A DNA stretch of 57,998 nt from Vittaforma corneae ATCC 50505 (taxonomy: Eukaryota; Microsporidia; Nosematidae), in assembly GCF_000231115.1 (NCBI RefSeq), contig NW_006889850.1:1-57998 (forward strand), read 5' to 3'. Under the pieces are notes generated by a model. It did not search any database. It saw only the letters and a list, made by a program, of their open reading frames with translations, and was not told the origin of the DNA. Within the stretch, counting starts at the first letter, position 1. The number at the start of each line of letters is the position of its first letter. Below, piece by piece: positions 1-57,998 of this stretch. The position numbers were made by a program, and so were the translations under genes.

Positions 1-32
1 AAAGATAGTTTTCTAGATTTTCCAAATAAGGT

Positions 33-947
33 TTAATTAATCGGTTTCAGCTTTTGCAGTTCCTCAAATTCTATTACCTCTTCAAGCATGGCCACACTGT
101 TACTTTGGCCTATCACAGTCTTCTCTTTCGCAGCTGTGCTTGTCTCTTTTCTAGGAAATACAATACCAGCCATTAGAAGATATATTGAAATGGATAGTGC
201 ATATTGGAATGAGTATATTAGCCCGAGAATATTACTGTCGATTTTAAATGGAAAATCAATGAAATTGATGGAGTATTTTAGAAACCCGTATAAAAATAGA
301 CAGAGTGATAGAAACCCAGCATCTGAATGTGATTTTTTAAGGCCAGTGCTTCTAAGCCTTAAAAATAAAACAAAGAATGCAGCCACCATCAGCTCGATAT
401 TGAAAAATACCAGCATCATAAACAACGCCAATTTCTCGTTGATAAGCATGCCTAGCCCATCTGCATAGTACACAATGGGAATTCTGAATACTGCCCACAA
501 CTTTGAGGCAATGGAAATTGTATTGCTGAAAGTAGAAGTTGAATATTTGGTACTTGGAGCGATCACAGAAATACAAAAGAAAATACAGGATGTGAATAGG
601 ATATCGGCAAGTTTTAGAGCCGAGACAAGCACCAATCCTAGATCAATGCTGTACTCACGATAATTGACGACGTAGTGTTTATCAAACGTCTGAAGCAGTT
701 CTAAAGCAATTTTGTCAATCTGAAACTTTGTACTGAGATAGTATAGCACAATACTATAAACAGTCGATGAAAAAATGGATAATTTTAGAAGTAGACCAGT
801 GACCGATCTAAACTTCCCCTTAATCAGGTTGATCGCTGGCGTTGTGCTTGACATACTCCTGAAGAAGATGTACAAACATACCATTGTGACAACAACAGGT
901 GCGCTCACCGAGCTTGAATCTATTTTTAAACTTGATTCCCTCTCCAT
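33..947 (-). CDS. Polytopic membrane protein, unknown function
   Basis: 304 aa from an ATG at 947. I see about seven hydrophobic segments, roughly at residues 17-32, 49-71, 99-130, 150-170, 172-198, 212-232 and 242-265. The loops between them are short, and the C-terminal tail from about 268 is hydrophilic and rich in K, E and S. No family motif is recognisable. Seven helices with a short N-terminus could suit a receptor-like or transporter-like protein, but nothing in the sequence decides this. The reading frame is unbroken and no other long frame competes, so the gene itself is well supported while the role is open. Confidence 0.75.
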   Translation of the reverse strand: MERESSLKIDSSSVSAPVVVTMVCLYIFFRSMSSTTPAINLIKGKFRSVTGLLLKLSIFSSTVYSIVLYYLSTKFQIDKIALELLQTFDKHYVVNYREYSIDLGLVLVSALKLADILFTSCIFFCISVIAPSTKYSTSTFSNTISIASKLWAVFRIPIVYYADGLGMLINEKLALFMMLVFFNIELMVAAFFVLFLRLRSTGLKKSHSDAGFLSLCLFLYGFLKYSINFIDFPFKIDSNILGLIYSFQYALSISIYLLMAGIVFPRKETSTAAKEKTVIGQSNSVAMLEEVIEFEELQKLKPIN

Positions 948-1101
948 TATTTGTATTCACTTATCTGAATTTATATTTTTAGTGTTTCATCTGCTTGTTT
1001 TACGTTTCAATTCAAAATAATGCTTGAAAATACTAAGAAGGCATAATATTTGCCTAGAATCTTAATCAAACATTGGATATATCAATTTCATTAATGCTCT
1101 G

Positions 1102-1662
1102 CTAATTTATTATCTTCAAAACGCTTTCGTAGAGATTATCTTCCAATGAACAGATACATTTGGTCTTTAGCAACATGCTCTTCAATTTCTTAACTATAGC
1201 CTGATGTTTATTTTTTTTGTCTTTGCTAATTTTATCCTCCAACCACACCAAAAACTCCTGGAGCTTCTTGGCATCCCTAATACACCCATTTTGGCAACTG
1301 TGATCTGAGCAATTGTCATTTGAATACTTGCTGCTGGAATGACAACTATGGATGATACTTAGATTCTTCTTTTTAGAAGATACGTTTGAATCGTTGGCTT
1401 GGGCAATGTCGTTAACTGCAAGGAACAATGAACTGAGGCGAGAGCTAGCCGATTGAAATTTCAATGCCATAATCTTCTGTCTTTCAGTTAGTTTTGAGAA
1501 GTCTGTCTCTTCATAAATATTTCTGAATGGAATGTATGGTGGAAGCTTCTCTTTTCTTTTGTTGCTTTTCCTTCCTCTGCTGGTCTTTATGTCCGCCTCC
1601 GAGACAAGCTCATGCGTGCGTGGTGACTCCAGAAAAACTCTTATGTCATCATCTGAGTCCAT
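1102..1662 (-). CDS. Hypothetical acidic/basic protein
   Basis: 186 aa starting at ATG 1662, which is immediately preceded on the coding strand by CCC, the start-proximal signal common in this window. The N-terminus is acidic (MDSDDD), followed by a basic patch around residues 28-39 (RGRKSNKRKEK). The middle is rich in Ser, Cys and His (about residues 105-128), and the C-terminal third is Lys-rich and helical with a Cys pair (CIC near 170). This could be a small nuclear protein. The Cys and His residues do not make a clear zinc-finger spacing. I do not recognise a family. Confidence 0.65.
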   Translation of the reverse strand: MDSDDDIRVFLESPRTHELVSEADIKTSRGRKSNKRKEKLPPYIPFRNIYEETDFSKLTERQKIMALKFQSASSRLSSLFLAVNDIAQANDSNVSSKKKNLSIIHSCHSSSKYSNDNCSDHSCQNGCIRDAKKLQEFLVWLEDKISKDKKNKHQAIVKKLKSMLLKTKCICSLEDNLYESVLKIIN

Positions 1663-1826
1663 GGGTTTGTCTTTCCCACTTGTCTAACATAATTTGGAGG
1701 GAACGGCAAACAAAAATAATAAAGTACTCTAATGCATAGCATGGCGCTTTCTGTTTTGAAAATCCATTCCTCATTGGACTGACTGTGTTTCATCATATCG
1801 TCAAAGAAAGTGCCGTTGAGTACTTC

Positions 1827-2384
1827 ATGGAAGAGAGTGCAATTCTACAGCTGAACGGTACTTTTGACTTCGCGGGGGAGCTTTCGTCAAAACTTGTCTC
1901 GTTTTTCAAAAACCAAATAGAAATAGGCAATGAGAACTTTTCGACCACGCTTAAATATACCGAAGTTGCCAAGATTTCATATAACTCTAGGACTGTTAAA
2001 ATCTTAATGAAGAACGGTTCAAAAATTAAAATCCCGTGCTGTTCATCAGACATCAAAAGAATAAAGACAATACTCAGGGCAAGAAAGGATGATAACATCA
2101 TAGAGGTTGGTGGAAGTGCGCTTGTAAGGCTCAGCGATCTGTGCTTTGTTGTTCCAATTAGATCAAATGATATAAGAGTGCTGAAAACTTCAATAATCCG
2201 AAGAATTTCCGAACATTTCTATCCAGCGTGTGAGGCTGTATCAATCTCAACTGACATCTTCAACAATATTTCAATCTGCTGTGAAAGTGAAAAAGGCAGT
2301 GAAATTCAGCTAGTCAGCTGTGAAGATCTCGAGGCAGCTCTGAGTTATTTTGATGGAAAGTTGAAATTAATCATAAAGCAATAA
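1827..2384 (+). CDS. Hypothetical protein
   Basis: The frame is open from a GTG at 1785, but the first ATG is at 1827 (MEESAILQLNG), giving 185 aa. It appears to be a soluble mixed alpha/beta protein without hydrophobic segments. An internal stretch with a paired basic motif (SDIKRIKTILRARK) is followed by strand-like sequence. The length and alternating hydrophobic pattern could fit a PH-like or Tfb1/Ssrp1-like fold, but that is a guess from texture only. Convergent with the preceding minus-strand gene's promoter side. No family assignment. Confidence 0.6.
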   Translation: MEESAILQLNGTFDFAGELSSKLVSFFKNQIEIGNENFSTTLKYTEVAKISYNSRTVKILMKNGSKIKIPCCSSDIKRIKTILRARKDDNIIEVGGSALVRLSDLCFVVPIRSNDIRVLKTSIIRRISEHFYPACEAVSISTDIFNNISICCESEKGSEIQLVSCEDLEAALSYFDGKLKLIIKQ

Positions 2385-2531
2385 TCAAAAGTGTAGTCAT
2401 AGGCGAAACTATGAGCCAAGGGATGGGCGTTGGAGTTAGAAACCAATAAATACTGTTGCAGAACACATAAGCAAATTTTGCTCTGCATGATTATTGCTTT
2501 GAAAAATTTTCACATATAAAATAAAATTTTT

Positions 2532-3037
2532 ATGTCCCCTGGAATGCCAAATAGGAAAGTGTACTTTAACATTGAAGCCAATGGGGAAAAGCTCGGAAAA
2601 GTCGTCTTTGAGCTCTTTGATGATGTGGTTCCAAAGACCGCAGAGAACTTTCATGCGCTTTGACCGGCGAGAAGGGCTTTGGGTACAGGGAATGCTCGTT
2701 CCACAGAATAATTCCGAAGTTCATGATCCAAGGCGGTGATTTTACAAAGCACAACGGAACAGGAGGAAAGTCTATCTATGGGCCAAAGTTTGAAGACGAG
2801 AACTTTACTATGAAGCACACAGGCCCTGGCATTCTGAGTATGGCAAATTCTGGGCCCAACACTAATGGTTCGCAGTTCTTTATTACTACTGTTAAGACAG
2901 ATTGGCTCGATGGAAAGCATGTGGTCTTTGGAAAGGTCATTGAGGGAATGGATGTTGTTAAAAAGGTTGAGTCTTTTGGAAGCCAATCGGGAAATCCAAG
3001 CAAAAAAGTAATAATTTCCGACTGCGGAGCTATTTAA
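2532..3037 (+). CDS. Cyclophilin A-type peptidyl-prolyl isomerase, frame-shifted
   Basis: A single-domain cyclophilin, which catalyses cis-trans isomerisation of prolyl bonds. The first part (ATG 2532) reads [18 protein letters not shown] and on to AENFHAL, then hits TGA at 2661. From about 2660 the family sequence resumes in another frame: [20 protein letters not shown], then [18 protein letters not shown] and [12 protein letters not shown], ending at 3037. The catalytic Arg (FHRI), the QGGDF and FFITT segments and the cyclosporin-contact Trp are all present. The family has a Cys codon (A-L-C-T-G-E-K) where one base is missing here. AAATTTTT lies directly before the ATG. The intact active site argues against an old pseudogene. 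Confidence 0.88.
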
Positions 3038-3273
3038 TAAACATAATTTTCCAGTACTACAATGTCCCTGTGTTTAATACTGTGTTGTGAAATTATCACA
3101 TTGCAAAGTAACTAGAATTCCCAACCTTTTATTTAGTTTTTGACTAGTTTAAGTATTTTAATAGATGTTAGAAAGCAGATACTTTCAGCTAAAGAGTAGG
3201 CTGCAGACAGTGGGACAAATGGTGGCTTTAAATCTTGATAGAGCAGCTTGGCATGAATAATCGGCATCCCTTA

Positions 3274-3846
3274 TTATTTTTGTTTAATGAGTGTAAGAAA
3301 CCTCTCTTTATCTGTAAAGCCAAGCATGACTTTTGGGAGAGATGTTGCCATTTCCAGGCTGGATCCTTTTGTTACTCTAACATCAACAGTATTAAAGCTT
3401 CCCAGAAACCTAACAAACCACAGGAATCTGTTGCCATACATGTAAATACATTCGCTTGAATACTTCAATCCTATTGAATAATCACAGTAGCCAGGCTCCT
3501 TAAAGCTGAGAATAGCGGTGTTATTGGAATTTGTCTTTTCAGGAAAACAGACGCAGGTTTTATGCTTGAAATGCCCAAATTGCTTGATTCCAAACGCTTT
3601 TTTGATAATTTCTTTGTCAAATTCGCTTGCCGAGTTGCACACAATAAATCCGCTTGGGGAAATGTTGTCTTTTCTATTAATTCTGATGAGCATTCCCACA
3701 ACAGGCAAACCACAAAGAAACAGAATGTAAATTGGAAATCTAATAATGGCCAAGAAAAAGACTGCCATTGTTATGGGCTTGGGTTTTGGCTGGAGAAATG
3801 GGTTTATTCCTGTTAGAGGATCTTTGAATTTAGAGTACTTTTCCAT
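3274..3846 (-). CDS. Possible lysophospholipid acyltransferase-like membrane protein
   Basis: 190 aa from ATG 3846. The N-terminus has MEKYSKFKDPLTGINPFLQP, then two hydrophobic segments (about residues 27-41 and 42-56) and a soluble domain. The 'D..TGI.PF' lead followed by a membrane hairpin recalls fungal Loa1/Vps66-type lysophosphatidate acyltransferases, but I do not find the catalytic HxxxxD motif. The protein is also shorter than that family, so it may be a degenerate relative or something else. If correct it would act in ER lipid remodelling. Low confidence in function, fair confidence that it is a gene. Confidence 0.45.
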   Translation of the reverse strand: MEKYSKFKDPLTGINPFLQPKPKPITMAVFFLAIIRFPIYILFLCGLPVVGMLIRINRKDNISPSGFIVCNSASEFDKEIIKKAFGIKQFGHFKHKTCVCFPEKTNSNNTAILSFKEPGYCDYSIGLKYSSECIYMYGNRFLWFVRFLGSFNTVDVRVTKGSSLEMATSLPKVMLGFTDKERFLTLIKQK

Positions 3847-4111
3847 TCTTTTAATGGGTTAAAAGCTGATGATTGTTGTAATGCATTTCCAAGAGAGCGT
3901 CTACAAGTAAACACACCTTTGCCATGCCATCTTAATGCTAAAGCCGATAGCTATGTAAGTTTACTATAGTGAATTTTAATATTTAAACTCCACAGTTCAA
4001 TCGACAACATACAGACTCGGTTGGTGTAATAATATCTATTTGTACAAGCCTGCCTTTGGCCTTTCTGATTGGTCCGTTTAGTTCGATAAATTCAAAACAG
4101 AATTGCAGCCC

Positions 4112-7100
4112 ATGGACTCGGACGACCTATGCAAACTAAAAAATTTGGATGAAAGCTCTCTTCTGGAAAATCTCAGAAAAAGATACTTGAATTCGCAAAT
4201 ATATACAAATTCGGGGCTATTCCTTATTTCCATCAATCCCTACAAGCAGATAGATCTCTATACCGAGGAGGTAGCAGGACTGTACAAGAAAAAGGCTGCT
4301 GGCAAAGGATTACAGCCACATGTATATGAAGTTCTAGAACAGTGTCTGAGAGATAAGGACGTCTATGGCGAGCACACGATCATCATCAATGGCGATAGCG
4401 GTGCGGGGAAGACAGCGTGTGCAAGATACATGCTAGAATACTTGGGCGTTCCTGCTCTCAGGGATGCTGATAATATTCTTGAGAGTCTTGGAAACTGTAA
4501 GACACACTTAAATGATAACAGCAGTAGATTCGGAAAGCTTATAAGGTTGGATAAGACAGTAAAAATTGAAACCTATCTTCTTGAAAGATCTAGAGTTACA
4601 GGCTATCCACCAAACGAAAGGAATTTTCATGTATTTTACTATATTTTAGCAAATAGAAAAGAAGCCTTGGTCAACGACTACATCAATTTCAACTGTAGCG
4701 GCATAAACCGTGAACAACTGCAAAGCCAGACGCTAGACAGCGCTTTCTTCAGCACCGAATCGCTCGCCAACTCATATAAAAACCTATCGGACTCATTTTC
4801 AAGACTTTCAATAGATTTCCAAGAAATCGAGATAATACTGATGGGAATAATCTACTTGGGCTCGGTGGAAATTCAAAACCAATCGATTCTGAAGAATAAA
4901 ATGTATTACTCTGTCATTGAGCTTCTTTGCTTGGACGAAAAAAGATTCGATGAGTTTCTTTTGACTAAAAAATTTAAAGTACGGATAAGTGATAAAAGTG
5001 AGGTGATACTAAAGAAGTTATCTGACTCAGAAAGCTATACAATGAGAAATTCGCTTGCAAGGCTGCTGTATGAGAACCTGTTTTACTACGTTCTGGATAA
5101 AATTAATGCCAAGCTCAATGGCATCTCCCTTGGTATTTCCCAGCTGAACATTTTAGACATTTTTGGATTTGAGAAGTTTGAAAAGAATGGGCTAGATCAA
5201 TTTTGTATTAACTGGTGCAACGAATGTATTCACGATCACTTTGTGAAAGACACCTTTGAGTATCAGAAGAGCATTTTAATCTCAGAAGGCGTGGACTCGT
5301 CGAGCGTAGACAGGCTCCTGTCGAAAAGATATGAGCAGAGTGGGTATGCCAATGGCACTACCGACAGTTTTAGCAGCAATAGTATCAACCACATTAAGAT
5401 TTGTGGAAACGAATCACTTGACAATATTCAGAAGAAGACTGGTGTTGCTGATCTTATCATCGAAGAATCTCTTATAAATGGATCGGCAAGTAATCTTGCG
5501 CTGAAGCTGCAGAACTACATGAAAATGCGCATCAAGCCCGGGAATGCTCTTGTGTTTAAACATTTTAATGGATGTGTTGAGTATTCGCTTGACGACTTTG
5601 TGGAAAAAAACAGAGAAAAATGCTCTTTTGGCTTTGAGTTTCTTTCATTATTTGAGAACCAAAGTAGATCCAGCGGGTTCTTTGACTTTCTGTCTAAATC
5701 ACTTGTCACATGCGAGAATGTTGTTGGAACATTCAGAAGCAGTCTCAACCATCTCTTTGGGGTTATCAGAAACACTCGTGTGAAATATATTAAATGCATA
5801 AAACCTAACTCGGGAAAAACACCCCTTATGTTTGATGGCGAATTGGTTGCAAAACAGCTTAGATCAGGCGGAGTGCTTGAGTCCATTGAGCTAAGCAAGC
5901 ATCTTTTTCCTTATGTGCTGGACTTTCCCACATTTGCTGTCAGATATCCATTTACCACACTTAACGATCCCTGTCTAACCAAAGGTAAATCAAAGGTGTT
6001 TTTAAATAATGAGGGTTTCATTGATCTTGAAAATAGAAGACACATATATATCGAATCTTTTAATGAGCGGATACGGGAACTTTCCAGTGTTTTTGTAACC
6101 AAGAAGATTATGTCTGAAATTATTCAATCTAAGAAGCCGATGAAAGTGGCCGATAAGTTTAATACAAGCAGCACAGCTGAAAAAGTACTCGTTAAGAGCA
6201 TGGATGGTACAATGAACCTGTTAGATAAGGATGAAAACAAGTGTTCGTCGTATGTAAATATGATGAGAAAAAATGAAGACCAGTACATGAAGCTGCTATC
6301 TAGATTGGAAAAAGACGTCATTAAAGATGTTAATAGTGCAAATATAATTTCTAATCCAGATCAGCAGTTCCTGCAGCACTCAGGCCCTCTGGAAACTCTC
6401 AAAGATGAAAACAAAACTTTGAAAAAAATTATTTCAGATCTGGAAAATGAACTAAAAATAATAAAGCATATGAAGCTTTCAGTCAAAAATATAAATTCCC
6501 AGGCTTTGAATGTGGAGTGTGAGGCCAAACAGGACCGTTCTGTGAGCAATGAGCTAGAAATGCTACAGAAGAAATTTCAGGACCTTGCATTTATCAGTTG
6601 CTATCCTAACGATACTTCACCTTTTGGGGTATTTAGATCACTTGTTGATCTTTTTATTGAAAACTTTCCTGTTTATTCCGAACAGCAGTATTCAAGGGAT
6701 GACATTCTCTGCTTCGCTCAGTGTGTTTATTATATGGTCTGCTCTTCGTTCCAGCACAACACCAAATACTCCTTTGATGTTTTCATTGAGGAGTTGAACA
6801 AGCAAGCATCAGTTTTTCAGGAAAGCCTAGCGGGTGTTTTGTATGTTTTGAGCAACCTTATCGAGCTTAGATGCTTGTTTAAGGAAAGACAGGACACTCT
6901 AAAATCTGTTTTTAAGGATGGAGCCGAGACCCTCAAAAAGCTGGCAGCGCATCCTTCTTCTCCAGAGTTTCTAAACACGGATCGCACTGGAAGCACATCA
7001 AGGCAGGAAATTCCAATTGATAGAATATTAGACGACATGACAGCTTTGGATAACAATGAAGTATTGAGTATTAGAATGCATGACGGGATGCAGAAGATTT

Positions 7101-7921
7101 CACATGATTTCAGTACTGAAATAGACTTTATTAGATACATACTAAGTGAGCTAGACATATCGATCAGAAATTTAATGGAGCATTTTGGGGTGTTACTAAC
7201 TGAATCTCTGTCTGACATCCTTCCCCATGTTATTCTTGACTATGAGCCGTTAAAAGAGTTAAATAGTAAGATCAAAGCCGCAAGGAAATGGCTATTTCCC
7301 AGACCCACCATTTCTCGAATGATTCAGTATTTAGAATATTTCTATGGGATATCCCACTACTACTACCTGCCAGCCTCGTTTGTCCTAAGCGCTATTTCAT
7401 TTTCACTGTCAGTTGTCGATCAAATAACCTTTAACTCAATTTTAACGAGAAAGGGATTCTTAAATTTTAACAAGTGCTATGAAATTAAGTATAATCTGGC
7501 CGAGATTGAGAAGTTCTGCTTTAATATTGGGTTTAGAGATGGGTTCCTGAATCTCCTGCATGTGAATGAGACAATGAAGATTGCGAGCGCCATTTCCAGA
7601 CTTGAACTGTTCCAAGAATCAGACTGTAAAACAGAAAGCGAAAGCAATCATTCAGAGTATCACTTGGCATATAACTCCGCCCAGGAAATCATAGACAATA
7701 GTTTTTTGAACTGCAACCAAATTAACTGTATTATTTCCAAATTTGAAGAGTCGTTATTTGAATGCAAAGATTACGATCCATACTCGTGCAAATTTATTTC
7801 ATCGCCAAAAATTAGCTGTCCTGACCTAGATCAATGTTCCTCGGGCTCAAAATTTGTAGAGCCTTCTTATCTCCCGCAGAAGAGTCTATCAAGGATTCTC
7901 CATTATTTCCACGAATTGTAA
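4112..7921 (+). CDS. Class V-type myosin heavy chain with dilute tail, no IQ neck
   Basis: 1269 aa from ATG 4112 (an upstream TTG at 4103 is unlikely). The motor is complete: P-loop GDSGAGKT near residue 94, switch I NDNSSRFGK near 134, switch II DIFGFEKFEKNG near 350, and SKVFL at the end of the converter. The usual N-terminal SH3-like subdomain is absent. After the converter there is no IQxxxR motif, so the lever arm that binds calmodulin-type light chains seems lost. A short coiled coil follows (about residues 760-795), then a globular tail containing the dilute signature (QITFNSILTRKGFLNFNK). Class V myosins move cargo along actin. The E of GESGAGKT is D here, a mild change. One unbroken frame. 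Confidence 0.92.
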   Translation: MDSDDLCKLKNLDESSLLENLRKRYLNSQIYTNSGLFLISINPYKQIDLYTEEVAGLYKKKAAGKGLQPHVYEVLEQCLRDKDVYGEHTIIINGDSGAGKTACARYMLEYLGVPALRDADNILESLGNCKTHLNDNSSRFGKLIRLDKTVKIETYLLERSRVTGYPPNERNFHVFYYILANRKEALVNDYINFNCSGINREQLQSQTLDSAFFSTESLANSYKNLSDSFSRLSIDFQEIEIILMGIIYLGSVEIQNQSILKNKMYYSVIELLCLDEKRFDEFLLTKKFKVRISDKSEVILKKLSDSESYTMRNSLARLLYENLFYYVLDKINAKLNGISLGISQLNILDIFGFEKFEKNGLDQFCINWCNECIHDHFVKDTFEYQKSILISEGVDSSSVDRLLSKRYEQSGYANGTTDSFSSNSINHIKICGNESLDNIQKKTGVADLIIEESLINGSASNLALKLQNYMKMRIKPGNALVFKHFNGCVEYSLDDFVEKNREKCSFGFEFLSLFENQSRSSGFFDFLSKSLVTCENVVGTFRSSLNHLFGVIRNTRVKYIKCIKPNSGKTPLMFDGELVAKQLRSGGVLESIELSKHLFPYVLDFPTFAVRYPFTTLNDPCLTKGKSKVFLNNEGFIDLENRRHIYIESFNERIRELSSVFVTKKIMSEIIQSKKPMKVADKFNTSSTAEKVLVKSMDGTMNLLDKDENKCSSYVNMMRKNEDQYMKLLSRLEKDVIKDVNSANIISNPDQQFLQHSGPLETLKDENKTLKKIISDLENELKIIKHMKLSVKNINSQALNVECEAKQDRSVSNELEMLQKKFQDLAFISCYPNDTSPFGVFRSLVDLFIENFPVYSEQQYSRDDILCFAQCVYYMVCSSFQHNTKYSFDVFIEELNKQASVFQESLAGVLYVLSNLIELRCLFKERQDTLKSVFKDGAETLKKLAAHPSSPEFLNTDRTGSTSRQEIPIDRILDDMTALDNNEVLSIRMHDGMQKISHDFSTEIDFIRYILSELDISIRNLMEHFGVLLTESLSDILPHVILDYEPLKELNSKIKAARKWLFPRPTISRMIQYLEYFYGISHYYYLPASFVLSAISFSLSVVDQITFNSILTRKGFLNFNKCYEIKYNLAEIEKFCFNIGFRDGFLNLLHVNETMKIASAISRLELFQESDCKTESESNHSEYHLAYNSAQEIIDNSFLNCNQINCIISKFEESLFECKDYDPYSCKFISSPKISCPDLDQCSSGSKFVEPSYLPQKSLSRILHYFHEL

Positions 7922-8291
7922 AGTATTGTGCTGGCTAAAAGTTTAAGGCAAAGTGATTAAGCGCGAGAATGTTCGTGAATAAGTACGCTAAGTCAGCTTT
8001 GCCAGACGAGAACTGTTGCACAGCGAGGATATGGTATGTTGTTAAGTAAGCAGGAATAATGCATGCGACAAGCATGTCGTGTGAAATGTTTAAGACAGGG
8101 TAATTCTAAAAATGCCAAGCAGCCAGATTAGTTGTAAATTTAATCACAAATAAAGAGGCTGGTGAGACTTTGTTGGCTTTTCTATTTATCACTAATGGCA
8201 CATTTTCATTGTGGCTTTGTTTACAGTTTTGCCTTTTCTTTGTTTATTTGACGTTTCAAAGTGAAATTTATTGAATTTTCTGATTTTGGCC
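7922..8291. other. Intergenic gap, nothing recognised
   Basis: 370 bp between the myosin stop and the REEP gene start. It is mixed in composition, with no frame of useful length and no tRNA-like fold. A short partial dyad (GCATGCGACAAGCATGTCG, near 8060) is the only local structure seen. It should hold the myosin 3' end and the promoter of the next gene. Confidence 0.4.
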
Positions 8292-8807
8292 ATGGACTCT
8301 TTAAAATTAGTCGCTGAATCGATACCATTCATAAAAAAGATAGCAAAAGAGGGAAAGATAGAGCCAGTGTACTGTCTGATCATTTTTGTGGTGCTTTCGC
8401 TGATTATTATCCAAAAGACAATATTTGGAAATCTCATTGCCTGCTTACTTTCAATCTATTTTCCTGTCAGAGAAGCTATCCTGTCTATCCAGTCTCCAGC
8501 ACCAAAAGTAGCAGAACAAAGAAAGCTCCTAATTGTTTTTATTGCATTTTCGTTCTTTACTGCGTTGGAAAGTGCAGGCATACGGCGAGTCATTCCTATT
8601 TTCTCAATAGTTAAGATTGCATTTCTTTTTTGGCTGGGATATGACGAGAAGCATGCAAATGCAATTTGTGACATGACCTTAAAGAACGTGCCACAAAAGT
8701 GGCTACACTGTGGAGATACAATTGAGACAGCAGTTAAAAAGGCTGCAAAGTCGGTTGAGGACAGAATTGAGATAAAGAAAGGATCTATTGAGATAAACAA
8801 GGATTAA
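8292..8807 (+). CDS. REEP/Yop1 (TB2/DP1/HVA22) family ER-shaping protein
   Basis: 171 aa from ATG 8292, chosen over an in-frame TTG at 8271. It has paired hydrophobic hairpins (about residues 22-50 and 72-120) and, after the first, the family region NLIACLLSIYFPVREAILSIQSP, matching the 'N.IG..YP.Y.S.KA' block of the TB2/DP1/HVA22 domain. A charged amphipathic C-terminal helix follows, as usual in REEP5/Yop1 proteins. These proteins insert wedge-like hairpins and curve ER tubules. Length is normal for the family (Yop1 about 180 aa). Confidence 0.8.
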   Translation: MDSLKLVAESIPFIKKIAKEGKIEPVYCLIIFVVLSLIIIQKTIFGNLIACLLSIYFPVREAILSIQSPAPKVAEQRKLLIVFIAFSFFTALESAGIRRVIPIFSIVKIAFLFWLGYDEKHANAICDMTLKNVPQKWLHCGDTIETAVKKAAKSVEDRIEIKKGSIEINKD

Positions 8808-9152
8808 AAATATTCAATAATACGTGTTGGTAAAACTTAAGGACATTTAATTAATAGTATGGTGTATGTGTTTAAGCAGTAATCAAAACTATTCAAGTAT
8901 ACTACTGTAAATATTTATATTGGACTATTTATGGCCATGCTGAAATCGGCTGGGCCAAATCTACTGCAGTATTCTTATTTACAGAGTAAGTAATTTGCGG
9001 TCTACACCCACTGACAAGCTTAAAGAAGCTAACCGCCCTCAAATGCTAAAAGCCCATGGTTTTCTGAAGATTTTCCACACAGTAAGCGTAGAAGATCATT
9101 GCCATAATACAGTAGCTTAAAAGAGTACAATCACAATGGCCATTAAATTATT
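8808..9152. other. Intergenic gap between convergent genes, nothing recognised
   Basis: 345 bp between the 3' ends of the REEP gene (plus strand) and SMC3 (minus strand). It is AT-rich, with no frame worth calling, no tRNA-like cloverleaf and no long repeat. Presumably it holds two 3' untranslated regions. Confidence 0.4.
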
Positions 9153-12029
9153 TTATTGCGCTGGCCTGATTGTCTCGCACGCAAGCTCCTTACTTATCTC
9201 ATCAACGTAGCTTTGTTTGTCCCTAGAAATAACCCCGTAATATCTGTCACATGCCTCTATCATTTCGGCTTTGAAAGTAGAGATAAAGTACTGTGAGCTG
9301 CTTTCTCTGATAATCTCACTTAGCCTAAGACAGTGCTCCATATCTAAATTGGCATCGATCTCGTCAAAAACGTAAAATGGAGACGGATCGTTCTTTTGAA
9401 TAGCAAAGATGATCGATAGTGCAATAACGGTCTTCTGGCCACCACTCATTGAGGGTAGATCGCATGTCCTGCCATCAACTGTTATGTCAATTCCCTCGTT
9501 CCTAAGATGAAGATTCGATGACTTTCCCGTAAACTTCCTAAAGAAAAATGAATAATTATCAGAAATCATAGAAAAGCTTAGATTAAAAGTGTCTTCTTTC
9601 TTCCTGTCCAGTGTCGAGATAAACTCCAGTATTTTAGACTTTGAAATTCTCAGCTCTTCCAACCTTTGCCTCAGTTCGCTCCTTTGGTCATCCAAAATTT
9701 CCCTTTTTGAAAATCCAGAATACACCTTTAGCTTCTTGTTAATTTCCTTAAGGCTGGAGATCAATTCGTCCTTAGAATGCTTTATAAATATCGATTTAAA
9801 GTCCGAAACACCGATCTTCCTCATTAAATGTGTTCTTCTGTCGATTAAAAGATGCTTTCTTTGTAATTTGCTCGACTCTTCAATGTTTTCATTTGCCTTT
9901 TTCAGATATAGAGAATCGATCAGTGATTTTTCCTTAGACTTGAGATTTTCAAGTTCAACTGCCGAAGACTCAATCAGCTTTACTTTCTGAATGGCCTCAT
10001 CGATCTTCATCTTTTTCTCACTGGCTCTGGCCATCTGGCTTTCAATAGACTCTAGCTCCAGCCTTATCTTCGGTATTCTCTCCTGGGCTTGAAGATGCTC
10101 CATTTCCAACTCTGGAATCTCAGGCACAACTATCCTTTTGCTTCTCAAAAGCTCTATCTTCAATGAAAGATACCTCTCAACTGCATGAAGATTGTCCAGG
10201 ACTCTTGAGTCATCCTCATTGCCCAGCTCCGAGTATTTGACTTTCTCGTTAATTGCTGATATTTCCCCAGTTGTCTTTCTCAATTCTTCTTTCAACTCTC
10301 TCATCCTTCTCTTACAGTTCTTAAGCTCCTTCAGAATCTGGTTTGAGTTTTCATATCCTCCTGTTATCGTCCCATTTTTACTAAAGATATCCCCTTCTAA
10401 TGTTACTACGTTGATATTGTATTTCTCAGATATCTCAAGTGCAGAAGTGGCATTTGATGAGACATAGTAGTCCCTGCATATCATTTCAAGCAGGTTTTTA
10501 TATTTCTGATCACACTCGATGCTGTCAGAAAGGCTATGCACAGATTCTATCCTTATTCTGGATCTCGTGCGGGTAGACACCCTATTGAGTGCCACGAATG
10601 TCACCCTTCCTTCAACATTATCCACAAGCTTGGTAGCAACCTCATCGTCTTCAACAACAATCCAGAACAAGGAGTTCCTCGTAACGGCTTCAAATGCATC
10701 CAGTAAATTATCAGGAATATCAAACAGAGAAAAAACAGTGCCTACTACTCCTGCACTGTTCTTTAGCATTTCGTAGATATTAATAGACAGTTTTCCTAGG
10801 TACAAAATCTTGTTTTCACAGCTCTTTTCAGACTCTCCGATACTTTTTAGCTCCTCCTTAATTTGCTTGTCTTTGATCCAAAGCTGCTTTCTTTGACTGA
10901 TCAGTGATTTATAGTTTTCCTTGCTTTGGAAATCGCTTTTAAAATTTCTTATCTCTTCTCTTTTTATTCTTAGCTGCTCCTCTAAGATCCTTATCTCCTC
11001 ATCTATTCTTGCAGCATCCGATGATACTTTCACTGGCAATGCATCGAGAAACCGCAATGCCTTTAGCTCAATGTACTTCTCCTTCTCCTTCTTCTCCTCT
11101 TCTTCTAATTTCTGAACGGTCTCCAGCTGGGCCTTGCTCAAAACCGATACCTTATGGTCATATGGATTAATATTGTTTGGTCCATCTTTTGCTAGCTTTT
11201 CTTTGATTTGGTTCACAATCATCCTGTCAAATTTCTCCAAAAACTCTTCTGTTTCGTTGATTTTCAAGGCTAGTTTGTCCATTTCTTCTTTACACGCCCT
11301 AATTTCAAACTCAAGCATTCCCTCGTCCTGCTCTGCTGCCCTGACTGTCTGTCCTATTTCTATACTGCCAATCTCATCATTCAACTCCTTAAGCTCATAG
11401 TTCAAAAGTTCAAATTCAGCTTCGGCTTTAGACTTGCACAGCTTGTCATACTCCTCGGCCTTTCTTTTATACTCCTCCGATATCTTCATTTTCAGCTCTA
11501 TCTTTTCAATCAATGCCTCAATCTTTTCCTCGCTCTCTTCATTCAGGAGGCTGATGGCTAGGGCCTTAGAATCTTCATACTTTTCAACTCCTGCTATTCT
11601 CGAAATAAGCTTAAACCTCTCTTTTGAATTCATCAGTGCAATGTCATTCACTTTTCCTTGCATAACAAAGCACTCGTGCGTGAATCCTGCATTCTCGAGA
11701 AGCCCTCTCAACTCCTCCTTCGAAATAGGCTTATCATTGATGATGAACTCTGGCCCATCCTTAAATATTGCCTTTAACACAAATGTAGATGGTAGGAGAA
11801 ATCTCCTGTCTGAATTGTCAACTTCTACTTCAACTGAAGACGGTTCCTCGTTATTGTTATGCTGAGGCCTCCTCTCTTCCCCATATAGAAAGAGAGCACT
11901 CAGTGCTGTAAGAAGGTTGGACTTTCCAGATCCATTCTTTCCAATAAAGATGTTCTTTCTTCCTACTTGGATTGATTGTCTGGCAAAGAAGCTTTTAAAG
12001 TTTTCAACCTCAATTCTTTTTATGAACAT
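9153..12029 (-). CDS. SMC3: Cohesin subunit SMC3
   Basis: About 958 aa from the ATG at 12029 (MFIKRIEVENFKSF). An upstream ATG at 12068 would add a hydrophobic leader unlike any SMC. Walker A is GKNGSGKSN. Long coiled coils flank a hinge (near residues 400-520, ending GTITGGYEN). The C-terminal ABC signature is MSGGQKTV and Walker B reads PFYVFDEIDANLD; the F-Y-x-F-D-E-I-D-A-N-L-D form marks SMC3 rather than SMC1, 2 or 4. SMC3 with SMC1 and kleisin forms the cohesin ring that holds sister chromatids. It is about 20% shorter than yeast Smc3, with the loss mainly in the coiled coils. The paired-Lys acetylation site near the ATPase head looks altered (one Lys only). Confidence 0.93.
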   Translation of the reverse strand: MFIKRIEVENFKSFFARQSIQVGRKNIFIGKNGSGKSNLLTALSALFLYGEERRPQHNNNEEPSSVEVEVDNSDRRFLLPSTFVLKAIFKDGPEFIINDKPISKEELRGLLENAGFTHECFVMQGKVNDIALMNSKERFKLISRIAGVEKYEDSKALAISLLNEESEEKIEALIEKIELKMKISEEYKRKAEEYDKLCKSKAEAEFELLNYELKELNDEIGSIEIGQTVRAAEQDEGMLEFEIRACKEEMDKLALKINETEEFLEKFDRMIVNQIKEKLAKDGPNNINPYDHKVSVLSKAQLETVQKLEEEEKKEKEKYIELKALRFLDALPVKVSSDAARIDEEIRILEEQLRIKREEIRNFKSDFQSKENYKSLISQRKQLWIKDKQIKEELKSIGESEKSCENKILYLGKLSINIYEMLKNSAGVVGTVFSLFDIPDNLLDAFEAVTRNSLFWIVVEDDEVATKLVDNVEGRVTFVALNRVSTRTRSRIRIESVHSLSDSIECDQKYKNLLEMICRDYYVSSNATSALEISEKYNINVVTLEGDIFSKNGTITGGYENSNQILKELKNCKRRMRELKEELRKTTGEISAINEKVKYSELGNEDDSRVLDNLHAVERYLSLKIELLRSKRIVVPEIPELEMEHLQAQERIPKIRLELESIESQMARASEKKMKIDEAIQKVKLIESSAVELENLKSKEKSLIDSLYLKKANENIEESSKLQRKHLLIDRRTHLMRKIGVSDFKSIFIKHSKDELISSLKEINKKLKVYSGFSKREILDDQRSELRQRLEELRISKSKILEFISTLDRKKEDTFNLSFSMISDNYSFFFRKFTGKSSNLHLRNEGIDITVDGRTCDLPSMSGGQKTVIALSIIFAIQKNDPSPFYVFDEIDANLDMEHCLRLSEIIRESSSQYFISTFKAEMIEACDRYYGVISRDKQSYVDEISKELACETIRPAQ

Positions 12030-12297
12030 GAAAACAAGATAGGGCAGAATAAAATATTTTATTTGCATGGACTTTACATTTGCTTAAGCTTAAAGCTGTA
12101 AACCTGTTTATTGATGGCTGATGAAAGAAGCTTATTGTTGATACCTACCCTGGAGCAGAGGCTATTATTTAATACATAGTTCCTGAAGCACGTTGCATGC
12201 CCTGCAGTTCTATTGCAACATTTAAAATCTAATCAAACCCTATACTAGCATCTTCTCAATGCCCATGGTAGTTTGGATAGTGGCAATTAGATATTCT

Positions 12298-12828
12298 CTA
12301 GTGTATATTTGGCTTTGGTCTATTTAGAATGTCCTCATCATTCACCTCTGCAAATTTGATCTCGAATTTAGGATGTGCAAATTTACAAAATGGTCCATTT
12401 TTGCAAAACCCAGCATAGTAATCCCAGCACATCATAGCTCGGTTGTGCTTGTTCTTGCAGCTGGCACCGTTCTTGCAGAATCCTCGCTTGTACCAAATAC
12501 ACTCTCTAGCTGCAGAATCAGGTCTGAGGTGGAGAAATATACAGTCGCTGTTATTGCAAACACCATAAACGTTGAAGAAGAAACACTCTGGCATCTTCTT
12601 AAGATTATATTCGTGGAGGAACTCACATTTCTCATTTTTCTTGCATAGTCCTCTCAACCAGTGCTTACAGACAACAGCAGTAGCTAACTTGATGTGGATA
12701 AGCCTGCAATGTCTGTCTCTACACTGCCCTTTTTGGTATGCTGGACAGTAGACATCGGCCGTTTCAGACAATTTTAGTTCTTTTTCGATGAACTCCTCGA
12801 AATCATACTTCTTTTCTCGGGCTGTCAT
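12298..12828 (-). CDS. YTH1: CPSF30/Yth1, CCCH zinc-finger subunit of the mRNA 3' processing complex
   Basis: 176 aa from ATG 12828. It carries five consecutive CCCH fingers between about residues 24 and 152, beginning CPAYQKGQC and ending C-x5-FCKNGPFCKFAH. Five tandem fingers, the spacing and the length (yeast Yth1 about 208 aa) identify the CPSF30/Yth1 subunit, which recognises the poly(A) signal within the cleavage and polyadenylation factor. The zinc knuckles found at the C-terminus of animal CPSF30 are absent, as in fungi. Confidence 0.9.
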   Translation of the reverse strand: MTAREKKYDFEEFIEKELKLSETADVYCPAYQKGQCRDRHCRLIHIKLATAVVCKHWLRGLCKKNEKCEFLHEYNLKKMPECFFFNVYGVCNNSDCIFLHLRPDSAARECIWYKRGFCKNGASCKNKHNRAMMCWDYYAGFCKNGPFCKFAHPKFEIKFAEVNDEDILNRPKPNIH

Positions 12829-12923
12829 TGCGCTCTACTTTTGTATTGGAGGGACATTGCTGCTTTTCGTATTTGAATTAAAGATATGCATAAGAAAAAA
12901 TAATACAAAGAACTATATTTTAA

Positions 12924-13524
12924 TCATGTGAAAGTCTTTGTGTTCTTAGAGTAGCATTCAAAGCAAACCGGATGGTACATATCAATCCCACCAACGCAAA
13001 TGGATTCACCCTCGACCACTGCCTTTATGCTGTCGCCATACTTAGTTATTTTAAGGTTGTGTGATGCCAATCTTGGTGGTCTGTCATAACACATCATACA
13101 GTAAGTCTTGATCTGCTTGAAATCATCACAGAGCTCTAACAGTCGCTTGCTGGCTTCAAATATGTTTGTTTTGAAGTCATTTAACAACCCGTAGCAATGG
13201 ACTTCAATGTTCTGACTTATAGAAATTACTCGAAGCTGTTCAATTTGATTAACGGTGAAGAACTGAATTTCGTCGATGAAAATATGATGACACCGGCAAA
13301 ATCCATGTCTAGAGGTTGTCTGCTGGACTAATCAGCCTTGTGACTTTTATCTCCAGTCCAGATGCCGACCTAACCACTTTTGGCGAAAACCTAGTGTCTA
13401 TTGTGGGCTTAAAGATGAGGACATGCTCACTTCCTTCAACGGTCTGAAGTTGGTTGGCTCTTAGAATGAGATCGACGGTCTTTCCAGAGGCCACAGGACC
13501 AGCATTGAATTTCAAGATGGCCAT
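12924..13524 (-). CDS. Thymidine kinase (type II), broken by two one-base shifts
   Basis: Phosphorylates thymidine to dTMP in nucleotide salvage. The start at ATG 13524, right after CCC, gives MAILKFNAGPVASGKT (a P-loop with V-A-S-G-K-T), and the frame continues to ADNL, where it meets TAG near 13313. A short middle stretch reads LDMDFAGVIIF in the next frame, and the rest (IDEIQFF, then the lasso CYGLLNDFK and the zinc-site pairs CMMC and CFEC) lies in the third frame, ending at 12924. Two single missing bases account for everything and restore about 200 aa, the normal TK length. The catalytic IDE and all four zinc cysteines survive. Thymidine kinases in microsporidia have been reported as acquired by horizontal transfer. 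Confidence 0.88.
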
Positions 13525-13842
13525 TGGGAAACAAGTTGTTTTGAATTTATATAGTTTTTGGAGGGAAAAGCTCCCTCCAAGCACTCAAAACAAATGGTGA
13601 TAAACTAAATTGCAAATACCAAGAGCACTCTTTTAAGTGTCAAAGCTTCTCTTCTGTTTCAGTTAAAGCTATTTTTAAAAGATTGAAATCCAAGTAAAGA
13701 TTGGCCGATGTACTTCGTGATTAAGATGAGTAACGCATTTCTAATAATTTATTTACCTGCAAACAGCGCTATTACTACCTCAAGTGTCGGCATCGCTTCT
13801 CTTCAAACACTTGTAATCAAAAGACATCCTTCCAAATAGGCT

Positions 13843-14355
13843 TTATTCATACTCAATTTGATGTTTTTCTAAAATCATCTTGCAAACAGGATGGCTTTTC
13901 CTTGAGCAAAACTCAATCACTGAATTGTCTATTAAGCTTGGGTAGTTTCTTGAAATCGTCAGAAGCAGTTTCAAGTGGCATAGCTGTATCTCATTTGCAA
14001 TCATATCCTTCAAGTACTCTTGCAAAGGAACCAGGTTAATCTTGCACTTCTTATTTAAAAGACAGTTCAGCAGCAATGCGGCACGACCAGCTTGCTTGGA
14101 AATGACACAGCTGATGACCTCATCGATGTCTTGCAGCTTCGTGGCCATCAGTGCTTTTCCCAGTAATCGACATTCTCCAACAGTTAAGTCTTGGATGCTT
14201 AAAATCTCAACGGATTGCTTCTTCAGAAGCTCAATAAGCTTCCGAAATTCAGCCCTGCTCAACACTTTCTTTGCCTTCATTCTACTTCTCATAAGTTCAA
14301 ACTCATTTTCATCCTTTGATTCTATGGCTTTTATTATTGAGTTGGCAACTTCCAT
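13843..14355 (-). CDS. Hypothetical helical protein
   Basis: 170 aa from ATG 14355 (MEVANSIIKAIESKDENEF). This start is preferred over an in-frame one upstream at 14463 because an AAAAAAATTTT run lies just before it, as at many starts here. All-helical texture, Lys- and Leu-rich, with a central stretch ending in a Cys/Leu-rich segment (LLLNCLLNKKCKINL). It could be a HEAT/ARM-like fragment or a subunit of a larger assembly. No family recognised. Confidence 0.65.
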   Translation of the reverse strand: MEVANSIIKAIESKDENEFELMRSRMKAKKVLSRAEFRKLIELLKKQSVEILSIQDLTVGECRLLGKALMATKLQDIDEVISCVISKQAGRAALLLNCLLNKKCKINLVPLQEYLKDMIANEIQLCHLKLLLTISRNYPSLIDNSVIEFCSRKSHPVCKMILEKHQIEYE

Positions 14356-14489
14356 GGCATGAAAAAAATTTTCTGGAAATAGCTGAAACTGAGTGTGTTC
14401 AATAAGCCAGGCAATATTAGCAGAGCTAGTCCATGCAGCTAAATAATAAAAATATACCAACACAGTCTACTGGACATTATTCGTGTTAT

Positions 14490-14762
14490 CTATGAAAAAA
14501 TGAAAAATACTAAAATCAAGAGAAATATGAGAAAAGTTCCGCCAATAAAATACGACCACCCTTTGAACCGCTTGTTGTCTGATCTTGTAACTCTTCGTAC
14601 CATATTTTGTAGCATTCCAAAGGCACTGTCCATCTGTGGAGTGATCCCCCTCAGTCTACCATTTTGTGATTCTATTACATCTCTTAAATTGGCAGCAACA
14701 TTATTTAGAGCTTTTATTTTACGTGCGAAAACCTCTATTTCGTCATCACTTTCTTGTTGCAT
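14490..14762 (-). CDS. Bet1-like Qc-SNARE
   Basis: 90 aa from ATG 14762 (MQQESDDEIEVFARKIKALN). A single SNARE heptad region (about residues 10-62) has a central QN pair suited to the zero layer (ESQNGRLRG). It is followed by a basic linker (RSDNKRFKGW) and a C-terminal membrane anchor of about 20 residues ending at the stop. Short size, no N-terminal domain and the pattern K-I-x-x-L...QN..L resemble Bet1, which acts in ER-Golgi fusion; Sft1 is the alternative. A TTG at 14798 would extend the frame but has no support. Confidence 0.7.
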   Translation of the reverse strand: MQQESDDEIEVFARKIKALNNVAANLRDVIESQNGRLRGITPQMDSAFGMLQNMVRRVTRSDNKRFKGWSYFIGGTFLIFLLILVFFIFS

Positions 14763-14918
14763 CTGCGGGGCTTGAAAAACAAAATCCAAACAAGGCAAGC
14801 AGCTCTAGATCGAGACAGATATTACTATTAATAGACATTTACTTGCGGAACCTTTCAAAGGCGTAACTACGGTGTTCGGTGACCAGTGTTATTCTGAAGA
14901 TGTATCTGTTATTAAAGC

Positions 14919-14989
14919 GTCGCTGCTTTGCAAGATACCCGCAGCCTGTTGATATGTGTATCCTTACACATGTGCATATCAGTAGCGAC
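14919..14989. other. Nested inverted repeats, possible structured RNA or regulatory element
   Basis: An outer pair, GTCGCTGCT (14919-14927) and AGTAGCGAC (14981-14989), matches except for one position. Inside it, TGTGTA (14955-14960) and TACACA (14965-14970) form a 6-bp stem around a TCCT loop, extended by GATA/TATC. The element lies in the gap between the divergent Bet1-like and eS28 genes and does not overlap a plausible reading frame. It could be a small RNA, a hairpin in a leader, or a protein-binding dyad. No consensus of a known snRNA or snoRNA was recognised. Confidence 0.35.
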
Positions 14990-15069
14990 TAATTGATGTT
15001 TTAATTTGCTTGTGTGAATTTGCATTTTTGGACGTGTGGTTGGTGTGAGGCTCTATGCTTTCTAACTGC

Positions 15070-15098
15070 AAAATTTTTCAAAATTTTTCTCCTCCCCA
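15070..15098 (+). promoter_or_regulatory. Twin AAAATTTTT runs plus CCTCCCC before eS28
   Basis: Two copies of AAAATTTTTC(A/T) spaced 10 bp, then CCTCCCCA touching the ATG at 15099. The same layout (A/T run, C tract, ATG) recurs before uS3, the RRM gene and the gene at 50488. Similar AAATTT-like and CCC-like signals are described upstream of microsporidian coding sequences. Confidence 0.6.
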
Positions 15099-15353
15099 AT
15101 GGCAACCAAGAAAGTTGAAACGGCCCAAGAAACCACACAGCCCACTCAAAATCTTCAGGATGACAGTAAAGTCTACATTGCCCAGGTGTTGAATGTCTAT
15201 GGAAGGACTGGCTCTGGTGGTGATGTTAACATCTGCAAAGTTCTTGTACGAGACACAGGAAAGACCATCTTCAGATCTGTGCAGGGGCCAGTGGACGTGG
15301 GGCACTTGCTTGCTTTAAGAGAGTGTGTAAGGGAGTCTAGAAGATCTAGATAA
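15099..15353 (+). CDS. RPS28: Small ribosomal subunit protein eS28
   Basis: 84 aa. The core from about residue 24 reads VYIAQVLNVYGRTGSGGDVN, then a strand region, IFRSVQGPVDVG, and ends LRECVRESRRSR, matching the eS28 OB-fold and its basic tail (family ending ESEREARRLR). eS28 sits at the mRNA exit of the 40S subunit. It carries an N-terminal extension of about 20 polar residues relative to the usual 67-69 aa. The start is fixed by the A/T and C tract immediately upstream. Confidence 0.93.
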   Translation: MATKKVETAQETTQPTQNLQDDSKVYIAQVLNVYGRTGSGGDVNICKVLVRDTGKTIFRSVQGPVDVGHLLALRECVRESRRSR

Positions 15354-15625
15354 TTAAACAGTTTATTAGAATTCGTCTATATGTTAGTATTGGTGTCAAA
15401 AGCGAAGAGATAGTACTTTACTACAACGTTTTGCTGTGGTATACTTGCGCTTTCAACTGAGCCCAAACACTACTTTTTATATTCATATGCCATATTTGAG
15501 CTAGTGTGTTCTAATTATCACGTTTCTGTGAATGAGACCTTTAAATCTCTGGTAGTGGATAGCCGATCCTGTCTTAGCTCAGCCTGTAATCACACACAAC
15601 ACATTCTTGTTAATTTATCAATTTC

Positions 15626-15643
15626 AAAAAAAATTTCACCTGC
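15626..15643 (+). promoter_or_regulatory. AAAAAAAATTT tract before the IRE1-like gene
   Basis: An A8T3 run ends a few bases before the ATG at 15644, fitting the A/T-run start signal seen elsewhere in the window. There is no C tract here beyond CACCTGC. Confidence 0.4.
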
Positions 15644-18187
15644 ATGACATTTCTTTTAAACCTCCTGCTAAATATCTGCAAGATATTTTCAAAAAGCCAC
15701 GAAACATATGTTGTGCAGACGTCAGACAATAAATTGCACTTTGTTACTTCTACGGTCGAGTCGCACCAGCTTTATGTTGATCCGTCTGTCAGAATTGTTG
15801 AGGATGATGGATTGACTCTTCGTGAAATAGAAGACAGGTTTGCGCTGCAATTAAAAGAAAACATGACTGCAGACAGCACAAGCATGATTAAAAAAGCAAA
15901 TAGAATTGATCGAATTTATGTCTCGCAGGATGGATTTATTGATGTTTTTGGTCGTAAAGTTTTTATCGATGAAATTCTGGCTCATCCAATGATCGAGGAG
16001 GGAATGTATATCGCAGCGACTCAAGAACATCATCCTAGCATCATAAACAAGACTGTTGTAATCATGGCGGTCACAAGAATACATCTGCTCGATCTTTTCA
16101 GTCTTACTTCAAGGGTTTTGAAGGTCAGTCAGGTACTCTATCTTTACGAAACCTTTATCAGCATCCCAAAAAAGGAAAAGGAGATATTTTTAAACAAGAA
16201 ATGGTGGAAATTCGACTCCAAAATTATTGCCGTGTATATTTTGAAGGAAAAGGACGGCTTGAATTTTATGCTAAGAGTGTTTAATAGGTCTGACGTGGCA
16301 GTATACAAGCACAGAATTCAAAGAAATTCGTCCAAGAAGCTGCCCATACTGTTTGTCTGTAGTGTTGTCTTCTCTATAATTTTTTATTTGAATCGAAATC
16401 TCAGATTTGAGTCTTGTATTGTAAAAAACAAGCTGTATACCGGCAAATTTATTAAAAAGGATTGTCTGATATACAAAGTCACTAACTCATTCTTTAAAGA
16501 GCACAAGAGGGTGTACGGAGATCTAAAGTGTAGCAATTTGGTCAATATACTTAATGAGACGGAAGGGTGGCTCTATCCAGTAATTGTTACCGAAAACACA
16601 ATTCAGTTCTCGCCCCCAAACGATGCCAGTAAAGAGGAGAATCAAAATGAAAAATCAAGCAGCTCAAGCGAGGCATGCTCTATTGAAAATGACAGAAACC
16701 TGACAAATGGACATAGGGGGAATATGTCTAGGGAAGATATCCTCAAAGACAGCGACGAAAATCAAAGCATGGAAACATCCAAGACGTATGCAGGCTACTT
16801 TGCCTCGAAAATCTATGATGAAGCCCAGCAGGAGTTCATTAAAAAATTCAAAAACGATCTTTTAATAGTTGTACAGAGTGTTCGATATCTACATTCTTCT
16901 GGAGTCGTTCATGGGCGTATTTCCCCCGAGAACATACGTGTTTCCGATAACGGCCAAATTAAGCTCCAAAGTATGTTTGACAACCAAGGATGGAGATCGA
17001 TGAAGCAGCTGAGGAATATCAAAAATAAAAACTACAGTCCTGACGAGTCGGATGACATGTTTTCTCTTGGATGTGTTTTGCACTATTATCTTACTGGATA
17101 TCATCCTTTTGATCTGCGTGACTTCATTAAGAAAGAGCGGAAGGCATTTAAAAAAACCAACGATAGGCTTTCTGACTACGCTCAAAAGAAACTAGGGAAT
17201 GAGATAGACACCAGCTGCAAAAATGACACAGAGGCGTGCACGCTTTCAGATACACCCTTAGCTGAGAATGGCATTTCAGAATCCAGGGCAAAGCCGTGCT
17301 CTCAAAATATACTCTCAAGGTCTAAGTTGTTGAACTGCATCTTTGGATTCACTACATCGGCCATTTGCTGCTTTAAACTACGTTTTGCTAGATCGCTCAT
17401 TTTGTTGCACAGACCGGCTTTCTATATGTGCCGCTCCTTCGTTTCGAGCCTTTCCAACCTATTTGGATTTACCCACAAATACCTCAATTTTCCAGTGCAC
17501 ACAACAGTAGTCGTTTGCAAATTTTTGAGTTTCTTCAAAAGCACTTATAAAGTTATCTTGACTATATGGGGATGCATTGTGAAGTTCGTCCGTAAATTTC
17601 CGAGGCTCTTTCTGGAGACTTCTCCTGCTTCTCCTTCCTTGGCCTACCATAGAGTTCTTTCAGACGAAATTTCTAAATATATTGAATATAATGTCCTGTA
17701 CAGCACCTATAGGATCAGGCTGGAGGACCAAGTTGAGCACGATCTCGTGTATCACTGTATTAAATCTCCTCTTACACAGGCAAAGTTCAGGCTTGTCAGC
17801 CATCCATATTTCTGGGATAATAGCAAATGTCTGGAATTCATATGCGATGCCTCTGATTTTATTGAAACCAATTCAAACTTCAAGCCTAGGCTTGAGAGAA
17901 GCAGGAAAGTGGTGTTTCTTGGCTCTTGGATTGACTATTTAGATGTCTCTATGGTCAAGAGTGTATCTTCTAAGCGCACATATGACCACCAGAGTATCTG
18001 TGATCTGATAAGATTTATTAGGAACTGCCATAGACACTACCAAGAGCTAAGAAATGAAGAGCTGTTTGGAACACTTGAGGGTAAGCTGTTCTACTATCTT
18101 TCACATAAGTTTCCTGAGCTTCTGATGTTTCTTTATCGAAACCCAGTTTTCAAAGATCAGCCTGTGTTAAGAAAATATTATGAATAA
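15644..18187 (+). CDS. IRE1-like ER stress sensor: pseudokinase plus KEN RNase
   Basis: 847 aa. A hydrophobic N-terminus (residues 1-14) can act as a signal. A beta-rich luminal segment follows to about 230, then a membrane span at 233-250. The kinase region keeps the ATP-site Lys (LIYK, K278), but HRD-x-K-P-x-N has become HGRISPEN (423-430) and no DFG follows, so phosphotransfer is unlikely. SDDMFSLGCVLHYYLTGYHPF (469-489) is a clear IRE1 C-lobe match. After a long hydrophobic/basic insert (about 560-670) comes SHPYFWDNSKCLEFICDASD and a full KEN domain. The RNase catalytic set is retained: Y780, R793, N794 and H798, equivalent to human Y892, R905, N906 and H910. IRE1 splices a bZIP mRNA in the unfolded protein response. 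Single unbroken frame. Confidence 0.88.
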   Translation: MTFLLNLLLNICKIFSKSHETYVVQTSDNKLHFVTSTVESHQLYVDPSVRIVEDDGLTLREIEDRFALQLKENMTADSTSMIKKANRIDRIYVSQDGFIDVFGRKVFIDEILAHPMIEEGMYIAATQEHHPSIINKTVVIMAVTRIHLLDLFSLTSRVLKVSQVLYLYETFISIPKKEKEIFLNKKWWKFDSKIIAVYILKEKDGLNFMLRVFNRSDVAVYKHRIQRNSSKKLPILFVCSVVFSIIFYLNRNLRFESCIVKNKLYTGKFIKKDCLIYKVTNSFFKEHKRVYGDLKCSNLVNILNETEGWLYPVIVTENTIQFSPPNDASKEENQNEKSSSSSEACSIENDRNLTNGHRGNMSREDILKDSDENQSMETSKTYAGYFASKIYDEAQQEFIKKFKNDLLIVVQSVRYLHSSGVVHGRISPENIRVSDNGQIKLQSMFDNQGWRSMKQLRNIKNKNYSPDESDDMFSLGCVLHYYLTGYHPFDLRDFIKKERKAFKKTNDRLSDYAQKKLGNEIDTSCKNDTEACTLSDTPLAENGISESRAKPCSQNILSRSKLLNCIFGFTTSAICCFKLRFARSLILLHRPAFYMCRSFVSSLSNLFGFTHKYLNFPVHTTVVVCKFLSFFKSTYKVILTIWGCIVKFVRKFPRLFLETSPASPSLAYHRVLSDEISKYIEYNVLYSTYRIRLEDQVEHDLVYHCIKSPLTQAKFRLVSHPYFWDNSKCLEFICDASDFIETNSNFKPRLERSRKVVFLGSWIDYLDVSMVKSVSSKRTYDHQSICDLIRFIRNCHRHYQELRNEELFGTLEGKLFYYLSHKFPELLMFLYRNPVFKDQPVLRKYYE

Positions 18188-18457
18188 ATTAAGCAAACCA
18201 CTCCGTTTCTAATCAAATATATTTGTTAAAAGCACAGAGCTGCGGAGCAAAAGTCCATAGTAAGCTACGTTGTAGTTTACCACAAGCATTTATTAATGGT
18301 AGACACAATGTAAAAATGGAGTTGCTGGTAGACATAAACTGGTCAACATGAGCATGTAACACAAGAGGGTGTAAAGTGAGAAAAGGCCACACAGTGACAA
18401 TGCATTATTTTGTTGGTAGAGACCTCTTTCAATTTATTTTACCACAAAAAGAAGGCT

Positions 18458-19210
18458 ATGGATGAACAGGAGAAAATAAAGAGGCTGGAAGAGCTCAAAA
18501 AGCAACGAGAAGAGCTCGATAAGCTTATAAAAGACCTAACAGAAAGTGTGACCGGCCCAACAAACATCCCCTATACTACCGTTTATACCACTGTATTTCC
18601 TCCATACACCTCGAGCATCGATTTTTCAGCTATAGATCCAAAAGATCTCCTCCAAATCAAAATATTTGTGAATAAAAAATGTAACCAAGTCTCAACAGAC
18701 TTCTCACACACGATAAATCTTGTAAATGAGATGCTTCCGTTTCGAGACAATATCGCTTTTAAGGAAATATTTCTAAGAAAGCTTTTGGATCAGGGCAGGG
18801 TACAAGTTTCTGGCCATTTTGAGTCCTATAAGCCCCTTTCGTTTTTACTATTTAAGCTTGACAGCCCAGATATAATCAACACGTATGTTAGACTGCTTAT
18901 TACAAAGCAAGGTTCCGAGTCGGAGCTCAAAGGAATGTATGCAATATACTTTGGATTCCTGAATCTAAAAGAGGACATAGACGGCTGTTGGCTATGGATG
19001 GCCTCGATTCTGAATGTGAATCCCAATAGATTTACTGGATATGTTCTTGAGGTATTCTTGGTCATTTGTGGTGATCTTTTATTTGAGAAGATTCAGACTC
19101 AGTTTGCGGGCATCTTAAGGTATATTAAGAAATTTTACTTGAAGGAGCTTGGGAATGCGCCAGTTGAAAGCAGAATCTCAAGATTGCTTTCAAAATATCA
19201 AAACTGTTAA
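18458..19210 (+). CDS. GLE1: Gle1-like mRNA export factor
   Basis: 250 aa from ATG 18458 (MDEQEKIKRLEELKKQREEL). The N-terminal coiled coil is short, then comes a helical HEAT-like domain. The block CWLWMASILNVNPNRFTGYVLEVFLVICGDLLFEKIQTQF matches the Gle1 C-terminal signature (aWrWlARiLN..P....vL..fL...G..l...Yg.QF). Gle1 with inositol hexakisphosphate activates the DEAD-box helicase Dbp5 at the nuclear pore. It is less than half the yeast length (538 aa): essentially the C-terminal domain with a stub of coiled coil. Family assignment rests mainly on the last 100 residues. Confidence 0.7.
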   Translation: MDEQEKIKRLEELKKQREELDKLIKDLTESVTGPTNIPYTTVYTTVFPPYTSSIDFSAIDPKDLLQIKIFVNKKCNQVSTDFSHTINLVNEMLPFRDNIAFKEIFLRKLLDQGRVQVSGHFESYKPLSFLLFKLDSPDIINTYVRLLITKQGSESELKGMYAIYFGFLNLKEDIDGCWLWMASILNVNPNRFTGYVLEVFLVICGDLLFEKIQTQFAGILRYIKKFYLKELGNAPVESRISRLLSKYQNC

Positions 19211-19751
19211 ACTTTAATTTTAATATCGACTGTGCACTAGTGGCGATACATCAGTTTGTGACTGTTGATTAAACAGAAGAGCAGCTGCAATCAAAAACCA
19301 TCCTAGAATATATAGGATTCTTTATAAATTGCCATAGATTCTGGCATTGATGTGCATCTTTCAAGGAACATTGTCATCTATGCAATCATCCGACATCATG
19401 GCTTGAAAACAAAAATATAAAAATAAATTTAGAGCTAATGCTTTAGCAACGATGTTCTATAAAACCCTGTGGTTTATAAGAGTATTAATAAAACTTTTGC
19501 ATTTAACTATTCTTGCCTTATATCTACGCTTCCTTGTTTCATATTCATTTTCTTAAAAATTTTAAGCTTTTAGCCTGCCAGGCATGAATGCTATTAGGTA
19601 TAAAGTTTTTAGGGACAGCCAAGTGCATCAAGTGGACCCAGTGTGCCATAGCACATGATCGAATAAATTTGTGCAAGCTTTTAGAAATAAGTATGTTTGA
19701 GCATTGCATTTCTTTTGGTCAATAGAATCTAGGCCCAACTTTACATGCATT
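19211..19751. other. Intergenic gap with no clear gene
   Basis: 541 bp between Gle1 and Rpr2, which are convergent. On the minus strand an ATG near 19400 opens MSDDCIDDNVP, then TGA; one base away a Cys-containing frame (LKDAHQCQNLWQFIK) continues to about 19270. This could be a tiny frame-shifted gene but is unsupported. The remainder is AT-rich, with no RNA fold recognised. Confidence 0.3.
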
Positions 19752-20048
19752 TTAAGCACCTCTTTTGACGGTAAAGGTGCTACTTGAACAGCTATTGCAT
19801 TGCACCGACATTCCAAATCCACACTCTCTTTTTTCAAGCTTTGACTCAGAGCTAATTTTCGGCGTAAGAACTGTGTAACATTTTTTACAAATTATTTGCT
19901 TGACTTTCCCCAATCTTATCTGGTATTTCCTGCAAATTTGCATTAGATCCTTGGCTTTTTTTCTTCCTAAGTGATTTGGAAGTATCTGCGCTAGCTTCAG
20001 CAAGTATTCTAATGAAGTTTGAATGTGCTTTGTATTCTTTTGTCTCAT
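19752..20048 (-). CDS. RNase P/MRP protein subunit of the Rpr2/Rpp21 family
   Basis: 98 aa from ATG 20048. Helical N-terminal half (EYLLKLAQILPN...AKDLMQICRKYQIRLG), then IICKKCYTVLTP, and a second Cys pair C-x2-C (QCNSC) near residues 85-88. Two CxxC pairs after a paired-helix region are the Rpr2/Rpp21 zinc-ribbon plan. The subunit helps RNase P process pre-tRNA 5' ends; Snm1 of RNase MRP is the close alternative. Compact compared with yeast Rpr2 (144 aa). Confidence 0.75.
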   Translation of the reverse strand: MRQKNTKHIQTSLEYLLKLAQILPNHLGRKKAKDLMQICRKYQIRLGKVKQIICKKCYTVLTPKISSESKLEKRECGFGMSVQCNSCSSSTFTVKRGA

Positions 20049-20233
20049 GATTTTAAAAAAGAATCCGATGGGCAGGCCACAGCATTATGTACAATACACT
20101 GCTAAACAAGAATACACCACTCATGCAACTCTTCTAGTGCCATAGTACCAGCACTTCCACGCACTGCAGCAATTTAAGATAATAAAATCCTAGCTTATCA
20201 CAAAGTACTCAAAATATGGGAATGTCTAGTCAT

Positions 20234-20395
20234 TTATTTGTTTTCCTTTTTAATTTTAGAGTAAAACTTTTCAATCAACTCCAATGTTTTCTGTACCGTC
20301 GAATTATACTCCTTTATTATCCTATTAGCTTGTGCCACTTCATCTGTCGTCTTTTCTTCAATCTGCTCAATGTTTCTGCATACACCCTCCAGCAT
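20234..20395 (-). CDS. Tiny coiled-coil protein, 53 aa
   Basis: ATG at 20395 opens MLEGVCRNIEQIEEKTTDEV and the frame runs to TAA at 20234-20236. It is one predicted amphipathic helix, almost all polar and charged with regular I/V/L spacing, ending in a KIKKENK tail. The size and heptad pattern resemble small kinetochore (DASH), prefoldin-like or dynactin-like subunits. No specific match is recognised. It lies alone between Rpr2 and uS3, in a gap otherwise without genes. Confidence 0.5.
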   Translation of the reverse strand: MLEGVCRNIEQIEEKTTDEVAQANRIIKEYNSTVQKTLELIEKFYSKIKKENK

Positions 20396-20520
20396 AGATG
20401 GGCAGAAAAGTGAGGTTTAAAATTGGAAACCCTGAAAATCTCGAAGTGCAGCCCGGCAACTATTAGGCCTATTTTACATCATCTTCTAGGCTTCTTTGTC
20501 TTTGCTCCCTTGCCGTCTTT

Positions 20521-20547
20521 AAAATTTTTGAAAAATTTTTCCCCTAC
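20521..20547 (+). promoter_or_regulatory. Twin AAAATTTTT runs plus CCCC before uS3
   Basis: AAAATTTTTG then AAAAATTTTT followed by CCCCTAC and the ATG at 20548. Nearly the same arrangement as upstream of eS28, suggesting shared control of ribosomal protein genes. Confidence 0.6.
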
Positions 20548-21195
20548 ATGAGTGAGGAAATTCTTAGGAAATACATTCAGAATGGCCTTATAGATGCTGA
20601 GCTTAACGAGCTCTTTGGGAAATATTTCCAAGCTCAGATATATGCTGGAAGCACCATCAAGCACAACCAGACACCAATCAAGATTAGTATCAAGGTGTAT
20701 AACCCACAGGAGGCTATTGGAGAAAACAAATTCAAGCTTCTGCAATTGCAAAACATGATAGGACAGAGATTTGATATTCCTCCAAACAATATCGACATTG
20801 TCTTTGAGAAGATTGCCGACCGAGGATTAGAGCCTGCATATCACGCAGAACAGCTCAGATTGGCTTTTCTTCAGAACAAGCCGTATAAGAGAGTCATCAA
20901 TTCCATAATCAAGAGCAGTAGAGCCGCAGGCGCACAAGGTGTGATGATTAGAGTGGCAGGAAAGCTCAAGGGCCAAAGAGCCAAGGCTATTAAGTACTTC
21001 GATGGATATTTTATTCAGAGTGGAATGGCAGCCAAGGACTATGTTCGATCAGCCAAGTCCCAGGCCAAATGCAAGCAGGGCACTATTGGTGTTCAAGTTT
21101 CCGTGATGCTTCCGTATGACCCAGAAGGTGTGGTCGGATCCAATACTATTATTTCTGATAGGATTACGATTATTGAGCCTAAGGCATTTAGTTAA
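20548..21195 (+). CDS. RPS3: Small ribosomal subunit protein uS3
   Basis: 215 aa. The N-terminal KH domain region (ELNELFGKYF...ISIKVYNPQEAIGENKFKLLQLQNMIGQRF) is followed by the diagnostic C-terminal domain: VMIRVAGKLKGQRAKAIKYF, GYFIQSGMAAKDYV, and QGTIGVQVSVMLPYDPEG ending IIEPK. uS3 lines the mRNA entry channel of the 40S subunit. Slightly shorter than yeast Rps3 (240 aa) because the C-terminal tail ends soon after IIEPK. The start is fixed by the A/T and C tract next to it. Confidence 0.95.
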   Translation: MSEEILRKYIQNGLIDAELNELFGKYFQAQIYAGSTIKHNQTPIKISIKVYNPQEAIGENKFKLLQLQNMIGQRFDIPPNNIDIVFEKIADRGLEPAYHAEQLRLAFLQNKPYKRVINSIIKSSRAAGAQGVMIRVAGKLKGQRAKAIKYFDGYFIQSGMAAKDYVRSAKSQAKCKQGTIGVQVSVMLPYDPEGVVGSNTIISDRITIIEPKAFS

Positions 21196-21367
21196 ATTAG
21201 TCTTTGCACATCTGATAGGTTCTTAATTTTCTATATGAATATGTTTGCAGGTTGTCAAGGCTTTTGTGCTAGGTTGGTTTATGGATAATTCTTTACCTGA
21301 ATATCCCTTGCCCTAAGCTTTCTCCTCCGCTGTGTATGAATTTCAACAGTGGTTTTGCATTGCTATT

Positions 21368-21952
21368 TTAGGCATTTTCATTCTCGGTTCCATATCTCTC
21401 AATTTCTCTAAGAACCTCTCTTTTTGTTTCCGCATCAGCATCAATCCATACAAATCCATTTATTGCTAATGCAATCCTAAAACTTCTATTTTTTGACAGT
21501 TTCTGTAGAACGTTGTTAAAGTAGAGTAGCCGGATCTTCCAGCTTTCAATAGGAAAACATTCATCAATTGCACCAAGTCCTTCTTTTTTGCACGAAAGCA
21601 AGGCATCTCCATCTGAAACTCTTTCCACCTGGCAAAGAACCGTATTTTCCTTCTCAAGCTCTGGCCTGTTCCGCTTAGTTGCATTTGCAAAGCTTAGGGC
21701 AGGGAGTATTCCAGTGCACGATCCTAGATCTACTTTGTAGTAGTCCTGAGAAGCATAAACGACCCTTCCAATGACAACATCGTACTGCTTTGGAACGTAA
21801 ATTTTAGTCTTTGCCATGATGAAGTATAGATCCTCAACTTTACACAGTGTTCCTATGATCACGGCCCTGCCCTCCACAATTCCATAACACTTAAATCCTT
21901 TTTCTGGAATGTGGTCTCCCGGAAAGACATGTCTTATTCTTTCTATTTTCAT
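21368..21952 (-). CDS. RRP40: Exosome cap subunit Rrp40
   Basis: 194 aa from ATG 21952, preceded directly by CCC. The order is N-terminal beta domain with a PGDHIPE turn, S1 domain (DVVIGRVVYASQDYYKVDLG...GILPALSFANATKRNRPELE) and KH domain carrying the G-x-N-G-type loop in AINGFVWIDA. That INGxVWI motif favours Rrp40/EXOSC3 over Rrp4 or Csl4. It caps the nine-subunit RNA exosome, which degrades and trims RNA 3' ends. Confidence 0.8.
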   Translation of the reverse strand: MKIERIRHVFPGDHIPEKGFKCYGIVEGRAVIIGTLCKVEDLYFIMAKTKIYVPKQYDVVIGRVVYASQDYYKVDLGSCTGILPALSFANATKRNRPELEKENTVLCQVERVSDGDALLSCKKEGLGAIDECFPIESWKIRLLYFNNVLQKLSKNRSFRIALAINGFVWIDADAETKREVLREIERYGTENENA

Positions 21953-22178
21953 GGGTGAATCACATTTTCCACTTTAGTCGAAACATCCAAAAGTAAAACA
22001 TCACAATTAACTGAGATGTATGAGGCCTCCAGTTATATTGCTGTCCCATCATGATGAAGTCTGCCCTGCGATCCTTAATCAATTAGCTGGATAAATCGAA
22101 GCTCATTTTTGTCTATAAAAATTTTCAGAGCCGAATGTTCAAATACAAAATAGAAAAGACATCTTTGAAGAGCGAATT

Positions 22179-22986
22179 ATGGCAATCTACTGTTCAGAAG
22201 ACATTTACGTGGGTCTTGGCAGAAAATTCATCAACTTCTCATCACAGAAGATACTTTGCATTCATGACAAATGCATTCGTTCCATTTCTGGAAATTCAGA
22301 TTATATCGGATGCTGCAGCTATGATGGAACTGCCACCGTCTTTACAAGAAATGAAAAGTTAGTGGATAAGATAGAAGGCCCTGATACTGAAATAAAAGGG
22401 ATTGCATTCTACGATAACTTCATAGCCATAACAACAAGAGGCAAAACTACATGGATTTTGGAGGACTTTGAAATATCAAAAATACTGGAAGATCATACAC
22501 AAGACGTCAAGGGATGCGCGTTCCATAATAAAAGACTTTATACCTGGTCATATGACAACACAATCAAGGTATATGATCTGTTTGATATCGATCACTCCTG
22601 GGAACTGTCTCAGTCCATTGACTTGGATGATATTGTCTGGTCAGTAATATTCTTCCAGGAGTATATGTGCGCCACCCTCCAAAACGGATGTATAGTCGTC
22701 ATGGAAATGAAAGAATCACTGTGGATGCCGTATACGACTGTCAGGGGATCGCTAACTCCAATCTATTGCGGCACTGTCGTTTCTAAGAACGAGTGTAATT
22801 ATCTCTGCGTTGTCTGCAACAGAAACTGTTTGCTAATATTGGACTACACATTTGGCAAAAGTGCTAGAAATTCCAGACCTAAACGATGGATGCGAAATAT
22901 TCTCCTGTGGAGTCTATTGCAACTCAATTGTTTTAGGATCTGAGGATGGAACTCTAACCAAAGTGACAATTCAATATGAATCATAG
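22179..22986 (+). CDS. CIA1: Cia1/CIAO1 WD40 protein of cytosolic Fe-S assembly, frame-shifted
   Basis: WD40 propeller. The best match is HTQDVKGCAFHNKRLYTWSY and on to DNTIKVYDLFD...DDIVWSVIF, the Cia1 blade series that targets Fe-S clusters to apoproteins. The frame from ATG 22179 runs to TTTGGCAAAAGTGC near 22857, then reads out of family sequence. Dropping one A from the AAAA run continues as KVLEIPDLNDG...GSEDGTLTKVTIQYES to TAG 22984-22986, completing the last blade. The start may lie at ATG 22135 (MFKYKIEK, just after AAAAATTTT) if a second A-run indel near 22157 is allowed. Confidence 0.82.
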
Positions 22987-23196
22987 ATCGTGTTAAAAAC
23001 CTATGGATGATTTGTTGTTTAGTTCAAATGCACATTGCCCAACTAAGAGTAAGCATCAGGCAATAAACTGCGAGGATTACTGGTGGATTAAAAAGACAAA
23101 TTTTACCTACGTGGTTTGCTATGGAGACAAAGTTTAAACAAAGAACATTTAATAACCAGAGTCGCTTACACAGCCATATCAATACCTGTTATATTT

Positions 23197-23562
23197 CTAC
23201 ATTAAGCTTTTGTCAACGATTTTTTCAAGGTCCTCGGCATTTTCTCTTTCAAGGCAAAAGTCTTCAACATGTTTGAGAAAATCATACTTTGAAATCTTTA
23301 AGTTTTTTCTAACAGGAAACGACCCTGTCCAAGTAGAATAAATATCAATCAGGCATTCTATTTCTTTGAGAACATCTGAAGAGCTACTGTAGCTGTTGGT
23401 GTATTTGTATTTTCTTCCTATTTCAAGTAGTAATTTAAATCCCTTGCCTGATCTGAGAAAATTCTTCGTAATATCTCTTTCATTGTATCTCTTCTTGGTG
23501 TTATCTTCCGTTACTGGCAGTTGTTTTGAAGCCTCTTCCTCCACTGTTTGTGCCTTTGCCAT
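23197..23562 (-). CDS. Possible Csm3/Swi3/TIPIN replication fork protein
   Basis: 121 aa from ATG 23562, which follows a CCC tract; an upstream ATG at 23598 would add 12 residues. After a polar N-terminus comes ITKNFLRSGKGFKLLLEIGR, then ECLIDIYSTWTGSFPVRKNL and YDFLKHVEDFC. This follows the Swi3-domain order: a G.~LL helix, a Y..W..~LFP turn, and a D.l..vE helix. Swi3/Csm3 pairs with Tof1/Timeless at replication forks. The match is by pattern only, and the K-F-K-G-K segment is not well conserved. Confidence 0.5.
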   Translation of the reverse strand: MAKAQTVEEEASKQLPVTEDNTKKRYNERDITKNFLRSGKGFKLLLEIGRKYKYTNSYSSSSDVLKEIECLIDIYSTWTGSFPVRKNLKISKYDFLKHVEDFCLERENAEDLEKIVDKSLM

Positions 23563-24069
23563 ATGTGGGCGGAGATGCCCATAGAAGAAGTTGAGCATTT
23601 ACTCTAGCATGCCTTTAGTATTATAGCGTTAAGCCACAAATTTATAAGTCTTGCAGAGGGATTTATTAGGCCATTGGCTGATGTTCTTTTAATTAAAATG
23701 GCACCTTGACCAAGAATCTAAGTCAAACAGCACACTAAGTCAGCAGTGATGGTATTGGCCATCTTTAATAACGCCTTAGTTGCTAGTCCATCAGATCATA
23801 TGAAATGCGATTGGCTGTGCTGAATGGAATTAAAACGCCAAAGGTATGTATCTAAAGATATCGCGATTCAAAACTATCCTAATGACACTCTTGACTGCTT
23901 TGTAAAAATTTTTAAACTTGGTGGGAAAATTAAACATAATCTGATAAGTGGCAAATAGAAATGTGCCAAATGTATTTAAAAGCTACGCGGAGAGTGTACA
24001 GGATATTTGCACAGCCCCCATCCTAATTTTAAATTTTTTGCATTTATTTTTTTCTTTGTTTGTATATTC
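23563..24069. other. Intergenic gap, nothing recognised
   Basis: About 507 bp between divergently placed genes. It includes an A/T run AAAAATTTTTAAA near 23906 without a following gene start. No frame above about 60 codons is supported and no tRNA or snRNA consensus is visible. Confidence 0.35.
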
Positions 24070-24087
24070 AAAAAATTTTTTGCCCTC
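24070..24087 (+). promoter_or_regulatory. AAAAAATTTTTT plus GCCC before the RRM gene
   Basis: An A6T6 run followed by GCCCTC and the ATG at 24088, the same A/T run plus C tract layout as before eS28 and uS3. It decides the start in favour of 24088 over the in-frame 24007. Confidence 0.55.
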
Positions 24088-24645
24088 ATGTCTGGCACAG
24101 ACAAGAAACCAACTTTACGTAAGAGTAGTATTCTAGGCATCAATAAAGTACCAGAGAAGACAACCGTTCTCTCAATTGCCCAGGCGCTCAGTTCCTTTGC
24201 ATCCAGTATAACGAACATTTCCATTGAGACGTCTCGTTTTGGACATAGAAATGTTCTGATCACTTTTGACAGTGTTGAAGCATGCGAGAAGGCAAAGGGT
24301 CTTGGAAACATTAAACTTGAGGAGCAGATCTGCGACCTCTTCTTTGCACAAACACGCAATAGCTCGCCTAGTCTATCTGCATCAACAACTAAACTCTATG
24401 TGAAGCATCCACCAGCTGCTAATTGCGAGGAAATTGTTAAAATGCTCGGAGACGTTTCAATTAAAAAGCCCGAGGGAGCCAAGGGCTACTTCTTTGTTAC
24501 ATGCAAGGATATCGATCAACAATGTGAGATTGTTAAAAATTTCAATAATAAGAAAGTTAGCGGCGGCGCACTAGTCGTCAAAGTTGCCATTGACAAGACT
24601 GTTAAGAGGCCCATGCGCAACAACAAGCCTGTTACTGCTGAATGA
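24088..24645 (+). CDS. RRM-type RNA-binding protein
   Basis: 185 aa from MSGTDKKPTLRKSS. The C-terminal half fits one RRM: RNP2-like KLYVKHP, helix CEEIVKMLG, RNP1-like KGYFFVTC, then helix and closing strand ALVVKVA, ending in a basic tail. The N-terminal half (SIAQALSSF...RNVLITFDSVEAC) looks like a second, more divergent RRM. Which RNA it binds is not visible. A/T-run promoter as for ribosomal proteins. Confidence 0.65.
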   Translation: MSGTDKKPTLRKSSILGINKVPEKTTVLSIAQALSSFASSITNISIETSRFGHRNVLITFDSVEACEKAKGLGNIKLEEQICDLFFAQTRNSSPSLSASTTKLYVKHPPAANCEEIVKMLGDVSIKKPEGAKGYFFVTCKDIDQQCEIVKNFNNKKVSGGALVVKVAIDKTVKRPMRNNKPVTAE

Positions 24646-24698
24646 ATTATCTTATGATTTATGTGGCTTCTTTGTTTTTTGTTTAATATTATGAATAG

Positions 24699-25755
24699 AT
24701 GCATGCATTATTCAATTTGGTATATTTCTTGATTGTAAAACAGCTAACTAAGCATCAAAGTGTTGTTTTTCGGAATCTAAACTCCCAAAGATATGGCCAA
24801 TGGCTATTTGCAGATATTTACAGCAAAGCTCCTATCTTCAGGAGGCATTTCTTTGGCATTAAAGAATACGGCGTGCTAGGTGTCATTTTGGTAACTGGAA
24901 GCATCTGTTTTTCTTCCCCAGAATACTATGCTGCCATTCAAAACTGGATTGATTCTTCATTCAAAGTCCAAAAAGGATCTGAAACTGGCAGAAGCTCATC
25001 AAATTTATTGTTTTGAACACCACTTTGCAATTGATCCGAGCATGCAATTCATTTACTCCACAGAAAGCGGAATTTCAGTTTACAGTTCAAATCCGATAAG
25101 TCTTGTCAGACGAGTGGACTACAGAAGAGAAATAAAGGACATGTCAGCTGGAAGAGACCATCTATATATTTTGAACGACGATTCTCTTGTTTTGTATTCA
25201 AAGAACGGATTCAATGTGCTGTCTAAGAACTTTACAAACTGTACGGTAAAAGCTATTGGCGATGATCTAATTGGAGTCCAAAGCAGGTCTGATTTGGCCA
25301 TCTACAATCATGCCTTTGTTTGCAAAGCTATTTTGAACTGCCAATGCTCATTCTATTGCCGTGACATTCTTCTTTTGGGCGATATGAATATTGTTAAAGT
25401 ATATATCAAAGGTAACAAGGCATTTGAAGTCTCTATGCCCGACTATATCACATGTTTGATTACTGATCCACTCTTTTCGAGGATATACTGCGCAACACAG
25501 GATAGCAATATTCACGTTTTTGACCTCAACGGCTTACCGTTGAAAACGCTCGAATACCATACAAAGCCAGTAAGACAAATGAAGCTCAGTTTCTGCGGCC
25601 AATATTTGTACTCCTCTGATGGTGGGAGGATTTGTGTATGGAACATTACGGACTGCATTGCCAGGGGTTATGTCGATGTAGAGGAAACTGTTGAATCTTT
25701 TGAAACACTTCTTGTTGATGACTTTGAGTATGATATGGATAGAACATTGGTGTAG
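24699..25755 (+). CDS. WD40 protein, Ipi3/WDR18-like, frame-shifted
   Basis: Two overlapping frames make one propeller. The first (ATG 24699) reads YGVLGVILVTGSICFSSPEY then AIQ, and the second continues TGLILHSKSKKDLK through to 25755. Removing one A from the AAAA run at about 24938 joins them as AAIQTGLILHSK, which resembles a D-x-x-x-G-x-x-L blade end. The later blades (PDYITCLITDPLFSRIYCAT, PVRQMKLSFCGQYLYSSDGG, ICVWNITD) resemble Ipi3/WDR18 of the Rix1 complex, needed for ITS2 processing and 60S maturation. Other WD40 families remain possible. The N-terminal 50 residues of the first frame are doubtful. Confidence 0.55.
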
Positions 25756-25922
25756 GTCGTACTTTTATCTAAATTGAAAACCCAATCGCATATGATGAAG
25801 CTTGAGGTGTCGATCAAAGAGCCTCCTACTGCACCACGGCCAATGTTGATTTGCAAATATATAGAACGCATTTATAATTACACTACAATTTATTTTACGA
25901 TCATTTTTTGATTTATTTCTAT

Positions 25923-26543
25923 TTAAAGGCAAAAACTCTTCTTCTTTTTAAATATTGACGTTAGTACATTCTTGGGCTTTGTCTTTACATCGGTATTGTA
26001 ATATAAAACCCTACTTAAATACTCAAAAACCTCGTTTACACTTTCGCCTGTCTTCGCACTCGTAAAGAAGTACTTAAATTTATTTTTAGCTGCAAAATCT
26101 TGAAGGAAGCCTCTTTCCTCCTCTAAAGCCTCTCCTTCTAAGCAATCTATTTTATTTCCAACAAGAACGGTAAACTTTGGGTTGAGGATGCTCGAAAGTT
26201 CGGCAATCAGATTTTTCATTCCTGAAAATGTCCTGCTTATGTTCACGTCGTATACAAAAATAAAGCCGTCAGCATCTCTGTAAAGCTGGGAAACTATCGA
26301 CTTGAATCTCTCCTGTCCTGCCGTGTCCCACATTTGCAAGTGCACTGGATTTCCATCCACCAAAACCTCCTTGAAATCATTACTGATGGCTATTGTATTT
26401 GCAATAGCCTCCTTAAACTCATCCCTCAAGTATCTGATAAACAAGCTGGACTTCCCCACGTTTGTGTCGCCCAGAATAACAATTTTAAAAGTTTTGGGAA
26501 CATTTTTTGAGAGTTCGCTTGTTTTTCTTGATGAACTGCCCAT
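25923..26543 (-). CDS. Rab-family small GTPase
   Basis: 206 aa from ATG 26543, with CCCC just upstream. G1 GDTNVGKSS, G3 WDTAGQERF, G4 GNKIDC and G5 TSAKTG are all present, and the YDV plus RDADGFIFV blocks are Rab-like. The family is clear; the subfamily (Rab5/6/11) is not. The C-terminus is IFKKKKSFCL: a polybasic stretch with a single Cys second from the end, rather than CC, CXC or a CaaX box, so the usual prenylation signal is atypical. Rabs direct vesicle docking. Confidence 0.85.
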   Translation of the reverse strand: MGSSSRKTSELSKNVPKTFKIVILGDTNVGKSSLFIRYLRDEFKEAIANTIAISNDFKEVLVDGNPVHLQMWDTAGQERFKSIVSQLYRDADGFIFVYDVNISRTFSGMKNLIAELSSILNPKFTVLVGNKIDCLEGEALEEERGFLQDFAAKNKFKYFFTSAKTGESVNEVFEYLSRVLYYNTDVKTKPKNVLTSIFKKKKSFCL

Positions 26544-26780
26544 CGGGGTTATTCTGAAGAGCTTGACAAAACATAGTGCAATAAAGGACCGATCAGGTGT
26601 CTAGAGCTGAAAGTTTGGCACAAAGTACAAGGTCTATATAGTCAAAAGACTGCAGAGTGTGGATACAGACAGCAGCCTCCCCAACAAGTTATTAAAATGA
26701 ACCAATCTTTTTGCTAAAATATGCATGCAATAATAGCCATTTATTTAAACCAATCTCTATAACTTCTGTGATGCGACTGT

Positions 26781-27854
26781 TTAGATATTAGAAGCATTTT
26801 CTGATACAAATGCGATCTGCGATATAATTAGCATAGATAAAACCAGTGATAAAATGAAAAATGCAATGACTATTGGCCAGATATTCGTTGGCTGATTGAC
26901 AAAATTCTTGAAGATGGTAGATGCTATTGAAAGCCCAACTAAGAAAACTAACACTGTAACCACTGCATATGAAGCATATACAAGGATACTTATCAACGAA
27001 AACTTGTCTGATGCTGGCTTCTGAACTGTTAATAGCATTGACCCCTCGTCAAAAGAAAGATTAGTGTCTTTAGCAGGCGACACAAGGCTAGAGATAGTGC
27101 TATCAAATTTCGATGAATTGAGTAAAAATCTTTCCTTTTCAATTTTAATAACACACACCTCTCTTTGGCACAAGTAGTTAATAGGTATTTTCATGGGAGA
27201 TTCCACGTCAACCACAAATCTCTTTTCAACTGGATGTGTCCTGAAGGTTGAAAAATTCCAGGTGAGGTTGAGCAGCGGCATTTTTCTTCCGGCAAGATTC
27301 GTAAATTGGCAGACGAGGGGGAAAATCCAGCCATTGACTGAAATGCAAATTAGTTTTCCTGAGCTGCAGATAAAGTAGGCCGACTTTAAACTGTCATCAG
27401 ACATTTTGCTGCGAATACTGTAGAACTCAAGCTTACTCTCCACTGCTTTTTGATTATCAACATCAATGCTGTTTTTAATTTCTGAAAATACATCGAACAA
27501 ATGCTTCGCTGTCTTCTTACAAATGGTGCAGCTTGTTTGCTCTTTCATCAACCATGCAGAGCTAATCAACAAGGAAATCTCTAGCCCATCACCTTCACAC
27601 TGCGCTTTCGAATGGATCACTGCCTTCTTTCCATCTACTTTCCTTGATATCTTTACAAAGGCTGGCTCATAGCTAGCATCAATGCTCTTTTTTATAGAGT
27701 CAAATATACAGCATTTTGGTGGTACTTCTATCCTCGTAAATCCCGGAATGTGGTTCATATGGCCTATCACGAAATTGAAAGGCCAGTTAGCAAGTAATAT
27801 AATAACGGCTGTACTCAAAAACAAGAATCCAACGTTTTTCCAGATAAGCCTCAT
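26781..27854 (-). CDS. Membrane protein with Cys-rich lumenal domain, unknown
   Basis: 357 aa from ATG 27854 (MRLIWKNVGFLFLSTAVIIL). An N-terminal signal anchor (about residues 8-24) is followed by a roughly 250-residue ectodomain with many cysteines, including PPKCC, TSCTICKK, LVCQF and LCQREVC. Two hydrophobic segments near the C-terminus (about 288-312 and 325-348) follow. The topology suggests a secretory-pathway or surface protein stabilised by disulfides. No family recognised. Confidence 0.7.
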   Translation of the reverse strand: MRLIWKNVGFLFLSTAVIILLANWPFNFVIGHMNHIPGFTRIEVPPKCCIFDSIKKSIDASYEPAFVKISRKVDGKKAVIHSKAQCEGDGLEISLLISSAWLMKEQTSCTICKKTAKHLFDVFSEIKNSIDVDNQKAVESKLEFYSIRSKMSDDSLKSAYFICSSGKLICISVNGWIFPLVCQFTNLAGRKMPLLNLTWNFSTFRTHPVEKRFVVDVESPMKIPINYLCQREVCVIKIEKERFLLNSSKFDSTISSLVSPAKDTNLSFDEGSMLLTVQKPASDKFSLISILVYASYAVVTVLVFLVGLSIASTIFKNFVNQPTNIWPIVIAFFILSLVLSMLIISQIAFVSENASNI

Positions 27855-28713
27855 GGTCCAAGCCAAGAATCAGAATAAAAAGGGAAAAGGGAGATAAGGG
27901 GTATAAATCGATGTCCAACTTGGTCGCACGAATTTGAATTGCGAAAGGGCGTTCGGAATGACACAACTATGATTGAAATATGCACTGTGATTCAAGGGTT
28001 AGAAAAGAAGGTACATCAAATGCTAGATTTAATAAAGACCAATTTTGGATTGAATTTAATTAATTTACAGCGTTGGGGCACCTCATCACTACTGGAATAT
28101 TTCATGTTTTTCTCCGCTTTGGATCCTTCTAATATCCTGGAAAGTTTGTCATATCCATAAACTGCTTTGTTTATAATTGGGCTTTAATTGCCTCTTGCAT
28201 TTTCCAACCACTCGTGGAAATAATACGTGGAGCAGTCTCATTTGAAGCAGCAGATTAAACGCTCAGAGATACTGAGTTTACTAAGCGGGGCTTTATCCTT
28301 AGGCTTAACACGCGCACTAGTCTATTTCCAAGCTTTCTAGATTTGAGCTATGCTGAAGAGTAAATGTAAGTCCAAATTAGAGGTGCCACTATTAGTGTTC
28401 TATGCCAAGGAAGCAGGAGTAATCTTCCGCCTGAATTACTAACTCATGCACACACGAACCTTTCTGCATAAATGGCTGTTTTCTGATATAAATTGTTGGT
28501 TAACATCTTTACTTTATGTCTGTTGAACGAAGACTCTTAGTAATGGCGACGAACAGCATCGGAAAATCCTACAAATATAATAGAAACGCAAGATATAATG
28601 AAGTACAAAACTTAAATATGCAAATTTTTGAAAACTACATAAAGCATCTCAATAGTCCAAACAAACAGCTATGTAAAATAATAGTAAAAATACGTCACTC
28701 TTCCTTAAATACT
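27855..28713. other. Largest gene-poor gap of the window
   Basis: 859 bp between two minus-strand genes. It holds one possible small frame (27969-28160, listed separately) and a plus-strand frame at 28516-28803 that runs antisense into the eIF4A coding end and is probably chance. The stretch 28200-28480 is relatively GC-rich (for example TAAGCGGGGC, CGCGCAC), so an RNA gene is possible, but I recognise no RNase P, SRP, U-RNA or snoRNA consensus. Confidence 0.35.
27969..28160 (+). CDS. Possible small protein, 63 aa
   Basis: ATG 27969 opens MIEICTVIQGLEKKVHQMLD and runs to a stop at 28160. The helical leading half has heptad-like spacing; the second half is more hydrophobic. There is no A/T run or C tract before the start and no family match, so this may be chance. 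Confidence 0.22.
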   Translation: MIEICTVIQGLEKKVHQMLDLIKTNFGLNLINLQRWGTSSLLEYFMFFSALDPSNILESLSYP

Positions 28714-29984
28714 TTAATCTTTAAAGCTGAATCCAGCAGGGAGCGGCGTAATAATACTGTGGAAATGGTCTGCTATCTTTTTAAGCATGTCAGCCTCCTG
28801 TGAATTCAGAATATGCAATGCAATACCTTTTCTTCCGTACCTTCCAGACCTTCCCACCCGATGAATAAAATCGTTTTTCTCGTCAAGATTCGGAACATCA
28901 AGGCACACCACAACTGAAAGCGCCTGCACATCAATACCCCTCTTACAAAGACCAGAAGAAACAAGAATTCTAGTCTTTCCACTTTTAAAATTGTTCAAAA
29001 TTTGATTTCTCTCCTCCTGTGAAAAATCAGAGGTGATAAGCTCGCATGGGAATCCATTCTCATTGAGAGTCTTATGAATTAGAGCTGCATGGGACTTCCT
29101 GTTGTAAAAGACCATGGCCTGGGAGAGCACCTGGTTCTTGAAAATGTCCATCAAGGTGTGAGCCTTAAGAATTACTTCCTGGTCTCTTGCAGTTGGCGAA
29201 TACCCCCTTGCCAGTGACGGCCCAATGTCTACAAAGTACTGTTTGATACCCTTCAATGTTTGGTCCTCATATCTCAGATCTATTTCAACTGGCTCTTCCA
29301 CCATGTTTTTAATAACGTTGAGGTCTTGTTCAGAATAGGTGGCAGAAAAAAGAAGAGACTGAAATGACTCGGCCTTGATTGAAACAAAGATATTCTTGAC
29401 CTGTTCCTCAAAGCCCGCCTTGAGCATTTCGTCTGCTTCGTCTAAGACAAATATTTTAATCTGCGAGGTCTTGAGATGTCCGCCTTCGATCATTGAGTTA
29501 ACTCTTCCTGGTGTGCCTACGACCACTTGAGGACTTTCAGACAGCGCCGAAATATCAGCGAGCGGCGAGGTACCACCTGCAAGAAGACATACTGACACTT
29601 TCATGTATCTTCCTATTTCCTGAAACTTGGCTGCATTCTGTCCTGCTATTTCCCTTGTAGATGCTAACACAAGTACTTGGGTTCCTTAAGAGACTCGTCG
29701 ATTCGCTGCAGCGCTCCAATTACAAAGGCACCGGTTTTTCCAGTTCCAGATTGTGCCTGTGCTCTCAGATCTTTCCCTTCTGCAATGATGGGAACAGCTT
29801 TCTTTTGAATAAATGATGGATTCTCGAAACCAACGCTGTATATTCCTTTGACAAGCTCTGGTTTGAGATTGAGAGACTCCCATTTAAAGTGCGGGTCTGA
29901 AGGAGTGGTGTTCTCTATAATGTGTTTTATTTCATCCGACTCGTCGTCGAACACAACTTTTCTTGAAGTTTTTGCTTCTGCCAT
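28714..29984 (-). CDS. eIF4A-type DEAD-box RNA helicase, frame-shifted
   Basis: The first frame (ATG 29984) carries the Q motif (FENPSFIQKKA) and motif I AQSGTGKTGAF, then reads KEPKYLC-stop near 29677. Family sequence resumes one frame away as VLVLASTREIAGQ; one missing G after AAG gives KVLVLASTRE. Later motifs are GG, GTPGRV, VLDEADEML, SAT, GIDVQ and HRVGRSGRYGRKG. DEADEML and HRVGRSGRYGRKG point to eIF4A (or Fal1) rather than Dbp5. It unwinds mRNA 5' leaders for scanning. Length about 423 aa, normal. AAATTTTTTGAAATTTT lies upstream. Confidence 0.87.
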
Positions 29985-30009
29985 AGGGGTGTAAATTTTT
30001 TGAAATTTT
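29985..30009 (-). promoter_or_regulatory. A/T runs plus CCCC before eIF4A
   Basis: On the coding strand, AAAATTTCAAAAAATTTACACCCCT ends at the ATG (29984). This is the same two-run plus C-tract layout as before eS28 and uS3. Confidence 0.5.
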
Positions 30010-30418
30010 AACTCTGTGAAAAAAAAAGAAATAAAGAAAACATCTTGAAAGTCTAAAGTCTACGAAGATGCACGTTGAATATGCAATATTCCACTGCTGT
30101 GGTCTTCTTGCCATTTCAAATACGGGGCTTGGGTCCATAAATACCATTGCTGCACAGTCTAATATTACAAAAATTTTTAGCAAAATTTATTCTTGAGAGG
30201 ATAAATCTAAGTTCCTTTGCATTTACAATATCTAGTTAGTAAAATGCACTATAGATGGCTTGTTCGAAAATGTCGTATGAGAAGCAGACTGGGATGGCAT
30301 ATAGCATTTTGAATATAACACTCATCCAAAAAGGAGTATGCCCATCTGAGCTATTGTTCTTATCTAGGGCATGTGCAGAATGTTTGCTTTTTGAAATTCA
30401 TCTTCCCTGCCGTCCTAA
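30010..30418. other. Gap between eIF4A and Dad4
   Basis: About 409 bp. A plus-strand frame from 30255 (MACSKMSYEKQTG) overlaps the Dad4 gene in another frame and is judged spurious. No RNA gene was recognised. Confidence 0.3.
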
Positions 30419-30598
30419 ATGGAAAACACACTTGAAGAGAAAAAGCAAAAAATTCTTAAAAGATTGGAGAATACCATTGAGTCTTCAAACTGCATTCTTT
30501 ACGAAATAAACCAAGAACTGCAGAATATTGTGGAGAACAACAGAGTTCTAGAACAGACTGCAGACATATATAACACGTGGAGTAGCAAGGGGATGTAA
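30419..30598 (+). CDS. DAD4: DASH/Dam1 complex subunit Dad4
   Basis: 59 aa from ATG 30419 to TAA 30596-30598, too short for most gene callers. It opens MENTLEEKKQKILKRLENTI and continues with EINQELQNI, NNRVLEQ and YNTWSS. This follows yeast Dad4 along its length: MEN at the start, ILxR, the INQEL/LNQEL block, the N-x-x-LE block and a final aromatic stretch. Dad4 is one of ten subunits of the ring complex that couples kinetochores to microtubule ends. CCC occurs upstream (CTTCCCTGCC). Confidence 0.75.
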   Translation: MENTLEEKKQKILKRLENTIESSNCILYEINQELQNIVENNRVLEQTADIYNTWSSKGM

Positions 30599-30720
30599 AG
30601 ACTGTATTTGCCACATTTTCAGTATGTAAATGCCAAAGCACAAGTATAATCCCTTGCATCAAATAAACCATGGTTTACACAATATTGTTAATTTGCATTC
30701 TTGTGACTGTTTACAAATAA

Positions 30721-31904
30721 ATGAAAACATTTGCTGGGGCTTACGTTAACTTGCTGAAAACCAGCATCGGGAGTGGTGTGTTGAGCTTTCCCTATCTTTT
30801 TAAAACATATGGAATCGTAGTAACTGTTTTCCTCACGCTTATCACCGGGCTGTTTGCCACCACCGGTCTTGTTCTCTTGATGATATGCTCCCAGGTAATA
30901 GGTAGAACAGCTGACCTGAGCAAGCTTGCAGCACAGTGCTTTCCATATGCCAGAATATTCGTGGACCTGGCAGTGTTCCTCAAGTGTTTTGGTGTATCTC
31001 TCTCTTACGTAATCATCACAAGACAACTACTTCCCCCGATATTAGAAAGCTTATTTGAAAGAGCCCCTGATGTAAATCCCAGTTTATTTGCATCTCCGTC
31101 CATCACTTTACTTATTTTTCTAGGATTTGTTGGCCCATTCACATACTTCTCCAAACTTGACAAATTGAAATACACATCCTTCGTGGGTATATTTAGCATT
31201 GTTCTGGTGATTCTGGCTGCTGTTGCCAGATACATCCACACAGACACCACAGATGTCAAGATAGCATTCTTTCTCCCAATCACCATCGACTGGCTTGCAG
31301 GAATGGGAAAATTCATATTCAGCTTTACCTGCCATCAGAATATCTTTGCAGTAAATGCTGAAATAGAGGATAACTCACTTCCTAAGATGAAGAAGTTAAT
31401 ATGCACAGTGTCTATGTCGTCATTTACGCTCTACATGACGTTTGGATGGCAAACTACATGCTTTACGGATCTACGGTTTCTGAAAATGTCTTAAAGTCAT
31501 ATCCATCTGATCTACTAGCCACCTTTGTTAGATCACTCTACATAGTAGTCATGGGCGTCTCCTATCCGCTACAGATGGCTCCTGCACGGACATATTTTCT
31601 AAACATGATTGGAATTACACGACAAACTAAGAAGTATAAGATGATACACTTTATTGCAACTACCCTTCTAGTCCTATCAACTTATCTCATAGCGATTTCA
31701 GGTGTCCATCTAGGAATTGTATATTCCATAGTAGGTGCCACGGCCTCTTGTTTTATGTGTCTAATACTTCCAGCACTGTTTTACTTTAACTTAGACATTG
31801 AAAAGACATTGTCACTTATGGTAGCTGCCTATTTTTCGTTCCTCCTTGGAATTTTTATATTCACAACAACAATATTCGCAATAGTTTACAACGAAATAAA
31901 GTAG
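30721..31904 (+). CDS. AVT-type vacuolar/plasma membrane amino-acid transporter, frame-shifted
   Basis: The first frame (ATG 30721) starts AGAYVNLLKTSIGSGVLSFP, the AAAP/AVT opening motif (TM1), and runs through about seven helices to TLYMTFG. The family sequence YMLYGSTVSENVLKSYPSDL then lies in another frame, which continues to 31904. The switch falls near 31445-31455 and equals one missing base. The first frame beyond that point (QTTCFTDLRF) does not fit the family. With the join the protein is about 394 aa with ten or eleven helices, close to Avt1/Avt7-type lengths. Likely imports or mobilises amino acids, a useful function in an intracellular parasite. Confidence 0.85.
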
Positions 31905-32090
31905 CGGATACTAATATGCAGCCACTGCTTTGTGCATTTAGCACCATGCATCTGCAAACGACGCCTTTCCGTTAATACCTAAGGCCAGCGCCTTCTACTA
32001 ACTTTAAATTATAGCATTTGGACATTTCGCATCAAAAGTTTAATAAAGATATTGAACAATGACTATGGTCAATCTTTTATTATTAGTCAT

Positions 32091-32891
32091 CTATTTAAGG
32101 TTTGCCTCGTATTTTCTGATCAAAACCTGTTGTGCAGATTGTAGATCTCCATTGACACTCTTCAATACCTCAATATTCTCTTTTACATCTTCAAAGCCAA
32201 TGTTTTTCAATTCAAGTAGCTGCTTTCTATACTCCACCAGGTAATTCACTGCGTTTTTGCCTGGAATGGCCTTATTATTCTTGGATGTCAGGGTCTGTCC
32301 CCCTTTCAACTCCCCGGGAGACGGCTTAATCATCCCAAGATTGCCAGTATCCTTGGCCAGGGAACTCATAAGTCTAACTCCGTCGGGTAGGTTCTGTAGC
32401 TTGGCCATAGTTATGTCAGCATTTCTCATTTGTGTGTTCATATAGTCATCGTCTGCTGCAAATCTTTCCAGCTCATCCTCCATCCCCTCATTGTTCATAA
32501 GCATGTTCAAGGAGGAATTTTCCTCTATTTCGCTTTTCAGATCAGGAAACATTTCCTGAATCGTTTTGATAGCGGATGGATTCTTCAGCATATTTTTAAC
32601 CATAGGATTGTTCTTGATGAGCGAGCTCAGACCACCACTCTTTGCCGTGCCATTCACTCTACGAATCCTCTTCACTACCACTATGGAACCGTCCTTTAGT
32701 CCGATCTCAACTATAGTCTTGGTAGATACTCCGATATTTCTACTTTCAACAGTGAGGGACTGTTGATCGACAGGAATAGAAAGACTCTCTTCAACTTTAT
32801 TTTTTAGATTGTCTACTGTGGCATGCTCCTCTATCTCTATTTCCTTCTCAGTCGCCAAAAACTGAAGTCTTAGTCTTATAATTGAAGACAT
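32091..32891 (-). CDS. DSK2: Ubiquilin/Dsk2 proteasome shuttle
   Basis: 266 aa from ATG 32891 (MSSIIRLRLQFLATEKEIEI). The upstream in-frame start at 32951 adds a non-family leader. Domains in order: ubiquitin-like at 1-72, an STI1-type region from NPMVKNMLKNPSAIKTIQEM, a long linker, and a C-terminal UBA-like region (YRKQLLELKNIGFEDVKENI...ALIRKY-type end). UBL plus STI1 plus UBA is the Dsk2/ubiquilin plan, which carries ubiquitinated clients to the proteasome. It is shorter than yeast Dsk2 (373 aa). Confidence 0.85.
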   Translation of the reverse strand: MSSIIRLRLQFLATEKEIEIEEHATVDNLKNKVEESLSIPVDQQSLTVESRNIGVSTKTIVEIGLKDGSIVVVKRIRRVNGTAKSGGLSSLIKNNPMVKNMLKNPSAIKTIQEMFPDLKSEIEENSSLNMLMNNEGMEDELERFAADDDYMNTQMRNADITMAKLQNLPDGVRLMSSLAKDTGNLGMIKPSPGELKGGQTLTSKNNKAIPGKNAVNYLVEYRKQLLELKNIGFEDVKENIEVLKSVNGDLQSAQQVLIRKYEANLK

Positions 32892-33134
32892 GTAGGGTCT
32901 GAAACAGGGGAGTGTTTTTAAATACAAAGTCAAGCCAATCAGATGAGCCAATCATATTAAAGGAGAACATGTAGTATGAAACGTGCTTGCCACTAATTCT
33001 AGGTGCAGTCGCATAGTGGAAATGAGGCACAATAGCCAACCAACTATGTGAAAGACTAATGGCCAGTGAAATGTATGCGAAATGCTTGTCTCTGATCTGT
33101 TGTTTTTAAGTCTACAGAAAAGTTAACTTTTCAC

Positions 33135-33159
33135 TGGAACGGACCTCAGGTCTGTTCCA
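33135..33159. repeat. 25-bp near-perfect palindrome
   Basis: TGGAACGGACCT, a central C, then AGGTCTGTTCCA: all but one pair match (one G/T). With only one unpaired central base it suits a dimeric protein-binding dyad or a cruciform better than an RNA hairpin. It lies about 110 bp upstream of tRNA-Pro. Confidence 0.6.
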
Positions 33160-33267
33160 ATCAGTATGGTGGTGTACCTATCATTCTAAGCTAGATTCAA
33201 CATCATTGATGTATAGTTATTAGTAACATTAGCTATCCTATCAAGGATTGGGTTTCTCGTCCTCTGA

Positions 33268-33338
33268 GCCGGTATGGTCCAGTGGTAAGATATCTGTTTC
33301 GGGTACAGGTGACCCGGGTTCGATCCCCGGTTCCGGCC
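33268..33338 (+). tRNA. tRNA-Pro, anticodon CGG
   Basis: 71-nt cloverleaf. Acceptor GCCGGTA pairs with TTCCGGC with one T-T mismatch at pair 6-67. The anticodon stem is TCTGT/ACAGG with loop TTCGGGT, placing CGG at 33300-33302. The T arm is CCGGG-TTCGATC-CCCGG, with discriminator C. Box A and box B are internal, and a T-run follows directly at 33339-33344. No intron and no encoded CCA. Confidence 0.92.
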
Positions 33339-33344
33339 TTTTTT
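33339..33344 (+). terminator. Pol III terminator of tRNA-Pro
   Basis: TTTTTT immediately after the discriminator base, as expected for RNA polymerase III. Confidence 0.8.
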
Positions 33345-33382
33345 CTGCGCATTTGACCATTCCCCCACTCTTCTGCCCCTGC

Positions 33383-33586
33383 ATGGCTGACAAAGGCGAT
33401 GAGAAGCTCAACAAAGAAGGTACCAAAAAAGGCAAGGTTCGTGAACTAGCCAAAAGATTAGGAAACAAACTTGAGCCATCAAACATGCTTAACCTAAAAT
33501 ACATAGACCAGAACTTTCATATGCGAAGAGAGATGAAGCTTTACGAAAAGAAAACTCAGGAAAAGGAAAAAAAGAGCAACAAATGA
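33383..33586 (+). CDS. Small basic protein, 67 aa
   Basis: ATG 33383 (MADKGDEKLNKEGTKKGKVR) follows two C tracts (TCCCCCACT and GCCCCTGC). The sequence is Lys-rich throughout, with one short hydrophobic patch (MLNLKYI) and a C-terminal charged helix (MRREMKLYEKKTQEKEKK). It resembles small ribosome-associated or nucleolar proteins by composition only. It starts only about 45 bp after the tRNA gene. No family match. Confidence 0.5.
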   Translation: MADKGDEKLNKEGTKKGKVRELAKRLGNKLEPSNMLNLKYIDQNFHMRREMKLYEKKTQEKEKKSNK

Positions 33587-33793
33587 TGTGGTCGGTAAGC
33601 AATAAATTTCGTCGAAAAGTTAAGTGTGGCATCGCTGATGATTTAGTGTGAATATTGGTCTTGTATTAAAGATAGCTGGCCGATATAAGCTCAAGTTATA
33701 AAGCTTAAAGAGTAGGCGCGATGCAGACAGACATCTAGCTCAGAAAAACAAAAGTACCATACTGGCTAAAGCGATTTTTAATATTGATGTGTA

Positions 33794-34516
33794 TTATTCA
33801 GCTATCCATGCTTCAAGCTGATTCTCAAACTCTGATATCTTATTGGCATCAACAGCATTCACATTCAACCTATTTCTCTGCTCTTCGATATAGCTCTTCC
33901 TCTTTGAAATGTACTTTATCAGATCTACTGCAATCTCCTTATATATCCCAACCTTACATTGAGACTTAAGCTCGTTACAAACAACCGTAGCAAACTCGGG
34001 GAATCCAATGCTATTTCCAAATGTGTGGCAGTGTCTCTTTATGAGGACAAGACACTCCTTAATCACGAACATTTGCAGCTCTTCACTTTCTGTCTCATCT
34101 GAGGACACTCTGACATGGTCGTAGTTCATTTGTTGTCCTATTTTCTTTAAGTTTTTAATGTTCATAGCCATGGACATAAGTTTGGTCAGATAAAAGGACA
34201 CTGGAACAAAAAATTTTGAATAACAGAGTGCTTTGAGGCAGCGAAGAATTAAGATGCTGGTCTTCATTGAAATAACATTGTCTATAAAAGGAATGAGAAT
34301 TGAGATAAATGCATTGAAATCAGCTGGCTTCTTTATCGCTTTTGAGAGAAGCTCAACATAAAATACAAGAAGGGCCTTTTCATAGTTTGGATCCGACACA
34401 AGGGTCTTAAACGATTGGATTTCGTCTGTGAAGTCTTTGGTTGATTTAATGTATTGTTCTATCCGGCTTTGAAGACTTTCTGGGGTGGATTGGAAGAGTT
34501 CATTGATTTTCGACAT
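33794..34516 (-). CDS. Noc2-like ribosome biogenesis protein, C-terminal part only
   Basis: 240 aa from ATG 34516 with CCCC upstream. A helical repeat leads into LRCLKALCYSKFFVPVSFYL, then VIKECLVLIKRHCHTFGNSI followed by GFPEFA, and an end of K.SYIEEQRNRL. This matches the Noc2 C-terminal end (FIPV..LL; I.E.L.LL..Y......SIAFPEL; KFIEEKRSKV). Noc2 pairs with Noc1 or Noc3 to move pre-60S particles out of the nucleolus. Yeast Noc2 is 710 aa, so about two thirds is missing here. No frame upstream supplies it. Confidence 0.68.
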   Translation of the reverse strand: MSKINELFQSTPESLQSRIEQYIKSTKDFTDEIQSFKTLVSDPNYEKALLVFYVELLSKAIKKPADFNAFISILIPFIDNVISMKTSILILRCLKALCYSKFFVPVSFYLTKLMSMAMNIKNLKKIGQQMNYDHVRVSSDETESEELQMFVIKECLVLIKRHCHTFGNSIGFPEFATVVCNELKSQCKVGIYKEIAVDLIKYISKRKSYIEEQRNRLNVNAVDANKISEFENQLEAWIAE

Positions 34517-34725
34517 GTCTCTGCTTTTTGAGGGGTCTCAAAATGAGAAGTTTAACAGAAGTTCTAAAAGATGTTTGCATGCATGGCCATTACGTGTCGA
34601 TCATAGACGGCTGTTTTGGTTTATGACTCATTTTTAGAATTAGTTTCTGTTACAATACAGACTGGAACAGTTTGGAAAAAGGAGATATTTTTTATTTTAA
34701 CGTAATCCCATATAATCAGCTAACT

Positions 34726-35772
34726 ATGTCACACCAACAACTGAATGTCGAAATATCGGCTATTGATTTAAAAGACTTAAAGCTTTCAGACCCCTACACT
34801 AAACTACAGCTGCTAGAATGTTTAAAAGCATTCTTACATAGCATCCCCGGAGTGAACCACGTTATTTATCTTGTTGACCGTGGTGTTGATATATCCAAGC
34901 ATTTAAATGCATCTTCAACATTCTGTCTCGATGAACTGCCTGCAAGTACATCTAATACAGAACAAGTGTTTTCAATCATTCAATATCCTCGTGGCTTGGC
35001 GTTTAATTCAATACTAAAGTCAAATACGCTAGAAGCTAACGACCTAAAATATCATAATGTGGAGCTGCTGGATGCAAATCTCAATTCCATTGATTTTAAA
35101 AGCCAAGCAAGTATGGAGAGCTTAGCCTACGACTGCTTTCCCTTACTTTGTCCCTTTGCCATAGCATGCTTCAGTATATGTATTCTATATATATTTTACA
35201 AGTTTATCGCATTAGTCTTAAAATTCAATAAGTCTGGAGAAAAGAGTAAAGGACCTTCGAAATTTGAAAAAAGCCTTGGTACAGTCTGCAACATTGCTTC
35301 GTTTTCAGGACTTTTTGATTGTGTATACTTTATCTCGCTCTTGCTTACCGCTTACTACTATAATAGCATAAATTTCTATGATCAAGGTGTAAGTATATTT
35401 GTGAGGTATTTCACAAACAGACTTGTCTTGGGGCTGCTATCCTCATACATACTGCTAAACTTAAAAAGAAAGGAATTTAGCTACAAGTGGTTTATGATAG
35501 GATCAGGTGTGACGATCCTGGCAAAAATGTTCACCATAGGGTATCTATCAAAAATTTACATACTCCTAAATGTCATCAATACTGCTCAGATCTCCATTAT
35601 GGCCGGGATTTCTGCATTATGCTACTTGCTTTACTTCGTTGGGTTTTTGATTACTAACGGCAGGGACGAAATACAGAGTATGCGAAAGCTACCCTCTGCA
35701 CAGAGATATGAGGAAAATAAAAAAGAGGGGTTTGTTGAAGGAATGTACATGGAGAATGCAGGCGTCAAGTAA
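34726..35772 (+). CDS. Multi-pass membrane protein with soluble N-terminal domain, unknown
   Basis: 348 aa from ATG 34726 (MSHQQLNVEISAIDLKDLKL). The N-terminal 130 residues are soluble with alternating strand-like pattern, followed by about five hydrophobic helices (around residues 140-165, 205-225, 240-262, 272-292 and 298-322) and a polar tail. I recognise no family. Confidence 0.65.
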   Translation: MSHQQLNVEISAIDLKDLKLSDPYTKLQLLECLKAFLHSIPGVNHVIYLVDRGVDISKHLNASSTFCLDELPASTSNTEQVFSIIQYPRGLAFNSILKSNTLEANDLKYHNVELLDANLNSIDFKSQASMESLAYDCFPLLCPFAIACFSICILYIFYKFIALVLKFNKSGEKSKGPSKFEKSLGTVCNIASFSGLFDCVYFISLLLTAYYYNSINFYDQGVSIFVRYFTNRLVLGLLSSYILLNLKRKEFSYKWFMIGSGVTILAKMFTIGYLSKIYILLNVINTAQISIMAGISALCYLLYFVGFLITNGRDEIQSMRKLPSAQRYEENKKEGFVEGMYMENAGVK

Positions 35773-36005
35773 GCCATACAGCATTTGGCTGGAGTGGCAA
35801 TTGGTGGAATGAGGGAATGCTGGTGCTTGCCCACTGTCTTTTATACATTGCATAAAGTCACTTATATCGCATCTATTTTTATTGGCTACTTTTGTGCAGA
35901 TATGAACCAATCATATCAAAAGCGATTTCTAATCTATTTGTCGATGTAAAGTTCAAAAAGGGAGAAAGGAGGCTCAAATTTAAATACCAAGAGGCACTTC
36001 CCCTT

Positions 36006-36860
36006 ATGAAAGGCATTGGTGCTGCCGTATTGTCCATGCTGACTAGATACAGGCATATTATGTTTGTGCAAGCACAGGAGCTACCAAATATAAATACGCC
36101 TGGCGGTGAAATAACGTTTAACGACTGTGCAGATCCTTACAATCAAAAGATGCCATCCAGTGACTTGCAAGTATCGTCACTTGAATTTGAAATAGTTGAT
36201 AAATATGGTGACGATGACGATCCGAATTGCAAGTATGATACTATATGTAAGAATATAGACATGAAGGATTTTAAAATGGCTGATGGAAAAGCGGTTTTCT
36301 ACACTGAGCTTGGCAAAAAAGCCGCTGGCACCGGCAGCTTGAAGATAGAAAGATCAACGGCAGATGCATTGCGCGAATTCATGAATCAGATATCACAAAA
36401 ACGCGGCGAAAATGGCTTTATGGTGATGGAACATACGCATATGGGGCCATGCATACTTTGCAAACGAAATGGAAATATCCTCGAAGCCCTGGGCATTGAA
36501 TTGAGAGAGGGCAAATATTGTCTGAGGGCAAGTGCCTCTAATGGTAAGAACGAGTGCATTATCGTGTATGCACATTGTATTGTGAACCAAAACACCAAAA
36601 TAAAAGTTTGTCCAATGGATATGCTTGGTCTTAGCGATGCTGACAAAAAGACACTAAAAGACTCAATGAATATCGAGATTATGACAGGCGCACACCAGCC
36701 TGAGGAGAAAAATGGTGTCAATGAGTTTCTTGACTCAATTGTGGATGGAATTACAACTACTATCAATGACTCTAACGCTGAGGAGACGAAAGGATCCATT
36801 GATGAAAGCAGTGATGCTACATTTTCTAGCGAGCCTGATGTCGCTAACGTATATGACTAG
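36006..36860 (+). CDS. Hypothetical, possibly secreted, protein
   Basis: 284 aa from ATG 36006 (MKGIGAAVLSMLTRYRHIMF), whose moderately hydrophobic start could be a weak signal peptide. The frame is open upstream from a TTG at 35892, which would add 38 basic residues. The body has several Cys (PCILCKRNG among them) and a long acidic/Ser-rich C-terminal tail (about the last 60 residues). No family recognised. An extracellular or polar-tube/spore-wall role is conceivable but unsupported. Confidence 0.55.
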   Translation: MKGIGAAVLSMLTRYRHIMFVQAQELPNINTPGGEITFNDCADPYNQKMPSSDLQVSSLEFEIVDKYGDDDDPNCKYDTICKNIDMKDFKMADGKAVFYTELGKKAAGTGSLKIERSTADALREFMNQISQKRGENGFMVMEHTHMGPCILCKRNGNILEALGIELREGKYCLRASASNGKNECIIVYAHCIVNQNTKIKVCPMDMLGLSDADKKTLKDSMNIEIMTGAHQPEEKNGVNEFLDSIVDGITTTINDSNAEETKGSIDESSDATFSSEPDVANVYD

Positions 36861-36897
36861 AAATAAACTTTTTGGAAAACGTATTTAATATTTATAG

Positions 36898-37227
36898 TTA
36901 GTCTTCCTCTCCGTAATCATCCTCGATTGCAAAGTCAGACTGTATTTTATTTTCAATTTGCTTGCACTTCACATTGAGGCATTCTGTCGCCACTCCCTGT
37001 TTAAATGTCTTCAGTTCCTTTTCTGCTTGTTTCTTCTCGTCCTCCAAAAAATCTGCCAGGAACTTCAATCGGCTTTGGATTCCCAGTTCTTCCTTGTAAG
37101 ATTTAATGTACTTTGATGCATTTAGCATTTCCCTGCCATTGTAAGCGTGTTCTTTGAGATAAGTCAAGCATTTCTGAACTTCCTTTTCAGTTTCGTGTAT
37201 GGTCTCAAAAGTTTCTTTAAAAACCAT
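36898..37227 (-). CDS. Coiled-coil protein, 109 aa
   Basis: ATG 37227 opens MVFKETFETIHETEKEVQKC. The whole protein is helical with heptad spacing and closes with an acidic tail (DDYGEED). An upstream ATG in frame (37302) would add a hydrophobic leader that does not match the rest. Could be a small kinetochore, spindle or chaperone subunit; no family match. Confidence 0.55.
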   Translation of the reverse strand: MVFKETFETIHETEKEVQKCLTYLKEHAYNGREMLNASKYIKSYKEELGIQSRLKFLADFLEDEKKQAEKELKTFKQGVATECLNVKCKQIENKIQSDFAIEDDYGEED

Positions 37228-37377
37228 GGACTGCTCGGAAGCTGTATTTAAAAAATAATTAAAGTGGCTGATGGAAATTAATAGCCTGACGATGAATGGC
37301 AAACAAGAGTAGAATAACGCATGACGTACTACTTAATCAGACATAAAGTGGTATGCCTATTTTTTCTTTTCTTGGAA

Positions 37378-37449
37378 GCGAGATTAGCTCAGTGGAAGAG
37401 CACCAGACTGAAGATCTGTAGGTCCTGGGTTCGACTCCCAGATCTCGCA
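37378..37449 (+). tRNA. tRNA-Phe, anticodon GAA
   Basis: 72 nt. Acceptor GCGAGAT/ATCTCGC is fully paired, D stem GCTC/GAGC, anticodon arm CCAGA-CTGAAGA-TCTGT (one mismatch at 27-43) with GAA at 37410-37412, T arm CTGGG-TTCGACT-CCCAG, discriminator A. TTTT follows within about ten bases. No intron. Confidence 0.93.
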
Positions 37450-37576
37450 ACCGCTTCTTTTAAATAAACTATTACAAATAGCCCAAAAAAGTAACAAAAC
37501 TGTGCCATTTACGGCTGCTTCTGCAATAGTCCTGAAAAATAATTCATTTTTGTGTTTGGTAGTTGGATTGTCTTGT

Positions 37577-38101
37577 CTACGTTTTTTCTTTGCTGAATAG
37601 CTTTTCGATATACTCATTTTGAACTTTTACCACCTCTGCACCATCCTTGCACTTACTATACAGCTCCAAAACTTCCTCATTCAGCCTGAAGAACTCTTCC
37701 GCATAACTAAATCCCTCAAACATGCTTCTTGCCTCTTCTTTCTCTCCAATTATATACAGACTTGCTGCCAGTGCCTCAACACAATTTAATTTCCAAGGTC
37801 TGCCGTAGTTTATCGTATTTGAAGCCACCAGCCAGGGAAGGAGTCTATTATTCCTTTTTGGCAACTTGGAGAAGTCAAAGCTATCTATCTGGTTCCAGGA
37901 ACAGTCTATCAGCCCAATGCCAAACCTCGCTATGTGGTCTCTATCTGCCGGAGAAATGGTGCACTTGCCATCTGGTGAGAGCACTATGCCATTAAAGTGG
38001 CTTTTGATGGGAATCGAGCTTATCTTCTTGTTTTTAACCAGCCTGTGACCGCTACATTTCTTTGGATCACACTGTCCGAATTCGTAGATGACTTTTCTCA
38101 T
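37577..38101 (-). CDS. TSR3: Tsr3, 18S rRNA aminocarboxypropyltransferase
   Basis: 174 aa from ATG 38101. It opens with EFGQCDPKKCSGHRL (family QCDPKKCTGKKL), then VLSPDG..TISPADR, LIDCSWNQIDS, and RLLPWLVASNTINYGRPWKLN followed by CVEALAASLYIIG. These are the conserved blocks of Tsr3, which transfers the acp group from SAM to the hypermodified m1acp3-psi base of 18S rRNA. Yeast Tsr3 is longer (313 aa) owing to a non-conserved tail; this is the catalytic core only. Confidence 0.92.
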   Translation of the reverse strand: MRKVIYEFGQCDPKKCSGHRLVKNKKISSIPIKSHFNGIVLSPDGKCTISPADRDHIARFGIGLIDCSWNQIDSFDFSKLPKRNNRLLPWLVASNTINYGRPWKLNCVEALAASLYIIGEKEEARSMFEGFSYAEEFFRLNEEVLELYSKCKDGAEVVKVQNEYIEKLFSKEKT

Positions 38102-38733
38102 TCAACCAAGTTTGTTCTGGTATGGGCGAAAAGAGCAATAGACAAGATAAAACAGCCTTCTTGATTCACAAATTTACTGCACAATCACTCACAGGCCCGT
38201 GCAGTACTAAATGTTGAATGATCACAACAAAAGCTCATCCATATTTCTTACTAAGTTTGTCCTCTTCATTTTCCTAATAGATTTTTACTACTTCTCTTAC
38301 TTTTCGGATAGTAAATTGGTCCAATAAGGCCAACTAAATATAAAATGCCCTAGACACGTAGAGCCACTAAACTGATGTCGCTGTTAGTAGAAACACACCT
38401 CTTTAAAAGTGCTGTATTGATAGATGGAAATATGCTAGTTTCCAAGTTGAATACAATCCAAAGACAGGAGCAACTTAAGGCGATTTGGTTACATGCCTAC
38501 TTTAGCAAACGTAATCTTCCATCCATACTTGTAGTACACCAACAGATATTTTAGCTCAACAACTATTTATTCCAAATCATCAACTCTATATGCAGCTTGG
38601 TCAACTAATTATGATATTACCTGTCCGATAATGAATTCCTACAAAAGCATTCCTCTTCGAGCCAATGAATAAGTAATGCCGGTTTTTTGATCAACCTTTC
38701 TAACCTTTATGGTAGAGATTAAGATGAAAATTT
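38102..38733. other. Gene-poor gap, nothing recognised
   Basis: 632 bp between Tsr3 and the sugar transporter end. AT-rich, with no supported frame, tRNA fold or repeat. It is long for this window, so an unrecognised RNA gene is possible. Confidence 0.35.
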
Positions 38734-40454
38734 TTAAGAAAACACAAGCTTTGAGAAAGAAAAACAAACCCAATTCATTGGCTGATCAAGCGCATATATG
38801 TTAGACCAAAACGATATTTCTCTTTCCCCGCTGAAAGTCTGGTCTTTGCCCTTGGTATCCTCATAAACCAGGCAGATATATAAAGCTGTAAAAGCGGTCA
38901 GAAGTGCATATCCAATAAATACTGGTGTGTGCATTTGTTGAGGACTGCCAAGTGGAATAAATACAGAAACAACAGCAACAACTCTATTTACAGTCAATCC
39001 TAGGAATGTGCCCGCCACTCTGTAATCTTCCGGGAAAATAAAGCCTAAAACATAAAATGGGCAGTGGCTAAGACCGAGGTTATATCCAATAGAAAAGATA
39101 TATGTAAAGATCCGAACTTGAAAGCTAAAGAAAAAGGCAATACATGATATTACTATTAGAGCAGATGACAGGACGACGGCAGGCTTTATATCCCAACTTT
39201 TAAATATCAAACTGGATATCAACAAACAACCCACACTAAGAAGGAGAGTGTAGATAACATGGTTTTGGTAGTTATCCTCCCCATAGAAAATCTTTGGATT
39301 TGAAAAAATTTGATTGATGCCACACAAATTAAAAGTAGTGTATAAAAGAACAATGATGGAAATAGAGCGGAATGAGTCGCGAGCTTTGATGAGAGATCTC
39401 AATGTTTCGTTGTTTTCAGTTTTCTCTTTTGAAGACTATGCACATATACAAAAAAACAGGAAGGATAAAACATAAGACTGCCATAGAAATCATCGACCAG
39501 AAGTAGTACTTAACAATGAATGAATACAACAGATTGAAGACTAGAATGCCCGAAGCAAACCCACACACATTCAGGGCTGAAAAGAATGGTTTAAAAGAAG
39601 TTGGGGACAGCTCGCAGAGGTAGGTTGGAAGATAGCTGACAATGATTCCAGCAGCAAATCCGATAAGAAACCTACCGATGAGTATAGCAATAAGATTTTG
39701 GTAGAAAGCAGAACAAAGAAGACCCACAGCGAAGGAGTAGCTGGTTACAATAAAGGCTCTTCTAAATTTGCACTGGAATATGTAAAAGAATATATGGGAT
39801 ATTGTGGCACCGGTGAACAGAACTCCAAAGCATAGGGCAAGGAATTTGCTTTCCTCCATACCAAAATTGGCCATGCTACTTGCACTGATCGCCTGTACAG
39901 TTAAAACACTAGCACCGTACATGAATTCCAGGAGTGTAGGAGTGATAGCGGAGTATACGTCTTTAAACCTCAATGGCCGTTTTTTATCACTAATATCGCT
40001 AAGCTTATCAAATCGTTGCATAAATGAGCGAATTGGCCATAAAATCCATTGAAAAAATACTACACAGCAGCTGCACAGTCCCCAGAATGCTAGCATAACA
40101 TTTTCTGTCTGACACATTCGTATCAGCTTCAGCATTTAGTTCTTGCTTATTGGTTCCATTGCCCTGACAGTAGACCGGTCCATCTCCGTCAAGAAATGAT
40201 TCGTCTTCCTTTGGATCACCATTTTCATCCTTGTGTTTAGGTTGTTTCTGCTCAAGTGTGCAATATTCTAATGGATCGCTTTCTTCACGTTTATTTTCTC
40301 CATATTGATCTGTCAAAGGTTGTGACGTTGAATGCTCAAGAGTCGGATAGGCTGATGATGAGACTGCACTTGACCATATTCCATACATAAGCACTTGTGC
40401 TCTGTGAATCGCCTGCAGTGATCTGATGATGCCATACTTTTGAGTAGTTTTCAT
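38734..40454 (-). CDS. MFS sugar transporter, split by two one-base shifts
   Basis: ATG 40454 is preceded by CGCCC and two AAAATTTT-type runs. A hydrophilic N-terminal region of about 100 residues comes first. After a hydrophobic stretch the frame ends at TGA near 40014 (YATI-stop), one base from DKLSDISDKKRPLRFKD, which continues through GRFLIGFAAGIIVSYLPTYL with CELSP (a sugar-porter motif) to VFKREN-stop near 39416. One base further on, TENNETLRSLIKARDSFRSI carries the C-terminal six helices to 38734. Each join equals one extra base (TTT and AAAA runs). About 573 aa when joined. Likely a hexose importer. Confidence 0.82.
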
Positions 40455-40490
40455 GGGCGATCGCAAGAACAAAATTTTTATAAAAATTTG
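40455..40490 (-). promoter_or_regulatory. Twin A/T runs plus CCC before the sugar transporter
   Basis: Coding strand: CAAATTTTTATAAAAATTTTG, then a spacer with CGATCGCCC touching the ATG at 40454. Same plan as before ribosomal protein genes. Confidence 0.5.
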
Positions 40491-40852
40491 CACTGTGATA
40501 TCAAAGCGATGATTGCCACTTGAATGCTATCGCAGATAAGATGTGTAAAATGCGGTTGCTTCAGGATTATAAAACACCGATAGGCTATTCCAATACGGCA
40601 GTCATTGTGGATGTTTGATGAATCGTGTCACTACTCAAATTTGAATGAAACTGATTTGATGTCATCAGCAGCACGTATTTGAAGGCCAATTTAAAAATTG
40701 CATCTCGAAATTAAACCAAACAAGACAAGATCCAAATGTAGCATGCTCATAAAACTAAGATCACAAAGATAAAATGGTGCTTTTAAGACCTAGCTTTAAA
40801 TTTTATAAATTTACCAAATGATCGAGAACATACTTTCTGAGTAATCTGCACG
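40491..40852. other. Intergenic gap, nothing recognised
   Basis: About 362 bp of AT-rich sequence between two minus-strand genes. No frame, RNA fold or repeat supported. Confidence 0.35.
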
Positions 40853-41889
40853 TCACCATTTAGAATTGCCATTCTTTTCAATGTATAGATGCCTAAGATT
40901 TCCCAATATTGTTCCCAAGTGCTCGTAGCCAACCTCGCCGTTCCTCGCAATAATCACTCTCCTGCCCGAAACAGGAAACTCTAAGTCCGATGGTGAGGAC
41001 ACTTCGATCAACTTGGTAAGATCAATGGTATTTATAAAAAGGTAGGCAAACGTAAGAAGAGAAGGCAAAGGCCTGTGGCTGTAAATATAGTATTAAATCC
41101 ACACTTTCTGATCTTGTTTACCGCTGCCATCAACTCCTCTAATCTTTCCTGGTACTTAGTCTCAAGCTTAAAAAACTGGGAAAAGCTTCTGGTGGTACAG
41201 TTTGCCAGCCTGCGTCTTATGTCTCTGAATCGATATATCTTGTCGTTCTTCTGCGGATCATCCTGGAAGGATTCAAAAGTCTTCAGCTCGGTCCAAAATA
41301 TGTTATCTTTGAAATCCGGGAACCACGAAACGTACTTTTCAAAGTCTACCAAATCGTCCAAGCAAAATATAAATGTTATCATTTCACAGAACTTGAAAAG
41401 CCCAGACAATAACTTGCATGGCATTCGAGAGTTCGCCAGTAGCTCTTTTCCACACAAAATACTATCGTGAGCACTATCAAAGTGATTGAATTGATTGTGC
41501 TTCTTCATGTACACTCTTCTCCTCTTTTCTATTTGAAGAGTTATAAAATTTTTCTCTGTTTCTTCAAAAAGAACATCAAAGTTCTTCAAAATCTCAAATT
41601 TCTTAACTAAAGACTCAAACTCGTCATCCGGAATGACCTTCATCCTGTTCAGCCAGAAAATTGACACAAATGTAAATGTATTTATGTGTATGTAGGGAAT
41701 AACCTTGAGATTAAGCTGCTCTATAATTTTCAGTGCAGTAAAGTTGCTGTTGGTTGTGAGAGCAATCTTAAGAGCGTTGATGTTCTGAGAAGATGAAAAA
41801 TATGACTTTAAGTGTTCTATGTTTGTTCTAATATACCCTTTGTCTCTGCAGTTTAGAAACAGCTGTTCAGACTCATGGGTTGTTTCCAT
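40853..41889 (-). CDS. Hypothetical protein, frame-shifted near its end
   Basis: ATG 41889 (METTHESEQLFLNCRDKGYI) follows CACCCT. A helical, Phe- and Lys-rich body runs to TATGLCLLFLRLPTFL-stop at 41032. The frame one base back gives PSLLTFAYLFINTIDLTKLI and runs to 40853, so one missing base in CCTTTGCC near 41068 would give a protein of about 345 aa ending in EKNGNSKW. It lacks clear membrane spans before that point. It could be a helical scaffold such as a nucleoporin or an intein-free polymerase subunit, but nothing identifies it. Confidence 0.5.
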
Positions 41890-42301
41890 AGGGTGAAAGC
41901 TATAGAAATTGGAAATAGCCAATCGAAGTGAAATTTAGCACGTAACAGTGCTACATAAACACCAACTCATATATGAAGTGCCACTTTTCCCACAGTATTC
42001 CTGTTTAGACAATAGTTAATGCACTGGCCAGAATACTAGCATGCCATGGCAAAACCATCTATAGTTTGTTTGCATTATTAAAGGCATCATGCATTCACAA
42101 TCAAATGGCTATTTCAGACAACATAGTGAATAAAGGCATATAAGAACACTTTAAACAGAATAAGATCTGCTGACTGCTTGACGCAATATTCTTTGACGGC
42201 ATATCTATTTGCAAAACATCTGCATTGATTGTCTACGTTTTACATTATTAAAAACTATTTGTAAGAAGTGGTGTTTCCAGAAAACAAACATTCACCAATC
42301 A
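41890..42301. other. Divergent promoter region, nothing else recognised
   Basis: 412 bp between the divergent unknown gene and the CK1-type kinase. No frame or RNA gene supported. The kinase frame is open upstream from a TTG at 42209 but has no ATG before 42302. Confidence 0.35.
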
Positions 42302-43129
42302 ATGCAAACTCTTGAAAGCTCAATAAAGCTAGAAAAGAAACTGGGTGAAGGTACATTCGGCGTAGTCTACAGAGTTCTGTGTGGGAATAAGCGATTTGCT
42401 CTAAAAATAGAAAAAACTAAGGGATCGCTGGGCAATGAGATTAAGGCTCTCAGGCATCTTTCCCATAGCTCCATACCCCCACTCCATAGCATAGGTCTTT
42501 ACAAGGGATTTGCCTTTATAATTATTCCGTTGTACAAGATTTCTATGATTCAAATCATGGTCACCCAACGTGAATTCTTCAACTCAAAAGCCTTGGCTGC
42601 GATTGGTTGGAATATACTCAACGTTCTTGAGTATATTCACTCAAAAAACATTATCTACAGAGATCTAAAGCCTGAGAATATAATGCTAGGTTTTGATAGT
42701 AAGATTTATTTAGTTGATTTTGGGCTGTGCGCTATGAAAGGTAACAGCATTACAACTAGAAGGATGGTTGGGACACCAAGATATGCATCCATAGCAACAC
42801 ACAAAGGGCTGCCTCCTGGATTTGAGGACGATCTTGAATCTTTGTTGTATGTTCTACTATTTTTGATGACCGGTGATCTGCCTTGGATTAATGAAAAAGA
42901 CATTGCGAAGATAGAAAAATCGAAGGAAAGCCTTCGGTTAGAGTACGTCATAGATATTAACGAGCACAAACAACTTTGGGTTGAATTTATGATTTCATTG
43001 CGGAAATTAGAAATTGGTGACTTCCCAAGCTACTCCAACCTCAAAGAAATACTGATAAAAATTGTAAAAGACAATGAAGGTGCGAACAGGTTTACAAAAT
43101 GCTTGTCGTTATTATTTTCGTGTTGCTAA
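42302..43129 (+). CDS. Casein kinase 1-type protein kinase with C-terminal Cys-Cys
   Basis: 275 aa from ATG 42302 (MQTLESSIKLEKKLGEGTFG). Gly loop GEGTFGVV, catalytic Lys in FALKIEK, YRDLKPENIML (Y in place of the usual H of HRD), DFGLC, and the CK1-type substrate region GTPRYASIATHKGLPPGFED followed by DLESLLYVLLFL. That last block is diagnostic for the CK1/VRK group. The C-terminus, SLLFSCC, resembles the palmitoylated CC tail of yeast Yck1/Yck2, suggesting membrane attachment and a role in trafficking or nutrient signalling. All catalytic residues are present, so it is likely active. Confidence 0.85.
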   Translation: MQTLESSIKLEKKLGEGTFGVVYRVLCGNKRFALKIEKTKGSLGNEIKALRHLSHSSIPPLHSIGLYKGFAFIIIPLYKISMIQIMVTQREFFNSKALAAIGWNILNVLEYIHSKNIIYRDLKPENIMLGFDSKIYLVDFGLCAMKGNSITTRRMVGTPRYASIATHKGLPPGFEDDLESLLYVLLFLMTGDLPWINEKDIAKIEKSKESLRLEYVIDINEHKQLWVEFMISLRKLEIGDFPSYSNLKEILIKIVKDNEGANRFTKCLSLLFSCC

Positions 43130-43297
43130 GCTGTAGCATCGATGCTGGTCTGTGCTAAGACATTAATTATGCCACCCGTTATCTCTGCAGTTCATAATCT
43201 GAGTCGGCAAGCAAATGAATAGATAGTGCATAGCTTTTATCCAAGTTGAAAATCACTCACGAATAAACTTTGGATGATTCTTTGGTTTGTTAGCCCT

Positions 43298-44546
43298 ATG
43301 AAATTAGTTGACAAAATAAAAAACTAAAAGCAAGACAGATACTCACAAGTAGAGGACTGCCTACGGTAGAAGTTGAATTTATTCTTGAAAACACATCTGT
43401 AATATCCTCCGTGCCATCAGGAAAATCAACAGGTGGCAAAGAAGCTTGTGTTATTGTTGACAACCAATCATCGTACTTTGGACAATCAGTATGGAGTATT
43501 GTCGAAAAGATAAATGGCGATGCCAATATGCTTTTGGATATTAGTATTGATAACCCTAGTGACCTCGATGACTATTTAATAGCTGCTGACGGAACCGAAG
43601 ACAAGTCAAGGCTTGGTGCAAACTACACTTTGCCGCTGAGTATCTGCTGTTACAAACTATTTTCACACTGCTTAAGCCTAAAGCTATGGAGATATATTCA
43701 ATGCTTAACAGAATCTAAATACACTATTCCAACACCCTACTTTAACATTTTGAATGGTGGGGTTCATTCAGGAAACAACATCAGCTGCCAAGAGATAATG
43801 GTTGCATTTCAAGAATCCTCATTTGAAAAGAACCTTGAGCGCGCTGTAGAGCTATACTATTCATTAAGGGATGTGATCATAGAAGAGTTCGGTTTAATAT
43901 TCACCTCTGTTGGTGATGAGGGTGGATTTGCACCGCCAATCAAAAATTTGGAAGAGGGCTTAAATTTGATATTGAAAAGTGCCAAGAAAGCCTCAATAAC
44001 CAACTTTAGAATAGGACTTGATTTGGCTGCCAATTCATTCTATTCCGAGGTGTGTATGTGGTTGATGGTCAAAGTTTTGATGGAAAATCTCTGGCCAATC
44101 TGTATAATAGACTCATTAAAAACTATCCAATTGCCAGTATTGAGGATCCTTTTGCAGAGACCGATATTGACAGTTGGAGGTATTTGTACGGATTGGTTGG
44201 TGATAAAGTCACCATCATTGCTGATGATCTGACTGTTACAAACCCAAAAATAATTATGGAGCTTAGGGGTCTTTTTAATGGCGTTCTTATAAAACCAAAC
44301 CAAGTTGGAACAGTGAGCGAAGCAATAAAGGCTATTCAAGTAGCCAGAAGTCTAAATATGAAAACAATGGTATCACATAGATCAGCCGAGACAGAAGACA
44401 CCTTCATCGCACATCTAGCAGTTGGAATGGGCAGTGATTATGTGAAGGCAGGCGCTCCATGCAGAGGCGAAAGAATTAGCAAATACAACGAATTTCTAAG
44501 GATTGAGGAAGAAATTAACCGGAGCAGTATCCAAAACAACCACTAA
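43298..44546 (+). CDS. ENO: Enolase, divergent and split by two one-base shifts
   Basis: Glycolytic 2-phosphoglycerate dehydratase. ATG 43298 follows CCCT and opens MKLVDKIKN-stop. One missing A in the A6 run there gives IKKLKARQILTSRGLPTVEV and joins PSGKSTGGKEA. At about 44050 a missing G moves the frame from NSFYSE to GVYVVDGQSFDGKSLANLYN. Catalytic positions survive: His (GGVHSGN), Glu (CQEIMV), Glu (GDEGGFAPP), the metal ligands in GLDLAA, IEDPFAE and ADDLTV, Lys (IKPNQVGT) and VSHRSAETEDTFIA. The flexible loop is SGKSTG instead of SGASTG. About 415 aa when joined, slightly short. Confidence 0.9.
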
Positions 44547-44731
44547 GTCATTTAATCTACTTCATATGAAAAGCATAAACACACTTGCCAAAGTGTATTG
44601 ACAGGATTTATCTAAGATTGCTCAGACTCAAAGCTTTCCATAATTAGGTTTAATAATGTGCCATATTCTTAGACCATGACTACATAGGGTGTTCCTGCAC
44701 AGTGTTTAATGCTTCAACCGCACAGAAGACT

Positions 44732-45052
44732 CTATTTTGTGTGAAATCGTGCATGTAGCAACATTTTCTGACGCTTATCAAATGTTTTATTGCAAACTTC
44801 ACATTTGTAAACCTCCTTCTCCTTTTTCTGCGTTTTCAAATACGCTTCATCTGTGACCCACATCTTTGTTACTAAAGGTTGGCCACTAAGTGTATCAATA
44901 CTGACGGGCTCCAACCTAAATCTTCTCAATGGAGCATTCATGGCTTCCTCAACTGCTTTTTGCTGCTCCAATATGACAGAAACGCCCTCATTTGTTCTTT
45001 TCTTATCTCCCTGAGACTGCTCGCACTTTTGGAGTGAAGCCGAAAGATCCAT
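44732..45052 (-). CDS. C2H2 zinc-finger protein
   Basis: 106 aa from ATG 45052, right after ACCC. A single C2H2 finger lies at the very C-terminus: YKCEVCNKTFDKRQKMLLHA then RFHTK, preceded by a Lys-rich linker. The N-terminal 70 residues are helical and polar, without a recognised domain. A lone terminal finger suggests a nucleic-acid-binding or spliceosome/ribosome-associated role rather than a classical transcription factor; open. Confidence 0.7.
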   Translation of the reverse strand: MDLSASLQKCEQSQGDKKRTNEGVSVILEQQKAVEEAMNAPLRRFRLEPVSIDTLSGQPLVTKMWVTDEAYLKTQKKEKEVYKCEVCNKTFDKRQKMLLHARFHTK

Positions 45053-45228
45053 GGGTATCTGAAACACAGTACAGATATAAAGCTTTGGCTGGTATATCTA
45101 TGGCACTATTGATGCTAAAGTCTTAGCAGTAAGATACTTGAAACGAGAGCAGAGATGTACTTTATATATGGCAGAGAATGCGCATAGCCGATGAAATAAA
45201 AAGCTTGGCATGTGGAATTAATTTATTA

Positions 45229-46575
45229 TTAAACTTCTTTATTATTATTGTTTGTGTTCTTTACATCACTAGATTTTCTACTTCTATGGATTCTATATTC
45301 GTTGGGTAAATCTCTAAACCTGATCATCTTGATGACGAACTTTGCCGCTTTGACAGTCGCTGCTTGAAGTTTTTGGCTGAAAAAGGAGAACAGGACGCTT
45401 CTGCCTATGTTGTACGCCATTCCTATAATTAAACTTGCGCCGAGCGATGCCAAGGAACTAATCCAACCGAAATTAGAGAGGAACGAAAATAATCCGCTTT
45501 CACCTCCAAAGAATGAAATGCCCAGGATGTCTCCAGTAGACTGAATCACAGTAAGTATATAATTGATCAGGTCTGGTACAATTTTATAATGCGTGCCAGT
45601 AACTATGAGATTCACAAAAGGCTGGATAAAATCAAAGAGCCCGTAGAAAGCCTCTACAATGTCAAATATAATACTAGCAAGAGTTCCACTGACTGTGCCA
45701 TGGTTTCCGAGAAGTGATATAAATGGTATGATGTTCGAAACAAGAGGCACGACGACCCATCCTGAAAGCAAGCTTGAAAAAAAATATATCATTGTGACAA
45801 AAAATATGTACCTGGTGAACATGTAAAATATTCTAAAATAGACAATGACGAACCTTTCGATTACTTTTGTAGCAGAATCCTTAATGTACCACTTAATGCT
45901 CTTAAGATAGAGGAAAAGTACCAAAAACAGTAGGATGTCAGCTATAGAAACATAGAAATGTGCTGCAAGATTACCAAACCATATATTGGAGAATATCAGG
46001 TAGTAGTCTACACCACCGCCTAAGAGTATGGCTGCTGCAGCTATGTATTTTATAAGGAAGATAGAGAAAAATACCGGAAGGCACCTCTTCGCGGTATCTC
46101 TGAGACGTGGAAATATTAAAGAAAGAAGAAGTGTAGCAATAATGAAGGTGCCGATGATCAATGGATACATTCTAAAGTCGAGGAGAAAAGAGAATGGTGG
46201 AAAGTTGTCAATTTCGTATCTTCTTGAATACTTTAAATGATCGGAGTGTCCACTTTCAATCATGCTACGTACCTCCTTGTTCAAGAAGCCAATAGCTGAA
46301 TTGTCATGCTTGGTAAAAAACTCTCCAAGCGATGGAAAGTACTGTCCCAGAATGTCCCACCATGGACGGACAGTCACTTTTTCTAGTGGATCATACTGTA
46401 ATGGCTGTGGTGATAGCTTATCTGAAATCCATGATTTTAACCCACCAAACGATACACCGTCCTTGCCATCATCTATCTGATGCTTCAATTCTCCGAGTGA
46501 TAATGCATTGCTTATTCCAAGCAGTGCAATGTAGATAATACTCACGGTTATACATTTAAATTTAAACTTCAGCAT
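45229..46575 (-). CDS. Large polytopic membrane protein with signal peptide, unknown
   Basis: 448 aa from ATG 46575 (MLKFKFKCITVSIIYIALLG). This start has AAAATTTCCGCCCC just upstream; a second ATG at 46620 lies before that signal. It has a signal peptide to about residue 25, a lumenal segment to about 120, then about eight hydrophobic helices (first near 128-150) and a basic, Asn-rich tail (KNTNNNNKEV). Several helices carry Gly/Ser patterns. No transporter motif is recognised. Likely an ER or plasma membrane protein. Confidence 0.7.
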   Translation of the reverse strand: MLKFKFKCITVSIIYIALLGISNALSLGELKHQIDDGKDGVSFGGLKSWISDKLSPQPLQYDPLEKVTVRPWWDILGQYFPSLGEFFTKHDNSAIGFLNKEVRSMIESGHSDHLKYSRRYEIDNFPPFSFLLDFRMYPLIIGTFIIATLLLSLIFPRLRDTAKRCLPVFFSIFLIKYIAAAAILLGGGVDYYLIFSNIWFGNLAAHFYVSIADILLFLVLFLYLKSIKWYIKDSATKVIERFVIVYFRIFYMFTRYIFFVTMIYFFSSLLSGWVVVPLVSNIIPFISLLGNHGTVSGTLASIIFDIVEAFYGLFDFIQPFVNLIVTGTHYKIVPDLINYILTVIQSTGDILGISFFGGESGLFSFLSNFGWISSLASLGASLIIGMAYNIGRSVLFSFFSQKLQAATVKAAKFVIKMIRFRDLPNEYRIHRSRKSSDVKNTNNNNKEV

Positions 46576-46781
46576 GATATCGGGGCGGAAATTTTGAAGA
46601 AAAGTCAAAGGAGGGTCCATATAAAAGGAGTAGCATTTAAAGTACAGCGAGTGTTTGTTGCAAGTTGTGAGCTATGCCTCATCTTATCAACAATGTTTAG
46701 CTATCTGCTTTTCATACTTGCGTTTTAGGGTCCGTCATAAAAGTTTAAAAAACTAAATAAATTTAAACAGCATTGTCTCAT

Positions 46782-47474
46782 TTATGGATTTACTTCTTCA
46801 ACATACTTGTAAATATCCTCCCGCAATACCTCAACACATCCTAAAGGATATCTAATCTCGGAATTATTCTTCTTACTTTCAACAATCAGATAGTTTCTAT
46901 GGCACTCAACACCCTCGTAATCAATCACACACACATCCACATTCGATCCCGAGTAGAGATCATTCAATATTCCTGCCTTGACAGCATCTACTCCAAGTGC
47001 TATTGCCTGTTCTTTGGTCATGTTTTTCTCAAACTTAGATTCAATAACAGCTATAGCAGCCAGTGATCCAGACCCAAGAGAGGTAAACTCAAGACTGCTG
47101 GAGTATCCATTTGGATGTATTGAATACAGGAACACTCCATTGCTGTCAACTCCACCCAAGACTAGTGCTGCCTGAATCTGTCCTCCGTAGTTGTGGAGAT
47201 AATCACAGATAATCCTCTCACAATGCGAAACGTAAGGATCTTTCATATGCTTGTACGAGAATAGCTGCAGTTTCTTCGATGCCATCCTCGTCACTCTCCC
47301 TGTGTCAGCTGCCGTTCCTGCACCACAACACATGATCTTTGGTGCTATAAAATGTATCTTTTCACAGTTTTTATCTGCAACTAATGGTCCTGAAGTACTT
47401 CGTGTATCCGCACACAAGACCACTCCTGTTTTGTACTTGATTCCTACAATTGTTGTTCCTGTTTTGACTATCAT
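46782..47474 (-). CDS. PUP1: 20S proteasome subunit beta2 (Pup1)
   Basis: 230 aa from ATG 47474. The catalytic Thr follows Gly in MIVKTG-TTIVGIKYKTGVVL; then ADTRSTSGPLVADKNCEKIH, CCGAGTAADTGRVTR, LGSGSLAAIAVIESK and GSNVDVCVIDYEG. These identify beta2, the trypsin-like site. Key Thr1, Asp17-equivalent and Lys33-equivalent positions are present. The propeptide is only six residues, against 29 in yeast. The C-terminal arm that wraps around beta3 is present but shortish (EIRYPLGCVEVLREDIYKYV). Confidence 0.93.
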   Translation of the reverse strand: MIVKTGTTIVGIKYKTGVVLCADTRSTSGPLVADKNCEKIHFIAPKIMCCGAGTAADTGRVTRMASKKLQLFSYKHMKDPYVSHCERIICDYLHNYGGQIQAALVLGGVDSNGVFLYSIHPNGYSSSLEFTSLGSGSLAAIAVIESKFEKNMTKEQAIALGVDAVKAGILNDLYSGSNVDVCVIDYEGVECHRNYLIVESKKNNSEIRYPLGCVEVLREDIYKYVEEVNP

Positions 47475-47761
47475 GGAAAGGATGGTAAAAATATTATTTA
47501 AAAAGAGAAAAGCCTCGGCTAAACACCACCATTACTTTATTTTGCGCCACCCATTAATCTGCGCTTGTTTTCAGCTTGCATGCACAGGCATTACCGGAAA
47601 TTCTTACTAAGACTTAAGATGGATGCACAAAAGATCGGTGCATTTTTGCTTCCACAGAGCAAAATATACTCAATTTAAGATTTGTTTTGCATCTGTACTA
47701 GACTGATATCTTTGACATTTGTTATCCGTGTCTTCTTTTTTACCACACCCCTCACTTTTCG

Positions 47762-49054
47762 ATGGAAGATGTAGAAGACTTAATTGAGGAGATTGTATGC
47801 ATTTATAAAAAGATAAGACAAGGAAGGGAGTACAGAACATACCAGTTTAAGACGAGCAACTCCTCAAAGGAGGAGGCAAAAAATGGCCAGCAGAGGGAAG
47901 AAGGCTTAAAGGCGTATAAAACAAGCATTTTCCCAAAGGAGGAAACAAAGATAAAAAATGTGACAGTTGTCCAAGATGAAGAAGAAAGCAACACCAAGTT
48001 AAAAAATAACGATGATGTAAATAGGAGTGCTAAGATTGTAAATTGCTTTGATTTCAATAAACACATCCTTAAATGTAAGAAATACCTTTTTTATTCGGAA
48101 AATGAAGGATTGAAAGAATCTGACAATTTGATTGTTCCCAGGGATTTTGAAAAGTTTTTCTGGATCAACATCTTCGATCCAAACATGGAAGACTTTGGGC
48201 ATCTTTCAAATATCTTTCAGATTCACGAAACCACAATTGCCGAAATAAGAGAGAAAAACAGCCCCGAGAAGATTGATGTTTACAGGAACTACGCTTACAT
48301 TTCTCTTAAGATGTTTGTGAACAAGAAAAGCAGAGAAGACATCAACTTCAACGTGATAGTCTTCGACAACTTTATTGTCACAACTCACAATAAGCAGTGG
48401 CAGGGCGTGAATAACATTCTCAACTTCTGCCATGCTATTTCAAAGGCTACCATTCTGAATCCCAGCTGGGTATTCATGTCGATTATCATCGAGTTTCTTC
48501 AGGACATACTGTTCAGTATGGACGAGATCGAAAAGCAGACAGACTCTTTTTCTACGAAGCATAGCGTCAAGGAGCTCCAATCTAACTTCTTTTATCTCCA
48601 GCAGGTATTTGTTCTGAAGCAATATACCCGGCCGAAGATTAAAATTTTGAGAAAGTTTTTACGGACTGATTTTCCGAAGAGTCCGGTAAAAAAGCTGCTG
48701 AAAATGTGCATAAAGGACTTCCTGGACATCAAATCTCTTCTGGGAGAGGCCAAAAGATCTTTTGAGAGGAACCAGGACATGATTTTGGGGCTGAGAGACA
48801 TTGAATTGGCAGAACAGAGCCATCAGATGAATGTGATAATGAATAGAATATCCAAAATCACTTTTTTATTTCTTCCGATTCAGTGCATTGCAGGTATTTG
48901 GGGAATGAATGTCAGGGTTCCTTGGCAAGACGAGGAGTCTACTCGTTATTTTTGGCTTTTGACACTGTGTGGACCAGTGCTATGCTTCCTGTACTTTTTT
49001 CTGACCGAGAATCGAAAAAAGTCAAAGAAATCGGCTGGAGTTAATCAGATTTAA
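47762..49054 (+). CDS. CorA/Alr-type Mg2+ transporter
   Basis: 430 aa from ATG 47762, with ACCACACCCC upstream. A charged N-terminal 110 residues is followed by the CorA cytoplasmic domain (FWINIFDPNMEDFGHLSNIF, a metal-binding-type loop), a long stalk helix (KLLKMCIKDFLDIK...), then two membrane helices with the selectivity motif GMN in IAGIWGMNVRVPWQDE. Two C-terminal helices with GMN between them is the CorA/Alr1/Mnr2 hallmark. Placement in the plasma or vacuolar membrane is undecided. The tail is short and basic. Confidence 0.9.
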   Translation: MEDVEDLIEEIVCIYKKIRQGREYRTYQFKTSNSSKEEAKNGQQREEGLKAYKTSIFPKEETKIKNVTVVQDEEESNTKLKNNDDVNRSAKIVNCFDFNKHILKCKKYLFYSENEGLKESDNLIVPRDFEKFFWINIFDPNMEDFGHLSNIFQIHETTIAEIREKNSPEKIDVYRNYAYISLKMFVNKKSREDINFNVIVFDNFIVTTHNKQWQGVNNILNFCHAISKATILNPSWVFMSIIIEFLQDILFSMDEIEKQTDSFSTKHSVKELQSNFFYLQQVFVLKQYTRPKIKILRKFLRTDFPKSPVKKLLKMCIKDFLDIKSLLGEAKRSFERNQDMILGLRDIELAEQSHQMNVIMNRISKITFLFLPIQCIAGIWGMNVRVPWQDEESTRYFWLLTLCGPVLCFLYFFLTENRKKSKKSAGVNQI

Positions 49055-49297
49055 TAAAGTTTATGAATTTATTTGTTTAGACTAACTTAGCACATAATCT
49101 ACCAATGTGCATTAGTTAAAGCATATATGAGAGATGCATGCGACCTTCTGAGCTGTGATAGGCTGGTTTATGACGAACTCTGCTTAAAAAAGTGCAAATG
49201 GTCTATGTTCGAGCCTTTATTTTGGCTTCAAACCCTTGTCAATCTGTCAAATATATCAAATTTAATAAATGTAAGTTAAAAATTTTATATCCTTAAC

Positions 49298-50146
49298 ATG
49301 GAAGAGACGAATTGTAACATGGCAAATACCCGATTTGAACGTCTAATAAGATATTTGAGAATTCGACTGGCGATTATTGTTTCATCTACCACTTGGGAAA
49401 GTAGGAAGGTAAAGAATGATGCCACCAGTCACTCTAAGATTATCGTTAATGCTTTCCAGGATAGTCTAATATCCAAGATGATTAGTGATGTGGGCTTTGA
49501 CGACATAGTAGAAGAAAATTACCCAATGAACTATTTCAAAGATTTATTGGGCATTTCGGGTAAGTTTGGAGAAGAATTTCTTTCAATTCTTTTGAATCCT
49601 TTTTACATATTTTCACCTGTCTATATTACACTACTGGTTCTATCAGCAGTCCTTCTTCTAGCTATTTTTTATATTGACAAGCCGTTGTTATATTCTGCAG
49701 TGCAGTATGCTTATTTATGCAATTTCTCACTAGTTACTTGGATTGCTTTTGCTAATCTCAGTATTTTTGAGAGTGTTTCTATTTTCCCATCTGCGAAACT
49801 CCCAAAGAACCTTGAGTATTTCATTGAGCTTTATCCTTACGGTTGGATGTTCTGTGAAATATTTGTGCTACTACTTTATTGCTTTTACATTATCGGTTAC
49901 AAGCTACATGAAGAGGAAGGAGACCAAACTAGAAGAAGCTATATCAGGAGCAAATATGTAAGGCTTGGTGTTCTGACATCACTTGTTGTATCTGGAATGT
50001 GCTATTTTATCAGCAAGATTGCTGTGACATGGGTGGGAAACCTCTTGCTTGGGTTCTATGTTGTGAACGTTGTTATACTAGTAATAATTTTCATCCCATT
50101 AGGATGTAGGATAATGTTTGTGCTGAATGATGATCCATTAAATTAG
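49298..50146 (+). CDS. Five-helix membrane protein, possibly YIP1-domain
   Basis: 282 aa from ATG 49298. A soluble N-terminal 105 residues (with NYPMNYFKDLLG before the membrane part) precedes about five helices (around residues 107-128, 135-158, 185-208, 225-245 and 250-275), and the tail is short (NDDPLN). Cytosolic N-terminus plus a compact five-helix domain is the Yip1/YIPF layout, which fits Golgi trafficking, but the sequence lacks a decisive motif. Confidence 0.5.
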   Translation: MEETNCNMANTRFERLIRYLRIRLAIIVSSTTWESRKVKNDATSHSKIIVNAFQDSLISKMISDVGFDDIVEENYPMNYFKDLLGISGKFGEEFLSILLNPFYIFSPVYITLLVLSAVLLLAIFYIDKPLLYSAVQYAYLCNFSLVTWIAFANLSIFESVSIFPSAKLPKNLEYFIELYPYGWMFCEIFVLLLYCFYIIGYKLHEEEGDQTRRSYIRSKYVRLGVLTSLVVSGMCYFISKIAVTWVGNLLLGFYVVNVVILVIIFIPLGCRIMFVLNDDPLN

Positions 50147-50460
50147 CAAATACTGGGTAATTTTAGCTGTTGAATGCACAGTAGACTAAACTGTGGTGCA
50201 ACTGCAATATAGAGCATAAATCTAATGTCTAGTTGGCATTTGTGCTCTGCTTTTGCTTCTTTTGATTTTTAGTTAATATTTCAGTTTTGATTTTATTCCG
50301 CTATCTTTTGTCATCATTCGATTTCGTGGTACAGCAACGTTTGTTACGATTCTGCCAATATATTCTATCAATACATTAGCAGTGGCGTTCATTGGAAATA
50401 CACAAATACTCTCCCGTCCTATCACCAACCCTGCTGTTAATGTAATTATTATTTTTTGTA
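50147..50460. other. Intergenic gap, nothing recognised
   Basis: About 314 bp. A minus-strand frame (50273-50521) extends into the next gene's coding start and lacks family features; judged chance. No RNA gene recognised. Confidence 0.35.
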
Positions 50461-50487
50461 AAAATTTTTCACTTTTCTCCCCCCACC
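50461..50487 (+). promoter_or_regulatory. AAAATTTTT plus CCCCCC before the gene at 50488
   Basis: AAAATTTTTCACTTTTCTCC, then CCCCACC, then ATG: the strongest C tract in the window, combined with an A/T run. Confidence 0.55.
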
Positions 50488-52485
50488 ATGCAAAGAGATA
50501 TTTCTGAGCTTGACTTTTCAAATGACGTGGATATACTATATGCTTACAAAAATATCAAGAAAAATTCAAGACTGCTGAAAGAAATTGCTCAGGTCAAGAT
50601 TTCCAGCTTTGAATTTGGAATTGTGTGCTTGGACACGATTGAATCTGCCATTTTGGAAGAACTTGGAGAGTCCTTTGTTGACAATGAAATGATAGAATTG
50701 ATACAACAGTATATAATCAGTGATAAGAGCTTGAAGGATAAGAACACAAGAGACGACGATCAACCGAGTACTGATTCAGATCAAAACGCTGTAAAAACAT
50801 GCAACAGCGATAATTTAAAAGAGAAAAATCACAACAATGACAATAAATGTCATAAAAATGATAGTATGGCTGAACCAGACATTGCAAATAAAAGCTTTGT
50901 AAGCGTATTGGATGAGTCTAAGCAAAACGAAGACAGTAACGTCAATAACGACAAAACAGATGGCAAAAAGGCTTTGGATGATCCTTTGTTTCATTGTAAA
51001 CTTCTCAACATTCTTTTGAGACCCCTGGTAAATGTCTGCAATAAGCAAATAGTTGATCTTGTTTACTATGTGTATAGAAAGACCGGCATTTCCCATTTCG
51101 ACTTTCTTTTCAATGCATTTACATTAGATACACAAAAGATTGAACTTCATTTGCTTGTTGCAAAGGGGATAAAGGCCAGATCTTTTGACTTTACTGATTT
51201 TAAGGAATATTTGAAAGCAGACAGTGATCAACAATGCGAGGCTCGAAGTAACGAGTTCAGTCTTTCCGAAGGATCAGATCCTATCATTCCCCTGCCATTT
51301 CTGGAGCCAGATACGGCTAAGAATACCTCAGTTAGTTTTACCTCAAATGAAGACGAGTCGTCAGATGATAGCCTCACCTCAATAACTGCCCTTCTCTCCA
51401 GGCCATTCAAAGAAAAAGTACTCGTAGATCAATCTGTGCATCTCTCTAAGGCCAAGGATCTTCTTCTCTCTGCCAAATATTCTGATGCTAATTTTCTAGT
51501 TGACAATCTTTCAAATTTCCTGTACATAAAATTTGATAGGGAGATTTTCGAGAAATTTTTATCATATTCCAATCATTATTCGTTTTGTATTCATTTAAAT
51601 AAACTGCAAAATGTCCCTTTTTTCTTTTATGAACAGGTAGATATTAGAAAAGTACTGTCAATCATACCAAAAATGCCCCACGACTCTTACAATTACCGCA
51701 AGAGAGATGTCTCGCCATATATGCTAAAGGTTAACAGCTCTTTGCTGAAGAGCTATCTTGATTTTTCTCACCATACTTTCAACAGCCTTGAATCTTTAGA
51801 TATAGACTATATTCTAGTTGCCAAGGGTCTTAAATACTTTGTCGGCACTTACAGATCCTGTTCTCTATTTAAGATCTTCTTTGAACTTCTCAGCTGCAAG
51901 ATCACGAATGTTTCAAATGAAATTAAGAGTATTCTTTTGCCCGATCTTAGTCTCTACTTGGACGTATTTTATGGCAAGGCAAAGGAGAGCAACCAGCACG
52001 AAAGCAGCACAGACAAGAGTACTGAAATAGAACAAGCGTTTCCAAACCTCAACGACCCTGTTGACATTTTAGTTAGTTCATACTTGAATCCTGGATTTTA
52101 CGCGGAAATTGATAGACATATTTCCCAGTCTTTGTTAGATGCATTTGAAAAGAAATCGGACATCGATCAGAATGACGTTGATGATTTCATTGAAGCACTC
52201 TTGTTTGAGATTTCCCTTGATTCTGCGTATAAAATTTGCATTTTAGAGTCAATAGAAAAGATATGTGAAAAAATCAATAACGGCAGCACTGCTAATATTT
52301 CTGAGTCGTTTGATAGAATTTTACAAAATTTAAAGATATTCCCAAAGCTAAACTGGAGATATAAAAAAGCGTTTATTTTAAAGGCAGACGTTCTAGAAAA
52401 GTTTGGAATCAAACGGGAATGGATAAAAGAAGAATTTAAAAATGATAGAGTGTTTTATATTAAAAATATGACGAAGAGTCTATAA
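50488..52485 (+). CDS. Large hypothetical protein
   Basis: 665 aa from ATG 50488. The N-terminal 75 residues are helical. A polar, Asn/Asp/Lys-rich linker follows (about residues 85-160), then a long helical region without membrane spans, broken by another Ser/Glu-rich linker (about 245-300). The closing segment is FGIKREWIKEEFKNDRVFYI. The texture suits a helical-repeat scaffold. I do not recognise it. The strong A/T run and C tract next to the start suggest good expression. Confidence 0.75.
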   Translation: MQRDISELDFSNDVDILYAYKNIKKNSRLLKEIAQVKISSFEFGIVCLDTIESAILEELGESFVDNEMIELIQQYIISDKSLKDKNTRDDDQPSTDSDQNAVKTCNSDNLKEKNHNNDNKCHKNDSMAEPDIANKSFVSVLDESKQNEDSNVNNDKTDGKKALDDPLFHCKLLNILLRPLVNVCNKQIVDLVYYVYRKTGISHFDFLFNAFTLDTQKIELHLLVAKGIKARSFDFTDFKEYLKADSDQQCEARSNEFSLSEGSDPIIPLPFLEPDTAKNTSVSFTSNEDESSDDSLTSITALLSRPFKEKVLVDQSVHLSKAKDLLLSAKYSDANFLVDNLSNFLYIKFDREIFEKFLSYSNHYSFCIHLNKLQNVPFFFYEQVDIRKVLSIIPKMPHDSYNYRKRDVSPYMLKVNSSLLKSYLDFSHHTFNSLESLDIDYILVAKGLKYFVGTYRSCSLFKIFFELLSCKITNVSNEIKSILLPDLSLYLDVFYGKAKESNQHESSTDKSTEIEQAFPNLNDPVDILVSSYLNPGFYAEIDRHISQSLLDAFEKKSDIDQNDVDDFIEALLFEISLDSAYKICILESIEKICEKINNGSTANISESFDRILQNLKIFPKLNWRYKKAFILKADVLEKFGIKREWIKEEFKNDRVFYIKNMTKSL

Positions 52486-52661
52486 ATAAATCAATTTAGA
52501 AGATGATCACATCAAAATTTAAGTTCTAATATTTGCTTGATGAAAGCTGAGTTATATTAAAATTAAACAGAATACTAAGTGATAGGTGTCATAAATATAT
52601 AACAGTAAATAACTGAAGTACAAAGACAGCTTTTCTTCACGGACTTTTTAATATGTCGGTA

Positions 52662-55024
52662 CTACGAAGAGGCGTTACCGCCTTTCAAATTCAACAACTT
52701 TAGGGAGACTCGTTTCAATGAATTCAACGGTCCCTCATACACAAGCCCTCTTTCATCGTACCAGTTTAACAGGTCTGCCCACATCTCATTCTTGTATAAG
52801 GTAAATGGATTTCCTATGATAATCAGTCCATGCTTAGCACGTGTTAGGGTCACGTTCATTCGTCTCTTGTCGCCCACGAACCCTACGCCCTGGAAAATAT
52901 TTGATCGTACCAGACTAACAATTATAAAATCCTTCTCTCTTCCTTGGAATCCATCAACATTCTTGATTTCAAGGTTGCCTGCTTCGTTTCCAAATATTTG
53001 TCCGAGAATGTACGATCTTTGTCCCTCGTAGGGGGTAATCACTCCAATCTGCTGTTCAAGTACTCCATTTTTGAATAAAAACCGTATTATGTTTTCAACT
53101 ATCACGGCTTCACTTTTATTAAAGAACGACGTACGGCTTTGACTAATTTCCTCCTTGCCGTCACAGACATAGAAAAAGTTGTTTGGAAGATCAAGAACCT
53201 TACTTGTACTGGTACCCGACTTGAGGAGACCGTTGTAGAAATACTCAGAAGGAAAGGCACAGAGATCAGGATGCATCCTGTACTGTACGCTAAGAAGATA
53301 TGGCATTACTCCTATCCTCAAAAGTCTTTCAAATAGACTTTGCTTGAATCCATACTTCACTACATCCTTATTTAGAATAGTAGGTCCAAGCTGCTTGTGG
53401 TCACCCACCAAAATTAATTTCTCTGGACTGTACACGCAAGGCACCAACGAGAGGGGCTCGGTAGACTGGACCGCCTCGTCTATAAGAACAAATGGAAACT
53501 CAAATTCTTTTAAAATCTTCTGTCCAGCGGTAACACAAGTACAACACACTACCTCTGCCATTTCGAGAAGATTTCGTTGTGATGCATTCTTTGAATCTAT
53601 GAAAAATTCGTTAAGCAGTTTATGAAGACATAGAAAATCAACATCCGTGGAGACATCTTCCCTTCTTTTGGACATTATCCTCAATACTTTAAGACCAGTA
53701 TCATTAATCTTAATGGCTAGCTGATCTGCGGCCGTATTGGACGGCGCAACAACCAGAACTTTTTTACCATAATGCTTCACAAGATTATATACAATTACAG
53801 CTGATACCATCGTTTTTCCAGTGCCTGGCGGCCCCTGGATTAGCGTAAGTGTTCGTGTCAATGCAGCTTTGACTGCTATTTCCTGAGACTGATTCAATGC
53901 GAAGAACTTCTTAGGTTGAAAAACTTCTATCTCCTTCATGGTTTCTTTGACTCCTTTAAGAATGTACTTAAAGATTGTGTTGCTCTTCTTCTTATTGTAT
54001 AAGCTTTGAAGTGCATTCTTCATTCTGTTATAGGTTGTTGGATTCCAAATAAATTCAACAGTGTATCCATTCCTGGGTATATTTTCGAGAGTATGCCCGG
54101 ATGGTAGAGAATCTACATCAATCTTCACTCTAATAAGATCGCTAAACTGCTCCTCACAGACATATCCCACAAATGACAGTCCAGGTCGTTGTGAAAATTT
54201 CAGCTCGTCGCCCACATTTACTTTGAAATCACTGTTGGTCTTCTGCACTATAAATTTGCAATAGCACCCATCAATAAGTAGCGTCATATTTTCTTGCTTC
54301 ATGTTTTCCTTGATTTCCTGTTCCTTCCTGCATTCTGCATTTATCAATGGTATAAATGTGCTGAGATAAGATTCTGGGGTGAAGTGCATTTTGATTTTAG
54401 GTGAAGCTTCTGTCTCCTTAACTCCTGCAATTCGATTGAGCATTTTACAGAAGGATAAAAGCTTATTAGTTTTTCCCCAACAATTTTAGGCAAATCCTTG
54501 CAATGCCCACAATAAATATTTGTGAGGATGCCTGGAAGCTGTTTACTATAATCATTCAATAACTTCATATGCTGATCAAAGGATTCATTTGTTAATTTGA
54601 TGTTCTCGTCTATGGCTTCATTTACTTCTGGACTGCTAATAATTTCGGTCATAGCATTCGACTTGGTTGTTTTTGAAGTCTCAAGACCTTCAGTGCTCTC
54701 TTCGGCGACATCCTCTTTACTTTCACTTTCTTCAGTAACACTGTCTTTGACACTATTCAAGTTCAGGTCACTCAGAAGTCCAAGCAGCTCTGCTCTACAG
54801 TCAGAATCCATAGCTAAACCCAGTCTAAATAGATTGTTCTCACCACAGCCTATACAAACTACATCTTTATCCAAAATAGAGACCCTCTTGTGCTTTGATT
54901 TGACTAAATGATAAATTATGTGTGACTTTCCGTCTGTTATGTCATTGCAAAATCCGTGCGAACACTCTGTGCATTTAATGAGCGTTTCTTTGTTGCAGTA
55001 TTTACATTTATTGATAAATTCCAT
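52662..55024 (-). CDS. UPF1: Upf1 RNA helicase (nonsense-mediated decay), frame-shifted
   Basis: ATG 55024, after AAAAATTTT and GCCC. The N-terminal CH domain has KCKYCNKETLIKCTECSHGF, SHIIYHLVKSKHKRV and CIGCGENN, then an acidic insert of about 80 residues before YCGHCKD. At about 54440 the frame changes: a missing A in the AAAA run of GTAAAATGC joins SFYPSVK to MLNRIAGVKETEASPKIKMH. Helicase motifs follow: QGPPGTGKT, LIDEAVQ, GDHKQLGPT, QYRMHP, DGFQGREKDFIIVSLVRSN and LTRAKHGLIIIGN. SF1B helicase central to NMD. About 787 aa; no SQ-rich tail. Confidence 0.92.
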
Positions 55025-55190
55025 TCGTCTGGGCTAAAGTAAAAGATAGGAAAATTTTTGCAACTTTTCATAACAGAAAAAGGGTATTAAAGAGCATTAT
55101 ATTGTTAGTTTTTATTTAGGATTTAAACCTAATCTCAAATGGTGGCTTGCTGTTTTATAGTTCATTTTAATCCCTACGTCCTATCTAAAG

Positions 55191-55637
55191 ATGAACAATA
55201 GCGCTCTAGAAAATAATGATCAGAACAATGCTTTGAATCAAGATAGCGCCGTAGAAAAGACTGCCGATGGTACTTTTGGGAATGTTATAGATCAAAACAA
55301 CATCAATGATGTTCCCGAACCCAGTTCTGAGTTGATCAGAGACATTTTTGAGATAAATAAGAAGTTAAATGAAGAGAATCGAGCGCTTAAGACAAAGATT
55401 CAAGAATTAGAGGGGAAATTTACCGAAATGTCTTTGTCTTATGAAGAGCAGATAAATGAACTGACAAATTCCGCTATTGACAAGGACTTTGAAAAAGGAA
55501 TATTTGTAGAAAGTGAGATTCTTGGCAGGCTAGAGCAGGAAAATATTCAGCTGAGGAAAACACTAGAAGAGTTCTATAAAAAGACATTAAAGGAGTGGTA
55601 CGAGGAAATGAGAATGAAGCATGGCTGTGAAACGTAA
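55191..55637 (+). CDS. Coiled-coil protein, 148 aa
   Basis: ATG 55191. The N-terminal 45 residues are Asn/Asp-rich and probably disordered. A coiled coil (about residues 48-100, LIRDIFEINKKLNEENRALK and on) is followed by a second helix (ESEILGRLEQENIQLRKTLE). A spindle, SNARE-tether or scaffold role is possible; no family is recognised. Confidence 0.6.
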   Translation: MNNSALENNDQNNALNQDSAVEKTADGTFGNVIDQNNINDVPEPSSELIRDIFEINKKLNEENRALKTKIQELEGKFTEMSLSYEEQINELTNSAIDKDFEKGIFVESEILGRLEQENIQLRKTLEEFYKKTLKEWYEEMRMKHGCET

Positions 55638-55850
55638 ATAAACTGATAAAGATCAAAATCCCTTCTTTTACTTATCTTCAGGCAGTTTTTCTATCAATAC
55701 AACTTTGGACTGTTAGAATAGAAAGAGTAAAAAGTTTGATAGTGCTTGTTGTAGACACTTTCTTTGTGCTTATGCCGAATGCTTGAAATGAACTGCTTTA
55801 GTGTTGTTAATTTTAAGAAAGAAAACCAATTCAAACTATCGATTTACTAT

Positions 55851-57224
55851 TTATACTGCTTTGTTTTTAAGAATGGTGTTCTGTGCTTTTAGCCTACTTT
55901 TGAAACTGTCAAATTTCTTAACGGACAATTTTTGCAAAAAATTTTCTAATATTCTGATTTTATCATAAAATCCAGTCAAATCTCCTCTAAACACAAGCCT
56001 TTCCGCTCTTTTTCTGATATTTCTTGCTCTCTCTTCCAGCTCGTCCCTTTTACTATTCAATAATTCCAGTCTCTCACTTATCAATTCATACTCTTTCTCA
56101 TTTTCATGCTCCCTGACATCAAGATCCATGTCAATTTTTTGGAGTACGTTCAAAATTGACTCATACTTTTTTAGAAGCAGCGAATTTTTCAAAAACTGGT
56201 CTTTCTGCTGCTCGTCCCTAATAAAATCGGGTATTTTGACCGTCGTTGGATTTACTGTTATCTTATAATCACTCATTTCATATGTTGGCTGGTACGTGTT
56301 GGTTTGTCCTGCACTCACTTCTGTGTTTAGAAAATAGATGCGTTTCGACGAGACTGCTATGTATTCTGATATGCCCTGATCCAAGCCGTATATTCTATCT
56401 TTCATTATCATAAAAGGTGCCTTGGACAGATGAATTAAAGTGTCTGACAGGAAGAAGTTTAGGACAACTTCATCACTGCTATTTTGTATGGCAAGAGTGT
56501 ATTGAATTAAGAGTGTATCTTCTGCTATTTCATACTTTAAAATACTTTTGTCCGTTTTGATAAAAATAAACCTTTCAAATGCATATATTTTGCAGGCATT
56601 GTCCGTTACTTCGGGTATGTATTTGATTTTAGATAATAGCGTGATGCACTGGGTTATAAAGACATTTTTACATCTCAAAATTTGATTTTGGCTGGTGAGG
56701 ATGTACGTGTCATCACCAGTACAAGCCATACTCTTGGCTTTAAAAGGCAATTGGATTTCAATAAGTAGGCCTGGTGATGAACCGTTCATATTTTTTGATC
56801 TACCAGCATCTTCTCTTACTTTAAATATCTCTATTGACTCTGTGTATAGAAAACCCAGGTAGTTGTTGCGAGTGTCGTTGTATTTTAGAATTTGGATTGG
56901 TATTTCTTTTAGTATAACTTCACTATGACTGGATGAGTGAGCATGAATGCTGTGTGCTGTGTTGATATTGATAAGTGTCAGCACATTTCCTGACACACTG
57001 CACAGAAAAGCATCCTTTAGGACTGTGAGGAATGAGGAATTCTTTACGGGAAAAACTTTCGAATGTGAATTTGTAGACTGGGAATAAACGTGAATGAAAT
57101 GGTCGTTGAAGTAAAAGACATTGTCTCGGGATATTGCTATTGTAGAAGTGTTTGGAATATCATGATCTCTGAAATATACTTGATATGTGGATGGACAAGT
57201 CTTCATCATCGAGTCTTGGGCCAT
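55851..57224 (-). CDS. Nup82/Nup88-like nucleoporin candidate
   Basis: 457 aa from ATG 57224 (CCCAC before it). The first 330 residues are beta-rich with repeated hydrophobic strand pairs, suiting a divergent WD propeller. The last 110 residues are a coiled coil (KKYESILNVLQKIDMDLDVR ... ERARNIRKRAERLVFRGDL). An N-terminal propeller followed by an R/E-rich coiled coil is the Nup82/Nup88 layout, which would place it on the cytoplasmic face of the pore together with Gle1. No sequence signature confirms it; other propeller plus coil proteins are possible. Confidence 0.45.
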   Translation of the reverse strand: MAQDSMMKTCPSTYQVYFRDHDIPNTSTIAISRDNVFYFNDHFIHVYSQSTNSHSKVFPVKNSSFLTVLKDAFLCSVSGNVLTLININTAHSIHAHSSSHSEVILKEIPIQILKYNDTRNNYLGFLYTESIEIFKVREDAGRSKNMNGSSPGLLIEIQLPFKAKSMACTGDDTYILTSQNQILRCKNVFITQCITLLSKIKYIPEVTDNACKIYAFERFIFIKTDKSILKYEIAEDTLLIQYTLAIQNSSDEVVLNFFLSDTLIHLSKAPFMIMKDRIYGLDQGISEYIAVSSKRIYFLNTEVSAGQTNTYQPTYEMSDYKITVNPTTVKIPDFIRDEQQKDQFLKNSLLLKKYESILNVLQKIDMDLDVREHENEKEYELISERLELLNSKRDELEERARNIRKRAERLVFRGDLTGFYDKIRILENFLQKLSVKKFDSFKSRLKAQNTILKNKAV

Positions 57225-57524
57225 GTGGGCATCAAATAAAAATTTGACAAGAAAAATTAGACATTTATCAGGAACATTTGTGTTTTAGCTAGTGTTTGGC
57301 TTTGCCTTGTATTTAGAATTGGTTGGCCTTTCTTTTGATATTAGTTAAGTCGGTAATTAGTAATTTGCCCTTGATCTGGCTTTATTGCACGAAAATTAGG
57401 CAGAACATGCCAAAATGTAACCCGTACAGTGTAAATACAATAGCTTGTACTTAAACTATTATTTTCCCGTATTCTTTATTTGTGCTTTCTTTATTTATAA
57501 TTTCTATTTTTATCCTCCCTGTGA
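57225..57524. other. Divergent intergenic region
   Basis: 300 bp between the Nup82-like gene and the partial gene at the edge. CCTCCCTGTGA lies before the latter's start. Nothing else is seen. Confidence 0.35.
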
Positions 57525-57998
57525 ATGGTTCCAGAGCAGAATATTGCACAATTTCTTGAGAACTTCAGTAAGAGCGATAGAATCCATTTGAGAACATATA
57601 ACATGCTTTATGAATCATATAGAGATCCCAAAAACCTACGAGATCTTATTTCATTGCTTATAGATTCTGGTGTGAATGTTGAAAACTTAAGTGTGTTGTT
57701 GGAGAACATAAGGATGATGGAGGAAAGTGACAAAACTAGTTCCCACGCATTATTTGATAAGACTAAGCCCATAAAACACAGTTTTGAAAGCTATGAATCA
57801 CCAAATATTGCTTCTGTAGACCTTTCCAAGAGACCAGAGCCTGTGTGTGGCAACTCTATTGACACAAGTGAATTACCATTGAAGAAGAGTAAGGTTGAAC
57901 TGGAAGCTGGTGCTGAAGAATTAAGTATTCCTGGGTTGCTACTTGATTCGGACCGTGATGACAATGAATTAAAGGAAGTTTCAGCAAAGATTAGTGTT
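57525..57998 (+). CDS. Hypothetical protein, partial (runs off the right edge)
   Basis: ATG 57525 (MVPEQNIAQFLENFSKSDRI) is open for 158 codons to the last base. The helical N-terminal 65 residues (SYRDPKNLRDLISLLIDSGV) are followed by a Ser/Glu/Lys-rich linker with a basic KKSKVE. A CCTCCC tract sits just upstream. The end lies outside the window. No family recognised. Confidence 0.6.
   Translation, partial: MVPEQNIAQFLENFSKSDRIHLRTYNMLYESYRDPKNLRDLISLLIDSGVNVENLSVLLENIRMMEESDKTSSHALFDKTKPIKHSFESYESPNIASVDLSKRPEPVCGNSIDTSELPLKKSKVELEAGAEELSIPGLLLDSDRDDNELKEVSAKISV

Follow-up and report, generated by a model that had tools for sequence, protein, structure and literature searches.

The window analysed here, the whole 57,998-nt stretch of contig NW_006889850.1 from Vittaforma corneae ATCC 50505, contains an ORF of 847 aa (positions 15644..18187; this and all features below lie on the + strand) that is predicted to encode a microsporidian IRE1-like pseudokinase-RNase. 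A profile search of the organism's own 2.90 Mb genome with PF06479 (Ribonuc_2-5A) returned this ORF as the single KEN-domain match. In Pfam, the window protein was matched by Ribonuc_2-5A (E-value 6.2e-24) and by Pkinase (PF00069; E-value 4.9e-9, residues 403-505), in agreement with an earlier note on this DNA that had recognised the C-lobe block of IRE1. Its cytosolic half (residues 240-847) could be aligned end to end with human and locust IRE1 by hhalign (probability 99.8, E-value 9.8e-30). The top PDB match was IRE1 (1e-18), RNase L being far weaker (2.2e-5), and a second comparison gave the same ranking (2.1e-30 for IRE1 versus 3.6e-10 for RNase L). On sequence, the kinase-like part is joined directly to the KEN domain. 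The 847-aa protein is probably a membrane RNase of the IRE1 type in microsporidia, with a kinase reduced to a structural pseudokinase.

Topology and conservation among homologues

Family counts in this study refer to 17 aligned homologues, i.e., the window protein and 16 others. Protein searches with an alignment and with a single sequence as query returned an identical set of 15 rows. When the query was restricted to the KEN region, P0016, P0017 and a canonical IRE1, P0018 (filed under Schistocerca), were added, and P0015, which was retained from the single-sequence search, was not recovered. P0018, the locust IRE1 with a canonical kinase, was kept outside the 17-row counts and used as the outgroup and as a control. 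Row P0014, of 578 aa, lacks part of its N-terminus. PF00069 was matched in 17/17 family members at E<=0.1, and PF06479 in 17/17. The set consists of relatives near enough to share words with the window protein, and microsporidia with a live IRE1 kinase may exist outside it. In the tree, the window protein is sister to P0002 (support 100/99), while the deep order is unsure because of the very long branches of the Pancytospora and locust rows. Contamination by a host IRE1 was considered and rejected: both named relatives are microsporidia, and the SSU rRNA is microsporidian (1152.9 bits, top in its clan). Among viral contigs, 29 pattern matches contained no relative.

The N-terminus (residues 1-22; 15644..15709) is signal-peptide-like by eye and falls under the hydropathy threshold, and it may target the protein to the ER. 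It is followed by a presumed luminal region (residues 23-228; 15710..16327) and a predicted transmembrane segment (residues 232-250; 16337..16393), with a Kyte-Doolittle window mean of 1.92 at residue 232. By hydropathy, this is the one TM-like stretch of the window protein, and it precedes the kinase-like part in a presumed orientation, as the transmembrane layout proposed in the earlier note would have it. A corresponding stretch was found ahead of the kinase-like part in 15/17 homologues, but not in P0006 and P0013 at the threshold used. An additional hydrophobic stretch is present in the insert of P0002, P0007 and P0014 and in the luminal part of P0015.

Homology of the luminal region to IRE1 luminal domains was not detectable. 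In hhalign, the comparison with the locust sensor gave 19.8, below shuffles (up to 23.0), and that with human alpha, human beta and locust gave 14.7, also below shuffles (up to 17.8); the best stretch of the latter is collinear with human IRE1 where the luminal domain begins and is not significant. The eight Pfam families matched by the 17 members include neither a PQQ nor an ankyrin family. The mean identity of the luminal region across the family is nevertheless 41.9%, on par with the N-lobe, which argues that this region has a job. Mean pairwise identity reaches 57.4% in KEN, 52.4% in the C-lobe from alphaE to alphaF and 42.3% in the N-lobe, and drops to 15.0% in the alphaF-alphaG insert (residues 501-655; 17144..17608); between the window protein and its nearest relative the respective values are 89.9%, 85.0%, 77.0% and 36.7%. 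Since both lobes are far more conserved than the adjoining insert, the dead kinase is retained. The insert varies in length and sequence. Its net charge is positive in 12/17 homologues, and the part spanning residues 540-655, a sub-range chosen post hoc after the result for 501-655, is cationic in 16/17.

Kinase-like region and KEN domain

The segment of the C-lobe from alphaE to alphaF (residues 401-500; 16844..17143), which contains most of the PF00069 match, has 16/100 invariant columns in the 17 rows. Where HRD is expected, the window protein has H423-G424-R425 (16910..16918), and the position of the HRD Asp is occupied by Arg in 15 homologues, Lys in one and Gln in one, with Asp in 0/17. 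The position of yeast K799 is Cys in 16 and Ser in one (Lys in 0/17), and the catalytic-loop Asn, N430, is invariant (17/17). This Asn is separated from a conserved Gly-Trp by 19 residues in 15/17 homologues and by 23 in 2/17, compared with 43 in human IRE1 and 36 in locust IRE1. In the profile alignment, the window protein has a gap opposite the human DFG Asp and SRRS phosphosite stretch, and both this alignment and the motif scan place at Q442-W450 (16967..16993) a junction that lacks DFG and most of the activation loop. The motif scan found no DFG-like triplet in 16 homologues; in P0016 it keyed on an unrelated PEN, and the correct loop, read separately, is also without DFG. The rest of the C-lobe, corresponding to the alphaG to alphaI region (residues 656-718; 17609..17797), was placed by homology alignment.

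Sixteen homologues besides the window protein thus share this kinase state. By contrast, a CK1-like kinase (so labelled by eye) encoded in the window carries a normal YRD and DFG, and the locust IRE1 from the same search has HRD and DMG. On these grounds an assembly artefact is not likely to account for the dead kinase, and chance is rejected. The earlier note had described a change of HRD to HGR and a missing DFG, and had suggested a search of related genomes for this state. Loss of the HRD Asp and of DFG holds throughout the family, the second in a stronger form, as the deletion in 17/17 removes DFG together with most of the activation loop, where a mere mutation might have been expected. 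Its remark that the KEN residues are all kept is equally well founded. The KEN endoribonuclease domain (PF06479; residues 719-847; 17798..18184) has 26/129 invariant columns in the 17 rows. Y780 (17981..17983; yeast Y1043) and the catalytic residues R793, N794 and H798 within R793-N794-C795-H796-R797-H798 (18020..18037; yeast R1056, N1057 and H1061) are each invariant in 17/17 aligned homologues, and the domain would be expected to be active as an RNase.

The N-lobe remnant (residues 257-330; 16412..16633) leads to a different conclusion from that of the earlier note, according to which the ATP-site Lys survives and nucleotide binding may remain. The hhalign profile alignment with human and locust IRE1, whose posteriors are moderate in the N-lobe, maps the VAVK Lys of human IRE1 to Y277 (16472..16474), a Tyr in 17/17. 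The Lys noted previously is the adjoining K278, one residue off the ATP site, and it is variable (K6 R4 Q4 H2 E1). Moreover, the G-loop glycines are replaced by E, C and K (0/3 kept), and the alphaC Glu position is L299. With regard to the residues of a catalytically competent kinase, the window protein therefore has Y277 for the VAIK Lys, R425 for the HRD Asp and a deletion for the DFG Asp.

Activation of the RNase

Because the catalytic machinery and most of the phosphorylated loop are absent in 17/17, activation of the RNase cannot rest on autophosphorylation, which supports the phosphorylation-independent activation put forward in the earlier note. We consider it reasonably probable that the protein is a membrane KEN RNase in which the pseudokinase acts as a dimer scaffold independently of nucleotide and phosphorylation, and the RNase fires on clustering. 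The pseudokinase would be a dimerisation platform held in an RNase-competent form, and clustering through the luminal or membrane part alone would pair the KEN domains. The RNase could then fire without ATP, ADP or phosphorylation, in the manner of the yeast D797N/K799N bypass allele. The wider proposal of a lineage-wide IRE1 that is free of both nucleotide and phosphorylation, has a new or rebuilt luminal sensor and has decay of ER-bound mRNAs as its sole output is more tentative and falls somewhat short of an even chance. Stress sensing is an assumption, since the luminal region gives nothing above shuffles. The unfolded protein response considered in the earlier note is likewise tentative: the searches gave no match of the luminal part to IRE1 sensors and no bZIP with a basic region, although the RtcB ligase of this genome could rejoin exons cut by IRE1.

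Known systems share parts of this arrangement. IRE1/Ire1p (ERN1) has the same one-TM topology, a single gene, a kinase-like and KEN half alignable end to end and the KEN catalytic residues. Unlike IRE1/Ire1p, the microsporidian protein lacks the HRD Asp, DFG, a full activation loop and the ATP-site Lys, and it has a variable alphaF-alphaG insert and a short luminal region. Yeast D797 and K799, which we take to map onto HRDLK of the catalytic loop, are both replaced in the family (Asp by Arg, Lys or Gln; Lys by Cys or Ser), but the yeast allele is an engineered point mutant with DFG and the loop intact, whereas the microsporidian state is natural, present in 17/17 and accompanied by deletion of the loop. 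According to PMC7904763, D797N/K799N Ire1 needs neither autophosphorylation nor ADP for its activation and shows reduced splicing at full activation and reduced cleavage in vitro, and the corresponding allele of Candida glabrata is described as failing to complement (PMC3561209). Loss of the kinase is therefore not neutral everywhere. RNase L also joins a dead kinase to a KEN domain, and its pseudokinase is thought to act as a homodimerisation scaffold (PMC4718504), the role that the microsporidian pseudokinase would have; RNase L differs in its ankyrin repeats and 2-5A control.

RNase L is also the model for a rather improbable alternative, in which the RNase is switched by non-canonical binding of a nucleotide, or of some other small ligand, to the pseudokinase; the nucleotide binding suggested in the earlier note is a weak form of this idea. 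The invariant N430 would fit such a ligand, the RNase L pseudokinase is described as binding and being activated by ATP, and unusual nucleotide-binding modes are considered possible for pseudokinases (PMC4718504). However, RNase L holds its nucleotide canonically, via conserved kinase residues (PMC4718504), whereas the profile alignment shows none of the G-loop glycines, ATP-site Lys, alphaC Glu or DFG Asp in place here, and Lys occurs at the adjoining position 278 in just 6/17. It is also quite improbable that the protein is an ER-surface RNase with an unrelated luminal part and no stress sensor, constitutive or differently triggered, serving RNA quality control or acting against foreign RNA. 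Its unrecognisable luminal region, the cationic insert and the loss of regulation inside the kinase, the switch loop being absent, are in line with this idea, but the IRE1-like succession of some 200 residues, a single TM, a kinase-like part and KEN, as well as the conservation of the luminal region, speak against it. That the gene is a functionless fossil heading for loss, as in Encephalitozoon, is hardly credible. Although kinase motifs have been lost and E. cuniculi is reported to be without Ire1 (PMC2078597), the ORF is open across 847 aa, KEN is the most conserved part in the 17 homologues with its catalytic residues fixed, and the two kinase lobes are conserved while the insert drifts.

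Should the scaffold reading hold, it would bear on what the kinase of IRE1 is needed for. So far, engineered mutants have supplied the arguments on whether its role is that of an enzyme, of a switch operated by nucleotide binding or solely of a scaffold for the dimer. A lineage that has in nature deleted the catalytic machinery but kept its RNase residues unchanged would amount to an independent evolutionary test and would reveal the minimum requirements of an IRE1. Some microsporidia would then also possess their own ER stress branch, whereas the E. cuniculi kinome is reported without Ire1.

Decay and splicing as possible outputs

The main output of the RNase is probably mRNA decay, and with less weight than the scaffold role we propose that ER-bound mRNAs would be degraded rather than a bZIP mRNA spliced. 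An XRN_N nuclease is present in the genome. The Ire1 of S. pombe, an active kinase with a decay-only output, likewise has Asp at the Sc K992 position, which lies at the dimer interface and is Asp in 17/17 of our homologues. Unlike S. pombe Ire1, which has Arg at the Sc1059 position, the microsporidian family has mostly His (15, with Asn in one and Gln in one). The pombe-like, decay-competent pattern is described as Asp at Sc992 and, in its full form, also Lys/Arg at Sc1059 (PMC8104961).

An RtcB ligase is present (E-value 1.4e-122, intact ORF of 526 aa) and leaves splicing as a less probable output. In a canonical unfolded protein response, one intron would be excised from a regulator mRNA and the exons joined by RtcB, the target being too diverged for bZIP models. 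RTCB acts in the unfolded protein response of animals and has been reported from microsporidia (PMC13247085), and one coiled-coil ORF, at C2:97601, clears the bZIP_1 cut-off (29.2 bits with neighbours versus 27.6). However, this match covers model positions 29-63 of 64, and it and three other places were taken as coiled coils: all four places matched by bZIP_1/bZIP_2 contain the zipper half only, in frames without a basic-region pattern. bZIP_Maf had no matches in the genome. These bZIP searches had no eukaryotic positive control, and introns could hide a target. Archease was not found in the genome, nor was a Trl1-type ligase domain, the search for which was silent in controls too. The ligase is already accounted for by tRNA splicing, given a tRNA-endonuclease gene and a tRNA-Ile(UAU) whose sequence appears to include an intron. 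We consider canonical splicing an unlikely output. The microsporidian RNases that PMC8104961 set aside as 'difficult to place microsporidian RNases' and removed from its alignment, here compared by description only, match the same Pfam model, Ribonuc_2-5A, as the window protein.

Loss of kinase motifs and retention of RNase residues

The IRE1-like ORF, located at window positions 15644-18187 (+), is a single open reading frame of 847 codons. Pfam placed Ribonuc_2-5A (KEN) at residues 730-845 of the encoded protein (E 6.2e-24) and confined the Pkinase match to residues 403-505 (E 4.9e-9), where alignment to the 263-position profile starts only at position 101; the kinase N-lobe was not recognized by this profile. 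When solved structures were searched, IRE1 was the best match of the window protein (E 1e-18) and RNase L was much weaker (2.2e-5), and the family profile gave 2.1e-30 for IRE1 vs 3.6e-10 for RNase L. Only one KEN match was found in the genome of this organism (2.90 Mb, 35 contigs), for whose SSU rRNA the microsporidian model was the top of its clan (1152.9 bits, full model covered).

Three protein searches resulted in 16 homologues of the pseudokinase-KEN type besides the window protein, including its sister P0002 (72% identity) and the microsporidian proteins P0008 (Glugoides intestinalis) and P0015 (Pancytospora philotis). One canonical IRE1 (P0018, filed under Schistocerca gregaria) was also found and served as outgroup and control; it was retrieved by a KEN-region search scoring just 91 candidates.

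The HRD-less and DFG-less state, which the earlier note proposed to look for in relatives, was present in 17 of the 17 homologues found, window protein included. As that note had claimed, HRD is replaced in the window protein (H423-G424-R425). The position of the HRD Asp is occupied by Arg in 15 rows, Lys in one and Gln in one, with P0015 having an Asp one residue earlier, and the position of yeast K799 by Cys in 16 and Ser in one; we take yeast D797 and K799 to be the Asp and Lys of the HRDLK motif. An invariant Pro-Glu-Asn follows this Cys/Ser position of the catalytic loop in the 17 rows. The spacing from the invariant Asn to the invariant Gly-Trp is 19 residues in 15 of the 17 rows and 23 in the remaining two, compared with 43 in human IRE1 and 36 in locust IRE1. 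When the cytosolic half was aligned by hhalign to a two-row human and locust IRE1 profile (probability 99.8, E 9.8e-30), both the DFG Asp, in agreement with its reported absence, and the SRRS phosphosite stretch fell in alignment gaps. In the same alignment, the three G-loop glycines correspond to E256, C258 and K261, the alphaC Glu to L299, the HRD Asp to R425, and the VAVK Lys to Y277, a Tyr in 17/17. The ATP-site Lys said to survive, presumably K278, is a variable residue (K6 R4 Q4 H2 E1) next to an invariant Tyr at the aligned site; this N-lobe mapping has moderate posterior confidence and is likely rather than certain. As controls, locust IRE1 P0018 keeps HRD and DMG, and YRD and DFG are both found in a CK1-like kinase encoded elsewhere in the window.

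The reported retention of the KEN residues Y780, R793, N794 and H798 held in all rows of the 17-row alignment, at yeast Y1043, R1056, N1057 and H1061, of which Y1043, R1056 and N1057 are KEN catalytic residues. H1061 is named as catalytic in a passage of PMC8104961. The yeast numbering was anchored on confirmed letters and agrees with E988, K992, R1039, H1044, Y1059 and H1061 of that paper, but not with the H1018A construct in its plasmid table (Phe at 1018 here). Since 26 of 129 KEN columns are invariant, the chance that all four named sites are invariant is approximately (26/129)^4 = 0.002. At the sequence level, the kinase machinery is lost and the RNase residues are retained, and the pseudokinase-KEN state is a real feature common to the 17 homologues found, a variant form of IRE1. 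RNase activity, nucleotide independence, sensing and output are predicted.

Conservation of the individual regions

Mean pairwise identity among the 17 homologues was 57.4% for KEN, 52.4% for alphaE-alphaF, 44.3% for alphaG-alphaI, 42.3% for the N-lobe remnant, 41.9% for the luminal region and 15.0% for the alphaF-alphaG insert; between the window protein and P0002, the corresponding values were 89.9, 85.0, 82.5, 77.0, 79.1 and 36.7%. Because the identities of the lobes far exceed that of the insert, the dead kinase looks selectively retained, with the insert drifting.

This fast-evolving insert (window 17144-17608, +) is 26-155 residues long across homologues and carries a net positive charge in 12/17. 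Its part 540-655, picked post hoc after the whole-insert charge result, is net positive in 16/17, those with 29-48% hydrophobic residues; in P0015 this part is nearly absent (16 residues, net -3). The inserts of P0002 and of two further homologues, P0007 and P0014, reach the hydropathy of TM segments. Our guess is that the insert may contact membrane or RNA.

The luminal part of the window protein comprises about 200 residues. Of the eight Pfam families with a match in the 17 rows (E<=0.1), none was a propeller or PQQ family, and four were single weak matches. The luminal hhalign score was 19.8 against locust IRE1 (shuffle maximum 23.0, 30 shuffles) and 14.7 against human and locust IRE1 (shuffle maximum 17.8, 40 shuffles). 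Because these scores lie within those of shuffles and no propeller family was matched, stress sensing is an assumption taken from topology.

Proposed scaffold model and predicted RNase output

The simplest model that fits the pseudokinase is one in which it would serve as a dimerization scaffold for the KEN RNase. According to a passage of PMC7904763 citing Rubio et al., neither autophosphorylation nor ADP is needed for activation of yeast D797N/K799N Ire1; the same two positions are altered in 17/17 homologues, and here the loop is additionally gone. Two reports count against the scaffold model: D797N/K799N lowers cleavage in vitro and splicing at full activation (in the same passage), and a matching C. 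glabrata allele fails to complement, according to a passage of PMC3561209. In RNase L, a pseudokinase is able to drive the KEN domain, yet it binds ATP canonically (as stated in part of PMC4718504), whereas the family of 17 probably cannot.

Regarding output, a section of PMC8104961 associates decay-type RNases with Asp or Glu at Sc992 together with Lys or Arg at Sc1059. Half of this pattern is present in the 17 homologues: Sc992 is Asp in 17/17, but Sc1059 is His in 15, Asn in one and Gln in one, with an invariant Arg next; Sc988 is Glu in 14 and Asp in three. An XRN_N nuclease is present in the genome and could clear cut mRNAs. As for splicing, bZIP_1 and bZIP_2 matched four distinct places in the genome, by the zipper half only and one above the bZIP_1 cut-off; the basic-region pattern was absent from all four, and bZIP_Maf had no match in this genome. 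An open 526-aa RtcB RNA ligase ORF was identified by profile match (G000:C2:103770-105188). Its usual partner archease was not found in the genome by a search positive in 6/14 control genomes, and a tRNA-ligase domain search, run without a positive control, gave no match there. Judging by gene content, RtcB has a second job here, tRNA splicing, because a tRNA endonuclease gene is present together with a 105-base tRNA match (G000:C27:5755-5859) read by eye as an intron-bearing tRNA-Ile(UAU), where ARAGORN with bacterial settings made no call.

Previous descriptions and neighboring genes

The gene itself is already known, P0008 being annotated as 'ire1' by NCBI; neither the abstract nor the protein-domain section of the Glugoides paper (PMC12449221) mentions IRE1. 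Among the matches listed in open-licence literature on microsporidian IRE1/UPR, kinome, RIDD and IRE1 pseudokinases, no dead-kinase microsporidian IRE1 was described, a silence that is weak evidence of novelty. A passage of PMC2078597 reports E. cuniculi to be without Ire1, and the methods of PMC8104961 state that 'difficult to place microsporidian RNases' were excluded from alignment.

Four other genes in the window, named by eye, are each split into two ORFs with differing frames or a gap: eIF4A-like helicase (28714-29984), amino-acid-transporter-like (30721-31904), sugar-transporter-like (38734-40135) and enolase-like (43411-44546), which reflects either small assembly indels or genuine frame changes. 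HSP70 matches on genome contigs C1 and C21 are likewise fragmented.
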